From NCBI GenBank assembly GCA_949425635.1, contig CASPWD010000001.1, forward strand, positions 186,001-250,000: a stretch of DNA of 64,000 nt, read 5' to 3'. Positions 1 to 64,000 of this stretch are shown here, one piece after another. The translations under genes and the position numbers were made by a program. Position 1 is the first letter of the stretch, and each line of letters begins with the position of its first letter. Source of the DNA: an uncultured Bacilli bacterium (lineage in GTDB: Bacteria > Bacillota_I > Bacilli_A > RF39 > UBA660). Below the pieces are notes generated by a model. The model did not search any database. It was not told the DNA's origin and saw only the letters and a list, made by a program, of their open reading frames with translations.

Positions 1-1103
1 AGGAATGCTAATGTAGAATCAAGTCCACCACTAATACCAATGACACACTTTTTCATACCAGTATGTTTAATACGTTTAGCTAAACCACAAGCTTGAATAT
101 TAACAATTTCTGAGCATCTTTCTGCTCTTCTAGATTCATCACTAGGAACGAAAGGATAAGCATCGTAACTTCTCATTAAATCTTTATTTTCATCTTTTAA
201 CTCTATATCTACCACTCTATAATTACTAGCAGCTCCAATACCCATAAAACTAATATCTTTAATTCTATTGTTCATAAGTCTTTGGATATCCACATCAGCA
301 ACTATATGATTCGTTTCAAAATCAAATCTCTTATTTTCTACCAAAGTAGAACCATTTTCACTTATTGCTGCATAACCAGAGAATACCAAATCAGTTGTAG
401 ATTCATTAACTCCAGAAGAACTATAAATATAAGAGCATACATTCTTAGCAGATTGCATATTAATTAAATTCTTACGATATCCATACTTACCAATAACTTC
501 ATTACTAGCAGATAAGTTAAATATCATAGTAGCTCCATTTAAAGCTGCTTCTACACTAGGAGCTTTAGGACTCCATAAATCTTCACATACTTCAATACCA
601 AAAGTAAACTTTTCATCCTTAGTATCTCTAAAAATTAAATCTATTCCAATAGGTACTTCTTTACCAAACATTCTAATTGTTCTACTAGTTAAAGTATTAC
701 TTGTACTAAACCAACGTTTTTCATAGAACTCTCCATAATTAGGAATATAAGTCTTAGGCACAATACCTAGTATCTCTCCCTTGTTAATAACCACAGCACA
801 ATTAAATAATTGATTGTCACATACAATAGGAGCTCCTATAATAGATATAATATCTAATCCTTTAGTTTCATCCATTACTTCTTTAATAGCATCTTTAGAC
901 TTTGTAATTAAGATATCTTGACTAAATAAATCGGCACAAGTATATCCAGTTAAACAAAGCTCCGGAAAAGTTACAATTTGAACTCCTTCTTTTTCTAAAG
1001 ATTTAATTTCTTTAATAACTTCTTTAGTATTAAATTCTACATTAGCTACTTTCAGTTCTGGCACAGAAGCAGCTACTCTTGCATATCCTAATTTTTTATT
1101 CAT
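1..1103 (-). CDS. nadE: Glutamine-dependent NAD+ synthetase, 3' end cut by window edge
   Basis: Open frame of 367 codons from an ATG at 1103, continuing past the left edge, so only the N-terminal part is present. The first ~300 residues form a nitrilase/CN-hydrolase glutaminase domain (FPELCLTGY with the Glu, EVCEDLW with the nucleophile Cys), which supplies ammonia. The start of the synthetase domain is visible as the PP-loop motif SGGLDS close to the edge. The enzyme amidates nicotinate adenine dinucleotide to NAD+ in the cytoplasm. The start codon overlaps the Nudix stop by one base (TAATG), so it is the last gene seen of a pncA-pncB-Nudix-nadE operon. Family identity is clear; the missing C-terminus cannot be checked. 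Confidence 0.95.
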   Translation of the reverse strand, partial: MNKKLGYARVAASVPELKVANVEFNTKEVIKEIKSLEKEGVQIVTFPELCLTGYTCADLFSQDILITKSKDAIKEVMDETKGLDIISIIGAPIVCDNQLFNCAVVINKGEILGIVPKTYIPNYGEFYEKRWFSTSNTLTSRTIRMFGKEVPIGIDLIFRDTKDEKFTFGIEVCEDLWSPKAPSVEAALNGATMIFNLSASNEVIGKYGYRKNLINMQSAKNVCSYIYSSSGVNESTTDLVFSGYAAISENGSTLVENKRFDFETNHIVADVDIQRLMNNRIKDISFMGIGAASNYRVVDIELKDENKDLMRSYDAYPFVPSDESRRAERCSEIVNIQACGLAKRIKHTGMKKCVIGISGGLDSTLAF

Positions 1104-1717
1104 TATAGTACTCCTCTTTTCTTTAATGTATATTCCATTAATGCTATCTTACTATTAGCATCTCTTATCTTAGGTTCTTTTTCATCACCATTTTTTATCA
1201 TATTTAAAATATCATCATATGACATCTCAACATATTCTAATCTTTCACTACCATCAAGTCTCTTTTCTTGAACTTTATAACACCCAACTGCTACAAAAGT
1301 TTTTATAAGTGCCTTACTACATCCTTGATCTTGGTAATGTTCTTCTAATTCATATATTTCTTCTGCAGCATATCCAGTCTCTTCTAAGAGTTCTCTTTCA
1401 GCTGAAACTTTGAAGTCTTCACCTTCATCAACCATTCCAGCCGGAAATTCAACTACAACAGTTTCTTCTGTATTAGGTCTTGACTGAACGATCATTACAA
1501 AATTACCATCTTGAGTAATTGGAATGATAACAACAGCGTCCCCATTACGTTTATTTTTTGTTATTTGTTCACACACTCGTGTACTTCCATCATTTAAAGT
1601 AACTTTATAAACGTTCTTTCCTATATATCCCTCTTGATACGAAGATATAAGTTCAGAATCTTTTACTTTTAAAGAATGAAAGGCTTTAGACATTTTTTCT
1701 TTACTATAAGCATCCAT
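1103..1717 (-). CDS. Nudix hydrolase, ADP-ribose pyrophosphatase type
   Basis: About 204 residues. A complete Nudix box (G-x5-E-x7-RELLEETG) lies near residues 94-116, starting GMVDEGE and ending RELLEETGY. The preceding FPAG and the N-terminal strand-rich region fit the ADP-ribose/NudF-like subgroup, which cleaves ADP-ribose to AMP and ribose 5-phosphate. There is no C-terminal winged helix, so it is not an NrtR regulator. A GTG at 1726 lies inside the GGGTG ribosome-binding site, so the ATG at 1717 is preferred. It sits between pncB and nadE, which suggests recycling of NAD breakdown products. Exact substrate is inferred from context and motif only. Confidence 0.88.
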   Translation of the reverse strand: MDAYSKEKMSKAFHSLKVKDSELISSYQEGYIGKNVYKVTLNDGSTRVCEQITKNKRNGDAVVIIPITQDGNFVMIVQSRPNTEETVVVEFPAGMVDEGEDFKVSAERELLEETGYAAEEIYELEEHYQDQGCSKALIKTFVAVGCYKVQEKRLDGSERLEYVEMSYDDILNMIKNGDEKEPKIRDANSKIALMEYTLKKRGVL

Positions 1718-1742
1718 CATTATCACCCATATTCCTCTTATA

Positions 1743-3215
1743 TTATAACCTTTTTTCTAATTTAGTATCAATATCATATTCAACAGTTTGCTCTTTAGCT
1801 TGTCTAATAAGTTCTTTTTTTAGTTTTAATAATTTTCTTGTTAAATCAACATAATATCCATGTGGATTTTCATCTCTCTTAACTTCTGGATACAATGTAG
1901 ACATTTCTTTAGCACAATAAGCTTGTTTTTCAAGTAATGTTGGATCTTCCCAAACTTGTTCTCCATCTACAAAGATTGCTTCTTGTAATTCTCTTACTTC
2001 ATAATTTTTAATAGTTAAAGTATTATGTTCATTAACAGGGTCAATTAAAGTAAATTTATTTCTTGGAATATTTTCTTCATGTAATGCAATAACATCACCT
2101 AAGGCATATCCAGTAGTTTTATCATAGAATCTATATACTTTTTTAAATCCAGGAGTAATAGCTTTTGCAGCATCATTACTTACTTTAATTCTTGATACAA
2201 ATTCACCATTTTGTTTAACAGCAACATTTTTATATACACAACCAACTCTAGCCTTATCAGGTAAAACAATATTATCCCCTAAACCAATAGAATCTATTAC
2301 AGCACCTTGTTCTTTTAATGATTTAATAGTTTTTTCATTTAAACCATTTGATAAAGTAATCTTAGTATCATCTAAACCAGCTTCAACTAACATTTTCTTA
2401 GCTTCTTTAGATAGATAAGCTAAATCTCCAGAATCAATTCGAATACCTTTTAATTTATATCCATTAGGTATTAAGAATTCTTTTGCTACTCGAATAGCAT
2501 TAGGTACACCACTCTTTAATACATCATAAGTATCTACAAGTAATACACAATTATTTGGATAAGCTTTAGCATAATTTAAGAAAGCTTCGTATTCAGAATC
2601 GGCTTCTGTTACCAAACTATGTGCCATAGTACCAAGTACTGGAACTCCATATTCTTGTCCTGCTAATACATTTGAAGTACCCACACATCCAGCTATAATT
2701 GCACACTTACTAGCTTCAACAGCTGCATCTGGACCAAGTGCACGACGAGCACCAAATTCCATAATACCAATTCCATCTGCTGCTTCAACAACTCTTCTTG
2801 CTGCAGTAGTATGAATAATACCTGCATTTAAATAACTTAGTAAAATTGTTTCAATAATTTGAGCCTCTATAATAGGAGCTTTTACTGTAACAATTGGTTC
2901 ATTTGCAAATACAGGAGTTCCATCTGGTACTGCATAAATTGATCCAGTAAATTTAAAGTCTTTTAAATAATTTAAGAATTCTTCAGTAAATTGACCAGTT
3001 GTTCTTAAATATTCTATATCTTCTTCATTAAAATGTGCATTATTGATAAAATTAATAATTCTATCAACGCCACCCATTACTGCATATCCACCATCTAATG
3101 GATTTTTTCTAAAGAATGCATCAAATACTGCTTCTTCATCTTTTTTGCCAGCTGTAAAATAAGCTTGGCTCATTGTTAATTCATAAAAATCTGTCATCAT
3201 TGTTAAATTTCTCAT
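1743..3215 (-). CDS. pncB: Nicotinate phosphoribosyltransferase
   Basis: 490 residues, normal for the long bacterial PncB type. It converts nicotinate plus PRPP (with ATP hydrolysis) to nicotinate mononucleotide in the Preiss-Handler NAD salvage route. Recognisable family stretches are MTDFYELTMSQAYF at the N-terminus, FGARRALGPDAA near residue 150, GTMAHSL, and IRIDSGDLAYLSK near residue 260. ATG at 3215 has a GAGGT ribosome-binding site. The pncA stop lies 3 bases upstream, so the genes are translationally close. The product of PncA is the substrate of this enzyme, matching the gene order. Confidence 0.96.
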   Translation of the reverse strand: MRNLTMMTDFYELTMSQAYFTAGKKDEEAVFDAFFRKNPLDGGYAVMGGVDRIINFINNAHFNEEDIEYLRTTGQFTEEFLNYLKDFKFTGSIYAVPDGTPVFANEPIVTVKAPIIEAQIIETILLSYLNAGIIHTTAARRVVEAADGIGIMEFGARRALGPDAAVEASKCAIIAGCVGTSNVLAGQEYGVPVLGTMAHSLVTEADSEYEAFLNYAKAYPNNCVLLVDTYDVLKSGVPNAIRVAKEFLIPNGYKLKGIRIDSGDLAYLSKEAKKMLVEAGLDDTKITLSNGLNEKTIKSLKEQGAVIDSIGLGDNIVLPDKARVGCVYKNVAVKQNGEFVSRIKVSNDAAKAITPGFKKVYRFYDKTTGYALGDVIALHEENIPRNKFTLIDPVNEHNTLTIKNYEVRELQEAIFVDGEQVWEDPTLLEKQAYCAKEMSTLYPEVKRDENPHGYYVDLTRKLLKLKKELIRQAKEQTVEYDIDTKLEKRL

Positions 3216-3217
3216 AA

Positions 3218-3829
3218 TTACGCTACCTCTTTCATTGTTTTTACAAGTCTTACACCAGTATTTTCCATAACTGTATAAGCTCTTTCATTATTTTCTTTTC
3301 TATCATGAACTCCTGGAATATGAAATGTTTCAACAGCATTCTTAGGTACTACTATTTCTACATTCATATTTAATTCATCAAAGAAATTTCTAAGTGCTAT
3401 TGCAAAGTTTTGAATACAAATATCTGTACAACATCCTACTATTACAACTCTTTTAAGACTTACCATTTCCATTAACATTTCCATCATACCTGGTGCAAAT
3501 AATGCACAAGTTGAATTCTTGTAGAATGTCCTATCTGCATATTGTTCATATACTGATAACTCTTTAATTGTTTGTGATTCTTCATCACCCATGCAATGTT
3601 CTGCATATCTTTTTAGTTCAACACTATTCTTTGTATGTTTATCATTTACTACAAAGAAACCTTCACCTTTCATTAATTCTTCTCTAATAATAGGAATTAT
3701 ATTAGGAACAATCTCTTTAATACTTGGATCAGCTAAAGCTCCTTTCTCACAGAATCCTACATTCATATCTATTAGGAATACTGCCTCTTCCATTTCAGTA
3801 ATATTTTTTTTAATTACTTGTTCTTTCAT
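3218..3829 (-). CDS. pncA: Nicotinamidase (cysteine hydrolase)
   Basis: 203 residues of the isochorismatase-like cysteine hydrolase fold. It deamidates nicotinamide to nicotinate. The catalytic triad is visible as D21 (FLIDMNVGF), K104 (TFYKNST) and C138 (GCCTDIC), and the metal ligands as D63, H65 and H78. These are the residues known for PncA. It is the first gene of the NAD salvage operon, directly behind a consensus promoter at 3950-3978. The ATG at 3829 is preceded by an AAGAAGAGA sequence serving as a modest ribosome-binding site. The leader of about 110 nt contains repeated TTAATAACA-like elements that could be regulatory. Confidence 0.95.
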   Translation of the reverse strand: MKEQVIKKNITEMEEAVFLIDMNVGFCEKGALADPSIKEIVPNIIPIIREELMKGEGFFVVNDKHTKNSVELKRYAEHCMGDEESQTIKELSVYEQYADRTFYKNSTCALFAPGMMEMLMEMVSLKRVVIVGCCTDICIQNFAIALRNFFDELNMNVEIVVPKNAVETFHIPGVHDRKENNERAYTVMENTGVRLVKTMKEVA

Positions 3830-3939
3830 TTTTAATCTCTTCTTTCTTATTTATATTTTGTTAATAACAGTTTTTAAAATAATGATAATATCTTTTTGTT
3901 AATATCAAAATTTTATTTTTTATGGCTTCTCTCGCCATC

Positions 3940-3964
3940 TGTTACTAACATTATATTAATAACA
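3940..3964. promoter_or_regulatory. Inverted repeat covering the -10 of the pncA promoter, candidate operator
   Basis: TGTTACTAA (3940-3948) and TTAATAACA (3956-3964) form an inverted repeat (8 of 9 paired) with a 7-base spacer, centred on the -10 hexamer. The half-site TTAATAACA recurs exactly at 3861-3869, inside a small palindrome TGTTA-A-TAACA (3859-3869), and imperfectly at 3899-3907. Repression by an NAD-responsive regulator is an inference. The NrtR-type gene at 10069 is one candidate, but no matching repeat was found in its own promoter. Confidence 0.5.
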
Positions 3965-3978
3965 AAACGATTTGTCAA
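3950..3978 (-). promoter_or_regulatory. Consensus sigma-A promoter of the pncA operon
   Basis: On the minus strand a perfect -35 TTGACA (3973-3978) and perfect -10 TATAAT (3950-3955) are separated by 17 bases. The predicted start is about 110 nt upstream of pncA. Confidence 0.9.
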
Positions 3979-4013
3979 CTACTTTTTAACAAAAAATTAA
4001 AAAGATTTTAAAA

Positions 4014-4044
4014 AATTTAAAAAAAGGCCTATTTTTAGCCTTTT
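4014..4044 (-). terminator. Rho-independent terminator of the XRE gene at 4045
   Basis: Stem AAAAGGC (4022-4028) with GCCTTTT (4038-4044), 9-base loop, then a T-rich run on the minus strand. It directly follows the stop codon. Confidence 0.8.
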
Positions 4045-5256
4045 CTACCACGCATAGCTATAAGGATAATTTCCTTTTTGATCTTCCTCTATCATATATA
4101 AATTATCTTGTAATGCACCTAAAGCAGGATGAGTATATTGCTGCATAGCTTCCTTAAAAGATTGGTCATCAACTATACGCTTTTCAATTTCTTTCATTTC
4201 ATTATATAAACTTAACTGATCTTCATTTGCCTTTCCATCATTTACAATATCAGATAAATACACATCATCAATCATCAAATCAATATTAACATAGTAAATA
4301 TTTCCCCCTCTTACCAAATAGCCTAACAAGAATTTATAATCTTTTTCACTACCAAACCATTTAGTACTTTTCCTAATCCTTGATTCAGTTAAATGAGAAT
4401 AATCAATTTGGTCATATTTACCAGCTTCTGTAACAATCTCACTACTTATTGTCTTATTAAAAAGTTCAACTATATCTTCCTTTTTAATATTATTTAGCTT
4501 CAATTTTTTTAAATCATCCAGTGTAATTTCTTTCTTAAACTTCTTATCTTCAAAAAAATCACTAATACTAAGTAAATCATTCAAATATTCGCTATTATTC
4601 ATTAAACTTGGATGATCTGATGAAGGTTCATAACTATAAAACCAAGAGTCTACTGGATCTTCTCCATTTGTAGGTAAATAATTAAATCCTTTCAAGTATT
4701 GATACTTTAAATTATCACAATCATATCCATAATAATGAGCATTATCTAAATTATCATAAGAATATTCGATATAAAAACTACAAACCCAGCCATTACCCAT
4801 TTCTTTAAAAGAATACCTATAAGGAAAATAAACCAACTTTTTTTCACCAGCTTGATAATTATCTAAAATCTTCTGAAGTTCATTTAATCTAATTCTATTT
4901 ACACTATAAATTACTCCAAACATTATAATTAGTAAACAAATAACTAGTCCACTTATCCTCAAAACCTTATTAATCTTTCTCTTCTTATCCTTATCAGATA
5001 AATCTATTATATTCATAATTGTCTTTTCAACTTCTCCTTTTTTAACATTATTTTCTCCATTTAACAGTTCCACCACTTCAATATCTAATATCTCACATAT
5101 TTTTTTAAATAAAGATACATCAGGTAAATAATGTCCATTCTCCCAACGTGAAACTGTCTTATCTGTGACATTTAACATCTCAGCAAATTTCTTTTGCGTA
5201 ATATCCTTTAATTTTCTTTTTTCAGCTATAAACTTCCCAATTTTTTCTTGATCCAT
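4045..5256 (-). CDS. XRE-family HTH protein with one membrane helix and an extracytoplasmic domain
   Basis: 403 residues. Residues ~5-60 are a Cro/C1-type HTH (QKKFAEMLNVTDKTVSRWENG) followed by the usual LPDVSLFKKICEILDI helix. A single hydrophobic helix near residues 95-117 precedes a ~285-residue C-terminal region of no recognised family, rich in Tyr and Asp, predicted outside the membrane. The layout is that of a membrane-tethered transcription regulator that could sense an external signal; this is inference. Two further proteins with the same architecture lie at 6662 and 7689. Its own terminator is at 4014-4044. The ATG has a GGAGAA ribosome-binding site. Confidence 0.8.
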   Translation of the reverse strand: MDQEKIGKFIAEKRKLKDITQKKFAEMLNVTDKTVSRWENGHYLPDVSLFKKICEILDIEVVELLNGENNVKKGEVEKTIMNIIDLSDKDKKRKINKVLRISGLVICLLIIMFGVIYSVNRIRLNELQKILDNYQAGEKKLVYFPYRYSFKEMGNGWVCSFYIEYSYDNLDNAHYYGYDCDNLKYQYLKGFNYLPTNGEDPVDSWFYSYEPSSDHPSLMNNSEYLNDLLSISDFFEDKKFKKEITLDDLKKLKLNNIKKEDIVELFNKTISSEIVTEAGKYDQIDYSHLTESRIRKSTKWFGSEKDYKFLLGYLVRGGNIYYVNIDLMIDDVYLSDIVNDGKANEDQLSLYNEMKEIEKRIVDDQSFKEAMQQYTHPALGALQDNLYMIEEDQKGNYPYSYAW

Positions 5257-5325
5257 AATTTTCTCCTTTCCAACTTCAGTCTAGCAATCATTAACTAATT
5301 TTAACATACCATAAACATAGAATTA

Positions 5326-5355
5326 AAAAAAGAAATAGCTTTTACACTATCTCTT
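5326..5355 (-). terminator. Terminator of the LysM amidase gene
   Basis: AGAAATAG (5331-5338) pairs with CTATCTCT (5347-5354) with one wobble, and a run of seven T follows on the minus strand. The stem overlaps the stop codon. Confidence 0.75.
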
Positions 5356-6583
5356 ATGGCAATTGTAATATTTGCCCAATACTTAAATTAGTCGTCGGTA
5401 AATTATTTAAATTAATTAAATCTGTCACAGTTGTTCCATTGTTCTGTGCTATCTTATATAAAGTATCTCCACTTTTAACAACATACTGTTTATTACTTGT
5501 TGTTCCTCCACTTTTAGGAACCAATAGCTTCTGTCCAATACTCAACAAATCACTCTTTAGATTGTTGATATCCTTTAAGTTATTAACAGTTGTTCCATGC
5601 TTACTAGCAATCGACCATAAACTATCTCCACTCTTAACAACATATGTATCATATTGACTTGTACTTGGAGTACCTCCTGTACTAGTTCCGCTTACCAATA
5701 ACTTCTGATTAATAGATAAAGTATTACTTGTTAAATTGTTCATCTTCTTTAGGTCATCTACACTTAAACCATATTGTTTAGCAATACCATATAAAGTATC
5801 TCCACTCTTAACTGTATAATAAACACCTACATCTGGACTCGAACTAGTATCTTTAACTAATAATCTTTGACCTACTGTAATCATATTACTAGATAAGTTG
5901 TTCATATCTTTTAACTTATCAACAGTAAGTCCATATTTATTAGCAATACTCCATAAACTATCCCCTTTTTGTACAATATAGTAATTTTCATTTGCCATCG
6001 TACCACTATAACTATAAGGAACCCCTACATATTCAGCTATCGCTTTAACAACAGCTTCTGCATAATCTTTCCAATTTTTTTTTAACAACTCAGCATCTTG
6101 TGCATTATCTAAAAATCCATATTCCACTATAACAGCTTCAGTATTACCTGTATTACGATGTATAAAATAATAATCCTTACTTGGATCAGATGGATATCTT
6201 CTTTGATAATACTTTCTTACATCTCTACCATTATTTTCAAGTTCATTAGTAATCCTCTTACTAAAAGCATCAGAATTTCTCAGTGCATATATAACTTCAG
6301 CTCCTTGACCTCCACCAGCATTGATATGATTACTAACAACTAATACATCACTGCCACTACCATAAGGGGCTACTATTCTTTGAACTCTATCATTAGGTTC
6401 AATAGTCTCATCAGTCGTTCTAACCATAGTATTGGGAACACCTAACTGATCCAATCTTTCATGAATATACTGACTTATCTTTAAAGTATACTCTTTTTCT
6501 ATAATACCATTTCCACTAGAACCTGGATCAGATCCTCCATGTCCAGAGTCAATGACAACTTTTTTTGGTGCTCTAAAATCCAT
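5354..6583 (-). CDS. N-acetylmuramoyl-L-alanine amidase with four LysM repeats
   Basis: 409 residues. Residues ~8-185 are an Amidase_3 zinc domain (VVIDSGHGGSDPGSSG with the first metal His, then the Glu, VVSNHINAGGG and VIVEYGFLDN), which cuts the amide bond between MurNAc and the stem peptide. Four LysM peptidoglycan-binding repeats follow, each opening with a Y-x-V-x-x-GDS/TL motif and ending in a GQ/NQ-x-L-x-V type segment. No N-terminal signal peptide is visible, so export must be non-classical or occur at lysis. A GTG at 6592 lies within the GAGGTG ribosome-binding site, and the ATG at 6583 with 6-base spacing is the better start. No phage genes surround it. It sits between membrane-anchored XRE genes. 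Confidence 0.92.
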   Translation of the reverse strand: MDFRAPKKVVIDSGHGGSDPGSSGNGIIEKEYTLKISQYIHERLDQLGVPNTMVRTTDETIEPNDRVQRIVAPYGSGSDVLVVSNHINAGGGQGAEVIYALRNSDAFSKRITNELENNGRDVRKYYQRRYPSDPSKDYYFIHRNTGNTEAVIVEYGFLDNAQDAELLKKNWKDYAEAVVKAIAEYVGVPYSYSGTMANENYYIVQKGDSLWSIANKYGLTVDKLKDMNNLSSNMITVGQRLLVKDTSSSPDVGVYYTVKSGDTLYGIAKQYGLSVDDLKKMNNLTSNTLSINQKLLVSGTSTGGTPSTSQYDTYVVKSGDSLWSIASKHGTTVNNLKDINNLKSDLLSIGQKLLVPKSGGTTSNKQYVVKSGDTLYKIAQNNGTTVTDLINLNNLPTTNLSIGQILQLP

Positions 6584-6629
6584 GTTATTCACCTCAATAT
6601 AATCTATGACAAATAACCAATTTAGACAC

Positions 6630-6660
6630 TAAAAAACATAAAACTTTTAAGCTCTATGTC
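6630..6660 (-). terminator. Probable terminator of the XRE gene at 6662
   Basis: On the minus strand ACATA and TATGT arms enclose an inner partly paired region and are followed by TTTTTT. The hairpin lies immediately after the stop codon. The stem is AT-rich and weak. Confidence 0.5.
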
Positions 6661-6661
6661 T

Positions 6662-7663
6662 TTATATTCTTTCTATTGATTCAAAGTACACTTTATCATC
6701 TTTTAATTTTAAAGTATACCTAAATGTATTAAACTCATCACTTAAATCACCATATTCTTCATCATTTTTTACCTGAACCATATAATTATAACCTGAAATA
6801 TCATTATAAAAAGAAGTAAATTCTGAATATTCATAATAAGTTAAAAAAGCTATTTTAAAGTCTATAATCACTTTTTCTTCACTTTTACTTACATTTCTAA
6901 TATCAAAATATATTTTTTTACTATCTTCTCTTCTATAGTTTATTTCACTATAAGAAATGATTCCGTTATAACAATTAAAATTAATACTATTTTGAATAGT
7001 ATAATAAACACCATCTTTTAAATAATTCTGCAAAAAAGTATCATCTTCAAAAACCAAATCATATAAATCTTCACTTCTAGCTTGAAAATAATAATCAAGA
7101 GAATTATCTTTTTTATACTTGTTCAAAACCAAATACATTTTTTCATCATCAGACAAGTCATCGTTAGTTATAATGTCTTCATTATTATCAAACAATTTCT
7201 GTAACAGACTTTTATTTATATTACTACTAAAATCAATATAACTTAAAGCTTCTTGAACTAACACATCATCTTTATCAATACTTTTATATTTTTCATTTCG
7301 ATTATACATATCATTAATTAGAAAAAATCCAAAAGCAAAAATTAAAGTAACAGCCAATATTGACAAACTAAATACACAAAACCTACTATAATTACTAACA
7401 TCATTATTTTTTTTAACAAGAGCATTTTTTTTAGAAGATTCTCTTTTCCCACTCATTCTTTCTCCAGTAAGAAGTTCGTCCACACTTATATCTAATATTT
7501 CACATAAATCAAGTAATAAAATTACATCTGGTGAATTAATTCCATTCTCCCATTTTGATACAGACTGACAAGTAATTCCAAGTTTCTTAGCAACTTCATC
7601 TTGGGTAAGCCCTTTTTCCTTTCTTAATTCTGCAATAAATTTTCCTACTTTTACTTGATTCAT
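6662..7663 (-). CDS. XRE-family HTH protein, membrane-anchored (paralogue A)
   Basis: 333 residues: HTH domain at residues ~6-62 (LTQDEVAKKLGITCQSVSKW), a polar linker, one membrane helix near residues 97-118, and an external C-terminal domain of about 215 residues. The C-terminal domain is clearly homologous to that of the next gene upstream (shared EALSYIDF/EALSYVNF, DDEKMYLVLNK/DEKMYLALSK and a closing KVYFESIERI/KLYFESMERM). The pair therefore arose by duplication. Likely a tethered regulator; the signal and targets are unknown. The gene is 25 bases downstream of its paralogue, probably in one transcript. Confidence 0.8.
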   Translation of the reverse strand: MNQVKVGKFIAELRKEKGLTQDEVAKKLGITCQSVSKWENGINSPDVILLLDLCEILDISVDELLTGERMSGKRESSKKNALVKKNNDVSNYSRFCVFSLSILAVTLIFAFGFFLINDMYNRNEKYKSIDKDDVLVQEALSYIDFSSNINKSLLQKLFDNNEDIITNDDLSDDEKMYLVLNKYKKDNSLDYYFQARSEDLYDLVFEDDTFLQNYLKDGVYYTIQNSINFNCYNGIISYSEINYRREDSKKIYFDIRNVSKSEEKVIIDFKIAFLTYYEYSEFTSFYNDISGYNYMVQVKNDEEYGDLSDEFNTFRYTLKLKDDKVYFESIERI

Positions 7664-7688
7664 TTTCTTTTACTCCCACTAAACAATT

Positions 7689-8753
7689 CTACATTCTTTC
7701 CATAGATTCAAAATACAATTTATCATCAACTATCTTTAAAGTATATCTATACTTATTATACTTATCACTTAATATTCCGTTATATATCTTATGAGTATCA
7801 TTCCATTTTAAATGATCTTCCGCAAGTTCTACTCCTACTTGATCTCCTATAGTCTTATAAACAAAACATTTTGGGTCAACACTACTTTCATCTAATTCAT
7901 ATCGAAGATAACCCAATTTAAATTCCAATACTAATTTATCTTTATTTCTTTTAACATCTAAAATATCAAAAACATATCTAGGTTCGTCTAATTCGCCTCC
8001 TGGATCACCAATTGCACTATACAAACCTCTTTCATATATTAAATCAATGCTATCCTGAATTAAATAATGTTTACCATTTTCTTTATAGTTATTAATAAAT
8101 GAAGTATCCTCAAAAACAAGATTATCTAATTCTTCTGGTTTAAAATAACAATCAACACAATAATATATATACCCTCCATTATCCTTGCTAAACTTAGATA
8201 AAGCTAAATACATTTTTTCGTCTATATTAAAATCTTCCTTAGTTATCTTGTCTTCGTTTTTATCAAATATTTTTTCTACCAATTTTTCATTAAGATGTAA
8301 CATAAAATTAACATAACTTAATGCTTCTGGAATCATCTCATCATCTTTCTCCAACTGAATAAATTCATTTGTATAATTTGAATTTTCACTTTCTTGGTTA
8401 TGATTAAATTTCTGAAAGACTACACCAATACAAATAACAACAACTAAAAATACTATAAGACCATATATCAAATATTTTTTCTTTTTAGTAATTTTATTTT
8501 CGATTATATTATTTTCTTTAACATCAGATACATCATGACAATTTTCTCTCTTGCCTCTCAAAAGCTCCTCCACAGTTACTCCAAGCATTCCACTCAAATC
8601 TTTTAAAATAGATATATCAGGAACATTTACTCCACGTTCCCACTTTGACACAGATTGACTTGTAATACCCAGCTTTCTAGCAATATCATCTTGTGTAAGA
8701 CCACGTTCCTTCCTAACTTTTGCAATAAATTCGCCAATATTATTTTGATTCAT
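7689..8753 (-). CDS. XRE-family HTH protein, membrane-anchored (paralogue B)
   Basis: 354 residues with the same plan as its neighbour: HTH at residues ~6-62 (LTQDDIARKLGITSQSVSKW), a Lys-rich stretch before a membrane helix near residues 93-113 (positive-inside, placing the HTH in the cytoplasm), then an external domain. That domain matches paralogue A but has an extra segment near residues 270-325 with Cys and Pro-Lys. The start is an ATG at 8753. First gene of a two-gene unit; no clear operator was identified upstream. No named family fits the C-terminal domain. Confidence 0.8.
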   Translation of the reverse strand: MNQNNIGEFIAKVRKERGLTQDDIARKLGITSQSVSKWERGVNVPDISILKDLSGMLGVTVEELLRGKRENCHDVSDVKENNIIENKITKKKKYLIYGLIVFLVVVICIGVVFQKFNHNQESENSNYTNEFIQLEKDDEMIPEALSYVNFMLHLNEKLVEKIFDKNEDKITKEDFNIDEKMYLALSKFSKDNGGYIYYCVDCYFKPEELDNLVFEDTSFINNYKENGKHYLIQDSIDLIYERGLYSAIGDPGGELDEPRYVFDILDVKRNKDKLVLEFKLGYLRYELDESSVDPKCFVYKTIGDQVGVELAEDHLKWNDTHKIYNGILSDKYNKYRYTLKIVDDKLYFESMERM

Positions 8754-8864
8754 ATATATAATTCTCCTACTTCTATATTGATACTATCTCTATTTCAATC
8801 ATTATATCATTTTTCAATTGATTTTAAAGAAACCACTGCGTTAATTGAACTAACCTAAAAGGCT

Positions 8865-8894
8865 AATTAAAAAAGAATGACCTAAATCATTCTT
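8865..8894 (-). terminator. Terminator of the unknown gene at 8913
   Basis: Perfect 8-bp stem AAGAATGA (8873-8880) with TCATTCTT (8887-8894), 6-base loop, and TTTTTTAATT following on the minus strand. Confidence 0.85.
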
Positions 8895-8912
8895 GAAATA
8901 AACGTCAACTCT

Positions 8913-9389
8913 TTACTCAGATTGATTACTAGATAATATTTCCATCTTAGCTTTATCTAATTCTACTTTTTCAATATTTTCAAAATCCAATAATTCTTTA
9001 ATCATCTTAACTTCATTCAATTCCTGATCATAAGTACCTACAATCTTAAATCTATTGTTATACTCTATCTCCCAATGGCTAAATCTTTCAGGATTTTTAT
9101 CCGTAAAATAATTATTTCTTAAATCCACTAAATTAACATCTACTACTTTTTCCAATATACCTTGTTCTGCTAAAATTTCTTCAGTTATATTTTCTTTCAC
9201 CTTATAACTATTTTCATCACAATAATATTTGTGAGTAACTATCTTCTTTATTATTTCTTTTTTAGAAGTAAAATCAAATTCTTTCTTTATCTCCACAGAA
9301 GTAATTATTGGACATCCCAAATATATCTTCCCAGACATAAAATGATATTTTGTATACTTTATTTGCCTTATTTTATAACTATTATCCAT
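8913..9389 (-). CDS. Unrecognised 158-residue protein
   Basis: I do not recognise the family. The protein is soluble in appearance (no signal peptide or membrane helix), rich in Lys, Glu, Ile and Tyr, with a likely beta-strand N-terminus (residues 1-60) and helical C-terminus (residues ~125-150, KMIKELLDFENIEKVELDK). It stands alone, with a strong terminator behind it (8865-8894) and about 95 bases to the next gene upstream. The ATG at 9389 is preceded by AAGGTAAAA as ribosome-binding site. Codon usage resembles its neighbours. Confidence 0.65.
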   Translation of the reverse strand: MDNSYKIRQIKYTKYHFMSGKIYLGCPIITSVEIKKEFDFTSKKEIIKKIVTHKYYCDENSYKVKENITEEILAEQGILEKVVDVNLVDLRNNYFTDKNPERFSHWEIEYNNRFKIVGTYDQELNEVKMIKELLDFENIEKVELDKAKMEILSSNQSE

Positions 9390-9449
9390 TTTTACCTTCC
9401 CTTATCAAATAATCTACTACTTAATTGTAGCATAATTAAGTAATTCTTT

Positions 9450-9480
9450 AATAAAAAGAAAAGAGCCTTTACAACTCTTC
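9450..9480 (-). terminator. Terminator of rdgB
   Basis: AAGAG (9460-9464) pairs with CTCTT (9475-9479) and TTTTC TTTTT follows on the minus strand, a few bases past the rdgB stop. Short stem. Confidence 0.6.
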
Positions 9481-9484
9481 TATA

Positions 9485-10051
9485 CTATTTTGTTTCAAGT
9501 AGTTTCCTCTTTAAGTCAATAGCTGCCAATGCTCTTGCACTAACTTCGTTCTTTTCTTCACTAGTTAGTTCTGCTAAAGTCTTACCATTTTCCAATTCGA
9601 AAACATCGTCAAATCCAAAACCATTTTCTCCTCTACGTTCAGTAGAAATAGTTCCATTAAGCACTCCTTCACCAACAACTATATTATCGCCATCATAATA
9701 AACTAAGTTGCATACAACAGCAGCAGCTCTACTTTTACATTCATTAGTCTTTTCTATAATAGCATTATTTCTTTCATCATCTGTTGCATCTTCACCTAAG
9801 AAACGATGAGTCAAAACACCTGGCCAGTCACCCAATTCTCTTACACATAATCCAGAGTCATCAGCGATTACTGCTTCACCAGTTATATCATATATCTCCT
9901 TCGACTTCTTTAAAGCATTACCATAAAAACTATCCTGATCCTCTTCTACTTCAACATCAATTCTAGCTTCAGCCAGAGATTTAACTTCATAATCAGCCAA
10001 TATCTCTCTTATTTCTCTTAATTTGCCTTTATTATTACTTGCAAAAATCAT
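9485..10051 (-). CDS. rdgB: dITP/XTP pyrophosphatase (HAM1/RdgB family)
   Basis: 188 residues. It hydrolyses non-canonical purine triphosphates (dITP, XTP) to monophosphates to keep them out of DNA. The family signature is complete: the N-terminal FASNNKGKLREI, DDSGLCVREL near residue 65, the GEGVLNGTI region and GFGFDDVFE near residue 145. The open frame extends to a TTG at 10078, but the ATG at 10051 has a strong AAGGAGG ribosome-binding site and starts exactly at the conserved MIFASNNKGK. It lies 17 bases after the NrtR-type regulator gene and is probably co-transcribed. This is a known housekeeping enzyme. Confidence 0.95.
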   Translation of the reverse strand: MIFASNNKGKLREIREILADYEVKSLAEARIDVEVEEDQDSFYGNALKKSKEIYDITGEAVIADDSGLCVRELGDWPGVLTHRFLGEDATDDERNNAIIEKTNECKSRAAAVVCNLVYYDGDNIVVGEGVLNGTISTERRGENGFGFDDVFELENGKTLAELTSEEKNEVSARALAAIDLKRKLLETK

Positions 10052-10068
10052 AAAAATACCTCCTTTTC

Positions 10069-10800
10069 TTATAACCAAATATCATTTTCATTAACTTGAA
10101 ACTCATATAACTGCGTAGGTCTATACCCTTTATCACTACGAATTTCATCAGTTTTCCTACAATAACCAATTATCTTCTTCCTGAAATTAGACTTATCAAC
10201 ACTACGACCACTAATCAATTCATATAAAAGTCTTACATCCTCTAAAGCAAATCTACTTGGTAATAGCTTATAAATGATATCTGTCGTATCTATTCTTGAT
10301 TTCAAATATTTATAAGCAATTATTGTCATCATAAGTTGTTTCTCTACTAATTTATTGGATACTTCAAACTGATGAATATATGAAATATTATTTTCTGTTA
10401 TCTCTTGAACAGTCCTAAAATCATAACTATTCTCACCTATTGTAATTCTACTACTTACTTCTATATCAAAATCAACTAATTTATAACCATCCTTAATATC
10501 TTTAATACTTTCTTTATTTAAGAGAGCAATATAAATAATACTTAGTTTATCGTCACCATAATACAATGAATCAGCCAAAGTAAATACTTGCTCTAATTGA
10601 AAGTCTCTTGTAAGCTCCAATACCTTACCTACTTCTTCTCTGATTTGAACTTTTATATCCTTCTTATCATCATATTTTACCTCAAATAAATTATCGTTTT
10701 TATCAACTAATAATTTCAACTTAGGTTCATTATTCCTTCGCACATTCTCATTATCTAAAACATCCATAACAAATGTTGCAATATTTAAAACAACTTTCAT
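10069..10800 (-). CDS. NrtR-type transcriptional regulator of NAD metabolism
   Basis: 243 residues. The N-terminal half resembles a Nudix domain without an intact catalytic box (only REEVGKVLEL remains where REUxEExG would be). The C-terminal ~70 residues match the winged helix of NrtR regulators: a Leu-Pro-x-x-Phe start (LLPSRFALEDVRLLYELI), the SNFRKKI recognition segment, and the closing RPTQLYEF. Known NrtR proteins repress NAD biosynthesis genes and are released by ADP-ribose. Six kilobases away is an NAD salvage operon, which is the obvious candidate target (inference). Promoter at 10852-10880. It precedes rdgB. Confidence 0.82.
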   Translation of the reverse strand: MKVVLNIATFVMDVLDNENVRRNNEPKLKLLVDKNDNLFEVKYDDKKDIKVQIREEVGKVLELTRDFQLEQVFTLADSLYYGDDKLSIIYIALLNKESIKDIKDGYKLVDFDIEVSSRITIGENSYDFRTVQEITENNISYIHQFEVSNKLVEKQLMMTIIAYKYLKSRIDTTDIIYKLLPSRFALEDVRLLYELISGRSVDKSNFRKKIIGYCRKTDEIRSDKGYRPTQLYEFQVNENDIWL

Positions 10801-10851
10801 AAATTTCCTACCTTTCTTTAATACAATAAACTTTTGATAATTATATATTGT

Positions 10852-10880
10852 ATATTACACTATAAGCTTTATTGTGTCAA
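10852..10880 (-). promoter_or_regulatory. Promoter of the NrtR-type gene
   Basis: Perfect -35 TTGACA (10875-10880), 17-base spacer, -10 TAATAT (10852-10857) on the minus strand. It gives a leader of about 45 nt. Confidence 0.7.
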
Positions 10881-10886
10881 TATATT

Positions 10887-10905
10887 TATAGTAAATTATA
10901 CTATA
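10887..10905. promoter_or_regulatory. Perfect inverted repeat next to the NrtR-gene promoter
   Basis: TATAGTA (10887-10893) and TACTATA (10899-10905) are perfect 7-base arms with a 5-base spacer, six bases upstream of the -35. A further TACTATA half-site lies near 10937. It could be an autoregulatory operator; the AT richness makes chance occurrence possible. Confidence 0.45.
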
Positions 10906-10949
10906 TGTTGCTAATTAATCTTTCTTTTACTGTTTTATACTATATTTTT

Positions 10950-10985
10950 TTATATAAAAACCTCACTCCTAACAAGAATGAGGTT
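10950..10985 (-). terminator. Terminator of the LRR/transglutaminase-like gene
   Basis: Stem AACCTCACTC (10959-10968) with GAATGAGGTT (10976-10985), one mismatch, followed by TTTTTATATA on the minus strand. Confidence 0.85.
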
Positions 10986-10991
10986 ATGTAA

Positions 10992-12539
10992 CTACTTAAT
11001 ACAAGTACTCAACATATTATACATGTAATCAGATAAAAGAAGCATTTTCCTTCTATTATTAAGATCTATTAACAGCTTATCTTTACTATTATCTTCTATC
11101 CAATTTAAATAATGTTCATTTAAGAAAGAAGAATAACTTTCAATAACACCATCTCTTTGATTATTTAACTTAACTAATTCCGTATCCTCTTGAATTAAAG
11201 ATTCCTCGTTATCTGTTAAATCCTTCTCTAAATTGATATATTCCGTTGAATCACTATTTTCTATTTTTTCCATTTCATCTTTAATTCTGGCAATTTCTTT
11301 AGAAATAATAGCTCTATTCATTTCTACACCAACAATAGCTGGTTTAAATCTTTCAATATCATTCATTACTTCATCTACATTTTTAATTCTATCATTAGCA
11401 AACATAATTAAGTCGTCAGAATCATCACCATGATAAGAATAACTACTTATTATATTTCCTTCTCCAACAAATTTATGTCTTATTTTAAGTTCATCCTTTG
11501 ATACTAATAAAAGTCTCAATTCATCAAAGAATCTATAAGTACTAACCATACTATCCCAGGCAATATCTGAATAGTAATATCGTCCATCTATACTAACTCT
11601 TAATAATGCATAGTCAGATGTTCCTAACAAAGAATAAACCTGTTCACCATTATAATAACCAATTGTCTCTGTAGCTCCTAAAGAATACACAACACTTGAT
11701 TTAACATCAGCAAAACTCAATAGTAATTGAAAAGCTTTTGCAAAAGATAATCTGCCACCTTTACGATAATTAAATACCTTATAAATATTACTAACATTAT
11801 TTACATCTTCATCTTTGGGATCATCTTCATTTACAAATGATATATTATGAACCATCCAATAATATAAAACACCAAACTTTTCTATTTCACCATCAGTTAC
11901 ATAAACATACTTAGAAACAATATCTAAAACCTGTTGAATTAAAGTTCTCAATTCATCATCTGTATATTCATGCTCAATATGTTTACGCAATCCAACTGAT
12001 TCAATCCACTTAAACTTATCAACAATTTTTATATTTTCCTCTAATTCATTGATACATCTTATGACACCAGCATAATAAACTATATCTAAAGTAACTTCAC
12101 AATTCTTACTATTCAAAATTAATTCAACAATCTGTTGAATATTTATAAAATCCTTATTGTCATAAAATTTAAACTTTTTTAAATTAACAACACCACTAAG
12201 ACTAATTAAATTATCATTATGAATTAATTCTAGCTCTTCTAAAGACTTAAATTTACTTAAATCTAACTTTATTAAAGCACTTTGTTCTTTAATTATTAAC
12301 TTTTTTAAATTAGGAACAAGTTCTAAAATACTTACTATATCTTTCTCATCAATAGATGGAAAACCACTAAATGTTAGGAACTCTATATTATTAAAATTCT
12401 TTAAATAAGAAATATCATTCTTAGATAAATCTAAACTAGTTACTTTATCTAATTCTTCTACTGTAAAATCACGCGTAATCATTTCTTTACCTAAATAATC
12501 ACTCACTATGTTACTTAAATTATCAGACAAACTAACCAT
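10992..12539 (-). CDS. Leucine-rich-repeat protein with a degenerate transglutaminase-like domain
   Basis: 515 residues, no signal peptide. Residues ~35-130 contain short leucine-rich repeats (LTSLDLSKNDISYLKNF-type units). Residues ~215-335 resemble a transglutaminase/cysteine-protease fold (FNYRKGGRLSFAKAFQLLLSFA, then VSIDGRYYYSDIAWD). In active members a Cys sits where this protein has Arg (~263), and the His before the I-D-G motif is Tyr (~310). Only the Asp (~325) remains, so it is probably not an enzyme. The C-terminus (~390-465) is a predicted coiled coil. A GTG at 12548 lies in the ribosome-binding site, and the ATG at 12539 is preferred. Role unknown; perhaps a binding scaffold. Confidence 0.65.
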   Translation of the reverse strand: MVSLSDNLSNIVSDYLGKEMITRDFTVEELDKVTSLDLSKNDISYLKNFNNIEFLTFSGFPSIDEKDIVSILELVPNLKKLIIKEQSALIKLDLSKFKSLEELELIHNDNLISLSGVVNLKKFKFYDNKDFINIQQIVELILNSKNCEVTLDIVYYAGVIRCINELEENIKIVDKFKWIESVGLRKHIEHEYTDDELRTLIQQVLDIVSKYVYVTDGEIEKFGVLYYWMVHNISFVNEDDPKDEDVNNVSNIYKVFNYRKGGRLSFAKAFQLLLSFADVKSSVVYSLGATETIGYYNGEQVYSLLGTSDYALLRVSIDGRYYYSDIAWDSMVSTYRFFDELRLLLVSKDELKIRHKFVGEGNIISSYSYHGDDSDDLIMFANDRIKNVDEVMNDIERFKPAIVGVEMNRAIISKEIARIKDEMEKIENSDSTEYINLEKDLTDNEESLIQEDTELVKLNNQRDGVIESYSSFLNEHYLNWIEDNSKDKLLIDLNNRRKMLLLSDYMYNMLSTCIK

Positions 12540-12584
12540 ATAATTCACCCATTTCTATTCTTAACATAATTATAACATTTACAC

Positions 12585-12612
12585 AAAAAAATAAAAATAC
12601 CGAAGTATCTTT
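12585..12612 (-). terminator. Terminator of rimO with a UUCG tetraloop
   Basis: On the minus strand AAAGATAC-TTCG-GTATTTTT forms an 8-bp stem (one wobble) around a TTCG loop, followed by ATTTTTTT. It lies just past the rimO stop. Confidence 0.8.
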
Positions 12613-12632
12613 ATTTTACAATATATTTATTC

Positions 12633-13955
12633 TTATAACTCTTCTGGAACAATCTCTCCATATAAGTCATATTCATCAGAATCTACTATCCTTACACTTA
12701 CAAATTCATTTATCATAAATTCATTATCAAATTTAATATAAACAACTCCATCTTCAGAAGGAACATCCATATAACTTCTTCCAATAAAATATTCACCATC
12801 ATCAGTAATATTCTCAATTAAACATTCATAAATATTACCAACTTTTTCTTTTAAATTATTAGTACTAACTTCTTGTTGAATTTCCATTATTTTATCTCTT
12901 CTAGATTCTTTTATATTATCATCAATTTGATTTTTAAATACTGCTGCAGGTGTACCATCCTCAGCTGAATAGGCAAAAGCACCTAATCTATCAAATTTAC
13001 TTACTTTAACAAATTCACAAAGTTCATTAAAATTATCTTCTGTCTCTCCAGGAAAACCAACTATCAAAGTCGTTCTAAGTATTACACCAGGTATCTCATT
13101 TCTTAACTTTTCAATTAAATTTCTTATCGTTTCTCCATTACTTTTACGATTCATCTTCTTTAATACATCATCAGCTATATGTTGAATAGGTAAATCAAAA
13201 TATTTACAAATCTTATCATTCTTCTTAACAACTTCAATTAATTCATCAGTAATACTTTCTGGATAAGAATATAAAAATCTAATCCACTTAATACCATCTA
13301 TTTTACATAAGTCATCTAAAAGCTCAGCCAATCTACTCTTACCATATAAATCAATTCCATACTTAGTTGTATCTTGCGCAATAACAACTAACTCTTTAAT
13401 ACCTTTTTTGGCTAAGCTGGTTGCCTCATCCAAGATATCTTCATACTTTCTAGAAATATACTTTCCTTGAATATAAGGAATAGCACAATAAGTACAAAAA
13501 TTACTACATCCTTCAGCAATCTTCAAATAAGCCATTGTGTCTCCAGTTGTTAAAACTCTATTCTTATAATTCATTTCATCTTGATTTTTAGTTCCATTTA
13601 TAAGATCATCTATTCTTTCCCATAGCTTACCATAATCTCTAATACTTACAAACAAATCTACTTCTGGCATTTCTGCTCTTAATTCTTCCTCATATCTCTC
13701 AACTAAGCATCCTGTAACAATTAAATATTTACAATTACCTTCTGTCTTATAATCAGCCATTTCTAAAATTGTTTCTATTCCCTCATTTTTAGCGCTTTCA
13801 ATAAATCCACAAGTATTTATAACTAATACTTCTGCTTCTTCTGGATCACCTACTATTTCATAGTTATGTTTTTTAAATAATCCTATCATTTCTTCCGTTA
13901 CTACTAAATTTTTTGAGCAACCTAAAGAAATAAATCCAACTTTTATATTCTTCAT
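12633..13955 (-). CDS. rimO: Ribosomal protein S12 methylthiotransferase
   Basis: 440 residues, the usual RimO length. It adds a methylthio group to the conserved Asp of ribosomal protein S12 using two Fe-S clusters and SAM. Domains in order: UPF0004 domain with its three Cys (GCSKN near 13, NTCGF near 49, TGCLVE near 82); radical SAM core with the CxxxCxxC motif in EGCSNFCTYCAIP near residue 150; and a C-terminal TRAM domain from about residue 375. The IQGKYISRK and DLPIQHI stretches favour RimO over MiaB. Single gene followed by a terminator. Confidence 0.94.
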   Translation of the reverse strand: MKNIKVGFISLGCSKNLVVTEEMIGLFKKHNYEIVGDPEEAEVLVINTCGFIESAKNEGIETILEMADYKTEGNCKYLIVTGCLVERYEEELRAEMPEVDLFVSIRDYGKLWERIDDLINGTKNQDEMNYKNRVLTTGDTMAYLKIAEGCSNFCTYCAIPYIQGKYISRKYEDILDEATSLAKKGIKELVVIAQDTTKYGIDLYGKSRLAELLDDLCKIDGIKWIRFLYSYPESITDELIEVVKKNDKICKYFDLPIQHIADDVLKKMNRKSNGETIRNLIEKLRNEIPGVILRTTLIVGFPGETEDNFNELCEFVKVSKFDRLGAFAYSAEDGTPAAVFKNQIDDNIKESRRDKIMEIQQEVSTNNLKEKVGNIYECLIENITDDGEYFIGRSYMDVPSEDGVVYIKFDNEFMINEFVSVRIVDSDEYDLYGEIVPEEL

Positions 13956-14004
13956 TTATACTTCACCCCAAATGCAAATGTATTATAACATATTTAAACA
14001 AAAT

Positions 14005-14041
14005 GTAAAAAAATAATACCTATATTTCAAGATATTATTTT
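14005..14041 (-). terminator. Probable terminator of the HtrA gene
   Basis: AAATAATA (14011-14018) pairs with TATTATTT (14033-14040), and TTTTTTTACATTTTG follows on the minus strand. The stem is all A-T. Confidence 0.5.
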
Positions 14042-14055
14042 CTTCTTTATTAACT

Positions 14056-15210
14056 TTAATTACTTGCTACTAAAGTAACTTTTGCTGTCTGTGTTTTACC
14101 ATCTCTAATAAACTTAATTGTTACAACATCTCCTGCTTTATACTTATAAAGCTGATATCTTAAAGAAGCAACACCTGTTACATTAACATCATTTATAGAA
14201 ATAATAACATCAGCCTTTTTTAATCCTGCTTTTTCTGAAGGGCCACCTGCTGTTACATCTTCTACAATAACACCATCTCTTGCTTCTATACCATAGCTTC
14301 TAGCATAAATAACATTAGATGCATCTAACATAGATAAGCCAATCAATGGTCTTGATACATCTTCCCCATTTATTACTGCTTCTGCATATCTTGAAGCTTC
14401 CTCTATAGGAATAGCAAATCCCATTCCTTCTACACCATCAGTAACTAATTTCATGTTTGTAACTCCAATAACTTGTCCATTACTATTACATAGTGGTCCA
14501 CCAGAATTACCATGATTAATAGCAGCATCGGTTTGCAAAACTTGCATAATCCAATCACTACTATTTGAATTATTCGTACTAACTTCAACTTCTCTATCTT
14601 TACCAGATAATGTACCTCTTGTAACACTCCAAGAATACACGGCTGAATCAAGTGGAGCTCCTATAGCAAAGACTGTATCTCCAACTCTCATGTCAGCACT
14701 GCTTCCAATCTCTGCTACTGGATATTCATTATCCGAAACATAAGACAATACAGCTATGTCTGCATATTTATCGCCATTCTCAACTGCAACAGTTACTTCA
14801 GCTCCATTTGTAAATACAATTCCAATAGAATCGCCATTTTCTATAACATGATAATTCGTTATAAAATAATACTTTCCATCACTATACTTATATACAAATC
14901 CAGTTCCTGTAGCATATAATTTATTTTTTTGATAATTCTTAACAATAACTACCGAATCATAAATCTTCTCTACAGCATCAGCAATTCCTGCATCAGTAAC
15001 TGTAACTTCTTTTTCACTCTTATTAACATTAGTAACATTATAACTAAGATATTCTGGAAAAAAGTGAAAAAATACTAAAAGACCTCCAGCACCTAACATA
15101 ACTGAAAAAATCGAAGTTATTAAAACAATCAAAAATAGATTAGGTTTCTTTTCTTTTCTATAATATACATTTTGAGAATAATTATTATAATCATATTGGT
15201 TATTATCCAT
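14056..15210 (-). CDS. HtrA/DegP-type membrane-anchored serine protease with PDZ domain
   Basis: 384 residues. A short cytoplasmic N-terminus rich in Asn/Tyr and KKEK-type residues precedes one membrane anchor (residues ~24-50). The trypsin-like domain follows with catalytic H121 (ITNYHVI), D151 (YADIAVL) and S236 (HGNSGGPL). A PDZ domain occupies about residues 290-380 (GVIVEDVTAGGPSEKAGLKK). This is the surface quality-control protease of Gram-positive bacteria (HtrA/YyxA type). The Abi_2/HEPN gene ends one base upstream of its start, so the two are probably co-transcribed, an unusual pairing. ATG at 15210 with a GAGGATAG ribosome-binding site. Confidence 0.93.
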   Translation of the reverse strand: MDNNQYDYNNYSQNVYYRKEKKPNLFLIVLITSIFSVMLGAGGLLVFFHFFPEYLSYNVTNVNKSEKEVTVTDAGIADAVEKIYDSVVIVKNYQKNKLYATGTGFVYKYSDGKYYFITNYHVIENGDSIGIVFTNGAEVTVAVENGDKYADIAVLSYVSDNEYPVAEIGSSADMRVGDTVFAIGAPLDSAVYSWSVTRGTLSGKDREVEVSTNNSNSSDWIMQVLQTDAAINHGNSGGPLCNSNGQVIGVTNMKLVTDGVEGMGFAIPIEEASRYAEAVINGEDVSRPLIGLSMLDASNVIYARSYGIEARDGVIVEDVTAGGPSEKAGLKKADVIISINDVNVTGVASLRYQLYKYKAGDVVTIKFIRDGKTQTAKVTLVASN

Positions 15211-15211
15211 A

Positions 15212-16147
15212 TTACTCTATCCTCGCTATATCTCTAAAATTAGTTGGGAATCCCATTCTATCTAATATTTTATCAATACTAATAGAATTTATTTTTCCAT
15301 CTAAGATATCTAATTCATAAGATAACTCATTTATTAATAATGTAAAATCTTCTTCTCTCAACAACTGCTTTAAAATTAAGACTAATGCAAACAAGTCATC
15401 CTTACCATATATATATTCTCCATCTGTCTTAGAAATATTCAAATATTCGTGAAATCTTGTATTATCTATAACCCTTTGTGTTCTATGATCATATAAAATA
15501 TCTTCATGTGCACATAAATTTCTAAAGTTAGCTAGTATTTGTAAATAAATAACTAAATTATCTGCCGATATCCCATAAACATCTGAAATATCCTTTTGAT
15601 CTTCTCGTTTCATAACAGTATATAACTCAGATACAAGACCAAACGATAATACTTTAACAACAACCCAAAATGGAACATAACCATAATTGCTCATATAATG
15701 CATTGTTGCTGAATGTTGTCCACCATTAATTCTAATTTGTCTCTTTATCTTTTTAAGTAAATCATTTACTTGTCTAGCTTTGTCATTAGAACGATCAAAA
15801 TTTGAAGGATTTAAGTAATCTTTTTCTTTAATACCATATTTTTTAGACAATTGATAAGAAAAGATACTTTTAGCATTATTCTCAACAATCAAAATATTCT
15901 TAAAAAAGATATTCCTTATTTGTCTATCAAAATTAAACAAAGCATACAGCTCTTTAAAATTCGTTCCAGGTATAAACATTCTATCCTTTTCAGACTTCAA
16001 AAATAAATGTCTATATCCACTTATAAAAAAGTAATTTTCTCTTAACAATACATTTTTAGCATATTCAATATCGTCAATCTTTAAACCTTTACTTTTTAAT
16101 ATATCAATTTGTTCATCAATAGTTTTAAATGTCTTTATCACTAGCAT
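15212..16147 (-). CDS. Abi_2 family (AbiD/AbiF-like) protein with a HEPN motif
   Basis: About 311 residues matching the Abi_2 family of phage abortive-infection proteins: the opening IDEQIDILKSKG, ENYFFISGYRHLF near residue 40, and FNFDRQIRNIF near residue 73. The C-terminal helix carries NFRNLCAHEDILYDHR, where R210 and H215 form the R-x4-H pair of HEPN RNases. Family members abort phage infection, probably by RNA cleavage. It is a lone chromosomal copy, not near integrase or other defence genes, and abuts htrA. The start is uncertain among GTG 16150, ATG 16147 and GTG 16141, because the ribosome-binding site AATAGGG lies directly before them. Confidence 0.85.
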   Translation of the reverse strand: MLVIKTFKTIDEQIDILKSKGLKIDDIEYAKNVLLRENYFFISGYRHLFLKSEKDRMFIPGTNFKELYALFNFDRQIRNIFFKNILIVENNAKSIFSYQLSKKYGIKEKDYLNPSNFDRSNDKARQVNDLLKKIKRQIRINGGQHSATMHYMSNYGYVPFWVVVKVLSFGLVSELYTVMKREDQKDISDVYGISADNLVIYLQILANFRNLCAHEDILYDHRTQRVIDNTRFHEYLNISKTDGEYIYGKDDLFALVLILKQLLREEDFTLLINELSYELDILDGKINSISIDKILDRMGFPTNFRDIARIE

Positions 16148-16228
16148 CACCCTATTATCTTAATAATTATATCACAATTACACCTTTATTTAAAACACAT
16201 ATTTTTTTCTTATTTTACTAAGACATCA

Positions 16229-16237
16229 TGTTATAAT
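16229..16237 (+). promoter_or_regulatory. Extended -10 promoter of the phospholipase-like gene
   Basis: TG-T-TATAAT at 16229-16237 is a perfect extended -10; no good -35 is present. The start codon is 25 bases downstream. Confidence 0.6.
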
Positions 16238-16261
16238 AATTCTAGAAGAAGGTGTAAACAA

Positions 16262-17236
16262 ATGCCATCAATTACTACGCATTATATGTTCTCAAAAAGT
16301 GTTCTAGAAAATTTAAATGAAAAAGAAAAAATGAGAATTAACAAATCACTATCAATATATCATTTATTTGCTCAAAGTCATGATATTCTTTTTTACTATA
16401 CTTTTGATTTTAAAAACGCTAAAAGAATCAGAGAACTTGGCCATCATGCTCATCATGATAATACTCAGAACTACCTAATAAATATTGTTAAATCAATAAA
16501 AAAGAACAACTTAGAAAATAATTCTGATGCTCTAGCATACCTATATGGCTCAGTAACACACTATTGTCTTGATACAACATGTCATCCTTATATTTTCTAC
16601 AAAACAGGAATATATCGTAAGGAAAATCCTGAATCCATAAAATATAAAGGGGAACATGATCATATGGAAAAAGACTTAGATGCCATATACTACGAAAAAT
16701 TCACCAACAAGAAATATAACAAATGTAATATAAGTAAAGAAATAATAGGCAATCCTAAATTTTCTAATAAGTTAAAATCATTAATTACACAAGCATATAA
16801 AGATACATATAATCACGATAATATCGGAGAATTTTTTTACAAAAGCATGATTAATGCTAAAATAATTACAACACTTGCAATAAATGACTCATTGGGAATA
16901 AAACGTACAGTATATAAATTTATTGATAAAATTACGAATAAGAGATTTGGTTACCTAGAAGCTTACAGTACCCACTTACTTAACCCTGACAAATCATATT
17001 TAAACTTAGAACATAAAACTTGGAATCATCCTAGCAACAAAGAGATAACTTATAATGATTCTTTTGAAGATTTATATAACAAAAGCCTAGAAAATTCATT
17101 ATACATCATTCGTTCAATAAATAAAGTATTATTTGAAAATAAAGATATAAATACATTATATAAAACAATACCTGATTTAGATTATGCAACTGGTGTTATT
17201 ATTGAAAATTCAAGACGTATGGACTACTTTGAATAA
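16262..17236 (+). CDS. Zinc-dependent phospholipase C-like protein
   Basis: 324 residues without a signal peptide. The N-terminus (PSITTHYMFSKSVL), the HDILFYY segment near residue 40, the LGHHAHHD cluster near residue 60, GSVTHYCLDTTCHPYIFYKTG near residue 100 and EHDHMEKDLDA near residue 127 give the His/Asp ligand pattern of the zinc-dependent phospholipase C / S1-P1 nuclease fold. Cytoplasmic proteins of this type are common in Firmicutes, with no proven substrate. It is one of only three head-on loci on the left side of the origin. AGAAGG ribosome-binding site before ATG 16262. Terminator at 17245-17268. Confidence 0.8.
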   Translation: MPSITTHYMFSKSVLENLNEKEKMRINKSLSIYHLFAQSHDILFYYTFDFKNAKRIRELGHHAHHDNTQNYLINIVKSIKKNNLENNSDALAYLYGSVTHYCLDTTCHPYIFYKTGIYRKENPESIKYKGEHDHMEKDLDAIYYEKFTNKKYNKCNISKEIIGNPKFSNKLKSLITQAYKDTYNHDNIGEFFYKSMINAKIITTLAINDSLGIKRTVYKFIDKITNKRFGYLEAYSTHLLNPDKSYLNLEHKTWNHPSNKEITYNDSFEDLYNKSLENSLYIIRSINKVLFENKDINTLYKTIPDLDYATGVIIENSRRMDYFE

Positions 17237-17244
17237 ACTTTAAA

Positions 17245-17268
17245 CCTAGAAAAATCTAGGTCTTTTTT
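17245..17268 (+). terminator. Terminator between convergent genes
   Basis: CCTAGA (17245-17250) pairs with TCTAGG (17255-17260), AAAA loop, then TCTTTTTT on the plus strand. The T run overlaps the stop codon of the opposing amidase gene. Confidence 0.85.
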
Positions 17269-17911
17269 AATAATAATTTATAAGTCCTTCTACTAATGCA
17301 TTAGCAATCTTTTCTTGATATTCATCTGTTTTCAACAATTCTCTTTCATTAACATTAGATAAAAAACCACATTCAATCAAAACACCTGGCACTTCCAATT
17401 GCTTAAACATATAAATTGTATTTTCTAATTTTTTTTCTTCCATCGGACTTTTTAAATTAGTTTTAAAGCTTTTCTGTAATATCTTAGCTAATCTTTCATT
17501 ACCTTCAGTATAAAACACTTGTGCACCATAATATCTACTATCAGTTAAAAAGTTCATATGAATACTTAAATATAAGTCTGCACCACTTTCATTAATATAT
17601 TTTATTCTGTTATCAAAATCACTTTTTTTTCTTCTTGAAGCATCTGGTGAACTTAAATCATAATCTCCATCTCTCGTTAAAAGTACATTTACACCTTCTT
17701 TAATTAACTTATCTTTTATTTTTAGAGCAACACTTAAATTAATGTCACTTTCAAATACATCTTCAGAAGATGTCCCTTTATCTTTTCCCCCATGGCCAAC
17801 ATCAATAACAATAACCTTCCCCATTAACTTTGTATTTATTTCTTTACTAGAAACAATATTAACTGTTAATAACGTTAAAGTTATCAACATAAAACAAAAA
17901 TATCTCTTCAT
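17267..17911 (-). CDS. N-acetylmuramoyl-L-alanine amidase, CwlD-like
   Basis: 214 residues: an N-terminal signal sequence or anchor (residues ~4-22, FCFMLITLTLLTVNIVSS) followed by one Amidase_3 domain. Zinc ligands are seen in VIDVGHGGKD (His near 40), the Glu of the SDINLSVALK region, and LSIHMNF; the catalytic Glu lies in GVLIECGFLSN near residue 178. Length and organisation resemble CwlD, which makes muramic lactam in spore cortex. That would fit the other spore genes here, but a vegetative amidase cannot be excluded. Monocistronic in appearance, convergent with the phospholipase-like gene. Confidence 0.85.
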   Translation of the reverse strand: MKRYFCFMLITLTLLTVNIVSSKEINTKLMGKVIVIDVGHGGKDKGTSSEDVFESDINLSVALKIKDKLIKEGVNVLLTRDGDYDLSSPDASRRKKSDFDNRIKYINESGADLYLSIHMNFLTDSRYYGAQVFYTEGNERLAKILQKSFKTNLKSPMEEKKLENTIYMFKQLEVPGVLIECGFLSNVNERELLKTDEYQEKIANALVEGLINYY

Positions 17912-17929
17912 ATTAAAAATTTATTCAAA

Positions 17930-17966
17930 AAAACAAAAAAAAGAATAAATATCAAAGTATTATTCT
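17930..17966 (-). terminator. Terminator of the acyltransferase gene
   Basis: AGAATAAATA (17942-17951) pairs imperfectly with TATTATTCT (17958-17966), and TTTTTTTTG follows on the minus strand. Confidence 0.6.
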
Positions 17967-17972
17967 ACATAA

Positions 17973-18992
17973 TTAAATTACTATTTTATCTTTTTTTAAT
18001 AAACTAAATAGACTATATCTTATAAATTCTATAGCAAGTAAAATTATATATAAAAATACAGCTATAAAAAGAATATAAATAATATACAAAAAACTATTTT
18101 TTAAACTACAATCAAGTTTTAACCAAGTATATAAATGTTCCCTCATAAACAAATTATCATGAATTAAATATACTCCTAACGTCATTTTTGATATATAATT
18201 AATTCTTTTACTACTAAACTTAAAAGTATAAAATATCAAGAAATAACTAACACTTTGGATTATTACAAAAAAATTATTATAATTTAACAAATTATTCCCA
18301 TATAATGAATCTCCTAGTAAAATATAGCATAAATAATTCATTAACACACAACACAGAAATAATATAGCCAAAAAATTTCTATGACATTTTATCACATTCT
18401 CTTTATCATCTAAGTTATCTCTTAAATAAGCACCTATTAAATAAATAAAAACAAAGTATGTAAAGATATACCAATCACTATTAGCAAGTAACGAAATATT
18501 AAATGTCATCGGAATTACAATAAACATTATCAAAAACATTAAAAGAAATATACAAAAAAACTTGTTAGATAGAATACTTATTAACTTATTGATCAAAGGA
18601 CTAATTAAATATACCAAAATGTAATATTTTAAAAACCAATAACTATTAAAGTTTTTAATGAAAAATAATAAAATTTCCCATATATTAAAATCAATTATAT
18701 TAAATAAAAGCAAAAATAATAGCAAAATAACTAAATAAAATATTCCTAAAAAGAATAATTTTAATACCTTCATTAATTTAAATTCTGACTTACACTGATA
18801 ATATCCAGTTATCAATATAAAAGAATTAACATGAACCAATGATATTAATTCCAATATTATTAAAATGTTTTTTACAAAAGTATTTGAACATAAATTTATT
18901 AAATTTCCATGGTGTATTACATGAAATAGCAAAATAAAAAACATTGAAATTATTCTCATTAATTCAAAATTTGAACTTCTCTCCTTACTCAT
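17973..18992 (-). CDS. Acyltransferase 3 family membrane protein
   Basis: 339 residues with about ten hydrophobic helices. The N-terminus NFELMRIISMFFILLFHVIHHG carries the conserved Arg and the His (near residue 23) of the acyltransferase 3 / OafA family, which move acetyl or other acyl groups onto cell-surface polymers. LIHDNLFMREH near residue 275 is another typical family stretch. The acceptor (peptidoglycan, teichoic acid or exopolysaccharide) cannot be told. ATG 18992 has an AGAGGTG ribosome-binding site. Composition is very A/T- and Phe/Leu/Ile-rich, as expected for a polytopic protein in this genome. Confidence 0.82.
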   Translation of the reverse strand: MSKERSSNFELMRIISMFFILLFHVIHHGNLINLCSNTFVKNILIILELISLVHVNSFILITGYYQCKSEFKLMKVLKLFFLGIFYLVILLLFLLLFNIIDFNIWEILLFFIKNFNSYWFLKYYILVYLISPLINKLISILSNKFFCIFLLMFLIMFIVIPMTFNISLLANSDWYIFTYFVFIYLIGAYLRDNLDDKENVIKCHRNFLAILFLCCVLMNYLCYILLGDSLYGNNLLNYNNFFVIIQSVSYFLIFYTFKFSSKRINYISKMTLGVYLIHDNLFMREHLYTWLKLDCSLKNSFLYIIYILFIAVFLYIILLAIEFIRYSLFSLLKKDKIVI

Positions 18993-19088
18993 GTCACACC
19001 TCTTTTTTATCTACGTTATCTAAAGTATATATCAAAAATTTCCAGAAAAAAAGACTATTAACTTTTACATTAACAATCTTCTAAATAA

Positions 19089-19988
19089 CTATTTTACTAA
19101 TTCTGTACCAGCATAATAGTAGTTTAATCTATCTGCTGTTTTAAAAATATGTTTAAAAGTTAAATTATCAGCATTTCTTAGTTCAAAATAATATTGATTA
19201 CTATCACTTGAATGTAAATAATAATTATCGTATTGACTGTTTTCATTAACAACAGTACTTCTATTATCTTTTAAATAACCTTTTTCATATATAACAATAG
19301 TTCCATCTTCATCTCTAGTAACTTTATTTATTGTAAATTTACTTTCTAATGCTCCTGTAATTCCACTCTCATTCAATATTTTTCCACACATATAGTAATT
19401 ATTATCTTCCGAATCAATAATACATTTAGTGGTATTATTTGGTTTAAATTCTACACTAGTATCTAATAATTCATCATTGAATATTTTTTTATTTGTTTCA
19501 GTAAATAAGTTTCTTTCTAAACGTTGAAGTGTACATTTTTCTAAATATGTACCATCTTCTAAAGTATCTACTAAAAAATCATAGTTACATTTATCACTAC
19601 CATACCATAGTGACTCTATTTCTTTAGACGTATTTTTTTTATTTAAAATTAAATTGTCATAAATAAATGTTAATTTAGTTGTATTATCCATTGTACTTAC
19701 ACTAACCCCTATTGTTGTATAAAACATTGGATCATTATTAAGCATCGCATATAAAGAATCTACTAATTCTTTAGTTTGTTTATCATTAGTAATATCATCT
19801 GGGCCACTATTTTTTTCTTGAACATCAGGCTCTGGTTCTTCTCTTGACTCTAAATACATCTTTGTCCCATAAATACCAACACCAGTACCTATAACTAAAA
19901 ATAAAATAACTATAAAAATATTTCTTAAAGTATGACTATGCTTTTTTACTACTATTTCATCTTCATTATCTATTTTTTTACTTCCCAT
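19089..19988 (-). CDS. Membrane-anchored protein of unknown function
   Basis: 299 residues from the ATG at 19988. The open frame reaches to 20192, but that would overlap the radical SAM gene, and the promoter at 20017-20045 lies inside it. A cytoplasmic KKIDNEDEIVVKKHSH tail precedes one membrane helix (residues ~25-48), followed by an acidic linker and an external domain of ~230 residues with Tyr- and Asn-rich strands and four Cys (GSDKCNYD, KCTLQ, TKCIID, YMCGK) that could form disulfides. I do not recognise the family. It follows the two radical SAM genes but has its own promoter. Confidence 0.7.
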   Translation of the reverse strand: MGSKKIDNEDEIVVKKHSHTLRNIFIVILFLVIGTGVGIYGTKMYLESREEPEPDVQEKNSGPDDITNDKQTKELVDSLYAMLNNDPMFYTTIGVSVSTMDNTTKLTFIYDNLILNKKNTSKEIESLWYGSDKCNYDFLVDTLEDGTYLEKCTLQRLERNLFTETNKKIFNDELLDTSVEFKPNNTTKCIIDSEDNNYYMCGKILNESGITGALESKFTINKVTRDEDGTIVIYEKGYLKDNRSTVVNENSQYDNYYLHSSDSNQYYFELRNADNLTFKHIFKTADRLNYYYAGTELVK

Positions 19989-20016
19989 AAAGATACACCC
20001 TTCCATTCTTACCCTA

Positions 20017-20045
20017 ATTATAAAGAAAAACACCAAACATAGCAA
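20017..20045 (-). promoter_or_regulatory. Promoter of the anchored unknown gene
   Basis: Perfect -10 TATAAT (20017-20022), 17-base spacer and -35 TTGCTA (20040-20045) on the minus strand. This supports the start at 19988. Confidence 0.75.
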
Positions 20046-20085
20046 TTGGTATTTATTCCATTTTATCTTTATAACATAAACTTTA

Positions 20086-20119
20086 CAAAAAAAGAACAAT
20101 AAATCATTATCCATTGTTC
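20086..20119 (-). terminator. Terminator of the radical SAM pair
   Basis: GAACAAT (20094-20100) pairs with ATTGTTC (20113-20119), followed by TTTTTTTGT on the minus strand. It separates the radical SAM genes from the next transcription unit. Confidence 0.75.
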
Positions 20120-20124
20120 CATAA

Positions 20125-20943
20125 TTAATTTTTCTTAGTTTTTTGCAGAAGTTTTGCTTCAGCAGCTTCTCGTTTTCTATCTTGAATTTCAATATACTTT
20201 TCTATAGCTTCCCTTAAACCTAACTGATTAACGTTTAAACCTGTTTCCATTTCTTCCTGATCTTCTTCAACATATTCCAACCCATAGCCAACAATATTTC
20301 CGTGAACATCAATCGTTAATTGACCAAATAGATAATCATCTAAAAAGAAAAGTCTTTCTCCAGTTCTCAAAGGAATTCCTATTGCTTCTGTAGTTGTATA
20401 AGCACATTTTATCATTTTATTAATCTCAGCTAATCTTTCTAAAGTTAATGTTTTAGTTCTTCCTTTAAATTCTAAGAGTTGAGTATACATAACCTCTTCT
20501 TCGGTACCATACATTTTTAATCCTAAAACCTCTTTATAAATATTATAATTTAAATTTCGTCTTTCTAATAAACCTAATCTATCTAACTCTAATAAATGAA
20601 ATATATCATCAGACATTAGCATTCTTAAAAATGCAAGCTCCTGAAACTCTTTTAATACTCTTAAAATACGAGGACTATATATCGTTCCATTAGTTATCAA
20701 TCTAATTTCACCAACTTGAATTCTCCTATTTCTAATAATAGAAGCTAAATGTTCTAACTGCTGCACTGCGATTAAAGGTTCTCCTCCTGTTAATAAAATT
20801 AAATCAACCTTCGTAATATCTTTAAAAATATTATCCAAAGTTTCCAGACTCATATTAACACATTCTTTTTCCCCACGTAAGCAATGTTCACAATACAAAG
20901 TACAATTTCTTGTAATTCCTAAATGTATTTCACTAACAAACAT
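20125..20943 (-). CDS. Radical SAM protein (tandem copy 2)
   Basis: 272 residues. The cluster motif CTLYCEHCLRG (CxxxCxxC, Cys 14, 18 and 21) binds the [4Fe-4S] cluster that cleaves SAM. LLTGGEPLI near residue 55 is the conserved GGEP SAM-binding motif, and IRLITNGTI follows. No C-terminal SPASM/Twitch Cys cluster is visible. The C-terminal third (DVHGNIVGYGLEYVEEDQEE) is shared with the paralogue 12 bases upstream, showing a tandem duplication. The substrate is unknown and no precursor-peptide ORF was seen nearby. AGAGGTG ribosome-binding site before ATG 20943; a terminator follows. Confidence 0.85.
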   Translation of the reverse strand: MFVSEIHLGITRNCTLYCEHCLRGEKECVNMSLETLDNIFKDITKVDLILLTGGEPLIAVQQLEHLASIIRNRRIQVGEIRLITNGTIYSPRILRVLKEFQELAFLRMLMSDDIFHLLELDRLGLLERRNLNYNIYKEVLGLKMYGTEEEVMYTQLLEFKGRTKTLTLERLAEINKMIKCAYTTTEAIGIPLRTGERLFFLDDYLFGQLTIDVHGNIVGYGLEYVEEDQEEMETGLNVNQLGLREAIEKYIEIQDRKREAAEAKLLQKTKKN

Positions 20944-20955
20944 AAAACACCTCTT

Positions 20956-21750
20956 TTATAAAGTAAATCTAGCAGCTATTACATCTACTTTGTCTAAATA
21001 ATCAGTAAACTTTCTAACAGCTCCTCTAAAACCTAACTCATTAATATTAATACCACTTTTTTCTGCTTCAATATCTTCTTCTTTAAAAGACTGTCCATAA
21101 CTTACAATATTACCATTTACATCTACTGGTATATATCCAATAACATATCCACCACTAAAATAAGTAGTCGGTTGTCTCATTGTCCTTACACCATCTGTAA
21201 TTGTGAATTCAAAATTGCTCTGTTTATTAATCTCAGCCAATCTTTCCTTTGTCAAAGTCTCAGCTCTTCCACAATAAGATAATTCAACTTCACTAGTCTT
21301 TTTATAATCTGAGCCATATTCTATAGCATTAAATAATTCTTTCAAAATTTGCAAGTTTTTATCTCTTAAATCTTTTAAGCCTAATCTTTCTAATTCTAAT
21401 AAATGAAATATGTCAGATGATACAACTATGTTCAAACGAGCTAAAGATTTAAGCTCTTTTAAAATTCTTAAAACCCTTGCACTCATAATTGTTCCGTTTG
21501 TTATAATCTGAATATAACCAACGTTAATTTCACGTGTCCTTAAAACATCTATCAAATATTCTAGTTCTTGTACTGCAATTAATGGTTCACCACCAGTTAA
21601 TAATAAATTAGATACAGAAGTAACATCTTTGAATATATTATCTATAGTATTTTTTCCTATATTAATACATTCCTTTTCACCACGTAAACAATGTTCACAA
21701 TACAAAGTACAATTTCTAGTCATTTCTATATGCAACTCTTGAACAAACAT
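20956..21750 (-). CDS. Radical SAM protein (tandem copy 1)
   Basis: 264 residues from ATG 21750, chosen over 21789 because AGAGGGG sits 6 bases before it and the sequence then aligns with copy 2. It has the same CTLYCEHCLRG cluster motif near residue 13, LLTGGEPLIAV near 54 and IQIITNGTI near 82. The two proteins share long segments at both ends (NCTLYCEHCLRGEKEC, EINKx, DVNGNIVSYG/DVHGNIVGYG). The centre diverges, so the copies may act on different substrates or form a heterodimer (inference). First gene of the pair; the rpsI terminator lies upstream. Confidence 0.85.
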   Translation of the reverse strand: MFVQELHIEMTRNCTLYCEHCLRGEKECINIGKNTIDNIFKDVTSVSNLLLTGGEPLIAVQELEYLIDVLRTREINVGYIQIITNGTIMSARVLRILKELKSLARLNIVVSSDIFHLLELERLGLKDLRDKNLQILKELFNAIEYGSDYKKTSEVELSYCGRAETLTKERLAEINKQSNFEFTITDGVRTMRQPTTYFSGGYVIGYIPVDVNGNIVSYGQSFKEEDIEAEKSGININELGFRGAVRKFTDYLDKVDVIAARFTL

Positions 21751-21859
21751 AATAAACCCCTCTTTTTTGAATAAAAGATATTTTAACACACCCTACTATA
21801 TTATCAAAATTTTTCTAAATAAAAACACACCATCAATATATTTCACAAACATAATAGTG

Positions 21860-21890
21860 CAAAAGAAAAAAGCCCGAATATATCGGACTT
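21860..21890 (-). terminator. Terminator of rplM-rpsI
   Basis: AAGCCCGA (21870-21877) pairs with TCGGACTT (21883-21890) with one mismatch, then TTTTTTCTTTT follows on the minus strand. Confidence 0.85.
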
Positions 21891-21911
21891 TGGTATTGAA
21901 ACTTGTAAATA

Positions 21912-22328
21912 TTAACGTTTACTGAATTGTGGAGCACGTCTTGCTTTTTTAAGACCTGGTTTTTTACGTTCTTTACTTCTTGGATCTCTTGTAACGAATC
22001 CAGCAGTTTTAAGAGTTTTTCTATAAGCATCTTCTCTAGTTTGATCAGCATCTGCATCGAATGCTAATAAAGCACGAGTAATACCTAATCTAATAGCACC
22101 AGTTTGACCAGAGAATCCTCCGCCTTTAACTGTTACATCAATGTCGAATTTATCTTCATTTCCAGTTGCTACTAATGGTTGTTTTAAATCCATTACTAAT
22201 ACTGCAAAAGGCATGTATTCATTAACATCTTTACCATTAACAGTAATATTACCTTTTCCAGCTGTCATTCTAACTTGAGCAACAGAACGTTTTCTACGTC
22301 CAGTAGCTGTCCATACTTGTTTAGCCAT
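21912..22328 (-). CDS. rpsI: 30S ribosomal protein S9
   Basis: 138 residues, slightly longer than the usual ~130 because of a short N-terminal addition ([17 protein letters not shown]). S9 contacts 16S rRNA in the small-subunit head, and its C-terminal tail reaches the P-site tRNA. The conserved ending [11 protein letters not shown] and the [15 protein letters not shown] segment near residue 70 are diagnostic. It sits 13 bases after rplM, the standard L13-S9 operon, and is closed by the terminator at 21860-21890. Confidence 0.98.
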
Positions 22329-22341
22329 AAATTAAAACCTC

Positions 22342-22773
22342 CTAGTTAACTTTCATTTCGATTGGTTGTTGAGCTGAATGTTTGTGTTCAGGACCAGCAT
22401 AAACGAATAATTTCTTACCCATAGCTCTTCCTAATCTACCTTTTGGTAACATTCCTCTAACAGCTCTTTCGATCATTTCTTCTGGATATTTTTCGATCAT
22501 TGTTTTAGCATTTCTTTCTCTTAAACCACCAACGTAACCACTATGATTATAATATTTCTTATCCTCTAGTTTATTACCAGTTAGTTTAACCTTTTCAGCA
22601 TTTACTACGATTACGTAGTCTCCACAATCGATGTGTGGTGTAAATGTAGCTTTATGTTTACCTTTTAAAACTACAGCAACTTTAGAAGCTAATCTACCTA
22701 AAGTAACACCTTCAGCATCGATAACATACCATTTACGTTCAACAGTTTCTTTCTTTTGCATAAATGTATTCAT
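22342..22773 (-). CDS. rplM: 50S ribosomal protein L13
   Basis: 143 residues, normal length. L13 is an early-assembling 23S rRNA-binding protein. [16 protein letters not shown] near the N-terminus, [12 protein letters not shown] near residue 75 and [12 protein letters not shown] near residue 105 are the family signatures. First gene of the L13-S9 operon with a promoter at 22855-22883 and a structured leader of about 75 nt that may mediate autogenous control. It lies downstream of truA, as in B. subtilis. GAAAGG ribosome-binding site before ATG. Confidence 0.98.
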
Positions 22774-22848
22774 ATCAAATTTCCTTTCACTGTCTTTCTC
22801 TGCTTCGCTTTCCCAGGGCTAACAAAGTCCAACAAATAAAATGTACCA
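22774..22848 (-). promoter_or_regulatory. rplM 5' leader, candidate L13 autoregulatory RNA
   Basis: The 75-nt untranslated leader contains GC-rich segments unusual for this genome (GTTAGCCCTGGG and AAAGCGAAGCAGAGAAAG) that can fold. L13 leaders with autogenous control are known in Bacilli. Position and composition fit, but I could not confirm the consensus fold by eye. Confidence 0.5.
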
Positions 22849-22854
22849 GTTAAA

Positions 22855-22883
22855 ATTATATGAGAAAGTCCCCTAAAAGTCAA
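22855..22883 (-). promoter_or_regulatory. Promoter of rplM-rpsI
   Basis: Perfect -10 TATAAT (22855-22860), 17-base spacer, -35 TTGACT (22878-22883) on the minus strand. Confidence 0.85.
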
Positions 22884-22912
22884 ATAAAAACTCCACTTTC
22901 TGTGAAGTTTTT
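22880..22912 (-). terminator. Terminator of the ecf-truA operon
   Basis: AAAAACTCCAC (22886-22896) pairs with GTGAAGTTTTT (22902-22912) with one G-U wobble, T run on the minus strand. It ends about 75 bases past truA and abuts the -35 of the rplM promoter. Confidence 0.8.
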
Positions 22913-22988
22913 TACTATTTTTTATTTAAAGTACAATTTTATGTCAACTTTCCCTTATAAAATCAGACTTTTCTCTCTATTTTTATGA

Positions 22989-23708
22989 CTAATACTCTAT
23001 ATTCTCTAAATATAATCCACAAGCAGGAGCTGTATACCCCATTATTTCATCTTTACTATCTAACATCTCTTTTACCTTACTGGTACTATCTTTACCGCGA
23101 CCAACTTCTATCATCATACCAACTAGGTTTCTTACCATATATCTATAAAAGCTTTTTCCTTCAAATATAATATTAAGAATATCTCCATCCATTACAAACT
23201 CTATTTCGTATACAATTGCTGTGTAATCTTCTCTTTCACCTGCTACAAAATTATGAAAATCATGAATTCCTAAATACAGGTTTGCTACTTCTTTCATCTT
23301 CTCTACATCTAACTTATATTCACTTTGATAAACATAATCATTAATTATTGGACTAAATTCCCCTAAATTTATCTTATATATATACTTCTTCCTTTTTACA
23401 CTAAACCTTGCATGTACATCATCACTAACTTGCTTAACTTCTTTAACATATATATCAGGCTTCACCAAAGAATTAAGAGCTCTCTTTAAGCCTTCTTCAC
23501 TTATATCAATATCTAATTTAAAAGATACTCTTTGTCCATTAGCATGAACTCCACGATCAGTTCTACCTGCTCCCTTAACAACAACACTCTGTTTATTTAT
23601 TTTACTAAGTGCATCCTCCAAAACCTTCTGAACACTTTTCTCCTCATTCAACCTTTGAAAACCAAAGAACTTACTTCCATCATAAGCTATCGTTATTAAA
23701 TAATTCAT
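22989..23708 (-). CDS. truA: tRNA pseudouridine(38-40) synthase
   Basis: 239 residues, usual TruA length. It isomerises uridines 38-40 in the anticodon stem-loop. The catalytic Asp is in GAGRTDRGVHANGQ near residue 51. YDGSKFFGFQRL at the N-terminus and KSFYRYMVRNLVGMMIEVGRGK near residue 180 are family motifs. Its start lies one base before the ecfT stop region, so it is the last gene of the ecfA1-ecfA2-ecfT-truA operon, the same order as in B. subtilis. Confidence 0.97.
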   Translation of the reverse strand: MNYLITIAYDGSKFFGFQRLNEEKSVQKVLEDALSKINKQSVVVKGAGRTDRGVHANGQRVSFKLDIDISEEGLKRALNSLVKPDIYVKEVKQVSDDVHARFSVKRKKYIYKINLGEFSPIINDYVYQSEYKLDVEKMKEVANLYLGIHDFHNFVAGEREDYTAIVYEIEFVMDGDILNIIFEGKSFYRYMVRNLVGMMIEVGRGKDSTSKVKEMLDSKDEIMGYTAPACGLYLENIEY

Positions 23709-24455
23709 CTATCTCACCTTCAGTATATAAAATACAATCATTCCTATATTAAGTATTACATAAATATAATCAAAAACACATAGTTTATTCTTATACCTAT
23801 ACTTCTTCTTTACTTTATTATCATACATTCTATATTTCATATCATTTTTTCTAGCTAACATCTTTTCTTTAGTGTCATCTAAAACGAACTTAAAATTACT
23901 CGCCTTTATCTTCCATTTTTCAATAATATTGCTATGATTATAAACAATCCCCTTTATCTCACTATTAATAATTCTATCTTTATAGCTTTCCATAAAACAC
24001 TGAGCATAAACAAACAAATCAATAATAAATATTGAAATTCTTGATTCACCAAGTCCAACTAAATTAAATAGATTGACAATTTTTGAGCAAGCCTTACCAA
24101 TACTTTCCCTTGTCGTCGTAAATACTATTACACTTAAATAAAGAACAAAAAAGACAAATTTAAATACCACAATATTCATATTTATTAAATCCATATTAAA
24201 ATGATACATCATAAAATAAGCAATTATTATCACATACTTAAGTCGCCATACGACTTTCAAATACCTCATCATATCAATATTACTTAAAAGCATAAGCATA
24301 AAAACAAAACTAATATTACATACAAACAAAATATTATCAAATCGTAGCAAACATATTAATACATAGACAAACAAACCCAATAACTTAATTACTGGATTTA
24401 TTCTATGTACACATGATACCTCTCCACAAAAAGAATACATAAATCTATTTAACAT
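23709..24455 (-). CDS. ecfT: ECF transporter membrane component EcfT
   Basis: 248 residues with about five membrane helices in the first 130 residues and a basic, helical C-terminus. RINPVIKLLGLFVYVLI near residue 19 matches the conserved H-x-LDPR-x-K start of EcfT. The coupling-helix region (GLGESRIS...MESYKDRIINSEIKGI) is poorly conserved and lacks clear ARS/ARG motifs. EcfT normally scaffolds EcfA ATPases and vitamin-binding S subunits. It overlaps ecfA2 by 11 bases. Given the degenerate ATPases next door, transport function is uncertain. Confidence 0.8.
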   Translation of the reverse strand: MLNRFMYSFCGEVSCVHRINPVIKLLGLFVYVLICLLRFDNILFVCNISFVFMLMLLSNIDMMRYLKVVWRLKYVIIIAYFMMYHFNMDLINMNIVVFKFVFFVLYLSVIVFTTTRESIGKACSKIVNLFNLVGLGESRISIFIIDLFVYAQCFMESYKDRIINSEIKGIVYNHSNIIEKWKIKASNFKFVLDDTKEKMLARKNDMKYRMYDNKVKKKYRYKNKLCVFDYIYVILNIGMIVFYILKVR

Positions 24456-25272
24456 TTCTATATAATTCCTTTATTAATTCCTTAATATCAGTATATTCCA
24501 ATATATTGTGTCCATTGGCTTTAGCATACTTCGTAAATTCTACAATAGCTGGCATTTCTACATACTTATATAGCTTATCTTCGTAAAAAATATTCTTATC
24601 ATCGCTTAAAACCATCTTACCTCTGTTGATAACATATACTTTATTCACAATATCAAACATAAAAGTCAAATCAGTTCCAAGTAATATTATTGTCTTATTA
24701 AATTTATTTCTTAATTTCAAAAATAACTTTCGAAAGTATTCTCTATCTCTAAAAATAAAACCTTTTTCAAAATCTTCCAAAATTAAAACCTCTGCATTAT
24801 AACTCATTGCACAAGCTAGCATTACTCGTTTCTTCTCTGTGTAAGAAAGGGTATTCACCTCTCTATCTAAATAATCTTCACTTAATCCAACTATCTTTAA
24901 TGAGTCAACAACATGCTTTGTGACATTACTAGTTCTATAACCATAATTTTTCATAGTAAGTTTTATTTCTTCTTTTACTGTCTTACCTATAAATACTAAA
25001 GGTTCACTAGTTACAAAACCAATCTTTTTTCTAAGTGCATTAACACTATTTATATGGCTACTCCTTTTTATTACAACATCCCCTAATTTTATCTCACCCT
25101 TATTAGGTCGTTTAATTGCCATAATAAGTTCTCCGATAAAGCCAAGATTTTCTCCTACAATACCAACTATCTCACCCTGATTTATTATCATATTAACATC
25201 TTCAAAACAAGTTCTCTCTAGTGCAGTACCCTTATTTTCTTTATAACATAATTTATTAAATACTATTTCCAT
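24445..25272 (-). CDS. ecfA2: EcfA2-like ABC ATPase with lost Walker A
   Basis: 275 residues in the EcfA2 position. The ABC fold is visible, but motifs are degenerate: the P-loop region reads GIVGENLGFIGELI near residues 37-50 with no GK[ST]. The Q-loop is GFVTSEP (no Gln), the signature is LSYTEKKRV instead of LSGGQ, Walker B is VLILEDFE instead of LDEP, and the switch His is Thr (LGTDLTF). It is therefore unlikely to bind or hydrolyse ATP normally. Length is normal and the frame is intact, so it is not a simple pseudogene. It overlaps ecfA1 by 10 bases and ecfT by 11. Confidence 0.82.
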   Translation of the reverse strand: MEIVFNKLCYKENKGTALERTCFEDVNMIINQGEIVGIVGENLGFIGELIMAIKRPNKGEIKLGDVVIKRSSHINSVNALRKKIGFVTSEPLVFIGKTVKEEIKLTMKNYGYRTSNVTKHVVDSLKIVGLSEDYLDREVNTLSYTEKKRVMLACAMSYNAEVLILEDFEKGFIFRDREYFRKLFLKLRNKFNKTIILLGTDLTFMFDIVNKVYVINRGKMVLSDDKNIFYEDKLYKYVEMPAIVEFTKYAKANGHNILEYTDIKELIKELYRNVK

Positions 25273-26063
25273 AAGTTCTTCACCATCGCTTCCTTATTTA
25301 AATAATTCTTCTCTAATAAACCATATAATTTAAGTTGAATAGATAAATCCATCATAAAAGGCAATGAAAAACCAAGTCTCTTAAGTATCTTTTCATTTTC
25401 AAGTACATCCAAAGTTTTACCATCTATTGCACTTATTCCATTATATAAACACATTGTATAATCTGTATACAGAATATCTTCTATATTAGTTGTAACATTT
25501 ATAAGTAATATATTCTTACTATTTAAATAATTAAGTAATAAAATTTTGGTTCTAGTATTTAAATCACTTAATAAATCATCAATCGCAATATAAGTAGGTT
25601 TCATTAAAGCATAAGAAAGAATTTTAACTAAAGTTCTATCATTTAAACTTAAACACTTCAAAGGTTTATTAAGTATCTTATTTATTCCAAAATATTCGTT
25701 AATTTCATTAATTTCTTTTCTTATTTCGGTTTGCTCCACATTCATTTCTTCCAAAGAAAATCTAAGTTCATCTTTAACAGTTTCAGTCAAGAATAAACTA
25801 TCTTTAAAAACTACAGCAATACATTTTCTTAAAGCCTCAAAATTTTCTTCGATAACTTCAATTCTATTAATAAAAACTTCACCTTCATACCTAAGCTCAC
25901 CATTTAATATCTTAAGCAAAGTTGTCTTACCAGAACCAGAGGTCCCAATAATACTCAAAGTCTTCCCTTTTCTTAAAGTAAAATTAATCTCTTTAAATAC
26001 TTTGTGATTATCATCATAGGAAAATTTTAAATCTTTTAATCTTATATTGCCCACAAGAATCAC
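25263..26063 (-). CDS. ecfA1: EcfA1-like ABC ATPase with partly degenerate motifs
   Basis: 266 residues. Walker A is intact (GTSGSGKTT, residues 40-48). The Q-loop Gln is Lys (VVFKDS), the signature is LSLND rather than LSGGQ, and the Walker B carboxylates are DD (IAIDDLLSDL, catalytic Glu replaced by Asp). The H-loop lacks His (NVTTNIED). ATP binding looks possible but hydrolysis is doubtful. First gene of the ecf-truA operon. The start is a GTG at 26063 or 26054, both near GGGTGA; the ATG alternatives lie inside the ABC domain. Confidence 0.82.
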   Translation of the reverse strand: MILVGNIRLKDLKFSYDDNHKVFKEINFTLRKGKTLSIIGTSGSGKTTLLKILNGELRYEGEVFINRIEVIEENFEALRKCIAVVFKDSLFLTETVKDELRFSLEEMNVEQTEIRKEINEINEYFGINKILNKPLKCLSLNDRTLVKILSYALMKPTYIAIDDLLSDLNTRTKILLLNYLNSKNILLINVTTNIEDILYTDYTMCLYNGISAIDGKTLDVLENEKILKRLGFSLPFMMDLSIQLKLYGLLEKNYLNKEAMVKNLWK

Positions 26064-26089
26064 CCACTTACGACCTATTATACATAAAA

Positions 26090-26122
26090 AAAGAAAAAAA
26101 GAAAGTCAATTTTAAACTTTCT
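26090..26122 (-). terminator. Terminator downstream of nrdG
   Basis: AGAAAGT (26100-26106) pairs with ACTTTCT (26116-26122), then TTTTTTTCTTTTTTT on the minus strand, about 90 bases after the nrdG stop and before ecfA1. Confidence 0.75.
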
Positions 26123-26208
26123 TTATCTATTTCTAATCTATCAATTTATACTCAATAACTCGCCTTTATACAAAGAAAAAATTATATAACCTTTCTTTAT
26201 TAATTGTC

Positions 26209-26733
26209 TTATCTATACTTAGATACTTTAACAGGTTTTCCGTTCTCTAAGCTCTTCTTAACATCAAGAATTCTCTGATTACTAGATCCTCTAAATTGAA
26301 CATCAAAACTCTTTAAATCCATTACAAATTTACCATCAACTAAGACATCTATCTGTTTTAAAGCTCTCATATAATTATCGTTCTTCTGTGCTAATTCTAG
26401 CAACTGTTCAAATGTATATCCAGTATATACCCAAACATTCATTCCACACTCATGAGTAAATCTAGCTAATTCTTCTAAAGCTTCTATTTGTTGCATAGGG
26501 TCTCCACCAGAAAAAGTAATTCCATTTTGAAATTCTAATTCTCTAATTTCATTTTTTAAATCTTCAAGACTTCTTTCAACTCCAGCATTAAAATCATGTG
26601 TATTCGGATTATGACACCCCGCACAATTATGTGAACAACCTTGAAACCAAATTACACTTCTAATTCCTTCCCCATCAACAATGCTATCAGTTTGAATTTT
26701 AGGCATAGCAAGCCTTACATAACCTTTCTTCAT
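26209..26733 (-). CDS. nrdG: Anaerobic ribonucleotide reductase activating protein
   Basis: 174 residues, normal NrdG length. This radical SAM enzyme installs the glycyl radical on NrdD so that ribonucleotides can be reduced without oxygen. SIVDGEGIRSVIWFQGC and the cluster motif CSHNCAGC (CxxxCxxC, near residues 33-40) followed by HNPNTHDF are diagnostic, as is ITFSGGDPM near residue 75. NrdD itself is not in the window. Presence implies anaerobic DNA precursor synthesis, consistent with a gut organism. ATG at 26733 with a GAGG-type site somewhat far upstream. Confidence 0.94.
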   Translation of the reverse strand: MKKGYVRLAMPKIQTDSIVDGEGIRSVIWFQGCSHNCAGCHNPNTHDFNAGVERSLEDLKNEIRELEFQNGITFSGGDPMQQIEALEELARFTHECGMNVWVYTGYTFEQLLELAQKNDNYMRALKQIDVLVDGKFVMDLKSFDVQFRGSSNQRILDVKKSLENGKPVKVSKYR

Positions 26734-26769
26734 ATTACATCTCTACCTCTTTTACATAAAAATTATATC

Positions 26770-26802
26770 ACAAATACAAAAGACAGATATACAAATCTGT
26801 CT
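26770..26802 (-). terminator. Probable terminator of the polytopic XRE gene
   Basis: Perfect 8-bp stem AGACAGAT (26781-26788) with ATCTGTCT (26795-26802), 6-base loop, then TTTTGTATTTG on the minus strand; short T tract. Confidence 0.65.
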
Positions 26803-26817
26803 TAAATTATTATTTTA

Positions 26818-28419
26818 TTAATTATAGGGATATTCTTGTGCACTTCTGTCTTTATAAATTTCTACAATTCGTCCATTAGAATCTCTAACAATAACATAAT
26901 CATTTGATTCAAGTACACTCTCCAATCGATCAGCTTCTATTTCCAATCGACTAACTTCATTTCTGGATTTATTTAATTCTTCTAAAATCTTATCTCTATC
27001 ATCAAAATATTCTTTTCTATTATTTTTCATCTTCTCAATATTTTCTTTAGAAGCATAAACCTTAATAGATTGACCACTATCATAATTTACAATTTTCTTA
27101 TTATTAAAGTCATCAATAAAAACTCTTATCATATTCATAACTTCTCCATCAGGTACATAATTATAAATATAAATTAATCCGCCTTCTTCTTCAAAATCAG
27201 TAATAAAGTATTTTGAATGTTCCACTTCAACTTTAACATCTCTTCTATTCTCTTCTACATATTCAATAGTATGATAATAATTATAATATCTAGCTATCAT
27301 TAAATTATCTTTCATCTCAAATACATATTCATCTGTTATAGTATCAACATCTTTTTGAGCTATATCAAATTCAGAAAAACCAACAATCATCATTCCAGAA
27401 CCAAAACCAATCACTATTAAAGATATAATTCCTATAATAAACATAATTCCACTTTTATTCTTTTTACTAAAAATAAAATTATACATTATATTAATTATAA
27501 TACCCATTATTGCAATAGCACCAACCATTGCTAACAAATAACCAACAAATAGAATTCCTGTCTTAACAAATATAAACCCTAGTGCTAAACAAAGAACCAT
27601 TCCTACAAATCCTAAAGCAAAGAATAATAAAAACCATGCTACAAAAAACTTAGCTATAATTAATACTAATTTTCCAAAACCAGATAAGAATTTAAATTCA
27701 GAATGTTTAGGATCTCTAATTACTACAGTTTCAGGTCTTTTTTCTAAAACAATTTTCTGTTTATTTTCTTTTGTATTTTCAACTATATTTTTATCATCTG
27801 TATTTTCTTCTGAATCTTCTTCAGATTCTAATACTTTATTATGAGGTTTCTTATCTACCTTCACAAATTCATAATAATCCAAATATCTAATTTTAAATAT
27901 ATGAAGTAATATGGCAATACCAAATACCAAAGAAGCTATTGTATATATAGAAAGTAAAATCCCTGAAAAGAAATTATACACACTATATGGTAACATTCTA
28001 GTCAAAACACTAGGTACTACTCCATAAGCAATACTTCCTATTATTCCAAAAAAACACAATAATATAAGTGCAATAATACATTGTTCAAATAAACATTTAA
28101 CTATTTGAGTAAATTTCATACTACTAAACATATCAACTACTTTAGTTAAATAATCAAAAAAACTAGTTATGTACTTATTTGATGTTTTCTTCGCTTCCTT
28201 TATTTCATTTACTTCTTTAACATTTTCATTTATAAGTTCATTTATATTTAGATTAAATAAAGAACATATTTGTAATACTTTATCCATCTCTGGATAAGAT
28301 TGAGCTGACTCCCATTTACTTACAGCTTGTCTAGAAACTCCTAACTTCTCTGCCAATTGCTCTTGAGACAGATTATTTTCTTTTCTTATTCTCTTTAAGT
28401 TATCTGCTAAATTATTCAT
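26818..28419 (-). CDS. XRE-family HTH protein fused to a polytopic membrane region
   Basis: 533 residues. HTH at residues ~6-62 (LSQEQLAEKLGVSRQAVSKW). Two to three hydrophobic helices lie near 110-180, followed by a charged cytoplasmic stretch (~205-250) and three more helices near 255-370. A C-terminal external or adhesive region (~375-533) ends with a coiled-coil-like helix (ILEELNKSRNEVSRLEIEADRLES). Several Bacilli have HTH-membrane fusions of this type, of unproven function. Two copies of a GTTGC-N5-ACCAATTT element lie in its promoter region, suggesting autoregulation. GGAGTG ribosome-binding site before ATG 28419. Confidence 0.75.
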   Translation of the reverse strand: MNNLADNLKRIRKENNLSQEQLAEKLGVSRQAVSKWESAQSYPEMDKVLQICSLFNLNINELINENVKEVNEIKEAKKTSNKYITSFFDYLTKVVDMFSSMKFTQIVKCLFEQCIIALILLCFFGIIGSIAYGVVPSVLTRMLPYSVYNFFSGILLSIYTIASLVFGIAILLHIFKIRYLDYYEFVKVDKKPHNKVLESEEDSEENTDDKNIVENTKENKQKIVLEKRPETVVIRDPKHSEFKFLSGFGKLVLIIAKFFVAWFLLFFALGFVGMVLCLALGFIFVKTGILFVGYLLAMVGAIAIMGIIINIMYNFIFSKKNKSGIMFIIGIISLIVIGFGSGMMIVGFSEFDIAQKDVDTITDEYVFEMKDNLMIARYYNYYHTIEYVEENRRDVKVEVEHSKYFITDFEEEGGLIYIYNYVPDGEVMNMIRVFIDDFNNKKIVNYDSGQSIKVYASKENIEKMKNNRKEYFDDRDKILEELNKSRNEVSRLEIEADRLESVLESNDYVIVRDSNGRIVEIYKDRSAQEYPYN

Positions 28420-28463
28420 AAACTTTCACTCCTTTTCATGCCTAAATTATATAAATTCTACTG

Positions 28464-28523
28464 GTTGCGTACTACCAATTTTAAGTTGATTTATGTAATC
28501 TTTGAGTTGCAAAACACCAATTT
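28464..28523. promoter_or_regulatory. Two direct operator-like repeats upstream of the polytopic XRE gene
   Basis: GTTGC-N5-ACCAATTT occurs at 28464-28481 and again at 28506-28523, 42 bases apart (about four helical turns). A perfect -10 TATAAT for the XRE gene lies at 28446-28451 on the minus strand, so the first copy covers the -35 region. Binding by the adjacent XRE protein is inferred. Confidence 0.55.
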
Positions 28524-28564
28524 CACCCTTATTTTACTACATTTTCTAGCAAAGAATAACTTTT

Positions 28565-29119
28565 TTATATAAAATGTTCTACTAATACTTTAATTCCCAT
28601 AAATATCAAAATTATTCCACCTAACAATTGTGCCTTCTTTTCACTTCTATTACCAACAGTATTTCCAATATGAACACCTATACTTGAAAATATAAAAGCA
28701 ACAATACCAATTACAAAAGATGCAAACCAAATATTTACTCTCATAAAAGCAAATGTGATTCCAACAGATAAAGCATCAATACTCGTAGCTATAGCTGGCA
28801 TTATTAAAGAACTAAAATTTATTCTATCATCCATCTTCTCACTCTTACCACAAAAACATTCATAAATCATATTAGCTCCTAAGACAACTAAAATTCCAAA
28901 AACAATAAAATGATCAATTGCAAAAAATAACTTTCTTACACCAGCTCCAATATAAAAACCTAATAATGGCATGAAGGCTTGAAATCCTCCAAAAGCAAGT
29001 CCAACTTGCATACACTTTTTTCTTGTTACTTCCTTACAACTAATTCCTTTACAAATTGCAACAGCAAATGCATCCATTGCAAGTCCAATACTTATCATTA
29101 ATATCTCTATAAAATTCAT
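28565..29119 (-). CDS. mntP: Manganese efflux pump MntP
   Basis: 184 residues with six membrane helices. The family motifs are GLAMDAFAVAICKG near residue 13 and the internal repeat ATSIDALSVGITFA near residue 110; the Asp residues in these two helices are the likely metal ligands. GLAFGGFQAFMPLLGF near residue 42 is also conserved. It exports Mn(II). No yybP-ykoY riboswitch is visible in the 78-base gap upstream. AGGAGA ribosome-binding site before ATG 29119. Confidence 0.94.
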   Translation of the reverse strand: MNFIEILMISIGLAMDAFAVAICKGISCKEVTRKKCMQVGLAFGGFQAFMPLLGFYIGAGVRKLFFAIDHFIVFGILVVLGANMIYECFCGKSEKMDDRINFSSLIMPAIATSIDALSVGITFAFMRVNIWFASFVIGIVAFIFSSIGVHIGNTVGNRSEKKAQLLGGIILIFMGIKVLVEHFI

Positions 29120-29163
29120 AATCTTCTCCTATTATAAAAATATTAATAAAAACAAATTTAATA

Positions 29164-29201
29164 CATAAAAAAACAAATTAATTAAATAACTTGTTAATTA
29201 A
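29164..29201 (-). terminator. Terminator of the membrane protein gene at 29198
   Basis: TTAATTAA (29178-29185) and TTAATTAA (29194-29201) pair across an 8-base loop, and TTTGTTTTTTT follows on the minus strand. All A-T stem. Confidence 0.55.
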
Positions 29202-29749
29202 GATAGCGAAAAATATCTAACCAGCAATAATCGCAATAATAAAGTAAGAATACACTCAACTATTAAAAATACTAAATCAACATCAGAAATAAATATTATT
29301 ACAGAAACTCCTACACAAAAAGTTACAGTAATACTTGCTATACTAAGAATAAACGTTAAAACATTATTATTTTTCTTTTTAACTTTAGAATCGCTAGATA
29401 GTATCTTCAAAAATACATAAAGCATTATTAAAAATTGTAAAAAGCAATCTAAAATTCTACAAAGATAAAGTGTAATATTATCATAAGTTAAAAAGCATAA
29501 AGCCAAAGAAATTAAATTGAGTATCAAAAGTAAAAACATAATAATTGAATAAATTAATCTATATTTTTCAAGTTTTTTATCGCTCTTACCAATTAATCGA
29601 AGTAAGAAATAAACAAAAATAACAGCAAAATTTATAATCCCTACTATATTCGTAAAGTTAGACCAACTACGAAATAGTACATAACAAAGTACAACAAATA
29701 AAACACAATAGTGCAAAGAAACATTTTCTTTAGTTTTAAAAAAATTCAT
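29198..29749 (-). CDS. Small polytopic membrane protein, unknown (paralogue 1)
   Basis: 183 residues, nearly all in five or six hydrophobic helices with short charged loops (KSDKKLEKYR and SDSKVKKKNN facing the cytoplasm by the positive-inside rule). No family recognised. It is a diverged paralogue of the upstream gene: both start with a short basic N-terminus, a Y-C-LLF/Y-C-VLF first helix, a matching central helix pair, and end in a LLVRYFSLS/LMFVRYTYLYE tail. Probably co-evolving pair. GAGGTTG ribosome-binding site before ATG 29749. Confidence 0.65.
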   Translation of the reverse strand: MNFFKTKENVSLHYCVLFVVLCYVLFRSWSNFTNIVGIINFAVIFVYFLLRLIGKSDKKLEKYRLIYSIIMFLLLILNLISLALCFLTYDNITLYLCRILDCFLQFLIMLYVFLKILSSDSKVKKKNNNVLTFILSIASITVTFCVGVSVIIFISDVDLVFLIVECILTLLLRLLLVRYFSLS

Positions 29750-29792
29750 ATAAACAACCTCACTACTTCAAGTATACCACATATTCTTTATT

Positions 29793-29827
29793 CAAAAAAA
29801 ATCAAACTACATAAGTAATTTGATTTT
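29793..29827 (-). terminator. Terminator of the membrane protein gene at 29836
   Basis: AAATCAAA (29799-29806) pairs with TTTGATTT (29819-29826), then TTTTTTTGAA on the minus strand. Confidence 0.7.
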
Positions 29828-29835
29828 CCTAATAA

Positions 29836-30387
29836 CTATTCATAAAGATAAGTATATCGAACAAACATCAAATGCATAAGCAAGAATACACCAACAACAA
29901 TAAGACCTAATAAAGAAATCTTACCATTAAACACTACAGTCAATATACAACCAATTATTGATGATACAATGCATAAGATATTAACAGCATAATATAAAAT
30001 ATTTGATTTAAATAATTCATTCCCTTTCAAAAAAATTCTTAATGCAAAATAGATATATAAACATACTTGAATAAACATCGTCATTGTATTTCCTACAACA
30101 TATAAAGTTCCACCATCATACAGAATAAAACTTTTTATCATAGAAAAAATATTTACACCAGTCATCAAAACAAGAAACACAACCAACATCTTACTAAATA
30201 TATCTTCCAATTTACTATCCTTAATTATAATCATTAATAAAAAGTAAAACGCCAAAACAAAATTACTTCCAATTCCAATTGTATAATTCGATTTTATAAA
30301 ATACAAAATCAAATTAGTCACAGCTAAAAGCGCAAATAATAAGCAATAAAATAATGCTACTCCTTTCTTATCTTTTAATAACTTCAT
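29836..30387 (-). CDS. Small polytopic membrane protein, unknown (paralogue 2)
   Basis: 183 residues from ATG 30387, preferred over ATG 30396 because AGAGG lies about 10 bases before it. Six predicted membrane helices, a basic N-terminus (KLLKDKKG) and no soluble domain. It shares the helix pattern and the C-terminal VRY motif with the gene at 29198, so the two are tandem duplicates. Each has its own terminator, so they are separate transcripts. No function can be assigned from sequence. Confidence 0.65.
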   Translation of the reverse strand: MKLLKDKKGVALFYCLLFALLAVTNLILYFIKSNYTIGIGSNFVLAFYFLLMIIIKDSKLEDIFSKMLVVFLVLMTGVNIFSMIKSFILYDGGTLYVVGNTMTMFIQVCLYIYFALRIFLKGNELFKSNILYYAVNILCIVSSIIGCILTVVFNGKISLLGLIVVGVFLLMHLMFVRYTYLYE

Positions 30388-30483
30388 ACTAACCATTCCT
30401 CTCTAAGATAATGAACTGCTAATAACCAAGCTGTCCAAACTTACAAGAAATATAACAAATTCACTTTCTAACCCCAGTATATC

Positions 30484-30503
30484 ATATATATATATATATA
30501 TAT
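30484..30503. repeat. AT dinucleotide repeat
   Basis: Ten uninterrupted AT units in the gap between the NlpC-like gene and the membrane protein gene upstream of it in coordinates. Such tracts are prone to length change. Confidence 0.9.
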
Positions 30504-30536
30504 TAAAATAAAAAATAATACTATCACTAGTACTAT

Positions 30537-31061
30537 TTAATATCCGTTATATTCTCTTAAAATTCCTGAATATTCAACATTTAGCCCTTTAATTTCTTTA
30601 AAGTCTTCTGGCTTAACCAACTCAGGCAAATCCTCATTTATTTTAGACTTCTCTAAGACATATTTTACAAACTCTGCACAATAAAAAGATTTCTCTCTTC
30701 TAAATTTCAAATGGACGGCTACAGCAAAAAGTCCAATCATATTAAACTTATATTCTTCCTTATTTTCCTTTATACCTTTTATAATTTGAACAACTTTATC
30801 ATATTGCTCATCTTTTACTTGCATAGAATAGATTCTTGTTTTAGTTTTCTTAAATCTTCCAAAAGTTCCCTTATCCTTCTGCTCATGAACAAAGCCCGCT
30901 AAAAAAGGATTATAAGCGTACAATCTACCAAAACTATACATATGCTCTAAATCTTCATCTAACGCAATTGATACATGCGAAAATTCTTTTTTCGTATACA
31001 TTTTGACTAACTTAGATAATATCGTTCCAGTATAAGTTAATACTATGTATATTTTCTTCAT
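30537..31061 (-). CDS. Permuted NlpC/P60-like (YiiX/YebB-type) cysteine peptidase homologue
   Basis: 174 residues without signal peptide. FSHVSIALDEDLEHMYSFGR near residue 28 supplies the His, and FYCAEFVKYVLEKS near residue 133 the Cys-containing helix. The His-before-Cys order is the circularly permuted papain-like arrangement of the YiiX/YebB/LRAT-like branch. Family members may cleave lipid or peptide amides, and the substrate is unknown. The alternation of Cys-Ala-Glu-Phe-Val is typical of these proteins. AGGTGA ribosome-binding site before ATG 31061. Confidence 0.75.
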   Translation of the reverse strand: MKKIYIVLTYTGTILSKLVKMYTKKEFSHVSIALDEDLEHMYSFGRLYAYNPFLAGFVHEQKDKGTFGRFKKTKTRIYSMQVKDEQYDKVVQIIKGIKENKEEYKFNMIGLFAVAVHLKFRREKSFYCAEFVKYVLEKSKINEDLPELVKPEDFKEIKGLNVEYSGILREYNGY

Positions 31062-31192
31062 AGAATCACCTACTATATATTAACTATAGCACAAATTTCT
31101 AAACCATATAAAGACCTTGTTTATAACTTAACACTTATTAACACAACTTAATTAATTTAACTAACTGTCATCATAATCTTTTTCAAACAACA

Positions 31193-32047
31193 CTAAGATT
31201 CCAATTTTTTTAATACCTCTTCGATACTACTCTTAGGTGTAGAAGCTCCAGCCATAACACCAACTTTATCAAATATCGAATAATCTTCTATAAGATCATC
31301 TGCTGTCTCAACTATATAACTATTATTACATAAAGAAGAAGCAATATCATATAATTTAAGTGTATTAGAGCTATGTTTTCCTCCTATTATAATCATAGCA
31401 TCAACTTTACTTGCTATCTCTTTGCACTCATTCTGTCTCATCTCAGTAGCATTACAAATAGTCTTTTGAATTTCAAATTCATAGCTATCTCCATTTTTTT
31501 TACTTAAGACTTCTACTATTTGATCATACTTATCCATTGAATAAGTCGTTTGTGCTATGATTGCTACTTTTTTTAAACCACTATTTTTAATACTATCTAT
31601 TATAAAATCGATTTCATCTAAATTTTCAATGATTGCACTATTTTCACCACAAAAACTTATTGTACCAATTGCTTCAGGATGACTTTTCTGACCAGCTAAA
31701 ACTATAAAATATCCATCATCAACTAATTTTTCGGCCATCTCATGTATTTTAATAACCTTAAGACAAGTTAAATCAACCAAATTCAAATTCTTCTCTTTAG
31801 CTTGTTCATAAACCTCTTTAGTAACCCCGTGAGCTCTTATAATAACTCTAGATTGACTAGGAATATTATCTAAAGTATCAACTACAACAAGCCCTTTCTT
31901 TTCTAATTTATCAACAACTTGTTTATTATGTACTAACTCTCCCAAACAATAAGTATCTCCATATTTATCTAAAACTTTTTCAGTTTCCAAAACTGATCGA
32001 ATAACTCCTCCACAAAAACCAGATGTTTTTCCCAAAATTACTTCCAT
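31193..32047 (-). CDS. ispH: 4-hydroxy-3-methylbut-2-enyl diphosphate reductase
   Basis: 284 residues, normal IspH length. Final step of the MEP isoprenoid pathway, giving IPP and DMAPP. Three cluster Cys are visible: GFCGGV (near 12), VDLTCLKV (near 95) and KTICNAT (near 195). The second motif is usually ATCPLV, so Pro to Leu is a deviation. RAHGVTKEV near residue 75 and ASTPKSSIEEV at the end are conserved. ispE at 34691 belongs to the same pathway. The frame opens with a GTG at 32056, but ATG 32047 is better spaced from GGAAGTG. Confidence 0.94.
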   Translation of the reverse strand: MEVILGKTSGFCGGVIRSVLETEKVLDKYGDTYCLGELVHNKQVVDKLEKKGLVVVDTLDNIPSQSRVIIRAHGVTKEVYEQAKEKNLNLVDLTCLKVIKIHEMAEKLVDDGYFIVLAGQKSHPEAIGTISFCGENSAIIENLDEIDFIIDSIKNSGLKKVAIIAQTTYSMDKYDQIVEVLSKKNGDSYEFEIQKTICNATEMRQNECKEIASKVDAMIIIGGKHSSNTLKLYDIASSLCNNSYIVETADDLIEDYSIFDKVGVMAGASTPKSSIEEVLKKLES

Positions 32048-32077
32048 TATTATCACTTCCTAAAAAAATTATATCAT

Positions 32078-32102
32078 ACAAAAAGTAGATATTTCTATCT
32101 AC
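32078..32102 (-). terminator. Terminator of divIC
   Basis: Perfect 7-bp stem GTAGATA (32085-32091) with TATCTAC (32096-32102), TTTC loop, and TTTTTGTATG following on the minus strand. Confidence 0.75.
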
Positions 32103-32110
32103 ATACTACA

Positions 32111-32533
32111 TCACTCTGTATCATCTGAAGTATTATCCTTAGTAGCATCACTATCTCCATCTACATAGATTAATATCTTCTCTCCTTCAGAAGTTAATAA
32201 ATACTTCTCTCTAGCATATCTCTCGATATAAGCAGGATCTTGTAACTTAAACACTTCACTTTTTAAAGACTTCTCTTCCTCTAATAATTCCTGCTTCTTC
32301 TGTGTAAGTTCTTGTGTCTCTTTTCTATTACTAGTAATCTGCATAATATCACTAAATACAGTACTTATTAGAATAACTATAAATAAAACAACAATAAATA
32401 ACAAAAAAGCAATACGGCCAGCTTCATTCTTTTTTTTAGGCTTAGCTTTATTAGTAGCTTTTTTATCATCAGACTTAACTTGAACAGCATTATTACTTCT
32501 ACTAGCAACTTTTTTATTACTACTATTGCCCAT
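32111..32533 (-). CDS. divIC: Septum formation initiator, FtsB/DivIC family
   Basis: 140 residues: a long basic, Lys/Asn-rich cytoplasmic tail (~1-38), a single membrane helix (~42-64), then a leucine-zipper coiled coil (QELTQKKQELLEEEKSLKSE) and the conserved Y-x-E-x-Y-AREKYLLTSEGEKI motif near residue 105. DivIC pairs with FtsL in the division complex. It is downstream of yabP-yabQ, the same order as in B. subtilis, which supports the name. GGAGGG ribosome-binding site. Confidence 0.9.
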   Translation of the reverse strand: MGNSSNKKVASRSNNAVQVKSDDKKATNKAKPKKKNEAGRIAFLLFIVVLFIVILISTVFSDIMQITSNRKETQELTQKKQELLEEEKSLKSEVFKLQDPAYIERYAREKYLLTSEGEKILIYVDGDSDATKDNTSDDTE

Positions 32534-32599
32534 TTATAAGCCCTCCTTATTATAATAAGTATAACACATCATACCCATCTCTAATAAAGAGAACACGGC

Positions 32600-32863
32600 T
32601 TATTTACGTTTTTTAACACTAATACCAATATATCCCAATATCATAAATAAAACGAAATAAATATGAAGTACACCATAATTTATTTTATATAAAAACAAAA
32701 TATACAAAAGAGACACATTTAAAATATACAAAATACTACCTAATATTTTAACTAAAATATTCTTACCTTTAAGTATTTTATAATTAAACATATTTAAATA
32801 ATATAACAATATCCCATACAAGAAAGAAACAATCAAACAAAAGAGTTGTACATAGGAATTCAT
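32600..32863 (-). CDS. yabQ: YabQ-like spore cortex membrane protein
   Basis: 87 residues with three hydrophobic helices and a basic KKRK end. Short for YabQ (B. subtilis protein is about twice as long). The assignment rests on gene order (yabP-yabQ-divIC), the one-base TAATG overlap with yabP, and the topology: an SFLYGILLYYLNMFN first helix typical of YabQ, where a small polar-aromatic face is kept. In B. subtilis YabQ is needed for cortex assembly. Sequence similarity alone would not be decisive. Confidence 0.75.
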   Translation of the reverse strand: MNSYVQLFCLIVSFLYGILLYYLNMFNYKILKGKNILVKILGSILYILNVSLLYILFLYKINYGVLHIYFVLFMILGYIGISVKKRK

Positions 32864-33141
32864 TATTTAAATAACTTACCTATCAAAGACTCTGTCTCTT
32901 TTTTCTTGCCATCATCATAAGTCATACTATTTATCATACCTTTAATACTAACTACTCCATCATGAGTATCAAGTTTAACTATCTCTAAACCTTCCCCTTT
33001 AAGCAATATAATTCCCATATTACTTTCCATCAAAAACTCTTCACTATCAAAACTAATTATTTTATCAATCCCAGTTAAGTAAATTAGACCTCTATCAATT
33101 AGTTTTACCTCATGCTTCGTATTATCATATGCATTATCCAT
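32863..33141 (-). CDS. yabP: Sporulation protein YabP
   Basis: 92 residues from ATG 33141 (GGGTGATA site), rather than the 115-residue open frame to 33210, whose first 23 residues do not match the family. YabP/YqfC proteins are small beta-rich factors needed for spore cortex assembly. NTKHEVKLIDRGLIYLTGIDKIISFDSEEFLMES is the typical YabP core, in which each strand is followed by a Gly/Asp turn, and LEIVKLDTHDGVVSIKG follows. Coupled to yabQ by a stop/start overlap. Confidence 0.88.
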   Translation of the reverse strand: MDNAYDNTKHEVKLIDRGLIYLTGIDKIISFDSEEFLMESNMGIILLKGEGLEIVKLDTHDGVVSIKGMINSMTYDDGKKKETESLIGKLFK

Positions 33142-33187
33142 TATTATCACCCTTAATTGAATATATGCAACAATAATACTTTTTATA

Positions 33188-33218
33188 ACAAAAAAACTTA
33201 AAGCTTTCACTCTAAGTT
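33188..33218 (-). terminator. Terminator of spoVG
   Basis: AACTTA (33195-33200) pairs with TAAGTT (33213-33218), then TTTTTTGTTATAA on the minus strand. It lies directly after the spoVG stop codon. Confidence 0.65.
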
Positions 33219-33219
33219 C

Positions 33220-33510
33220 TTATTCTTCAACTTTAACTAGTTCTTCACCAGTTTTTTGCATTTCTTCATATGCATTAAAAATTGCGTCTTCAAACATTTT
33301 TCTAGTCTCTTGGTTTACTGGATGAGCTATATCATCATAAACTCCCTCAGATACCTTTCTACTAGGCATTGCGATAAACATTTTATCGTCACCTTGAATT
33401 AATCTGATTCCAGTAATTACGAATGCTCCATCTAATGTTACAGTAGCTATTGCTTTCATACGTGAATCTTCTTTTTCTTTATTGCGAAGAACTACTTTTG
33501 TAATCTTCAT
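33220..33510 (-). CDS. spoVG: Septation/site-specific DNA-binding regulator SpoVG
   Basis: 96 residues, full family length. KITKVVLRN at the start, KAIATVTLDGAFVITGIRLIQGDDKMFIAMPSRK (conserved core) and the DIAHPVNQETRKMFEDAI helix are diagnostic. SpoVG binds DNA/RNA and affects septation, sporulation and virulence genes in Firmicutes. GGGAGGAG ribosome-binding site. An extended -10 (TGCTATAAA) lies in the 86-base gap upstream. In B. subtilis spoVG is several genes from veg, whereas here it is adjacent. Confidence 0.97.
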   Translation of the reverse strand: MKITKVVLRNKEKEDSRMKAIATVTLDGAFVITGIRLIQGDDKMFIAMPSRKVSEGVYDDIAHPVNQETRKMFEDAIFNAYEEMQKTGEELVKVEE

Positions 33511-33579
33511 GTAATAACACTCCTCCCAAGTCTACCACTCTACATTAAGTTTCAACTTATCTTAAGTTTATAGCAAATT

Positions 33580-33617
33580 CTCAATAAAATCAAGAATTAT
33601 TTTATTGTGACCTTGAT
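33580..33617 (-). terminator. Possible terminator overlapping the end of veg
   Basis: ATCAAG (33589-33594) pairs with CTTGAT (33612-33617), a T-rich stretch TTTTATTG follows on the minus strand. The long loop contains the veg stop. Weak. Confidence 0.4.
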
Positions 33618-33812
33618 ATTACCTACTAATACATCAGTATAAGTAAAACTCTTCTTTCCCATTTTAGTACTCAATATAAAGATATTATTATAACATTCAC
33701 TAATTATTCCTTCAAAAATCTCCGTTTTATTCCTAAGCCCCATTACTTTAATAATTGCTCGTTTTCCATAATTCTCTTGGATAAATTCTCTTGCTTGATA
33801 TATCGTTCTCAT
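33597..33812 (-). CDS. veg: Veg family protein (biofilm/sporulation-linked)
   Basis: 71 residues, an Sm-like beta-rich fold. ARE FIQENYGKRAIIKVMGLR and FEGIISECYNNIFILS are the family motifs (Gly-x-Arg ... G-x-I-x-x-x-Y-x-x-I-F). Veg is abundantly expressed in B. subtilis and affects biofilm regulators and spore outgrowth. Its ATG overlaps the yabG stop by four bases (ATGA), so the two are translationally coupled, in the same order as B. subtilis yabG-veg. Confidence 0.93.
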   Translation of the reverse strand: MRTIYQAREFIQENYGKRAIIKVMGLRNKTEIFEGIISECYNNIFILSTKMGKKSFTYTDVLVGNIKVTIK

Positions 33813-34594
33813 CTAGGATACCCCACATACATTAAACCATTTACAATAAGGCCTCCCATACCATCTTTTCCATACTTTGTTTTTTCGAGCAACTCAATCA
33901 CATTAACTTCCTTATTCTTTTCTGTTAAAGATACTGTCGTAGCTATAATTGCTGGATCTAAAGCATGTATATTAACTCTTTTTGGACTACTAGCAAAATC
34001 TGCTCCTGCTTTAATGAGTTCCTCATAATCACTTTGACAAGCTCCAGCTATTATAAGTAATTTTTCATGACTTTTCTCATACTTTCTAGCCTCTCTAACA
34101 GCTTTAATAAAATTTTCTGAATTCTTATAATTCTTTAAATCAGTTTTATCACTACTCTTTTTAAAATAAGCATCATGTCCTGTAATAATCAAAATATCTG
34201 GATTAACCTCTTCCAATAATTTATAAACGTTTTTATCTAATTCTTCTTCTTTTACAGTTTTACCAAACGCCATAACTCTATTATTCTTATAAAATTGTAA
34301 GCACTTCTCTAAATAATCACTATCCCCGTCCAGATGAAGAATCCTTGGGGGCAAATAAAAAAAATCATCTCTATCTTTCTTATCAAATATTTCTTCTCTA
34401 AATAATTCCTCTAAGAAATCGTCTTTTCTTTCACTTTCTTCACATATAACTAAATCATTTAACGGAGCATCCGCTATAATTCTTAAATCAAATCCTTTAA
34501 GTATCGCTTCTCCATTCTTAATATCTACTATCACAAAAACTATATCATTATTATAGCTATTTCTTGTTACATAATCTCCTACTTTAAGTTCCAT
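33809..34594 (-). CDS. yabG: Sporulation-specific protease YabG
   Basis: 261 residues from ATG 34594 (AGGTGATA site), not from 34630. YabG is a Cys-type protease that processes spore coat proteins. Conserved stretches are KVGDYVTRNSYNNDIVF at the start, ILHLDGDSDYLEKC near residue 85, DILIITGHDAYF near 133 (the GHD motif with the likely catalytic His), IIAGACQSDYEELI near 178 with the likely catalytic Cys, and the C-terminal YGKDGMGGLIVNGLMYVGYPR. Good evidence that this lineage keeps spore coat processing. Divergent to ispE. Confidence 0.94.
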   Translation of the reverse strand: MELKVGDYVTRNSYNNDIVFVIVDIKNGEAILKGFDLRIIADAPLNDLVICEESERKDDFLEELFREEIFDKKDRDDFFYLPPRILHLDGDSDYLEKCLQFYKNNRVMAFGKTVKEEELDKNVYKLLEEVNPDILIITGHDAYFKKSSDKTDLKNYKNSENFIKAVREARKYEKSHEKLLIIAGACQSDYEELIKAGADFASSPKRVNIHALDPAIIATTVSLTEKNKEVNVIELLEKTKYGKDGMGGLIVNGLMYVGYPR

Positions 34595-34665
34595 TTTATC
34601 ACCTAAGAAAAGATATGATAAAAAACTCATAATTATACCAAGACAGACAATTTATTATTTATTTT

Positions 34666-34674
34666 TGATATAAT
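34666..34674 (+). promoter_or_regulatory. Extended -10 promoter of ispE
   Basis: TG-A-TATAAT at 34666-34674, a perfect extended -10 with only a weak -35 (CAGACA near 34644). The ispE start is 17 bases downstream. Confidence 0.65.
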
Positions 34675-34690
34675 AAGTTTGGTGATACAT

Positions 34691-35530
34691 ATGAAACAAA
34701 TGAAAGTAAAATGTCCTGCAAAAATAAATGTTTTTTTTAACATAATTGGATTAGATACTAGAAACTATCATCTAGTTCATGGAATAAACCAAAGTATCTC
34801 TTTATATGATGAATTAGATGTAAAAATAACAAACTCTAATTCTATAACACTATCCTGTTCCAACCCATTAATTCCTACAGATGAAAAAAATAGCGTTTAT
34901 AAAGCCGCTAAATTATTTTTAGACTATACCAAAATAAATACTGGTTTAGAAATACACATTGAAAAGAACATTCCTACAGAAGCAGGTTTAGGTGGAGAAA
35001 GCACCGATGCTGCTGGTATAATACTAGCCCTAAATCATTTACTTAAAACAAACTTATCAAAAGAAGAACTAAATACTATCAGCTACAAAACCTCTTGTGA
35101 TGTTCCCTTTTGTGTTGTGGGTGGAACTTGTGAAGTAGAAGGATGTGGAGAAATAGTCAAACAATCCACTATTCCATATAAATATTTCTTAGTTATAACT
35201 CCAAATGTTGGTCATAGTACACAAGCCATGTTTAAATTATTTGATGAACAAACAAAGAGTTATGAGACTTTACCAATCACAATCGGACATAACGACTTTC
35301 ACAAAGTACTTACTAAAGAAATTAAAGATTTAATAACAAAAGTAAAAAATAATACTTCAACTATTGCAGCTATGTTAACAGGCAGTGGTTCATCTGTAAT
35401 TGGAATTTATGAATCAGAAGAGAATTTAAATGAAGCTTACAAAATAATGACCAATATCTTAGATTCTTCCTATAAAATAAACAAAACACACGCTGTATCA
35501 GGAATAGAACTAACCAATACTCAAGATTAA
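34691..35530 (+). CDS. ispE: 4-diphosphocytidyl-2-C-methyl-D-erythritol kinase
   Basis: 279 residues, normal length, GHMP kinase fold. It phosphorylates CDP-ME in the MEP pathway. CPAKINVFFNIIGLDTRNYHLV at the N-terminus, the ATP-binding PTEAGLGGESTDAAG near residue 95 (usually GGGSSDAA) and MLTGSGSSVIGIY near residue 240 identify it. The start is ATG 34691 behind GGTGAT; the TTG at 34679 is only a frame extension. It is head-on to replication while its B. subtilis counterpart is co-directional, so an inversion is likely. Strong terminator at 35516-35547. Confidence 0.94.
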   Translation: MKQMKVKCPAKINVFFNIIGLDTRNYHLVHGINQSISLYDELDVKITNSNSITLSCSNPLIPTDEKNSVYKAAKLFLDYTKINTGLEIHIEKNIPTEAGLGGESTDAAGIILALNHLLKTNLSKEELNTISYKTSCDVPFCVVGGTCEVEGCGEIVKQSTIPYKYFLVITPNVGHSTQAMFKLFDEQTKSYETLPITIGHNDFHKVLTKEIKDLITKVKNNTSTIAAMLTGSGSSVIGIYESEENLNEAYKIMTNILDSSYKINKTHAVSGIELTNTQD

Positions 35531-35547
35531 CTTGAGTATTTTTTTAT
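35516..35547 (+). terminator. Terminator of ispE
   Basis: AATACTCAAG (35516-35525) pairs with CTTGAGTATT (35531-35540), ATTAA loop containing the ispE stop codon, then TTTTT. Strong. Confidence 0.92.
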
Positions 35548-35570
35548 TAAAAAACAAGTATTTCTACTTG
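35544..35570 (-). terminator. Terminator of the 108-residue unknown gene
   Basis: CAAGTA (35555-35560) pairs with TACTTG (35565-35570), TTTC loop, TTTTTTAATAA on the minus strand. Nearly the same hairpin recurs at the end of rsmA. Confidence 0.75.
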
Positions 35571-35571
35571 C

Positions 35572-35898
35572 TTAATCTTCTTTATTAAATTTAAATGGAT
35601 TTCCTTTAAATGGAGAAAATTTACATTTACCACTTAATACAACATCATCAGTACCCTCTTTAACAATAACCATATCGTTACAAAAGTTCTTACTTAATGA
35701 ATCAAAAATAGCAAAAATTCTTACTTCATCATTAGGTATACTAAATGTCTCCTCACGATTATTATTAATTGACCCTAATCTACGACAAGGAATACCCTTT
35801 ATTACTTCATCTTTACTATTTTCATCTTCAATAAAAATGAAAGCACTCATTGCACATCCAACAAACGATTTTTCTCTTTTAATAGTTAAATTTCTCAT
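35572..35898 (-). CDS. Unrecognised 108-residue beta-rich protein
   Basis: No signal peptide or membrane helix. Predicted beta-sandwich-like strands (NLTIKREKSFVGCAMSAFIFIED, then GIPCRRLGSINNNREETFSIP, then FSPFKGNPFKFNKED). Five Cys. The pattern resembles small proteins that cap or modulate peptides in gut Firmicutes, but I cannot name a family. It lies between rsmA and the convergent ispE with its own terminator, and replaces the sspF position seen in B. subtilis. ATG 35898 has a weak AGAGAGTGA site. Confidence 0.6.
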   Translation of the reverse strand: MRNLTIKREKSFVGCAMSAFIFIEDENSKDEVIKGIPCRRLGSINNNREETFSIPNDEVRIFAIFDSLSKNFCNDMVIVKEGTDDVVLSGKCKFSPFKGNPFKFNKED

Positions 35899-35949
35899 AT
35901 AATCAACTTCACTCTCTTTAATAATTTTTATAACTAAATATTAACACAA

Positions 35950-35978
35950 ATAGAAAGAAAAACAAGTATCTCTACTTG
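35950..35978 (-). terminator. Terminator overlapping the rsmA stop
   Basis: CAAGTA (35963-35968) pairs with TACTTG (35973-35978), TCTC loop, then TTTTTCTTTC on the minus strand. It is a near duplicate of the hairpin at 35555-35570. Confidence 0.7.
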
Positions 35979-36769
35979 CTTAATTCATTTGCTATATCTA
36001 CAAAACAACTTAAAGGTATTGATTCAGCACGACAAGTTAAATCTAATCCATAACTTTCTAAAATAGTTAATACTTTCTCCAAATCATATCCCTTTAAATT
36101 ATTTCGAATATTTTTTCTTTTCATTCTAAAAGAATCTTGAATTAATTTAAAGAAAAATTCTTCATTATTAAGTTCATACTTCTTCTCTTTTTTAGATAAC
36201 TTAATTACTGCGCTATCTACATTAGGTGCTGGATCAAAACATTTTCTTCCAACAAAGAATAGCTTTTCTACGTCAAAATAGTAATTCAAAAATACTGTAA
36301 TTGCTCCATAATCTTTACTACCTACTTTAGCACTCAATCTATCAGCAACTTCATTCTGTACCATTAAAACCATAGCTTTAACATCTAAATTACAATTTAT
36401 CATTTTTTCAATTATTGGCGTTGTAATATAATAAGGAAGATTAGCTATAACGTATAAATCATTATACTCAATATCCTTTATTTCTTCTTCAATATCTACT
36501 TTCAAAAAGTCATTATATACAACCTTTGTTTTATCATCAATAAATTGTTTCAAATACTTTTCTACTCTAGTATCAACTTCAAAGCATCTTAAATTAGCAT
36601 GAAATAGTTTTAAAAATTTAGTTAAAGCTCCTTGCCCAGGACCAACCTCAATAATTAAGTCGTCCTCCTTCACGTCGACACTATCTATAATTTTAGCCAA
36701 GACATTTTTATCTTTTAAAAAATTCTGTCCTAAACTATGTTTATGTTTAAATTCACCCAATTTATTCAC
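35972..36769 (-). CDS. rsmA: 16S rRNA (adenine1518/1519-N6)-dimethyltransferase
   Basis: 265 residues, normal KsgA length. It dimethylates two adjacent adenosines in helix 45 during 30S maturation. HSLGQNFLKDKNVL near residue 10, the SAM motif VEVGPGQGALT near 40, the catalytic NLPYYITTPII near 108, and the VDSAVIKLS region near 190 are all present. GTG start at 36769 behind AAAGGTG, with TTG 36760 as an alternative. It follows the 3D-domain gene by 9 bases. The rnmV gene that normally precedes it in B. subtilis is absent. Confidence 0.96.
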   Translation of the reverse strand: MNKLGEFKHKHSLGQNFLKDKNVLAKIIDSVDVKEDDLIIEVGPGQGALTKFLKLFHANLRCFEVDTRVEKYLKQFIDDKTKVVYNDFLKVDIEEEIKDIEYNDLYVIANLPYYITTPIIEKMINCNLDVKAMVLMVQNEVADRLSAKVGSKDYGAITVFLNYYFDVEKLFFVGRKCFDPAPNVDSAVIKLSKKEKKYELNNEEFFFKLIQDSFRMKRKNIRNNLKGYDLEKVLTILESYGLDLTCRAESIPLSCFVDIANELSK

Positions 36770-36778
36770 ACACCTTTA

Positions 36779-37399
36779 TTACCAACCATTTCTTAAAACT
36801 TCATAAGTAATTTTCTTTCTTCCAACTTGCTTTCTAGCAGCGTCTTCTGTTGGCATTAATAAATCTATATTATTTCCAAGTACTCCTCTATCTAAAACTA
36901 TTGCGATTATAGGTTCACTAGAAATCGACTTAGCTTCAAATTTTATAATACTACCACATGTAAGATTCTTAGATGATGCAACAATACGTACATTACCATA
37001 AGTACTATCAGGATAAGTAACAACATTATTTTTGTATACTTTATAAGATGACTTACAAGCAAGTGTACCATTACATAATGGACAATCTGCGGCATAACCA
37101 GTCAAATCACCAGAAAGTTTCTTTAAACTGCTTTGTGTTTTATTATTAGTTTGTGTTTTATTTTCTTCTTTTTTTTCAACTACAACAGGTTGTTGAGGCT
37201 TCTCCTCGACTACTGGAGGTTTCTCTTCCTCTTCCTTTTCTGCCATAGCTATAACACCCAAAGTCATATTTAAATTAAAATCTTCGCCAGTGTCCAATAC
37301 TTTATCACTTATATTAGATGTTAACAATAATACCAACATAAGTACCAAAGATACTTTAATCAACTTTAACCCCATCTTTATCCAGTTCCATTTATTCAT
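36779..37399 (-). CDS. Membrane-anchored 3D-domain protein (YabE-like, truncated)
   Basis: 206 residues. One N-terminal membrane helix (~10-28), a low-complexity Pro/Glu/Lys/Gln linker (EEEEKPPVVEEKPQQPVVVEKK), and a C-terminal 3D domain (~105-206) with TGYAADCPLCNGTLACKSS and VLDRGVLGNNIDLLMPTEDAARKQVG. The 3D domain is named for three conserved Asp of a lytic-transglycosylase-like site; here the A-D-T/G position reads LDRG. B. subtilis YabE also has DUF348 and G5 domains, missing here. Position before rsmA supports the relation. Likely cell-wall active. ATG 37399 behind AGAGGTG; the upstream GTG is in the ribosome-binding site. Confidence 0.85.
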   Translation of the reverse strand: MNKWNWIKMGLKLIKVSLVLMLVLLLTSNISDKVLDTGEDFNLNMTLGVIAMAEKEEEEKPPVVEEKPQQPVVVEKKEENKTQTNNKTQSSLKKLSGDLTGYAADCPLCNGTLACKSSYKVYKNNVVTYPDSTYGNVRIVASSKNLTCGSIIKFEAKSISSEPIIAIVLDRGVLGNNIDLLMPTEDAARKQVGRKKITYEVLRNGW

Positions 37400-37444
37400 A
37401 AATTTCACCTCTAAAAGATAAAATTTATCTTAACATGTTCCTAA

Positions 37445-38194
37445 CTAAATGTCAAAAAGCCTTTTAACATTGTTATTAGTTACCAAGGATAATTCTTCCA
37501 TTGATATCCCCTTAATATCACAAATAAACTTCGCTATATCTTCTACATGAGTAGAATCATTCTTCTGTCCTCTATATGGTACTGGTGTTAAATAAGGAGA
37601 ATCTGTTTCAAGTACAATATTACTTAAATCAATCTTTTCTATAACATCTTTCAAATTACAATTCTTAAATGTTATAACCCCATTAATACCAAGTAAAAAT
37701 CCCATCTTAATATAAATACACGCTGTTTCATAACTTCCGCTAAAGCTATGAATTACACCTCTTACATTATATTTCTTAAGTATCTCAATTGTATCCATTG
37801 TAGCTTCTCTACTGTGGATAATCACTGGTTTATCAACTTCTAAAGCTAACTTTAATTGACTCTCAAATAACTCAATCTGCTTATCTCGAGTTTCTTTCGT
37901 CCAATAATAATCAAGACCAATCTCCCCGATTGCTACAATCTTATCGTCATGAATGTGTTCTCTTACAAACTCCAAGTCTTCTTCTTTATAAGTATCTGCA
38001 CTTTCAGGATGTATACCTAAAGCCCCATACATCATAGAATATTTTAGAGCACTCTCAAGTACTTCTATATTTGATTTATCATCACAGCCATTGTTGATAA
38101 CTCTGCTAATTTTACTATTATTAATTTTATTGATTATTTCATCTAAATCCTCATAATACTCTTTATATAAATGACAATGTGTATCTGTAAACAT
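37445..38194 (-). CDS. tatD: TatD family metal-dependent deoxyribonuclease
   Basis: 249 residues from ATG 38194 (AGGAGGTG site); the TTG at 38200 is a frame extension. TIM-barrel hydrolase with metal ligands in FTDTHCHLY (the HxH pair), IGEIGLDYYW near residue 93, VIIHSREA near 128, GVIHSFSG near 155, and VLETDSPYLTP near 202. TatD proteins are 3'-5' exonucleases in DNA repair. B. subtilis YabD occupies the same place between metS and yabE. An extended -10 (TGATATAAT, 38212-38220) lies very close upstream. Confidence 0.95.
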   Translation of the reverse strand: MFTDTHCHLYKEYYEDLDEIINKINNSKISRVINNGCDDKSNIEVLESALKYSMMYGALGIHPESADTYKEEDLEFVREHIHDDKIVAIGEIGLDYYWTKETRDKQIELFESQLKLALEVDKPVIIHSREATMDTIEILKKYNVRGVIHSFSGSYETACIYIKMGFLLGINGVITFKNCNLKDVIEKIDLSNIVLETDSPYLTPVPYRGQKNDSTHVEDIAKFICDIKGISMEELSLVTNNNVKRLFDI

Positions 38195-38301
38195 AACCAA
38201 TCACCTCCTAAATTATATCAAAATCTGCTTAATCATTAAATATTATATTTTCCATTTTTACATCATTAAATAAAGTCAAAAAAAGATTTTAAACCAAATA
38301 A

Positions 38302-38347
38302 AAATAGCAAAATAAAACTTGTTAAAAAAGTTATCATTTTGCTATTT
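38302..38347 (-). terminator. Large hairpin between tatD and the toxin-like ORF
   Basis: AAATAGCAAAAT (38302-38313) and ATTTTGCTATTT (38336-38347) form a perfect 12-bp stem, with a second inner stem AACTT/AAGTT (38316-38320 and 38328-38332). On the minus strand TTTATTTGG follows, so it can end leftward transcripts. It also bounds the toxin-like locus. Confidence 0.6.
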
Positions 38348-38379
38348 ATAAGACACAAAATAATGTTATTTTACTTCTC

Positions 38380-38599
38380 GATACATTTGAAACAAATGAC
38401 TTCCTCGTTCAGGGGGGGTAGGTAAAACTAAAATTAGAACAGGAGGTGTTTATATGAAAACTAGAGAAGCAATTCACTATCTTTTTATGTTTATACTTCT
38501 GGGTATAATAATTCTTTTAATACTAGTGTAGAAAAAGAAAAGTTCTGATTTAATCAGAACAAACCCGAGGAAATCATCTGACAACCTTTCAAATGTATC
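38380..38599. repeat. Two-part inverted repeat flanking the toxin-like ORF
   Basis: GATACATTTGAAA (38380-38392) is the exact reverse complement of TTTCAAATGTATC (38587-38599). ATGACTTCCTCG (38396-38407) is the reverse complement of CGAGGAAATCAT (38566-38577) with one mismatch. The arms enclose a seven-G tract (38412-38418), the ribosome-binding site and the 25-codon ORF, so the 5' and 3' ends of that mRNA can pair. Confidence 0.85.
38454..38531 (+). CDS. 25-residue hydrophobic peptide, candidate type I toxin
   Basis: ORF MKTREAIHYLFMFILLGIIILLILV from ATG 38454, behind a perfect AGGAGGTG ribosome-binding site (38441-38448). One membrane helix covers most of the peptide. The opening T-x-E-A-hydrophobic pattern resembles the TxpA/BsrG and putative holin-like toxins of Firmicutes type I toxin-antitoxin systems (my recollection of the family, not a search). 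It is isolated, in the reverse orientation to its neighbours, flanked by paired inverted repeats, and overlapped downstream by an apparent opposing RNA. A small regulatory membrane peptide is the alternative. Confidence 0.65.
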   Translation: MKTREAIHYLFMFILLGIIILLILV

Positions 38600-38626
38600 A
38601 CTTTTTTTGTGATTTAATATTTCCTA
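38531..38626 (-). ncRNA. Candidate antisense RNA (antitoxin) to the 3' end of the toxin-like mRNA
   Basis: A promoter on the minus strand (38633-38661) would start transcription near 38626. About 90 nt later, an intrinsic terminator consists of GTTCTGA (38542-38548) pairing with TCAGAAC (38554-38560), followed by TTTTCTTTTT on the minus strand. The RNA would be fully complementary to the 3' untranslated region of the toxin-like transcript and would also carry a near copy of its 5' leader. Size and arrangement match known type I antitoxins. Inferred from sequence only. Confidence 0.55.
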
Positions 38627-38632
38627 TATATA

Positions 38633-38661
38633 ATTATACTCAAATAATATATTAAATTCAA
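38633..38661 (-). promoter_or_regulatory. Promoter of the candidate antisense RNA
   Basis: Perfect -10 TATAAT (38633-38638), 17-base spacer, -35 TTGAAT (38656-38661) on the minus strand. The region is AT-rich. Confidence 0.6.
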
Positions 38662-38705
38662 TATATTATTTTTTATTTCCCAAACTACAATAAAATTATT
38701 TCCCA

Positions 38706-38735
38706 AGTAAAAAAGATTAGACCTAAAATCTAACC
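38706..38735 (-). terminator. Terminator of metG
   Basis: AGATTAGA and TCTAACCT (about 38713-38732) pair around a short loop with one wobble, and TTTTTTACTT follows on the minus strand. It overlaps the metG stop. Confidence 0.75.
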
Positions 38736-40271
38736 TTTAATATCAATTCTATCAAATAAATGAACAGGTTCAGCTAAAGTATTTCCCACTTCTAAGCCAC
38801 CAAATTCTTCAGTGCTAGCAAGTGTTCTAACTTCAGTATTTAGTTGTTTAAATATTCTTTCTGCTGTATCAGTTAAGAATGGCTCTAAATAAATACTGCA
38901 TATTCTAATACTTTCAAGTAAGTTATATAAAACTGTACCAAGTCTTTCACGCTTTGTTTCATCCTTAGCTAAACTCCAAGGCATTGTATCGTCAATATAC
39001 TTATTGCACTTTCTAAGTACATCAAAGATTTCTTGTAATGCTTCTCCTACTTTCAATTCATCCATTTTAGCCGTAACTTTATTTCCCAAACTTAACACAC
39101 TGTCTATTAAATCTGTATCTACTTGTTCATAAGTATTATGTTCTTGAATAACACCATCAAAGTATTTATAATTCATACTTACAGTTCTATTCACCAAATT
39201 ACCTAATATATTAACTAAATCTCCATTGATTCTTTCAATCAACAATTCACGAGTAAATACTCCATCTGATGCAAAAGGAATTTCATGTAAGAAGTAATAT
39301 CTTACAGCATCTACACCAAATTCATTAACTAAGTCATCAGCATAAACAACGTTACCTTTTGACTTACTCATCTTACCATCAGCCATAATTAACCAAGGAT
39401 GTCCAAATACTTGTTTAGGTAATGGTAAATCCAAACTCATTAAGAAGCAAGGCCAATAAATAGTATGGAATCTTATAATATCTTTTCCAATTAAATGCAA
39501 ATCAGCTGGCCATCTATATTTAAATTCTTCAGTTGTTTCATCAAAATCAAATCCAATATTAGTAATATAGTTAGTTAAAGCATCCAACCATACATAAACT
39601 ACATGCTTTGGATCAAAATCTACTGGAATTCCCCAACTAAATGATGTTCTAGATACACATAAATCTTGTAAACCAGGTTTAATAAAATTATTAATCATTT
39701 CATTCTTTCTAGCTGCTGGCTGAATAAATTCAGGATGAGATTCAATATATTCCTCTAATTGATCTTGATATTTAGATAATTTAAAGAAATAAGCTTCCTC
39801 ACACTTAGGTTGAACTTCTCTACCACAATCAGGACATTTTCCATCAACTAATTGACTTTCAGTCCAGAAAGATTCACATGGAGTACAATATAATCCTTTA
39901 TACTCACTCTTATAGATATCTCCCTTATCATACATATATTTAAATATATGTTGTACTACTTTTTCATGTTTTGGATCTGTAGTTCTAACAAAATTATCAT
40001 AACTCGTATTCATTACATCCCAAATATCTTTAATAACTGCTGCTTTTTCATCAACAAATTGTTGAGGAGTTTGACCAGCCTCTTTAGCTTTAATTTCTAT
40101 CTTCTCACCATGTTCATCTGTTCCAGTTTGAAAATATACATCATATCCTTGTAATCTTTTAAATCTCGCAATTGCGTCAGCTAATACAATCTCATAAGTA
40201 TTTCCAATATGAGGTTTACCTGAAGTATAAGCTATCGCTGTACTTATATAATATTTTTCTTTATTTTCCAT
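38730..40271 (-). CDS. metG: Methionyl-tRNA synthetase
   Basis: 513 residues, class I synthetase. TAIAYTSGKPHIGNTYE near residue 8 holds the HIGN signature, and MADGKMSKSKGN near residue 295 the KMSKS loop. A Cys knuckle (YCTPCESF ... GKCPDCGR, near 127-150) binds zinc. It lacks the C-terminal EMAP-like tRNA-binding domain found in the ~660-residue B. subtilis enzyme. It is downstream of dut and behind a T-box leader with an ATG specifier, so it is expected to be induced by uncharged tRNA-Met. AGGAGG ribosome-binding site. Confidence 0.97.
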   Translation of the reverse strand: MENKEKYYISTAIAYTSGKPHIGNTYEIVLADAIARFKRLQGYDVYFQTGTDEHGEKIEIKAKEAGQTPQQFVDEKAAVIKDIWDVMNTSYDNFVRTTDPKHEKVVQHIFKYMYDKGDIYKSEYKGLYCTPCESFWTESQLVDGKCPDCGREVQPKCEEAYFFKLSKYQDQLEEYIESHPEFIQPAARKNEMINNFIKPGLQDLCVSRTSFSWGIPVDFDPKHVVYVWLDALTNYITNIGFDFDETTEEFKYRWPADLHLIGKDIIRFHTIYWPCFLMSLDLPLPKQVFGHPWLIMADGKMSKSKGNVVYADDLVNEFGVDAVRYYFLHEIPFASDGVFTRELLIERINGDLVNILGNLVNRTVSMNYKYFDGVIQEHNTYEQVDTDLIDSVLSLGNKVTAKMDELKVGEALQEIFDVLRKCNKYIDDTMPWSLAKDETKRERLGTVLYNLLESIRICSIYLEPFLTDTAERIFKQLNTEVRTLASTEEFGGLEVGNTLAEPVHLFDRIDIKG

Positions 40272-40282
40272 ATTCTTTCCTC

Positions 40283-40756
40283 CTAATTTGTACTGCCTAA
40301 TCCGCCAGTTCTTTTATTTTTTATTTCTTCTTCGTCATCTACAGTTAAGAAAGTTGTGAAAATTCCTTGTGCAATTCTATCTCCAACTTTAACAACATAG
40401 TCTTCTGTTCCATGATTCTGCAATCTCAACCAAGCATGACCTTCATTTGTCTCATTATTATAGTAATCTCTTTCGAATACACCTATCTGATTGCACATCC
40501 GAACATTCCACTTAAATCCCATACTTGAACGAACTACAAGTAAGAACATCTCACCTTCATTCATTGTCACCTTAATACCAGTAGGAATCTTCATATCTTC
40601 ACCAGGATGTAACACAAAATCTATTGGACTTCTAAAATCATAACCAGCACTGTACTTAGTTTCTCTTCTAGGCAACTCATGATTTTCATAAACTGCTTGA
40701 TCATTACCAATATCTTTCTGCCATTGTTCCCAGCTAATCTTTTCAAACTTTCTCAT
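40283..40756 (-). CDS. dut: dUTP diphosphatase (trimeric type)
   Basis: 157 residues. It converts dUTP to dUMP and pyrophosphate, preventing uracil in DNA. The five motifs are present: SAGYDFRSP, VRSSMGFKWNV, GVFERDYYNNETNEGH (usually GVID-x-DYRGE; here with an extended loop), VGDRIAQGIF, and RTGGLGSTN. The uncommon third motif and N-terminal WEQWQKD extension are deviations worth noting. It is the first gene after the T-box, placing dUTPase under methionine tRNA control along with metG. GAGGAGG ribosome-binding site. Confidence 0.9.
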   Translation of the reverse strand: MRKFEKISWEQWQKDIGNDQAVYENHELPRRETKYSAGYDFRSPIDFVLHPGEDMKIPTGIKVTMNEGEMFLLVVRSSMGFKWNVRMCNQIGVFERDYYNNETNEGHAWLRLQNHGTEDYVVKVGDRIAQGIFTTFLTVDDEEEIKNKRTGGLGSTN

Positions 40757-40780
40757 GCTACTACCTCCTCTTTATCAAAT

Positions 40781-40985
40781 AAAAAAATCCATAATCTAAG
40801 GACGAGTAAACACCCGCGGTACCACCTTAGTTTATGAATTTATCATACACTTTATTCTTAACGCGAAATAAACGTTTCAGCTCCAGAGCCATGTTTCCAG
40901 TATTTCATCGAATTCTTTTCACCAACCAGAATCTCTCTAAACAACTACTATAAAGGTACTCTTTCCTTCATTGCTGAATAAATCT
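40781..40985 (-). promoter_or_regulatory. T-box riboswitch, methionine type
   Basis: The T-box core AAGGTGGTACCGCGG is at 40814-40828. The terminator arms are CATAAACTAAGG (from 40825-40836) and CCTTAGATTATG (from 40790-40801), pairing with one A-A mismatch and followed by TTTTTTT (40781-40787). Stem I has an AGAGA motif and an apparent ATG specifier at 40890-40892 (GGAAACATGGC context). Uncharged tRNA-Met would stabilise the antiterminator and turn on dut-metG. Reading of the specifier is by context, not folding. Confidence 0.92.
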
Positions 40986-40991
40986 AAACCT

Positions 40992-41020
40992 AATTTAACA
41001 CAAAAGAATATCTTTATCAA
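40992..41020 (-). promoter_or_regulatory. Promoter of the T-box leader
   Basis: -35 TTGATA (41015-41020), 17-base spacer, -10 TAAATT (40992-40997) on the minus strand, overlapping the end of spoVT. Confidence 0.7.
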
Positions 41021-41520
41021 GAAATATTTAACTCAAGCATTATTATTTTTGACAACAATGTACATAACTCAAATCCTTTTTCATTAATATCACCAAATAC
41101 TATAACACTACCAATAACTCCTTCATTCGTAACTATCGGTAACATATTATAGATTCCATTGACTTTATTCTCCCCAAAAACAAACTCGTTACTTTGCGAC
41201 TTTATACTATTTCCATTACGAACTAATAGCTTAATATCATTACCTAACTTACTACCTATATTAACTAAATTAGAATATAAAACACATTCCCTATTAACGA
41301 GTATAACCTTAGTATCTAAAGTTTCTATAAAACTCTTAACTATCTCTATGATCGTCATATTATTATCTAAAGAACTATATTTAGTTAACATAATATCTTT
41401 ATCATTACACGTAATACTTAAGACATCTCCAGTATTTATCTGTAACTTACGTCTTATATCCATCGGAATAACAATTCTACCTAAATTATCTATATTTTTA
41501 ATAAAATTAATATCTTTCAT
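41017..41520 (-). CDS. spoVT: Stage V sporulation regulator SpoVT (AbrB/GAF)
   Basis: 167 residues. Residues 1-50 are an AbrB-type swapped-hairpin DNA-binding domain (NLGRIVIPMDIRRKLQINTGD). Residues ~55-165 are a GAF-like domain, as in B. subtilis SpoVT, which tunes sigma-G-dependent forespore genes. The closing GVIGSVIVFGDINEKGFELCTLLSKI is typical. It is near mfd and pth, as in B. subtilis (mfd-spoVT), with the CheD-like gene between. GGAGAA ribosome-binding site. I looked for a sigma-G-type promoter and found none convincing. Confidence 0.9.
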   Translation of the reverse strand: MKDINFIKNIDNLGRIVIPMDIRRKLQINTGDVLSITCNDKDIMLTKYSSLDNNMTIIEIVKSFIETLDTKVILVNRECVLYSNLVNIGSKLGNDIKLLVRNGNSIKSQSNEFVFGENKVNGIYNMLPIVTNEGVIGSVIVFGDINEKGFELCTLLSKIIMLELNIS

Positions 41521-41680
41521 AAATAAAATTCTCCATTCAGTATATAGTGTTTACTAAAAATAAAGATTTATGTATTAAAACATAGAAAAAACACCACTAT
41601 TAGAAGCAATAGGTAAATTTGCAGACCTCTAGAAATAGATATTAGACAATTATTAGATTGCAAAACAAGTATAAAAGAAA
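41521..41680. other. spoVT upstream gap, nothing firm
   Basis: No gene, RNA or clear promoter is visible here. A short coding-like stretch on the plus strand near 41601-41632 (LEAIGKFADL in one frame) is followed by stops and could be a remnant of a lost gene or chance. Confidence 0.4.
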
Positions 41681-41716
41681 AAAAAGCATAGACTCAATCA
41701 ATATCTATGCTTTTTT
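41681..41716 (-). terminator. Strong terminator between spoVT region and CheD-like gene
   Basis: Perfect 12-bp stem AAAAAGCATAGA (41681-41692) with TCTATGCTTTTT (41704-41715), 11-base loop, A/T runs on both sides. It overlaps the stop of the CheD-like gene and can work in both directions. Confidence 0.9.
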
Positions 41717-42344
41717 ATTTTCCAAATCTACCTTTACTATGTGATTTATATCTTGGATTTACTTCAACCTCATCAAAAAAAATAGATTCTGATACAGACA
41801 TACCATTTCTAGTATCAAAGCCAAACTCATACGTTAAAGTTGGTTCATGTAATTTTACCTGTAAATCACCTTTAAAAGGAATAAAACTTATATTTGCAGG
41901 ACAATTGTCAGCTAATTCTCTTTGTAACTCCATAAAACCACTTAAGTCTCCGCGATTAACATTTCTAAAACCAGGAACTATCGCAAATTCAACAACTTTC
42001 TCTGTTCCATCATCTAATCTTCCTATCATTTCATATAAAGTACCTATTTTACCACTTGGTGAACCATGCCCTACTAATCCTTTTCGAGCTACTCTATCGT
42101 AAAACAAAATACCATAGCAAGTATCTAAAGCTTGTGTACCTATTATAGGTCTTTCCTTGCTAGATTCAACAACACGCCCCATATCTGCCAACCTTGCTTC
42201 CTCTAACATAGAATACTTAATTCTATTTAACTTAGCACAAAGTTCATCTATCTCCCTATACGGATCATACTCATCAATGAGTTCAAGCGGTTCCTTCTTT
42301 TCAATAGGAACAAAATCATTATTATAAATATCTCTATCAAGCAT
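41715..42344 (-). CDS. CheD-like deamidase fold protein
   Basis: 209 residues with a helical acidic N-terminus (~1-62) and a beta-rich remainder. T70, C76 and H93 (GTQALDTCYGILFYD and GLVGHGSPSGK) have the same 6- and 17-residue spacing as the Thr-Cys-His catalytic triad of chemoreceptor deamidase CheD as I remember it (T21, C27, H44 in Thermotoga). CheD deamidates receptor Gln. No chemotaxis genes are in the window, and the gene lies between mfd and spoVT. A different protein target is therefore likely. Named a family relation only. AGGTGA ribosome-binding site before ATG 42344. Confidence 0.55.
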   Translation of the reverse strand: MLDRDIYNNDFVPIEKKEPLELIDEYDPYREIDELCAKLNRIKYSMLEEARLADMGRVVESSKERPIIGTQALDTCYGILFYDRVARKGLVGHGSPSGKIGTLYEMIGRLDDGTEKVVEFAIVPGFRNVNRGDLSGFMELQRELADNCPANISFIPFKGDLQVKLHEPTLTYEFGFDTRNGMSVSESIFFDEVEVNPRYKSHSKGRFGK

Positions 42345-42409
42345 AGCATCACCTTATTATCTAAAATAATCATACCACAACTTTTATTTCCCAAAGAAAA
42401 AAAGAACAA

Positions 42410-45400
42410 CTACTTGTCATTCTTCCTCTCTACTTCACGCAATACTTCTTCCATCAAAGGAACAATATAATACAAGAAATGCTCTTTCTGATTTAGTAAA
42501 GTGAGTGCAATAACAACTTGCTCATGAACATACTTAAGTCTAAACCTTGCATTAATACTATAAGCCTTAATAAAGAACTTATCGCCTTCTAACTTAGAAG
42601 AAACATCCTTTGGTAATTCAATTTCAATCTCTCTATCACTCTGACGAACGGTTGTAATACCAAGTTTCTCGGCTTGTTTCTCAAACCATTCCTCAAACAT
42701 ATAGATTTCCATTTCTTTACTAATTTTACCAAACCTATCTTCTAATTCATGCTTAATTTCAAGTAACTTCTTATATCCATCAATTTCATTAATCTTCTTA
42801 TGAATCTCAATCTTAATATCTTCATCACTTACATAATCATCACTAATATGTGTTTCAACCTCTACCAAAGACTTATTAGATACATTCTCATCATCGTCTT
42901 CTTCGATAACTTCACCTTTCATACGACGCATTTCTTCTTCAATCATCTGCATGTATAACTCAATACCAACAGTATCAACAAATCCTGCCTGTTCCGAACC
43001 AAGCAAATCTCCTGCTCCACGAATAGACAAATCACGCATTGCAATTCTATATCCGCTACCTAACTCTGTAAATTCTTTAATAGCTTGTAATCGTTTCACC
43101 GCGATATCATTTAACATCTTCTGTTTATCATACATCAGATAAGCATAAGCAATACGATTACTTCTACCAACACGTCCTCTTAACTGATACAACTGTGAAA
43201 GTCCAAAGTTATCTGCGTCATAAATTATTAAAGTATTTGCATTACTTATATCAATTCCTGTTTCAATAATCGTTGTACATAACAAGATATCATACTCGTA
43301 ATTTACGAATGACTCCATGACATCTTCTAACTCTTTCTTAGTCATCTGTCCATGTGCATAAGTAATTCTTGCTTCTGGAACCAAATCGTGTAATTGTTTT
43401 AACTTACTTTCTATCGAAGCTACTTTATTATAAAGAACAAATATTTGCCCATTTCTAGATAACTCTTTATAAATAGCATCTTTAACAATCAAATCATTCT
43501 CTTGAATAACATAAGTCTGAACTGGGTAACGATTCGTTGGTGCTGTATCAATAATCGATAAATCCCTCAAACCAGACAAAGCCATCTTTAAAGTACGAGG
43601 TATTGGTGTCGCCGACAAAGTAAGAACATTAACATCATTCTTATATTCCTTAATCTTCTCCTTATGAGTAACTCCAAATCTCTGCTCTTCATCAACAATA
43701 AGTAAACCTAACTTAGCAAACTTAACATCTCCAGATAACAAACGATGCGTACCAAATACTAAATCAATCTTACCTTCTTCTAAACCTTTTAAGATTCGTT
43801 TCGTCTCTTTAGCAGAAGTAAATCTATTTAATAACGCAATTTCTATCGGATAATTTTTAAATCTTTCTACAGCATTTTCATATTGTTGCTTAGACAAAAT
43901 CGTTGTAGGACATAAATAGAAAACCTGCTTATTATTAACAATCGTCTTAAACATTGCTCTAAAAGCAACCTCAGTCTTACCAAATCCAACGTCTCCACAC
44001 AATAATCTATCCATTGGAACTTCTGAAGATAAATCTTGGTCAATATCATGAATCGCCTTTAACTGGTCATTCGTTTCCGTATAGACAAACTCACTACCAA
44101 ACACAGCTTCCTCTTCATATGTCTTAAAAGGAGTCCCCTTAACACTACTACGAGCAGCATACAACTTTATGAGTTCCCCACTAATATCTTTAATCTTATT
44201 ACGTAGTTCTCTCTTCTTCTTAACCCAGCTCGTACTATTTAACTTATCTAATTTCGGATTACTACCTTCCTTACCAGCATACTTGAATATTGTACTAATC
44301 TTCTCCACTGGAATATAAATCTTATCATTCCCTGAATAATTTATCTGAATATAATCCTTCTTAAGACCATTCTTCGTTAAAGTAATAACACCATTATAAA
44401 TACCAATACCATGCATACTATGTACAACATAATCTCCAATAGCAAGCTGACCAAAATCCTTAATCTTCTTACCAACTTTATAAGAATTCTTATAATTGAT
44501 TACTGCATTCTTTACTTTTTCAATATCATTCTCTGTAATAACAACAAAATTTTCAAAGACAAAACCAACATTAATCTTCTTATATAAAATATTAATCTCT
44601 CTGTCAATAAGTCTATCGTTATTCACAACATGATAACTTGAAAGAAAAGGTTCCAAACTTCTTAACTGATTCTCCTTACTTAAAGAGATTACAACCGTCT
44701 TGCCTCCATGAATACACTTATCACAATATTTCCCAAGTAACTCAAAATTACTATTAAAATTCTCTATCTCTTGTGACTTAAACTTTAAGACCTTACCATA
44801 ATCATTATCACTAATACTATTTAAGTACATGACCTCATTATACGTTATCTCTTCCATCTCAAACATATACTTCTTCGTTCCTAAAGATTCACTATCATCT
44901 TCCAAGCTAAGTCTATACTCATAAATATCTTCAAGTAACTTCTTATAAGCCAAATCAATCTGATCACGATTAATCATAACAACCAAAGGATTATCCATAT
45001 AATCACATAAAGAACTATTCGTATCACTAACAACTTCTGTATAAGGTCGAATTACTATACTTTGAATCTCTTTAATAGATAACTGTGTTGATTCATCAAA
45101 ATATCGTATTGAATCAATTTCATCACCAAAGAACTCAATTCTTATCGGATGCTCCTCATCAATTATAAATAAGTCAATAATATAACCACGTACTGCAAAT
45201 TCACCAGTCGTCGTAACAACACTTTCTCTTACATAGCCATACTTATCTAGTAACTCTAAAACTTCTTCCCTTTTTAAAGTATCGCCCTTTTCAATATTCA
45301 TTTCTAAATTACTAGAATTATTCTTATCAGGTAAAAACCTTAAAAAACCCATTAAATTCGTTACAACAATAGATTTCTTCCCCTTGCGTATTGCATCTAA

Positions 45401-45670
45401 CGTCTCTAATCTCTTTATCTTTAAATCAGGAGAAATAGCTACAGCTACACTTGTTAAAAAATCATCCATCGGAAACAAATATACATCATCAGTATAAGTC
45501 TTCAAAGAATCATAATATGTATTCGCTTCATACAAGGTATTCGTTAAAATAACCAAATTACCATTTCTCTTATTAAATAAATCTAACACGTAAAAAACGT
45601 TTAACTCTTTTGTTAAACCAGTAACAGTCAATCCGTTTTCATGCTTAAAATAATCAGTTAAAAAATTCAT
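42410..45670 (-). CDS. mfd: Transcription-repair coupling factor
   Basis: 1086 residues, close to the usual ~1150. It removes RNA polymerase stalled at lesions and recruits UvrA. Domains in order: UvrB-like N-terminal region (~1-350), RNA polymerase-interacting CarD-like domain (~405-470, FGQLAIGDYVVHSMHGIGIY), RecG-like helicase motor with Walker A in LLCGDVGFGKTEVAF near 560 and the DEEQRF box near 660, HRLLSGDVKF, LYQLRGRVGRSNR near 810, and the C-terminal TRCF domain. It is transcribed after pth. ATG with GGGG-type ribosome-binding site. Confidence 0.97.
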   Translation of the reverse strand: MNFLTDYFKHENGLTVTGLTKELNVFYVLDLFNKRNGNLVILTNTLYEANTYYDSLKTYTDDVYLFPMDDFLTSVAVAISPDLKIKRLETLDAIRKGKKSIVVTNLMGFLRFLPDKNNSSNLEMNIEKGDTLKREEVLELLDKYGYVRESVVTTTGEFAVRGYIIDLFIIDEEHPIRIEFFGDEIDSIRYFDESTQLSIKEIQSIVIRPYTEVVSDTNSSLCDYMDNPLVVMINRDQIDLAYKKLLEDIYEYRLSLEDDSESLGTKKYMFEMEEITYNEVMYLNSISDNDYGKVLKFKSQEIENFNSNFELLGKYCDKCIHGGKTVVISLSKENQLRSLEPFLSSYHVVNNDRLIDREINILYKKINVGFVFENFVVITENDIEKVKNAVINYKNSYKVGKKIKDFGQLAIGDYVVHSMHGIGIYNGVITLTKNGLKKDYIQINYSGNDKIYIPVEKISTIFKYAGKEGSNPKLDKLNSTSWVKKKRELRNKIKDISGELIKLYAARSSVKGTPFKTYEEEAVFGSEFVYTETNDQLKAIHDIDQDLSSEVPMDRLLCGDVGFGKTEVAFRAMFKTIVNNKQVFYLCPTTILSKQQYENAVERFKNYPIEIALLNRFTSAKETKRILKGLEEGKIDLVFGTHRLLSGDVKFAKLGLLIVDEEQRFGVTHKEKIKEYKNDVNVLTLSATPIPRTLKMALSGLRDLSIIDTAPTNRYPVQTYVIQENDLIVKDAIYKELSRNGQIFVLYNKVASIESKLKQLHDLVPEARITYAHGQMTKKELEDVMESFVNYEYDILLCTTIIETGIDISNANTLIIYDADNFGLSQLYQLRGRVGRSNRIAYAYLMYDKQKMLNDIAVKRLQAIKEFTELGSGYRIAMRDLSIRGAGDLLGSEQAGFVDTVGIELYMQMIEEEMRRMKGEVIEEDDDENVSNKSLVEVETHISDDYVSDEDIKIEIHKKINEIDGYKKLLEIKHELEDRFGKISKEMEIYMFEEWFEKQAEKLGITTVRQSDREIEIELPKDVSSKLEGDKFFIKAYSINARFRLKYVHEQVVIALTLLNQKEHFLYYIVPLMEEVLREVERKNDK

Positions 45671-45765
45671 ACGAACCCCTACTTTATCAGTAAATTAAGA
45701 TTTCTCTATCTATAGTCATTCCAAAATATCTATTTTCTTAATAGTGTCTTTAAAAATCAAATTTA

Positions 45766-46320
45766 CTACTTCTTAGTATTATAAATATTCATTGTTCTAT
45801 CAATTCCAACACTTACAAAAGACTCAATGATCTTATTAAAATCATTTTGCATAACATCAAATTGTTCTTTCTCACGTTTAGAAAAATTTCCTAAAACATA
45901 ATCTTTAGTGTCAACACTTCTGTCATGCGAAACGCCAACTTTAAGTCTTGCAAACGCCTGAGTTCCAAGCCTATTTATAATTGACTTGATACCATTATGT
46001 CCACCTGCACTACTATTTTTCTTTAACTTATATGTCGAAAAAGGTAAATCTAAGTCGTCATGCACGACAAGTATATCATCAACATTGACATCATAATAGT
46101 TAACAAATTTGACAACTGCGTCACCAGATAAGTTCATATAAGTCAAAGGTTTTACAAAAATAACCTTCTCACCAGCAATTCTCTCTTCGTGATAGAGTGC
46201 ATTAAACTTTTCTTTCCAATCACTTGTCTTCAAATAGTTATCTAAAACGAGAAAACCAACATTATGTCTAGTATTTTGATAGTCTTTCCCAGGATTTCCC
46301 AAACCAACAATCAACTTCAT
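45766..46320 (-). CDS. pth: Peptidyl-tRNA hydrolase
   Basis: 184 residues. It frees tRNA from peptidyl-tRNA that dropped off ribosomes. VGLGNPGKDYQNTRHNVGFLVLD at the start includes the catalytic His (residue ~19), and VKPLTYMNLSGDAV near 56 and HDDLDLPFSTYKLKKNSSAGGHNGIKSI near 90-120 are conserved with Asp and His of the active site. Located between trmN6 and mfd, three bases after trmN6, in the same position relative to mfd as in B. subtilis. GGTGAG ribosome-binding site before ATG. Confidence 0.97.
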   Translation of the reverse strand: MKLIVGLGNPGKDYQNTRHNVGFLVLDNYLKTSDWKEKFNALYHEERIAGEKVIFVKPLTYMNLSGDAVVKFVNYYDVNVDDILVVHDDLDLPFSTYKLKKNSSAGGHNGIKSIINRLGTQAFARLKVGVSHDRSVDTKDYVLGNFSKREKEQFDVMQNDFNKIIESFVSVGIDRTMNIYNTKK

Positions 46321-46323
46321 AAC

Positions 46324-47046
46324 CTACTCACCCTTTTCAAAAATACCTTTATAACTCTTATGTTCTAATACATCTATTGGAGGCATAACCTTAAGACTTC
46401 CCATCTTACCATTCTTAGTCGCCTTAATTAAAACCATAATTGCTTCTTTCTTATATCCAGCATAAATAAACTGTAACTTCTTTACCTTAAAACCATACTT
46501 AGCAAGACAATCTAAAATCTCTTCCAATCTATCTGGTCTATGTACTAAATATAATGGTGCTTTATTCTTCAAAATATACTTCGCTGCAGTCATAAGATCC
46601 TCTAAATTCATCGCAATCTCATGTCTCGCAATCGCTTTCTCCTCATCTTCATTAATCAAAGATTTGCCCTTATCATACTTAAAATAAGGTGGATTACAAG
46701 TAACAGCATCTACACTCTCAGGTAAAATATACTCTAAAGCCTCAGTTAAATTCGCATTTATAATATTAATTTGTGATTCCAAATTATTCTCTCTAACACT
46801 TAACTTCGCTAACTTATAAATATTTGGTTGCAATTCAAACCCATAAAGTCTAGCATTCGTTTTCGTAGACAAAATAAGAGGTACTGGCGCATTACCAGTA
46901 CAAAAATCCACTATAGTTCGTGTATTATTCTTTAACTCCACAAACTCAGCTAACAATATAGAATCTAAAGAAAACTTAAATTTATCTTCATATTGATAAA
47001 TCTTAAGTCCATCATAATCAAATAAATCATTTATTACACTTGCCAC
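46324..47046 (-). CDS. trmN6: tRNA1(Val) (adenine37-N6)-methyltransferase, YabB-like
   Basis: 240 residues, class I SAM-dependent methyltransferase. The SAM site is IVDFCTGNAPVPLIL near residue 43, and AVTCNPPYFK near residue 115 is the NPPY motif of N6-adenine methyltransferases. The DGLKIYQYEDKFKFSLDSILLAEF opening is typical for YabB/TrmN6. GTG start at 47046, overlapping the end of ricT by 20 bases, so coupled. In B. subtilis yabB lies in the same cluster near ricT, with yabA between. The exact tRNA target is by homology. Confidence 0.93.
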   Translation of the reverse strand: MASVINDLFDYDGLKIYQYEDKFKFSLDSILLAEFVELKNNTRTIVDFCTGNAPVPLILSTKTNARLYGFELQPNIYKLAKLSVRENNLESQINIINANLTEALEYILPESVDAVTCNPPYFKYDKGKSLINEDEEKAIARHEIAMNLEDLMTAAKYILKNKAPLYLVHRPDRLEEILDCLAKYGFKVKKLQFIYAGYKKEAIMVLIKATKNGKMGSLKVMPPIDVLEHKSYKGIFEKGE

Positions 47047-47824
47047 AACCTAATTCGATCTCCTTTATTACTCCATCAACATCAACTTTGTACTTTCTAT
47101 TTAAAATATCAACAGAAACTACTCTACCTTTACTATTTTCTACCTTAACAGTCTGACCTACACTAGGCAAACCTTCTTGGCATCTTGCATATTCTTCATC
47201 TTCATATGTCAAACAACATAAAAGTCTACCACATAATCCATTAATCTTAGAAGGATTTAACGCAATATTTTGATTCTTCGCCATATTCATCGTAACAGAA
47301 TCAATATGATTTAAGAAAGTTGAACAACACAAAGTCCTACCACATGGACCTATTCCACAAATAGTACGTGCTTTATCTCTAGCACCTATCTGACGTAATT
47401 CAATTCTTGTCTTATATAAACCTGCTAACTTTTTAGCAAGCTCTCTAAAGTCTACTCTCTCATCAGCAATAAAATTAAACAACAATTGCTTTCTATCCAA
47501 AGTATAACTAGCATCCAAAATATTCATTTTTAACTCTAATTCCTTAGCAATCTTTCTTGCTTTAACTAAACATTTTTCAGAATCAGCCAAATTTTTTAGA
47601 TAAGTATCATAATCTTCATCAGTAGAAACTCTTAAAACCTTTTTCATATCCTCAACAGGAATATTCACTTTGGCATTATCGGCTTTATAAGCTATTTTAC
47701 CTAATTGAATACCTTTTTCTGTCTCAACAACAGCATATTTACCATTTTCAAGTTCTAACTCTTCCCCATTAAAATAATAAATCTTACCTTCCGTTCTTAA
47801 AGTTATTCCATAAATATTACTCAT
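47027..47824 (-). CDS. ricT: PSP1-domain protein RicT (YaaT)
   Basis: 265 residues. The Cys-rich motifs are present: TICGIGPCGRTLCCSTFL near residue 160 and INGLCGRLLCCLTYEDEEY near 198, ending with LGCGKCNK. Together with RicA and RicF, RicT carries Fe-S clusters and assists RNase Y in mRNA maturation, and it supports sporulation and competence in B. subtilis. Neither ricA nor ricF is in the window. The gene lies between holB and trmN6, as in B. subtilis. GAGGAAG ribosome-binding site; the stop is TGA. Confidence 0.95.
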   Translation of the reverse strand: MSNIYGITLRTEGKIYYFNGEELELENGKYAVVETEKGIQLGKIAYKADNAKVNIPVEDMKKVLRVSTDEDYDTYLKNLADSEKCLVKARKIAKELELKMNILDASYTLDRKQLLFNFIADERVDFRELAKKLAGLYKTRIELRQIGARDKARTICGIGPCGRTLCCSTFLNHIDSVTMNMAKNQNIALNPSKINGLCGRLLCCLTYEDEEYARCQEGLPSVGQTVKVENSKGRVVSVDILNRKYKVDVDGVIKEIELGCGKCNK

Positions 47825-48647
47825 AATACTTCCTCATTTCAATTACAAACTTATCTAAAATCAAATCAATATTTCCATTACTCTTTATATACTTAAGAAT
47901 TTCTTGGGTTAAAACCACCATCTTAATTAAATTACTCTTACTTACTTCTTTAACCATCTCTATTTTATCTAATCTATCACTAGTATAACAATCTTTTAGA
48001 TAATATAACATCGTATTAAAGAATATTTCCCATTCCATTCTCTCCTTATAATAACCACTCATATGTGTCTTATTATAAATAATATCATCTTTATTCTTAT
48101 ATATAGCTTGCAAATATAACTTAACATCCGTCAAAACTTCTTCATCCAGATTCTCAGCAATATTAACATTATAATCACAACTAAATATTTGACATCTACT
48201 TCTTATAGTTGAAATAACATTTTCTTTATTTCCTGTAATAAAAATACCTAAAATATCATCCTCTGGTTCCTCTAAAAATTTAAGTAATGTATTGGCACTA
48301 GAAGAATTAAATCTCTCCGCTTCCCTTATAACATAAATATTATATTTAGTAAACACTGGCTTTGTACTAAACTTATCCATCATAGAAAGAACTTGATCTT
48401 TTTTTATAAATTGTCCTTCAGGACTTATCGTTATTAAGCTAGGTAAATTATCATTATCTATTAGAGTACAAATATTACACTCATTATCACAATTTTCCTT
48501 GTATTCAAAAGGACAATTTAATTTTTTTATAAATTCTAATACATCTTGATAGCATCTATTTTGATCATTCGTTTCAAGCAAAAAAGCATGAGCTAACTTT
48601 TTCTCATGATGTCTTTTTAATAACTCATTAAACATAGATGATTCCAT
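47817..48647 (-). CDS. holB: DNA polymerase III delta' subunit
   Basis: 276 residues, a AAA+ clamp-loader fold that opens the DnaN clamp together with DnaX. LAHAFLLETND near residue 17 replaces the usual Walker A with a non-canonical loop, as expected of delta'. A Zn knuckle is likely (CPFEYKENCDNECNIC near 45-61), and NTLLKFLEEPEDDILGIFIT near 114 with SRCQIF near 150 form the SRC motif. It overlaps ricT by 8 bases. GAGGTGG ribosome-binding site. Same order as B. subtilis recR-bofA-...-holB. Confidence 0.93.
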   Translation of the reverse strand: MESSMFNELLKRHHEKKLAHAFLLETNDQNRCYQDVLEFIKKLNCPFEYKENCDNECNICTLIDNDNLPSLITISPEGQFIKKDQVLSMMDKFSTKPVFTKYNIYVIREAERFNSSSANTLLKFLEEPEDDILGIFITGNKENVISTIRSRCQIFSCDYNVNIAENLDEEVLTDVKLYLQAIYKNKDDIIYNKTHMSGYYKERMEWEIFFNTMLYYLKDCYTSDRLDKIEMVKEVSKSNLIKMVVLTQEILKYIKSNGNIDLILDKFVIEMRKYYE

Positions 48648-48666
48648 AAATTACCACCTCAAATCA

Positions 48667-48849
48667 TCAAATTAAGAACTTAATCACAATAATAGAAATA
48701 ACACCAAAGATTCCTAAAAAAGAACTCATACCTATTGTAAATACATTCATAGGGATAACAATATTAATAGCACTAAATAAAACATTAATACTATAAATAG
48801 TGAATATTCCAATACATAACTTCTTTACCAACTTCAAAAGTAGTTTCAT
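48667..48849 (-). CDS. bofA: BofA family pro-sigma-K processing inhibitor
   Basis: 60 residues with two hydrophobic helices separated by a polar turn. PMNVFTIGMSSFLGIFGVISIIVIKFL matches the C-terminal half of BofA (PINLFT-I-x-x-LLGIPG-x-L). BofA holds the SpoIVFB protease inactive until spore engulfment is complete. The position just after recR is the same as in B. subtilis. The N-terminal half is shorter than in BofA (~87 residues). GGTGAT ribosome-binding site before ATG. Confidence 0.85.
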   Translation of the reverse strand: MKLLLKLVKKLCIGIFTIYSINVLFSAINIVIPMNVFTIGMSSFLGIFGVISIIVIKFLI

Positions 48850-48898
48850 ATAATCACCTTACTAATTATATGAAGAAAGCTAATCTTTTTATACCATA

Positions 48899-49501
48899 CT
48901 ACTCAGAAATCTTTTTACGGTCACTTAATGCTCTATCCAAAGTAATTTCGTCTAAATAATCAATCTCTGCTCCCATTGGAATTCCATAAGATAACCTAGA
49001 TATCTCTACATTCTTATTTTCAAATATCTTCTTAATATACAAAGTCGTTGTTTCACCTTCAATTGTTGACTTTAGAGCAATTATAAGTTCAGGTTTCTCT
49101 AACTTTTCTACTCTATCTACCAAACTAGCAATATTAATATCCTCTGGATTTACATCATCTATAGGTGAAATTAGACCATTTAAGACGTGATAAACTCCAT
49201 TATAGTTACCAGCCTTCTCAAAAGCAATTACACTCTTATAATCCTCTAAAATGCATATTACATTCTTATTACGACGAGAACTTGAACAAATATCGCATAC
49301 ATCCTTATCTGTAATATGTCCACATACACTACAAGGATGCAACTCTTTCTTACATTTTTTCATAGAATCAGCAAAGTCTTCTACATCATCTAGAGATAAT
49401 TCTAATAAAGATAAAGCCATTCTTTCAGCACTTTTCTCTCCAATACCTGGCAACTTACGAAAATAATTAATTAAATCAGATAAAACAAATGGATATCCCA
49501 T
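48899..49501 (-). CDS. recR: Recombination mediator RecR
   Basis: 200 residues, normal length. It works with RecO/RecF in loading RecA at gaps. A helix-hairpin-helix opens the protein (FRKLPGIGEKSAERMALSLL), followed by a Cys4 zinc finger (CSVCGHITDKDVCDIC), and a Toprim domain from residue ~80 (ICILEDYKSVIAFE, then LVDRVEKLEKPELIIALKSTIEGE). It overlaps the ebfC stop by one base. recF is also present in the window. Confidence 0.97.
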   Translation of the reverse strand: MGYPFVLSDLINYFRKLPGIGEKSAERMALSLLELSLDDVEDFADSMKKCKKELHPCSVCGHITDKDVCDICSSSRRNKNVICILEDYKSVIAFEKAGNYNGVYHVLNGLISPIDDVNPEDINIASLVDRVEKLEKPELIIALKSTIEGETTTLYIKKIFENKNVEISRLSYGIPMGAEIDYLDEITLDRALSDRKKISE

Positions 49502-49794
49502 TAGAATAACCCATTTAATTGACTTCCATAAGCACCTAAAGCACTTTCAGTCTCTTTATCAATTTGTGCCATTGCATCGTTAACAGCAATAACAAACATA
49601 TCTTCAATTATTTCCTTATCGTCATTATCAATATCACTCTTAATTTTAGTAGAAACTAATTTTTTATCACCAGTAAATACTACTTCAACTAATTCAGATG
49701 TACCAGTAAAAGTTTTCTTATTTAATTCATCTTTCTTTTTAGTTATATCCCTTTGCATTTTTTGTGCTTGTTGCATTAAAGCTTGCATATTCAT
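49501..49794 (-). CDS. ebfC: YbaB/EbfC family nucleoid-associated protein
   Basis: 97 residues with the family start MNMQALMQQAQKMQRDITKKKDEL, then beta-rich core (VEVVFTGDKKLVSTKIKSDIDNDDKEIIEDMFVIAVNDAM) and C-terminal helix. A small dimeric DNA-binding protein between dnaX and recR, as in most bacteria. Coupled to recR by a one-base overlap. GAGGAATA ribosome-binding site. Confidence 0.95.
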   Translation of the reverse strand: MNMQALMQQAQKMQRDITKKKDELNKKTFTGTSELVEVVFTGDKKLVSTKIKSDIDNDDKEIIEDMFVIAVNDAMAQIDKETESALGAYGSQLNGLF

Positions 49795-49812
49795 AATTTA
49801 TTCCTCTTTCCT

Positions 49813-51510
49813 TTATTCAACCTCAAATGATCCAAAAATATCCTTGGCCACTGCTTCTATGTCGCTTTCGCTACTAGAAACTGCCATAGATTCATTATTT
49901 CCCAAATCATCTGTGTTTTCATTTTCTTCTTCAATATAATTATATTTTATTTGATTCTTCAAATTAAATCTATACTTTTCTGTTTCTTTCTTCCATAAAT
50001 CTTCATTTATTGCTGCAAATCGATAGCTAGAACCAGAATATTCAGCATAATATTTCTCGATTTTTTCGATTGTCTTGTTGATAAGTTCGTTTGTACTAGC
50101 TATTTTACTCTGTATCATAACATATCTATCTGAAGCAGCTAAGATAACAGTATCAGCCAATAAAGAAATTAAACTTCTATCCTTAGTCATCAAAGAATTC
50201 ATAAAATCAATCCAATTACTAGTTATCTTATTCTTTTGCTCCTTAGATGCATTAACAAAACAATTATTAATTCTTACATTTAAATCTATCTGTTTTTTTA
50301 CTACAGTATTAATTACTTCTTCCTTTTGAATAGATTCCTCTACAGTAGATAATACATCCTTAACTTCATGTTTCTCTATACTCTCTTTATTTCCCAAACT
50401 AACTGAATTTTTCTTAACTTCAGCTTTCTTAGAAGTAGTTTCCACAGCTATTTTATTTCCCGGGAAATAATTCTGACCATTATCTTCTCTTCCTACATAT
50501 TTAAGTAAGACAATTTCTATTAAAACATAAGGATCTATATTAATATTTATATTACATAAACACTCATTTAAATCAAAAATCATATTATATATATCTTCAA
50601 AATACATATCATGTTTTGCTCTTCCAGATTTAATATCAATTGCACACTTTCTTAGTTCAGAAATCAATTTTTCAATAAATACTGAATAGTTAGTGCCACT
50701 TTCCTTAATATTTCCCAAAATATTTAATAAATTTTCTGTATTACTTTCTTCGATACTTGTTAATAACTCATCAATTTTCTTAACTGAAACACTACCAAAA
50801 TAATTTGATACCATTTCCAAAGTAATTTCACTATCATCACTAGATAATTGATCCAACATTCCTAAAGCATCTCTCATACCACCGGCAGAGATCAAAGCGA
50901 TTTCATCTAATGCTTCTGGAGTAATACGAATTGATTCTTCCTCACATATTTTAGTTAATCTACCTACAATTGCTGGCTTATTTACTGGCTTAAAATCAAA
51001 TCTCTGACACCTTGATAGAATAGTTATAGGTACATCTTGAATATCCGTTGTCGCTAAAATAAAAACTACATGAGATGGTGGTTCCTCCAACGTTAATAAT
51101 AAAGCATTAAAAGCACTTGCAGTAAGCATATGTACCTCATCGATAATATATACTTTATACTTCGAATTAGATGGAACTAATTTCACGTTGTTGATAAGTT
51201 CCCTAATTTCATCTACACCATTATTTGATGCAGCATCGATTTCAATAATATCAGGGCTTTCCTTAAAAGAAAGACAAGAGGAACATTCATTACAAGGATT
51301 TCCATTTACTGGATGCTCACAATTTAAAGCCTTTGCAAAAATCTTAGCACTACTCGTCTTACCAGTTCCACGTGGCCCCGTAAATATATATGCGTGAGCA
51401 TGCTTCCCGCTACTTATAGCATTCTTTAGCATCTCCACCGTATAATCCTGTCCTACAACATTTTCAAAGTCATTAGGTCTATATTTTCTATATAAAACTT
51501 TATAGCTCAT
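49813..51510 (-). CDS. dnaX: DNA polymerase III tau/gamma subunit
   Basis: 565 residues. The AAA+ core has Walker A in FTGPRGTGKTSSAK near residue 44, a Zn-binding Cys set in CEHPVNGNPCNECSSC near 67-80, and DEVHMLTASAFNALLLTLEEPP near 118 (Walker B plus the sensor region). The C-terminal linker (~350-430) is low-complexity and contains a Noc-type site in its coding DNA. It ends with an acidic tail that would bind PolC. The start ATG at 51510 has an AGGAGG site inside a hairpin (see 51514-51557). Confidence 0.97.
   Translation of the reverse strand: MSYKVLYRKYRPNDFENVVGQDYTVEMLKNAISSGKHAHAYIFTGPRGTGKTSSAKIFAKALNCEHPVNGNPCNECSSCLSFKESPDIIEIDAASNNGVDEIRELINNVKLVPSNSKYKVYIIDEVHMLTASAFNALLLTLEEPPSHVVFILATTDIQDVPITILSRCQRFDFKPVNKPAIVGRLTKICEEESIRITPEALDEIALISAGGMRDALGMLDQLSSDDSEITLEMVSNYFGSVSVKKIDELLTSIEESNTENLLNILGNIKESGTNYSVFIEKLISELRKCAIDIKSGRAKHDMYFEDIYNMIFDLNECLCNININIDPYVLIEIVLLKYVGREDNGQNYFPGNKIAVETTSKKAEVKKNSVSLGNKESIEKHEVKDVLSTVEESIQKEEVINTVVKKQIDLNVRINNCFVNASKEQKNKITSNWIDFMNSLMTKDRSLISLLADTVILAASDRYVMIQSKIASTNELINKTIEKIEKYYAEYSGSSYRFAAINEDLWKKETEKYRFNLKNQIKYNYIEEENENTDDLGNNESMAVSSSESDIEAVAKDIFGSFEVE
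50455..50468. other. Noc-binding-type site inside dnaX
   Basis: ATTTCCCGGGAAAT, a perfect palindrome identical to the B. subtilis Noc consensus, embedded in codons for N-Y-F-P-G-N-K. Confidence 0.75.
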
Positions 51511-51513
51511 AAT

Positions 51514-51557
51514 AAAAACCTCCTGTGGATTATTATATCACAAAACAGGAGGTTTTT
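51514..51557 (-). promoter_or_regulatory. tadA terminator hairpin enclosing the dnaX promoter and ribosome-binding site
   Basis: AAAAACCTCCTGT (51514-51526) and ACAGGAGGTTTTT (51545-51557) form a perfect 13-bp stem with an 18-base loop. On the minus strand it acts as the tadA terminator. The loop contains the extended -10 TGATATAAT (51532-51540) for dnaX, and the second arm holds the dnaX ribosome-binding site AGGAGG (51519-51524). Confidence 0.8.
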
Positions 51558-51987
51558 ATCTCTTATTATTAAAAAAACTTGTTATTAAATCATTAAAATA
51601 ATTCTTCTCATCATCGTATCCTTCAATTAAAATTTTATTTATAGAAATATCTAAACTTAAATCATCATTCTTCTTAGGTAAAAAATAAAAAATCTGATCT
51701 AATCGACTCTCTTTTATAACCATAGAACACATATTACAAGGTTCCAAAGTAACATACATCCTATATCCATTAAGACGCCAATCCTTTATTTTATTTTCTG
51801 CTTTCTTAATAGCAGTTATCTCAGCATGACCTAATACATCATAAGCTTTCTGACGACTATTACAAGCATGAGAAACAATCTTACCTAATTCATCGACAAT
51901 AATTGCACTTACAGGTATTTCTCCTCTCTTAAACGCCTTAAAAGCGTCTTTTTTAAGGATTTTTACTATATTTTCATCTATATTCAT
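51556..51987 (-). CDS. tadA: tRNA-specific adenosine deaminase
   Basis: 143 residues from ATG 51987 (GTAGGTG site 6 bases before); the GTG at 51996 is in that site. It makes inosine at tRNA-Arg position 34. VLGHAEITAIKKA holds the zinc His and catalytic Glu, and TLEPCNMCSMVI the two zinc Cys. Slightly short of the usual ~155 residues. It sits between the SRP RNA and dnaX, as in B. subtilis (yaaJ-scr-dnaX, with a change in order). The hairpin at its stop doubles as dnaX control. Confidence 0.93.
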   Translation of the reverse strand: MNIDENIVKILKKDAFKAFKRGEIPVSAIIVDELGKIVSHACNSRQKAYDVLGHAEITAIKKAENKIKDWRLNGYRMYVTLEPCNMCSMVIKESRLDQIFYFLPKKNDDLSLDISINKILIEGYDDEKNYFNDLITSFFNNKR

Positions 51988-52001
51988 CATATTCACCTAC
52001 A

Positions 52002-52080
52002 AAAAAAGTGCACACAGATAGAGATTGATGTGGCTGCTACCTTCCGGTCCTGACCAGGTTACAATATGTCTGTTGCACGG
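52002..52080 (-). ncRNA. ffs: Signal recognition particle RNA, small type
   Basis: About 75 nt. The conserved apical loop GGTCAGGACCGGAAGG and TAGCAGCC is present on the minus strand, closed by long arms beginning GTGCAACAGA and ending TCTGTGTGCAC, then TTTTTTT. This is the 4.5S-like form with no Alu domain, whereas B. subtilis has a ~270-nt RNA. Precedes tadA. Confidence 0.95.
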
Positions 52081-52084
52081 GTAT

Positions 52085-52093
52085 ATAATATCA
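52085..52093 (-). promoter_or_regulatory. Promoter of SRP RNA
   Basis: Extended -10 TGATATTAT on the minus strand, with start about 6 bases from the RNA 5' end. -35 is weak (TTGCAT, near 52108-52113). Confidence 0.65.
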
Positions 52094-52126
52094 AAAGAAC
52101 TATCAAAATGCAATACAAACTTTCAA

Positions 52127-52142
52127 GGTTTCACGTGAAACA
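52127..52142. other. parS site 1
   Basis: GTTTCACGTGAAAC core (52128-52141) perfect; 15 of 16 positions of the B. subtilis consensus. Confidence 0.9.
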
Positions 52143-52214
52143 TGTCAAAAACTTAACATAATTAATAAAACATTTCACAAATAACAGTTTTTTCTGCATA
52201 ACTATCCACAATTT

Positions 52215-52228
52215 ATTTCCCGGGAAAT
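52215..52228. other. Noc-binding-type site, perfect
   Basis: ATTTCCCGGGAAAT between parS 1 and 2, with a DnaA-box-like CTATCCACA (52202-52210) immediately before it. Confidence 0.78.
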
Positions 52229-52385
52229 ATTTTCCAAAAAAGAGACGATATTTAACGCATGATCTCCTAAAATAACTTATAAAAAAATGCTAAAATAAAC
52301 TTTTCGCGAATCAAAAAAGAATAAAAAGAAATAAACTATAAAATAAAGTTAAAAATCAGCTTCTAAAAATTCCATTTACTAACAA

Positions 52386-52401
52386 TGTTCCACGTGAAAC
52401 A
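52386..52401. other. parS site 2
   Basis: TGTTCCACGTGAAACA; one change (T to C) from consensus. Followed directly by a DnaA-box-like ATATCAACA. Confidence 0.88.
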
Positions 52402-52539
52402 TATCAACAGCACCCAAAAAATTTAATTGAACGAAAATTTTAAAAATTGTTTAGGAAAGACGCTATTTATCAAATTTTTTTTCAATTATTAAGGATTAGA
52501 TGAAATTTAACTATATTAAAAATATATATTCAGTTTTAA

Positions 52540-52555
52540 AGTTTCACGTGAAACA
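52540..52555. other. parS site 3
   Basis: AGTTTCACGTGAAACA; perfect 14-base core, 15 of 16 overall. Confidence 0.9.
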
Positions 52556-52649
52556 TATTAACAGCGAATGAGAATTTAGATTCTGGGAAATATTTTTAAA
52601 TCAGAAAAGGATTCCAGAATAGTTAATTTTATAAACTAGATACTCTTTA

Positions 52650-52665
52650 TGTTTCACGTGAAACA
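52650..52665. other. parS site 4
   Basis: TGTTTCACGTGAAACA; 16 of 16 match to the B. subtilis consensus. Confidence 0.93.
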
Positions 52666-52700
52666 TGTCCACATTTTTTTAGCTAGAATATATTTTTTAA

Positions 52701-52716
52701 TGTTCCACGTGAAACA
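52701..52716. other. parS site 5
   Basis: TGTTCCACGTGAAACA; the same one-base variant as site 2, only 51 bases from site 4. Confidence 0.88.
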
Positions 52717-52735
52717 TTGTTTTCCACACCATAAT

Positions 52736-52749
52736 ATTTCCCAGGAAAT
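52736..52749. other. Noc-binding-type site, one mismatch
   Basis: ATTTCCCAGGAAAT (13 of 14), 20 bases after parS 5. Confidence 0.7.
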
Positions 52750-52759
52750 AATCGCATAT

Positions 52760-52802
52760 AAAAAGAACCGAGACGATAACTTCTTCAAGTTATTTCATCT
52801 CG
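52760..52802 (-). terminator. Terminator for leftward transcripts out of gyrA
   Basis: CGAGACGATAACTT (52769-52782) pairs with AAGTTATTTCATCTCG (52787-52802) with an imperfect base, CTTC loop; GTTCTTTTTAT follows on the minus strand. It lies about 200 bases past the gyrA stop. Confidence 0.8.
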
Positions 52803-52906
52803 ATTCCTATTTCGTAATCTCTTTATTTAACTTTTTTGGCTTATATTAGGCAAATATTTGCAATTTCAGCCTTTAAAAATAATGGATTTTTTACACAATT
52901 TTTAGT

Positions 52907-52922
52907 AGTTTCACGTGAAACA
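52907..52922. other. parS site 6
   Basis: AGTTTCACGTGAAACA; perfect core, 15 of 16 overall, followed by ATATCAACA as at site 2. Confidence 0.9.
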
Positions 52923-52935
52923 TATCAACAATTTT

Positions 52936-52949
52936 ATTTCCCGAGAAAT
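52936..52949. other. Noc-binding-type site, one mismatch
   Basis: ATTTCCCGAGAAAT (13 of 14), 14 bases after parS 6, with TTTTCCACA just beyond it. Confidence 0.7.
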
Positions 52950-53004
52950 ATTTTCCACAATGTAACAATTATTTCCCAAGAGTCACTAATATATTTTGTG
53001 GTTT

Positions 53005-55581
53005 TTATACTTCACTTATATTTTCCACAACTACATCTGTGGTTTCATTATTAACAACTTCATCAGTAGATATTTCATTGTTATCCACAGTTTCATTGCT
53101 CACTTCAGTAGAACTTTCGCTGTTCATAACTTCAGAATTATCAACACCTGGCTCAGGAGTTTCCTCTTCCTTTTCTTTATCCACTAAACTAATTGTAGCA
53201 ACAATATGGTCATCTTTCAAGTTAATTAATCGAACTCCTTGAGTTACACGTCCTAAAACGTTAATTTGATCAAGTGGCATACGCATTACCATACCAGCAT
53301 CCGTAATAATTACTAAATCTGATTCTGGTCTTGCAATCTTAAATGCTGCAATATCACCATTCTTATCAGTAATACTCAATGCTTTAACACCCTTACTGCC
53401 ACGTTTCGTTTCTCTATACTCAGCTACTTTAGACTGTTTTCCGTAACCTTTCTTAGTTACAATAAGTACTGTATCCTCGTCTGACGCAATTTCAGCCCCA
53501 ATACAAGTCGAATCATCTAATTCAATACCTTTTACTCCAGAAGCTGTTCTTCCCATTATACGAACGTCATTTTCATTAAATTTAACCATACGTCCACCAC
53601 TAGAACCTAACAATACAAATTCATTTCCAGTAGTCTTTCTAACAGCAATTAATTCATCGTCCTCTTTTAGAGTAATACAAATCTTTCCACCATTTCTTAT
53701 AGAATCAAACTCAGAAACAGCAGTACGTTTAACCAAACCAGACTTAGTAACAAACAATAAGTTATCCACTTCTTCATCCTTAGAAATCTTAATAATAGAA
53801 TTAACAAGTTCTCCCTTATCTATTGGTAACAAGTTAACAACAGGTAATCCTTTAGATTGTCTACTAAATTCTGGTATCTCATAACCCTTCAATCTATAAA
53901 CCTTACCCTTGTTAGTAAAGAATAATACATGATCATGAGTTTGAATATTAATCATATGTTCAACGAAATCTTCCTCATTCGTAGCCATACCCTTAATACC
54001 AACGCCACCTCTATTTTGTGACTTAAATGTATCAGAAGTAGTTCTCTTAATATAACCTTTATTCGTTAATGCAATAATAACATCTTCATTAGGTATTAAA
54101 GACTCATCTTCAATATAATCAATAGCAGTCATATCTATCTTAGTACGTCTTTCATCACCGAACTTATTCTTAATTTCAGTCATTTCTTCCTTAATAATAT
54201 TAAGTACTTTCTCTTCACTAGCTAAAATAGATCTTAACTCTTCAATTTCCTTCATTAATTCAGCCAACTCAGCTTCAATCTTATCTCTTTCTAATCCAGT
54301 TAAACGACGTAATCTCATTTCTAGAATAGCTTGAGCTTGAATCTCAGTTAAACCAAATCTATTCATTAATCCAGTTTGTGCTTCACTATCACTCTTAGAA
54401 GCTCTGATTAACTTAACAACTTCATCAATATTATCTAAAGCAATCTTTAATCCCTCTAAAATATGAGCTCTCTTCTCTGCTTTATCTAAATTAAACTTAG
54501 TTCTTCTTATAATAACTTCTTTTTGATAATCAACATATTTAACAATAATATCTTTTAAGCCTAAAGTCTTAGGAACACCTTGATCTAACATCAAAAGAAT
54601 TATACCAAAATTACTTTGAAAATCTGTATGTTTATACAATTGATTTAATACAACCTGTGGATTCGCATCCTTCTTTAAAGTAATAGTAATCTTAATACCA
54701 TTTTTTAAATCAACATGGTAATCTGTAATACCTTCAATGACTTTATTATGTACTAAATCAGCAACTTTATTTTTTAAATCTCCAGTATTAACACCATAAG
54801 GAACTTCTTCAACAACGATATAATGTCTACCATTCTTTTCTTCAATAGTAGCTTTACTTCTTATAGTAATTGAACCTCTACCAGTTTCATAAGCTTTTCT
54901 AATACCAGAATTACCTAAAATAATACCACCAGTAGGAAAATCTGGTCCCTTAACGATTTGCATTAATCCATCTAAATCAATATCAGGATTATCAATATAA
55001 GCAATACATCCATCTATAACCTCACATAAGTTATGTGGTGGAATATTAGTTGCCATACCAACAGCAATACCCATAGTACCATTTACTAAAATATTAGGAT
55101 ATCTACATGGTAATATAGCAGGCTCTTTCTCTGAATCATCGAAGTTAGGAACCATATCTACAGTATCCTTGTTGATATCTCTTAATAATTCAAGTGACAT
55201 CTTAGATAATCTTGACTCAGTATAACGCATGGCTGCTGCACCATAACCTTCGATATTACCGAAATTTCCGTGTCCATCAACAAGCATATAACGATAACTA
55301 AAGTCTTGTGCCATTCTAACCATTGCTTCATAAATAGATGAATCACCATGTGGATGGTATTTACCCATTACGTCTCCGACAATTCTAGCACTCTTTTTAT
55401 GAGGTTTATCTGGTGTATATCCAGATTCATACATAGAATAAAGAATTCTTCTATGAACTGGTTTTAAACCATCTCTTAAATCTGGTAAAGCACGAGATAC
55501 AATAACACTCATGGAATAATCCAAAAATGAATCTCTAACCTCTTTAACAATATTATTTTGTTCTAATCTATCCACAACCAT
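53005..55581 (-). CDS. gyrA: DNA gyrase subunit A
   Basis: 858 residues. The breakage-reunion domain (~1-490) carries the catalytic Tyr in [11 protein letters not shown] near residue 120 and the quinolone-determining region with [13 protein letters not shown] near 80. The C-terminal half (~500-810) has the pinwheel blades and the GyrA-box region ([11 protein letters not shown]). A long acidic Glu/Asn/Val tail (~805-858) extends past the usual end, which is common in Firmicutes. Pairs with GyrB to add negative supercoils. It begins 7 bases after gyrB. AGGAGGTG ribosome-binding site close to ATG. An NBS-dense region follows it. Confidence 0.97.
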
Positions 55582-55588
55582 TCACCTC

Positions 55589-57499
55589 CTACGCATCTAA
55601 ATTAGCAAATGTTGCATTCTCTTCAATAAATGTTCTTCTAGGCTCAACTTCATCACCCATTAATTTAGAGAATACTTCATCAGCAGCTCTTGTATCTTCA
55701 ACAGTAATCTGTCTTAATACACGTTTTTCTATATCCATTGTTGTTTCATTTAATTCTTCAGCATCCATCTCTCCTAAACCTTTCATACGTAAGATATCTC
55801 TCTTAGTTTCAGGTTTTAATGTTGCTAAATATTCATCACGTTCTTTTTCATCAAGAACATATTTAATAGTTTGACCATGTTTAATACAGAATAATGGTGG
55901 TTGCGCAGCATAGACATGGCCTGCTTCAACGATAGGTCTAAAGAATCTATAGAATAATGTTAATAAAAGTACTCTAATATGAGCTCCATCAACATCGGCA
56001 TCGGTCATAATAATAATTTTTCCATATCTTAACTTAGATAAATCAAAATCATCACCTATACCAGTACCAAATGCTGTAATAATAGTTCTAATTTCTTCAT
56101 TTCCTAAAGCTCTATCAAGTCTTGCTTTTTCAACGTTCAATATCTTACCTCTTAATGGAAGTATCGCTTGAGTTAAACTATTTCTACCTTTAATAGCAGA
56201 TCCTCCAGCAGAATCTCCCTCGACTAAGAATATTTCACATTCTTCTGAATTTTTACTCTTACAATCATTTAATTTACCATAGAAGTTAGTAATATCTAAA
56301 TCCCCTTTTCTTCTAGTCAATTCTCTAGCCTTTTTAGCAGCCATTCTTGCTCTAGAAGCAGTCATAGATTTCTCGATAATAACTTTAGCTTGATCTGGAT
56401 TTTCAAGTAAGAATCTTTCTAATCCTTCACTAAATACGTCATCAGCAATCTTTCTAACTTCAGCATTACCTAATTTAGTTTTAGTTTGTCCTTCAAACTG
56501 TGGATCTGGATGTTTACAAGAAATAATCATGGTAATACCTTCACGTACATCCTCACCTGTTAATGGATCATCATTTTCTTTTAAAATCTTATTGTTTTTA
56601 GCATAATTATTAATAATTCTAGTTAAAGCTCTCTTAACACCATCTTCATGTGTTCCACCTTCATAAGTACTAATATTATTAGTAAATGAATAAATTTGTG
56701 AAGTATAATCTTCATTATATTGGAAAGCAACTTCCATAGAAATATTATCTTCTTGACCTTCAACATAAACTACATTTTCATGAATAACTTTTTTATTATG
56801 ATTTAACTTATTAACAAACTCAATGATACCACCTTCATATAGGTATTCATTTTTCTTTTCATCTTCTCTTAAATCTGTTAAAACTATCCTTAAACCTTTA
56901 TTTAAGAAAGCTAATTCTTCTAATCTTGTAGCCAAAGTTTCATAGTTATACACAGTCGTTTCTTTAAATACAGTAGGATCAGCTTTAAAAGTAACTGTAG
57001 TACCAGTTCTATCTGGAGCACATTCATCAATTATCTTTAATTCTCCAACAGGATGTCCTCCGTTTTCAAATCTTTGAAAATAGACATGACCTTCTCTATA
57101 TACTCTTACTTCTAACCAACTAGATAAAGCATTAACAACTGAAGCACCAACTCCATGTAATCCACCAGATACTTTGTATCCGCCACCACCAAATTTTCCT
57201 CCAGCATGCAATACTGTAAATATTGTTTCTATAGTAGATAAACCTGTCTTAGCATTAATACCAGTTGGCATACCACGACCATTATCTTTAACAGAGATTA
57301 CATTATTTTTTTCAATAGATACTTCTATATCGTGACAATACCCAGCTAAAGCTTCATCCACTGCGTTATCCACAATCTCCCATACTAAATGATGTAATCC
57401 TCTTTCACTAGTTGTACCAATATACATACCAGGTCTTTTTCTAACAGCTTCTAAACCTTCTAAGACTTGAATATCACTATCATTATATTCTTCTTTCAT
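55589..57499 (-). CDS. gyrB: DNA gyrase subunit B
   Basis: 636 residues, normal for Firmicutes (no extra domain). The GHKL ATPase domain spans ~1-220 ([39 protein letters not shown]), then the transducer, and the Toprim domain from ~410 ([14 protein letters not shown] ... [11 protein letters not shown]). Closing [26 protein letters not shown] is typical for GyrB. It is the ATPase half of gyrase, co-transcribed with gyrA and 2 bases after recF. GGGAGG ribosome-binding site. Confidence 0.98.
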
Positions 57500-57501
57500 A
57501 A

Positions 57502-58590
57502 CTAATCCTCCCTTACATAACCATCATCAACTTCAAACAACTTACTTTTACTCAATATTTCCTCACTTATCTTATCAATATCAGTCGTCGTAATAAACGT
57601 TTGAATATCATCATTAATTAAATTAAGAATATTATTTATTTTAAACCTATCTAATTCGCTAAATAAGTCATCTAATATCAAAATAGGATAATTCCCCCTA
57701 ATTTGATAAAAAATCTCTAATTCGGTAAATTTGATAGCAATAATAGCATTCTTTTGTTGTCCCTCTGATCCATAATCTTTAATATTGTATCCCATAAACT
57801 TAAATCTAAAATCATCATGATGTACTCCAAAACCTGTTTTACCCAAGATAATATCTCTATTTAAATTCTCTTTATATTTATTTAAAATCTTTTCTCTATC
57901 AAAATTTTTATAATCAGACACATATTCTAGTTTTAAATCATCAATACCACAAATACTATTATATATACTCCCTATTCTCTCATTTAATAAATCAATATAC
58001 TTTTTCCTAGATAAATAAACTTTTTCACCAGACTCTACTAACTTACCAGTTAGAATATCTAAATATTCAGAAGAAGCATTCGCATTAATATTAGTTGTCT
58101 TTAAATACATATTTCTCTGTTTCAATAATTTATTATAAGTATTTAAATGTTTCAAATAAATATTATTAATCTGCGATATCTCTAAATCTATCGCCTTTCT
58201 TCTTACACTAGGTGAATCTTTAATAAATCTAAGATCATCAGGATTAAAAAGTACTACACTAATTTTTGATATATAATCACTTAACTTATCTACCTTAGTA
58301 TTATTAATCTTAACTCTTTTTCCACCATCTTTAATTATTACTTTATACTTATTTTCATACTTATCCTGTACAGTTCCTTCAACACGGCATACATCCTTGT
58401 TGTTCATAATTAAAACTTTATCAACAGAACCCCTGAAAGACTTCGTAAGCGCAAGTACATAGATACTTTCTACTAAATTTGTCTTACCTACACCATTGTT
58501 ACCATAAATAATATTGTAGTTTTGACTAAAATTTAATTCTATCTTTTCATAATTTCTAAAATTTAATAATTTCAAATGCTGTATTTTCAT
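57502..58590 (-). CDS. recF: DNA replication and repair protein RecF
   Basis: 362 residues from ATG 58590 (AAGAGG site), not the frame's first codon at 58659, because [21 protein letters not shown] is the conserved start. An ABC-type ATPase: Walker A in [16 protein letters not shown] near residue 30, signature [15 protein letters not shown] near 300, Walker [13 protein letters not shown] near 322. It helps RecOR load RecA at single-strand gaps. No yaaA-like gene lies between recF and dnaN; the ComK homologue is in that place. Confidence 0.96.
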
Positions 58591-58664
58591 TTTTAAGCCT
58601 CTTTTACGACCGTAGATAAAAAAAAGTATTTTTTGAGTACTCCTATACCTCATATCCATTATAA

Positions 58665-58694
58665 CATAAAAAAGCCACTAAAGAGTAGCTTTTT
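58665..58694 (-). terminator. Terminator of comK
   Basis: AAAAAGC and GCTTTTT with inner ACT/AGT pairing (one mismatch) around an AAAG loop, followed by TTTTTTATG on the minus strand. Confidence 0.75.
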
Positions 58695-58696
58695 CA

Positions 58697-59149
58697 TTAT
58701 TTTTTATTAATTTTTCTAGTCTGTAAGGTATCTTTTAATCTTGAACATCTATAAAGCTGATTGTGTATTACAGCTTCTGATGCATCAACCAAAATTTTCT
58801 TACCATTTTTTAGCTCAATTATTGTTTTATCTTTAAATTTTCCAGGTTTAAAAATATGAGAATAAGCAAGCCATGTACATTCTTTATTACTTGGTGAAAT
58901 AGTAGGAAAAAATATTAAATCAAAAGATTCTTCCACTACTACTGGAACTTTATGAGTAAATCCAACTAATTTAGAAGTACCAATCTGTCTACCTTCTAGC
59001 GAACTACCGAAGTATTCACAGCTTTCTTCCATAATTTTCAAAGTTGACTTATCTACAACAAATGAATCATCAACTTCATAAACTATAGTATGTTTTTCAT
59101 CTTTTGGAATTAACGCAACAGTATCTTTATTTATTTCATATGAATCCAT
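58697..59149 (-). CDS. comK: ComK family competence transcription factor
   Basis: 150 residues, from ATG 59149 behind AAGGAGG (the TTG at 59173 is a frame extension). VALIPKDEKHTIVYEVDDSFVVDKSTLKIMEESCEYFGSSLEGRQIGTSKLVGFTHKVPVVV is the ComK core, with the conserved CxFFGSSLEGR-like motif near residue 50 and SNKECTWLAY near 93. ComK activates DNA uptake genes in Bacillus. In this genome it lies between recF and dnaN, where yaaA is in B. subtilis. No MecA or late com genes are visible here. The C-terminus is shorter than B. subtilis ComK (192). Confidence 0.9.
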   Translation of the reverse strand: MDSYEINKDTVALIPKDEKHTIVYEVDDSFVVDKSTLKIMEESCEYFGSSLEGRQIGTSKLVGFTHKVPVVVEESFDLIFFPTISPSNKECTWLAYSHIFKPGKFKDKTIIELKNGKKILVDASEAVIHNQLYRCSRLKDTLQTRKINKK

Positions 59150-59265
59150 TACACAAAACCTCCTTCTTTCCAAAAATTACCAACCTTATACACCCTTGGA
59201 ATGTCGAAAAAAGCAACATTATGTCGATTATTTGTTATTTCTTTAATTTTTTATATTTTTTTATC

Positions 59266-59299
59266 AAAAAAAAAGATACTTATTCGAAAATAAGTATCT
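59266..59299 (-). terminator. Terminator of dnaN
   Basis: Perfect 11-bp stem AGATACTTATT (59274-59284) with AATAAGTATCT (59289-59299), CGAA loop, then TTTTTTTT on the minus strand. Confidence 0.92.
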
Positions 59300-59310
59300 A
59301 AAAATAAATA

Positions 59311-60429
59311 TTAATAAGTTTTTATTGGTAAGATTAATTGAATTAAAGAATCATCAGTCATAGACTTGATTACGATAGGTTTAACTTCTCCATTAAGTAG
59401 TATTAATATTTCTTCATCTTTTAATGTCTTTAATGCATCTAACATATATTTAGCACTAAATGAAATATCTATATTAGCATCTTCTTTAGTTTCAACATCA
59501 AGTCTTTCTTCTACTTTACCTATTTCAGATGCAAATGAATTTATTATCATTTGGCTATTCTTTATTCTCATTTTAACTATATTCTTATCTTTACTTTGTG
59601 TAAGTAATGCTGCTCTATCTATTGCACTATAGTAATTATTTAACTTAGTATTAACTATAATTTCAAAATCACTAGGAATTAAATTGCTTGTATTAGGATA
59701 TGTTCCAGAAAGTAAATTACTTTGAAATATAATATTCTTATACTTAAATAAAACTTTATTAGAGAATACATGCATTTCAACAGCTTCATCTTCTTGAATA
59801 ATTTTATCTAATTCCATAATATTTTTACCAGGAATAACTATATTTATTTCTTCTTCTGAAGGAACTTCAAGCTTAATATTCTTTTTAGCTAATCTATAAG
59901 AGTCAGTAGCTATACATTCAAATACATCTCCAACAATTTTAAAATTTAAACCTGTTAACAATGGTCTTAATTCTTGTGTAGATATAGCAAAAGCTGTCTG
60001 ACTTATAATACTTTTAAATGTACTACCATTTATAGTAATAGGATTTTTTGTTTCTTCTAATTTTAAACTAGGATATTCTTTAGGATCTAAACAATTTAAA
60101 TCATATTGACTATTGTCTGAAGATATCTTTATCTTTAATCCTTCCATTAATTCAAAATTAATTAAATCACTAGGCATTTTTCTAATAATATCTAGGATAT
60201 ATTTACTTTGAATTATAATAGACCCTTCACTTTCTACATTAGTAATAGCTTTCTTTTCAATAAATGCTCTAATTGTTAATTCACTATCACTAGCAGTTAA
60301 AAATAAACCTTCTTCATTTAGTTCAAATTTAACACCATTTAATATAGGTATTATATTCTTAGTTGAAATAGCCTTAACAACATTAGATAAATTTTCTAAT
60401 AATATATTTTTTTCTATCGTAAATTTCAT
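59311..60429 (-). CDS. dnaN: DNA polymerase III beta sliding clamp
   Basis: 372 residues, normal. Three clamp domains: the first opens MKFTIEKNILLENLSNVVKAI, the second includes QTAFAISTQELRPLLTGLNF near residue 135, and the third FSAKYMLDALKTLKDEEI near 327, with the closing LIQLILPIKTY that forms the partner-binding cleft. It follows dnaA across the second DnaA-box cluster. AAGGAAT ribosome-binding site. A strong terminator closes it, separating it from comK. Confidence 0.98.
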   Translation of the reverse strand: MKFTIEKNILLENLSNVVKAISTKNIIPILNGVKFELNEEGLFLTASDSELTIRAFIEKKAITNVESEGSIIIQSKYILDIIRKMPSDLINFELMEGLKIKISSDNSQYDLNCLDPKEYPSLKLEETKNPITINGSTFKSIISQTAFAISTQELRPLLTGLNFKIVGDVFECIATDSYRLAKKNIKLEVPSEEEINIVIPGKNIMELDKIIQEDEAVEMHVFSNKVLFKYKNIIFQSNLLSGTYPNTSNLIPSDFEIIVNTKLNNYYSAIDRAALLTQSKDKNIVKMRIKNSQMIINSFASEIGKVEERLDVETKEDANIDISFSAKYMLDALKTLKDEEILILLNGEVKPIVIKSMTDDSLIQLILPIKTY

Positions 60430-60585
60430 ATTAATTCCTTCTTTCTTTTTATATTATTTATAGTATTCATTATTATTACAATGTTGATAATGTGGATAAC
60501 ATCATTCTTGTCCACAATTATATGGGAAAAACGTTGATTTTTTTCTGTTGATAAACATTAACTTTTCCACATTTAATTCACAATA
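60430..60585. other. oriC part between dnaA and dnaN: DnaA boxes and unwinding-element candidate
   Basis: DnaA boxes TGTTGATAA (60482-60490) and TGTGGATAA (60491-60499, perfect) are adjacent, with TTGTCCACA (60508-60516), TGTTGATAA (60546-60554) and TTTTCCACA (60563-60571). Next to the tandem boxes, toward dnaN on the minus strand, lies an AT-rich run reading TAATAATAATGAATAC, which fits the DnaA-trio pattern. This is the B. subtilis incC-like position. Confidence 0.85.
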
Positions 60586-61956
60586 TTATAATTTTGTCTT
60601 AATTTCATTAATAATTTCTTTTAATTGACTATTACTTTTTAAGTCTTCTTCTATCTTATCTACAGCATGTATTACTGTCGAATGGTCTCTTCCACCAAAT
60701 TCTAATCCTATTCTAGGGAACGATTCATCAGTTAACATTCTACATAAATACATAGCTACCATTCTTGGATAAGCTATATTAGCACTTCTTCTCTTACCTT
60801 TTAGTACTTCTACTGTTAATTTATAGTAATCAGCTACTGCCTTTTGTATACTTACAATATCATTTGTAACATAAGGATTCTTTGTTATGTAGTCTTTTAA
60901 AGCTTCATTAGCAAACTCAAGATCAATTTTATCAGGAACATACATAGCTGTATAAGCAACTAATCTATTAATTGATCCCTCTAAGCTTCTTACATCTGTA
61001 TCAAAGTTACTAGCAATAAATTCAACCGCTTCATCAGTCATTTTACTCTCTAATGTTGTAGATCTATTTATTTTATCCTTAATAATACGACATCTTAAAT
61101 CAAAGTCAGGTGGATATATATCAACTGGTAATCCCCATGCAAATCTACTTCTAAGTCTCTCTTCTAGCAGTTTTAAGTCTTCAGGACTTCTATCGGAACT
61201 TATTATTATTTGTTTATTTCTTGAATGTAAGTCATTAAATGTATGGAAGAATTCTTCTTGTGTCTTTTCTGCACCAACTAAATATTGAATATCATCTATT
61301 ATTAACACATCTATATTTCTATATTTATTTTTAAAGTTATTTGCATAATCCATTGCATTATTATTCTGACTAGCAATTCCTGTATAATCATTCTTGAAAT
61401 CCGCACTAGTAGTATATAAAACTTTCAAATCACTATTATTTTCAGTAATATAGTTACCAATTGCATGCATTAAATGAGTCTTACCAAGTCCACTTTTTCC
61501 ATATATAAATAATGGATTATAGCTTTCCCCAGGCTTTTGTGCTACCGCAAAAGCTGCAGTTCTAGCAAATTTATTAGTATCTCCAACTACAAAGCTATCA
61601 AAGTTCAAGGATTTATCTAAATTACTTTCAAATTTTTCGGTTTTAATGTTGTTTATAACCTCGTTGTTATTCACAACTTCATCAATAAGTGTTTCTTCTG
61701 GTTTCTTAATCTCATCTTCAAGTAAGCACTCTATTTCTCTTTCAGTTCCAGTAACTGTAACAAAGCTTTCATTAATTAAATCATAGTAATTAGATAATAA
61801 CCATCTTTTATGTAGGGCCATTGGTACTTGTAAAACTATTTTTTTATCATCAATTGTATATAATTTGGTATCTTTAAACCATGTACCAAAAGATACTGGA
61901 TTAAGTTCTTTCTCTATAATATCTAGAACTTGCACCCAAATATCATCAGATTTCAC
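60586..61956 (-). CDS. dnaA: Chromosomal replication initiator DnaA
   Basis: 456 residues. Domain I (~1-80, WVQVLDIIEKELNPVSFGTWF), variable linker (~85-115), AAA+ domain III with Walker A FIYGKSGLGKTHLMHAIGN near 150 and Walker B DVLIIDDIQYL near 215, and C-terminal domain IV ending with VAMYLCRMLTDESFPRIGLEFGGRDHSTVIHA, the DnaA-box-binding HTH. It is the initiator, flanked by DnaA-box clusters on both sides. The start is a GTG at 61956 behind GGGGTG. Confidence 0.98.
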   Translation of the reverse strand: MKSDDIWVQVLDIIEKELNPVSFGTWFKDTKLYTIDDKKIVLQVPMALHKRWLLSNYYDLINESFVTVTGTEREIECLLEDEIKKPEETLIDEVVNNNEVINNIKTEKFESNLDKSLNFDSFVVGDTNKFARTAAFAVAQKPGESYNPLFIYGKSGLGKTHLMHAIGNYITENNSDLKVLYTTSADFKNDYTGIASQNNNAMDYANNFKNKYRNIDVLIIDDIQYLVGAEKTQEEFFHTFNDLHSRNKQIIISSDRSPEDLKLLEERLRSRFAWGLPVDIYPPDFDLRCRIIKDKINRSTTLESKMTDEAVEFIASNFDTDVRSLEGSINRLVAYTAMYVPDKIDLEFANEALKDYITKNPYVTNDIVSIQKAVADYYKLTVEVLKGKRRSANIAYPRMVAMYLCRMLTDESFPRIGLEFGGRDHSTVIHAVDKIEEDLKSNSQLKEIINEIKTKL

Positions 61957-62224
61957 GTACCATCACCCCACTTCGACCAATCTGTACAAATATTTTAACT
62001 CAAGCTGTGGAAAATTAAAAGAAATATTTTTTAATTTTTTTGCTATCAACAGCATATCCACAAACTTACTAACAATTTACATCGCATAAACACTAGTATA
62101 CCTTTATTTATCAACACTATCAACAATTTTCAAATACACATGTTGAAAAAGTTATCCACATATCCACAGGCAAATGTTGATAAGTAGAAAAAAGTCGAAA
62201 AATCACGATTAAGTAAAGTAATTC
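61957..62224. other. oriC part between dnaA and rpmH: DnaA-box cluster
   Basis: Non-coding. DnaA boxes: perfect TTATCCACA (62152-62160); ATATCCACA (62054-62062, 62160-62168); TTATCAACA (62108-62116); TGTTGATAA (62175-62183); and weaker TGTGGAAAA (62006-62014), CTATCAACA (62043-62051, 62117-62125), TGTTGAAAA (62141-62149). Corresponds to incA/incB of B. subtilis, giving a bipartite origin with the cluster at 60430-60585. Confidence 0.9.
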
Positions 62225-62254
62225 TTGACATTTTTTGAAACCTAATATTATAAT
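62225..62254 (+). promoter_or_regulatory. Promoter of rpmH-rnpA
   Basis: Perfect TTGACA (62225-62230) and perfect TATAAT (62249-62254) with an 18-base spacer. Confidence 0.9.
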
Positions 62255-62287
62255 AAGGGAGCTTATTTAGATGTGGAGGTGTATTAT

Positions 62288-62413
62288 ATGAAAAGAACTT
62301 ATCAACCAAATAATAGAAAAAGAGCAAAGAAACATGGTTTTTTCGCTAGAAAAGAAAGCAATATTTTAAATTCAAGAAGAGCAAAAGGTCGTAAAAGAAT
62401 CGTTGTTAAATAA
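62288..62413 (+). CDS. rpmH: 50S ribosomal protein L34
   Basis: 41 residues: the opening [18 protein letters not shown] and the RRAKGRKRI end are diagnostic. Too short for the ORF search limits. The middle is three residues shorter than the usual 44-residue L34 ([10 protein letters not shown] replaces ARMSTKNGRKVLA). GGAGGTG ribosome-binding site 7 bases before ATG 62288. Transcribed away from dnaA, the universal arrangement. Confidence 0.97.
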
Positions 62414-62414
62414 G

Positions 62415-62434
62415 CCACTACCAAGTGGTTTTTT
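62415..62434 (+). terminator. Attenuator-like hairpin between rpmH and rnpA
   Basis: CCACT (62415-62419) pairs with AGTGG (62424-62428), ACCA loop, then TTTTTT. Likely lowers rnpA and yidC expression relative to rpmH. Confidence 0.8.
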
Positions 62435-62459
62435 CTGTATTAAAAAGGGTGTGTATCAA

Positions 62460-62780
62460 ATGAAAAGAAAAGAAACTATAAAAGATAAAAAACTTTTTAA
62501 TAATATAATAAGGAAAGGCAAATTCAAAAAGAATGAATTTTATGTTCTATATAACGTAGCACATGATGACGAAGAGATTAACTATGGTGTAGCTATAAGT
62601 AAGAAAGTTGGAAATGCCGTTACTCGTAATAAATTGAAAAGACAAACTAGAGCAATTATTGATAGTCATAGAAATTTATTTAAAAATAACCACAATTATA
62701 TTATAATGATAAGAAAGAGCTGTGCTAATACTGAATATAATGTATTAGAAGCTGCTCTAGTTGGATTATTAGAGAGTTAA
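62460..62780 (+). CDS. rnpA: Ribonuclease P protein component
   Basis: 106 residues from ATG 62460, chosen over 62403, whose extra residues do not match the family and span the hairpin. It binds RNase P RNA and helps cleave pre-tRNA 5' leaders. KKVGNAVTRNKLKRQTRAI is the RNR signature (residues ~53-71), and FYVLYNVAHDDEEINYGVAIS the preceding strand. The spacing after rpmH contains the attenuator. It is 10 bases before yidC. AAAGGG-type ribosome-binding site. Confidence 0.97.
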   Translation: MKRKETIKDKKLFNNIIRKGKFKKNEFYVLYNVAHDDEEINYGVAISKKVGNAVTRNKLKRQTRAIIDSHRNLFKNNHNYIIMIRKSCANTEYNVLEAALVGLLES

Positions 62781-62790
62781 AGGTGAGAAC

Positions 62791-63729
62791 GTGAAGAAAA
62801 AAACAAAAGTATTTATAATCGCCCTTCTTTTAATCTTATGTACAGGATGTACTAAGACTCTAAAAGATGGCAAAGAAGTAGTAACAAATCCAGAAACTGG
62901 TCAAACATTAACATCAAATATTTTATGCCGACCAAGTGAGGAACAATTATTAGAAAAGTATTCAGAGTATGATGAAAAATTAACTGTAAGTTTAGATGAT
63001 CTACCAGAATGTAATAATTTTACTCCAAGTAAATTAAAATATAATGGTCTTTGGGAATCTATATTTGTTAAACCACTATCTTATATAATATTAAAACTTG
63101 GTTATCTAGTGAAAAACATGGGTATTTCAGTAATGATAATAGGTTTATTGATAAGACTTATTATGATGCCAATCCAAATTAAAACAGTAAAACAATCTGA
63201 AAATATGAAGAAAATTCAACCTGAGATGGCAAGAATTGAAAAGAAATATGCTAATAAAACAGACAATGATTCATTAATGATGAAGAGCCAAGAAACAATG
63301 ATGCTTTATAAAAAATATCAAATTAACCCAGTAAGTGGTTGTCTCCTAGCATTTATTCAATTACCAATATTCTTTGCTTTTTTAGAAGCAATCAATAGAA
63401 CACCAGCAATCTTTGAAGGAACATTCTTGACAATGAATTTGGGTATGACTCCTACAACAGGAATTGCTTCTCATAATTATATTTATATAATTCTAATTGT
63501 ATTAATTATCTTAACAACATTCCTATCATTTAAGATATCAATGTCTAGTCAAAACCAACCTACAGAAATGCAAGAACAAATGAAATTCATGTTTATATTT
63601 ATGATAGCAATGGTTGCATTTGCATCTTTAAGTTTACCAACAGCATTAGCGTTATACTGGATTGTAACAAATGGTTTTGCCGTAATTCAAAATTTAGTAA
63701 TTAAAAAGATAATTGGAAAGAGGAATTAA
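62791..63729 (+). CDS. yidC: Membrane insertase YidC/SpoIIIJ
   Basis: 312 residues from GTG 62791 behind AGGTGAGA. A lipoprotein signal peptide (ILCTGC, Cys near residue 20) precedes about five membrane helices. The N-terminal part has a ~60-residue external domain with extra Cys (ILCRPS, PECNNF), then GISVMIIGLLIRLIMMPIQIKTVKQSENMKKIQPEM with the conserved Arg near residue 125, and the closing helix ALALYWIVTNGFAVIQNLVIKK. Inserts and folds membrane proteins; the paralogue SpoIIIJ has a sporulation role. Co-transcribed with rnpA and jag. Confidence 0.96.
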   Translation: MKKKTKVFIIALLLILCTGCTKTLKDGKEVVTNPETGQTLTSNILCRPSEEQLLEKYSEYDEKLTVSLDDLPECNNFTPSKLKYNGLWESIFVKPLSYIILKLGYLVKNMGISVMIIGLLIRLIMMPIQIKTVKQSENMKKIQPEMARIEKKYANKTDNDSLMMKSQETMMLYKKYQINPVSGCLLAFIQLPIFFAFLEAINRTPAIFEGTFLTMNLGMTPTTGIASHNYIYIILIVLIILTTFLSFKISMSSQNQPTEMQEQMKFMFIFMIAMVAFASLSLPTALALYWIVTNGFAVIQNLVIKKIIGKRN

Positions 63730-63730
63730 A

Positions 63731-64000
63731 ATGAAGTTAGAAGTATTTGAAGGAAAAACTAAAGAAGATGCATTAAACTTAGCTTTAGAATCATTGAATG
63801 CTAAAGAAAGTGAAATCTTCTATACGGAAGAAGAAGTAAAAGGAAAACTATTTAAAGCTGCTACATATAAAGTTAATGCTATAAAAATATCTGAAATCGC
63901 AGAATTCCTAAAAGAAAAGTTAGCAGAATTACTTAAAAATATGAATATTGATTGTAAATTCGAATCAAGTGTTAGAGATGAACAAATAAATATTAAAATG
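63731..64000 (+). CDS. jag: RNA-binding protein Jag/KhpB, 3' part outside window
   Basis: 90 codons from ATG 63731 to the window end. MKLEVFEGKTKEDALNLALESLNAKESEIFYTEEEVKGKLF is the Jag-N domain. The KH and R3H domains would lie beyond the edge. Jag works with KhpA in RNA binding and cell elongation, and its gene is next to yidC in most Firmicutes. AGGAATTAAA ribosome-binding site directly after the yidC stop. Confidence 0.93.
   Translation, partial: MKLEVFEGKTKEDALNLALESLNAKESEIFYTEEEVKGKLFKAATYKVNAIKISEIAEFLKEKLAELLKNMNIDCKFESSVRDEQINIKM

Follow-up and report, generated by a model that had tools for sequence, protein, structure and literature searches.

The window, a stretch of 64,000 nucleotides from a gut bacterium, carries dnaA as the marker of the origin. 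About 8 kb from this gene, a mixed block of two site types lies in the non-coding DNA that separates the SRP RNA gene from the 3' end of gyrA. They are parS, the site type of ParB (chromosome segregation), with the perfect 14-bp core GTTTCACGTGAAAC, and NBS, the site type of Noc (division control), with the perfect form ATTTCCCGGGAAAT. The features are as follows.

49813..51510, minus strand: dnaX, conserved neighbour
50455..50468: NBS, perfect, within the dnaX coding sequence and absent from the initial annotation
51556..51996, minus strand: tadA-like deaminase gene, conserved neighbour
51991..52089, minus strand: SRP RNA gene (Rfam RF00169), one border of the block
52128..52141: parS, perfect 14-bp core
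52215..52228: NBS, perfect, TATTTCCCGGGAAATA
52387..52400: parS variant GTTCCACGTGAAAC, one mismatch, recurrent in the bacterial family
52541..52554: parS, perfect
52651..52664: parS, perfect
52702..52715: parS variant GTTCCACGTGAAAC, one mismatch, 34 bp start to start from the NBS at 52736
52736..52749: NBS, one mismatch, ATTTCCCAGGAAAT
52908..52921: parS, perfect, 28 bp start to start from the NBS at 52936
52936..52949: NBS, one mismatch, ATTTCCCGAGAAAT
53005..55581, minus strand: gyrA, the other border, with its 3' end facing the block
60586..61956, minus strand: dnaA

The initial annotation had placed six parS (four perfect) and three NBS (one perfect) in this non-coding block, and all its coordinates hold. 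Groups of DnaA boxes lie on both sides of dnaA, at 60491-60664 and 62006-62183. NBS are found on both flanks of this presumed origin, and parS on one flank only. Four DnaA-box-like words, one of them perfect, occur at the gyrA 3' end (53021-53185), next to the block. Elsewhere in the window, a T-box leader (RF00230) occupies 40795-40980 on the minus strand.

We scanned the whole assembly (2.39 Mb, 29 contigs, 93% complete) for both sites. With at most one mismatch, it contains six parS and six NBS, and the backwards-pattern controls gave one and zero. The idea that the NBS-like sites are chance matches was rejected on the basis of these near-zero controls. All six parS fall inside 794 bp, with none outside the block. 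The six NBS fall inside 14.2 kb. Only three are outside the block, all within 13 kb: the one in dnaX and two between jag and mnmE (G000:C1:250396 and 250678), just past the right end of the window. The initial annotation had named equally dense parS elsewhere, or the lack of both a Noc homologue and any other NBS, as what would count against it. Neither was encountered.

It had also left open whether a Noc homologue exists. The genome encodes three proteins of the ParB fold, namely a chromosomal ParB, a Noc homologue about 16 kb from the block and a third, divergent ParB. The smc gene is also present. The two genes that matter here are the following.

G000:C1:254782-256296 (L025 8783-10297): noc, 504 amino acids, in the order mnmE-mnmG-rsmG-noc
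G000:C1:285329-286991: parAB, past the right end of the window (ParA at L026 5330-6115, ParB at L026 6105-6992)

The chromosomal ParB has 295 amino acids and follows a Soj-type ParA. It carries the ParA-binding motif LGKGL, together with GKSRSYITN and MGHAR. Its residues at positions 173/179/184/201 are R, L, N and G, read by eye against the Caulobacter numbering. A chromosomal ParABS system is expected to show the parS consensus near oriC and, beside ParA, a ParB with the ParA-binding motif and R173/G201; both are met. The gene for Noc lies beside rsmG, the usual place of noc. The best PDB matches of the protein are Geobacillus Noc (7ng0/7nfu, E 1e-57), and B. subtilis Noc is also among the best. 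A maximum-likelihood tree joins this and the other family Noc proteins to the B. subtilis and Geobacillus Noc (support 99/94), apart from Bacillota ParB, and the chromosomal ParB falls among the latter. Against TIGR04285, the Noc scores 277.1 bits, under the curated cut-off of 315; its linker splits the two domains of the model.

Jalal et al. (2020) assigned the specificity residues Q/K/K/R to Noc and R/G to ParB (PMC7383237). The Noc studied here has Q, K, N and R, so that three of the four agree and position 184 is N instead of K. A single lysine at 179 or 184 is reported there to be enough to license binding (PMC7383237). The third ParB (G000:C1:140768) was considered as the NBS protein and rejected; it is distant from both the Noc and ParB models and sits beside its own ParA. 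This pair (G000:C1:139879-141619; L027 3880-5620) adjoins repeat-rich surface-protein and sortase-like genes and is probably an integrated mobile element.

We then asked how far the layout extends among relatives. With at most one mismatch, NBS occur in 55 of 58 family genomes and parS in 54, with controls of 0-1. A manual count covered sixteen genomes that represent different genera and had both site lists available. NBS lie inside the parS cluster in 11 of them, two have complete clusters without NBS (G077 and G071, where both sites are close yet not interleaved) and three are cut by contig ends. A composite scan for a perfect NBS with a parS no more than 30 bp away, with one genome per species, returned at least 115 such stretches, from a range of taxa that is not exhaustive. 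When the window's own genes were used in tblastn, the order gyrA-block-tadA-dnaX-recR was found for all but one of the placed matches listed. The exception, L162 (Firmicutes bacterium UBA5449), has an adjacent parS/NBS pair at 7732-7785, near its noc, and is perhaps an independent case. Among 395 genomes of the class, the exact composite is present in 14 of 54 family members and in none of the 341 others.

Nearly every record title among the matches listed names uncultured Bacilli, Bacillales, Tenericutes or Erysipelotrichaceae, with Candidatus Onthousia and Candidatus Scybalousia included, and a small number read Clostridia, Firmicutes or bacterium. Going by these named genera, we take the family to be RF39-like; the NCBI taxonomy lists Onthousia only as Bacilli incertae sedis. 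The mixed layout recurs at the orthologous position in dozens of uncultured relatives at species level and is conserved across dozens of genera, a pattern not expected if the sites lay together by chance. Judged from these sequences, members of this family of uncultured Bacilli have inherited the mixed block. The proposal in the initial annotation of a single centromere block with both site types side by side is supported by this conserved layout, while the loading of ParB and Noc remains an inference.

We consider it likely that the block is the chromosomal centromere with side-by-side loading sites for two paralogous CTP-clamp proteins, where parS would load ParB and NBS a divergent Noc, and that Noc acts as an origin-restricted second centromere protein. 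The sites, their confinement to the origin region, the matching genes, the orthologous position, the tandem units, the loss of a helix and the gain of a linker (the last three described below) are established at the level of sequence. Co-loading and function are inferred, without binding, localisation or mutant data in any member. Further points that weigh against this reading are the TIGR04285 score of Noc, its N at position 184, the relatives with close yet separate parS and NBS, and, in the window, the lack of a tandem array and the loose fit to the family phase.

Another explanation is ordinary nucleoid occlusion. Noc would work as in B. subtilis and bind many degenerate NBS, those of the block being merely the strongest and lying near parS since both systems favour the origin. 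Noc sites are indeed origin-biased in B. subtilis and S. aureus, where all but one of the 41 S. aureus loci lie within 700 kb of the origin (PMC5540599). Other families of the class have few near-perfect NBS, and these are dispersed; their NBS with two mismatches exceed the controls and are dispersed as well, as expected of the B. subtilis type. A search for MinC found none in family members or in the other sampled families, so these cells could use a regulator of the division site and Noc could still matter for division. However, the NBS of the window's family are mostly perfect and few, and degenerate sites past the strong ones are scarcely, if at all, in excess in most of its genomes. In this genome, the scan at two mismatches gave no clear excess either (11 against 3 in the control, six of the 11 being the strong sites). 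The scatter of NBS over the chromosome except the terminus, which is expected of Noc, is not seen in this 93%-complete assembly, with only six sites in the origin region. Furthermore, the strong NBS are packed at one locus and interleaved with parS.

The N-terminus of Noc also speaks against occlusion. The membrane helix is needed for this function in B. subtilis (PMC8429893). Geobacillus Noc has about 21 extra N-terminal residues, including the membrane-binding amphipathic helix, and family Noc proteins lack them. The Noc of this genome starts 16 amino acids before PNRFQPR, with just six further codons open upstream, and no N-terminal amphipathic membrane-targeting helix was found in it. The helix is likewise absent in 30 family Noc, which start about 15-20 residues before PNRFQPR (two are longer and ambiguous). 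Noc proteins of other families in the class keep helix-type starts, MFSFFSK or MGLFDFL. In all family Noc (339-706 amino acids), an acquired low-complexity linker separates the DNA-binding domain from the C-terminal one. This linker has about 260 disordered residues in the Noc of this genome. Its AlphaFold2 model is ordered at 5-204 and 463-504 and disordered between, save for helices at 227-240 and 441-449. Regular expressions recovered an IEDIKANAMDI-like motif in 21 of 30 linkers and [KRNL]FF also in 21 of 30. With the helix missing and degenerate sites in little or no excess, ordinary nucleoid occlusion seems unlikely.

Noc might instead act locally, to regulate replication initiation or the transcription of dnaX, gyrA or jag-mnmE. 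The NBS would then be operator-like and their closeness to parS secondary. S. aureus Noc restrains replication initiation (PMC5540599). NBS flank dnaA on both sides, and they are also found in dnaX, in the jag-mnmE interval and ahead of noc. In the relatives, the clusters contain 1.37 DnaA-box-like words per kb, about double the density outside them (0.68 per kb). The NBS of the dnaX linker region is present in 25 of 80 relatives with scorable dnaX, and this coding stretch may double as a Noc site, although no binding data exist. It is mostly in the frame encoding ISREI(I/K), in the linker region of tau, and is sometimes repeated, with three copies 48 bp apart in L126.

Local regulation leaves two properties of the clusters unexplained, and we regard it as quite improbable. 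The first is their tandem organization. Many lineages have units of 62-105 bp, each with exactly one parS and one NBS:

L062: 79-bp unit, 25 alternating sites
L124: 75-bp unit, 18 sites
L142: 76-bp unit, 13 sites
L105: 84-bp unit, 12 sites
L170: 105-bp unit, 12 sites
L182: 62-bp unit, 12 sites
L088: 64-bp unit
L063: 66-bp unit

The periods and spacers differ between arrays, which suggests repeated origins at this one locus. Many short-read contigs end within an array. The block of the window itself contains no tandem array.

The second property is a preferred helical phase. Spacings of neighbouring parS and NBS show peaks close to 26, 36 and 47 bp, with the best fold at 10.5 bp (R 0.28-0.31). 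No 10.5-bp phase was seen in homotypic parS-parS and NBS-NBS distances. The phasing persisted after near-identical spacers were removed (p < 1e-3). It also persisted with species grouped at 80-85% nucleotide identity, both for group means (p 0.0008-0.005) and for distinct distances (1e-4 or less). Grouping at 78% made it weaker (p 0.02 and 0.0005, respectively). It was lost under single linkage at 75% nucleotide identity, where nearly all loci merged, and, for group means, when loci were grouped by shared spacers. With one pair per locus, p was 0.0008 before spacer deduplication and 0.07 after. The phase is therefore significant with genus-level grouping and not with the strictest grouping. 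The shortest distances in the window (28 and 34 bp) are only a loose fit to the family phase. These results are suggestive of simultaneous, face-specific binding of ParB and Noc.

Across the family, parS extends to ATGTTTCACGTGAAACAT, and NBS have A/T tracts on either side. Some relatives (e.g. L110, L127 and L129) carry a symmetric parS variant, GTTCCACGTGGAAC, which the one-mismatch canonical search missed. A reading of the NBS-like palindrome as an additional ParB target, or as the site of another protein, is scarcely credible: parS and NBS do differ at just two positions in each half-site, and ParB variants that are promiscuous in vitro have been described (PMC7383237), but the ParB of this genome has R173/G201 and not Q173/R201, a noc with Q/K/-/R is encoded near the origin in nearly all members, and the NBS core hardly varies across hundreds of sites, partly from selection at no more than one mismatch.

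Returning to the centromere with two proteins, ParB would load at parS, spread, engage ParA through LGKGL and recruit SMC. Noc would load at NBS on the same stretch, and an origin-restricted complex would form. There, Noc may organise, tether or license the newly segregated origin, or restrain replication initiation or division. It would thus be a second centromere protein and not a chromosome-wide nucleoid occlusion factor. A more specific version is possible, although we hold it only as a tentative and rather doubtful idea. ParB and Noc would build one stereospecific mixed centromere complex, in which the parS/NBS phase of about n+0.43 turns of 10.5 bp lets the clamps touch or be read together. 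The linker motifs of Noc (the IEDIKANAxDI-like helix and KFF) would bind ParB, SMC, DnaA or the membrane, replacing the lost N-terminal helix, and Noc would be a second kinetochore-like protein.

Noc originated in a duplication of ParB and has been characterised as a membrane-bound inhibitor of division that acts chromosome-wide. In Caulobacter, several parS are clustered within a few kb of the origin, as here, and no second clamp-loading site family is known to be mixed in. The B. subtilis Spo0J (ParB)-parS and Noc-NBS systems resemble ours in both site consensuses, the paralogous proteins, the noc gene beside rsmG and the specificity residues, three of the four in Noc (PMC7383237). However, in B. 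subtilis the parS are distributed over the origin-proximal chromosome and the NBS occupy about two thirds of the whole, whereas here both are interleaved in one origin zone of about 14 kb. The B. subtilis Noc also has the membrane helix, which the 504-residue protein lacks. S. aureus Noc shares the NBS consensus, the origin-biased sites and a replication-control role near dnaA (PMC5540599). It differs in having 41 loci over about 1.4 Mb and no ParA counterpart, and no interleaved parS/NBS block is reported. In searches of the open-access literature, we found no report of a mixed ParB/Noc centromere array. As far as that literature goes, the parts are known, and the union of the site types, the origin-only NBS and the reshaped Noc have not been described.

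Throughout this bacterial family, Noc seems to have been pulled back to the centromere, with its sites paired unit by unit with parS. This apparent return was accompanied by the loss of the membrane helix. The family could therefore serve as a natural experiment on the role that Noc has when it does not bind the membrane. It could also show whether clamps of ParB and Noc on a single DNA work together or are mutually exclusive, and how evolution shapes a centromere repeat that carries two binding sites.
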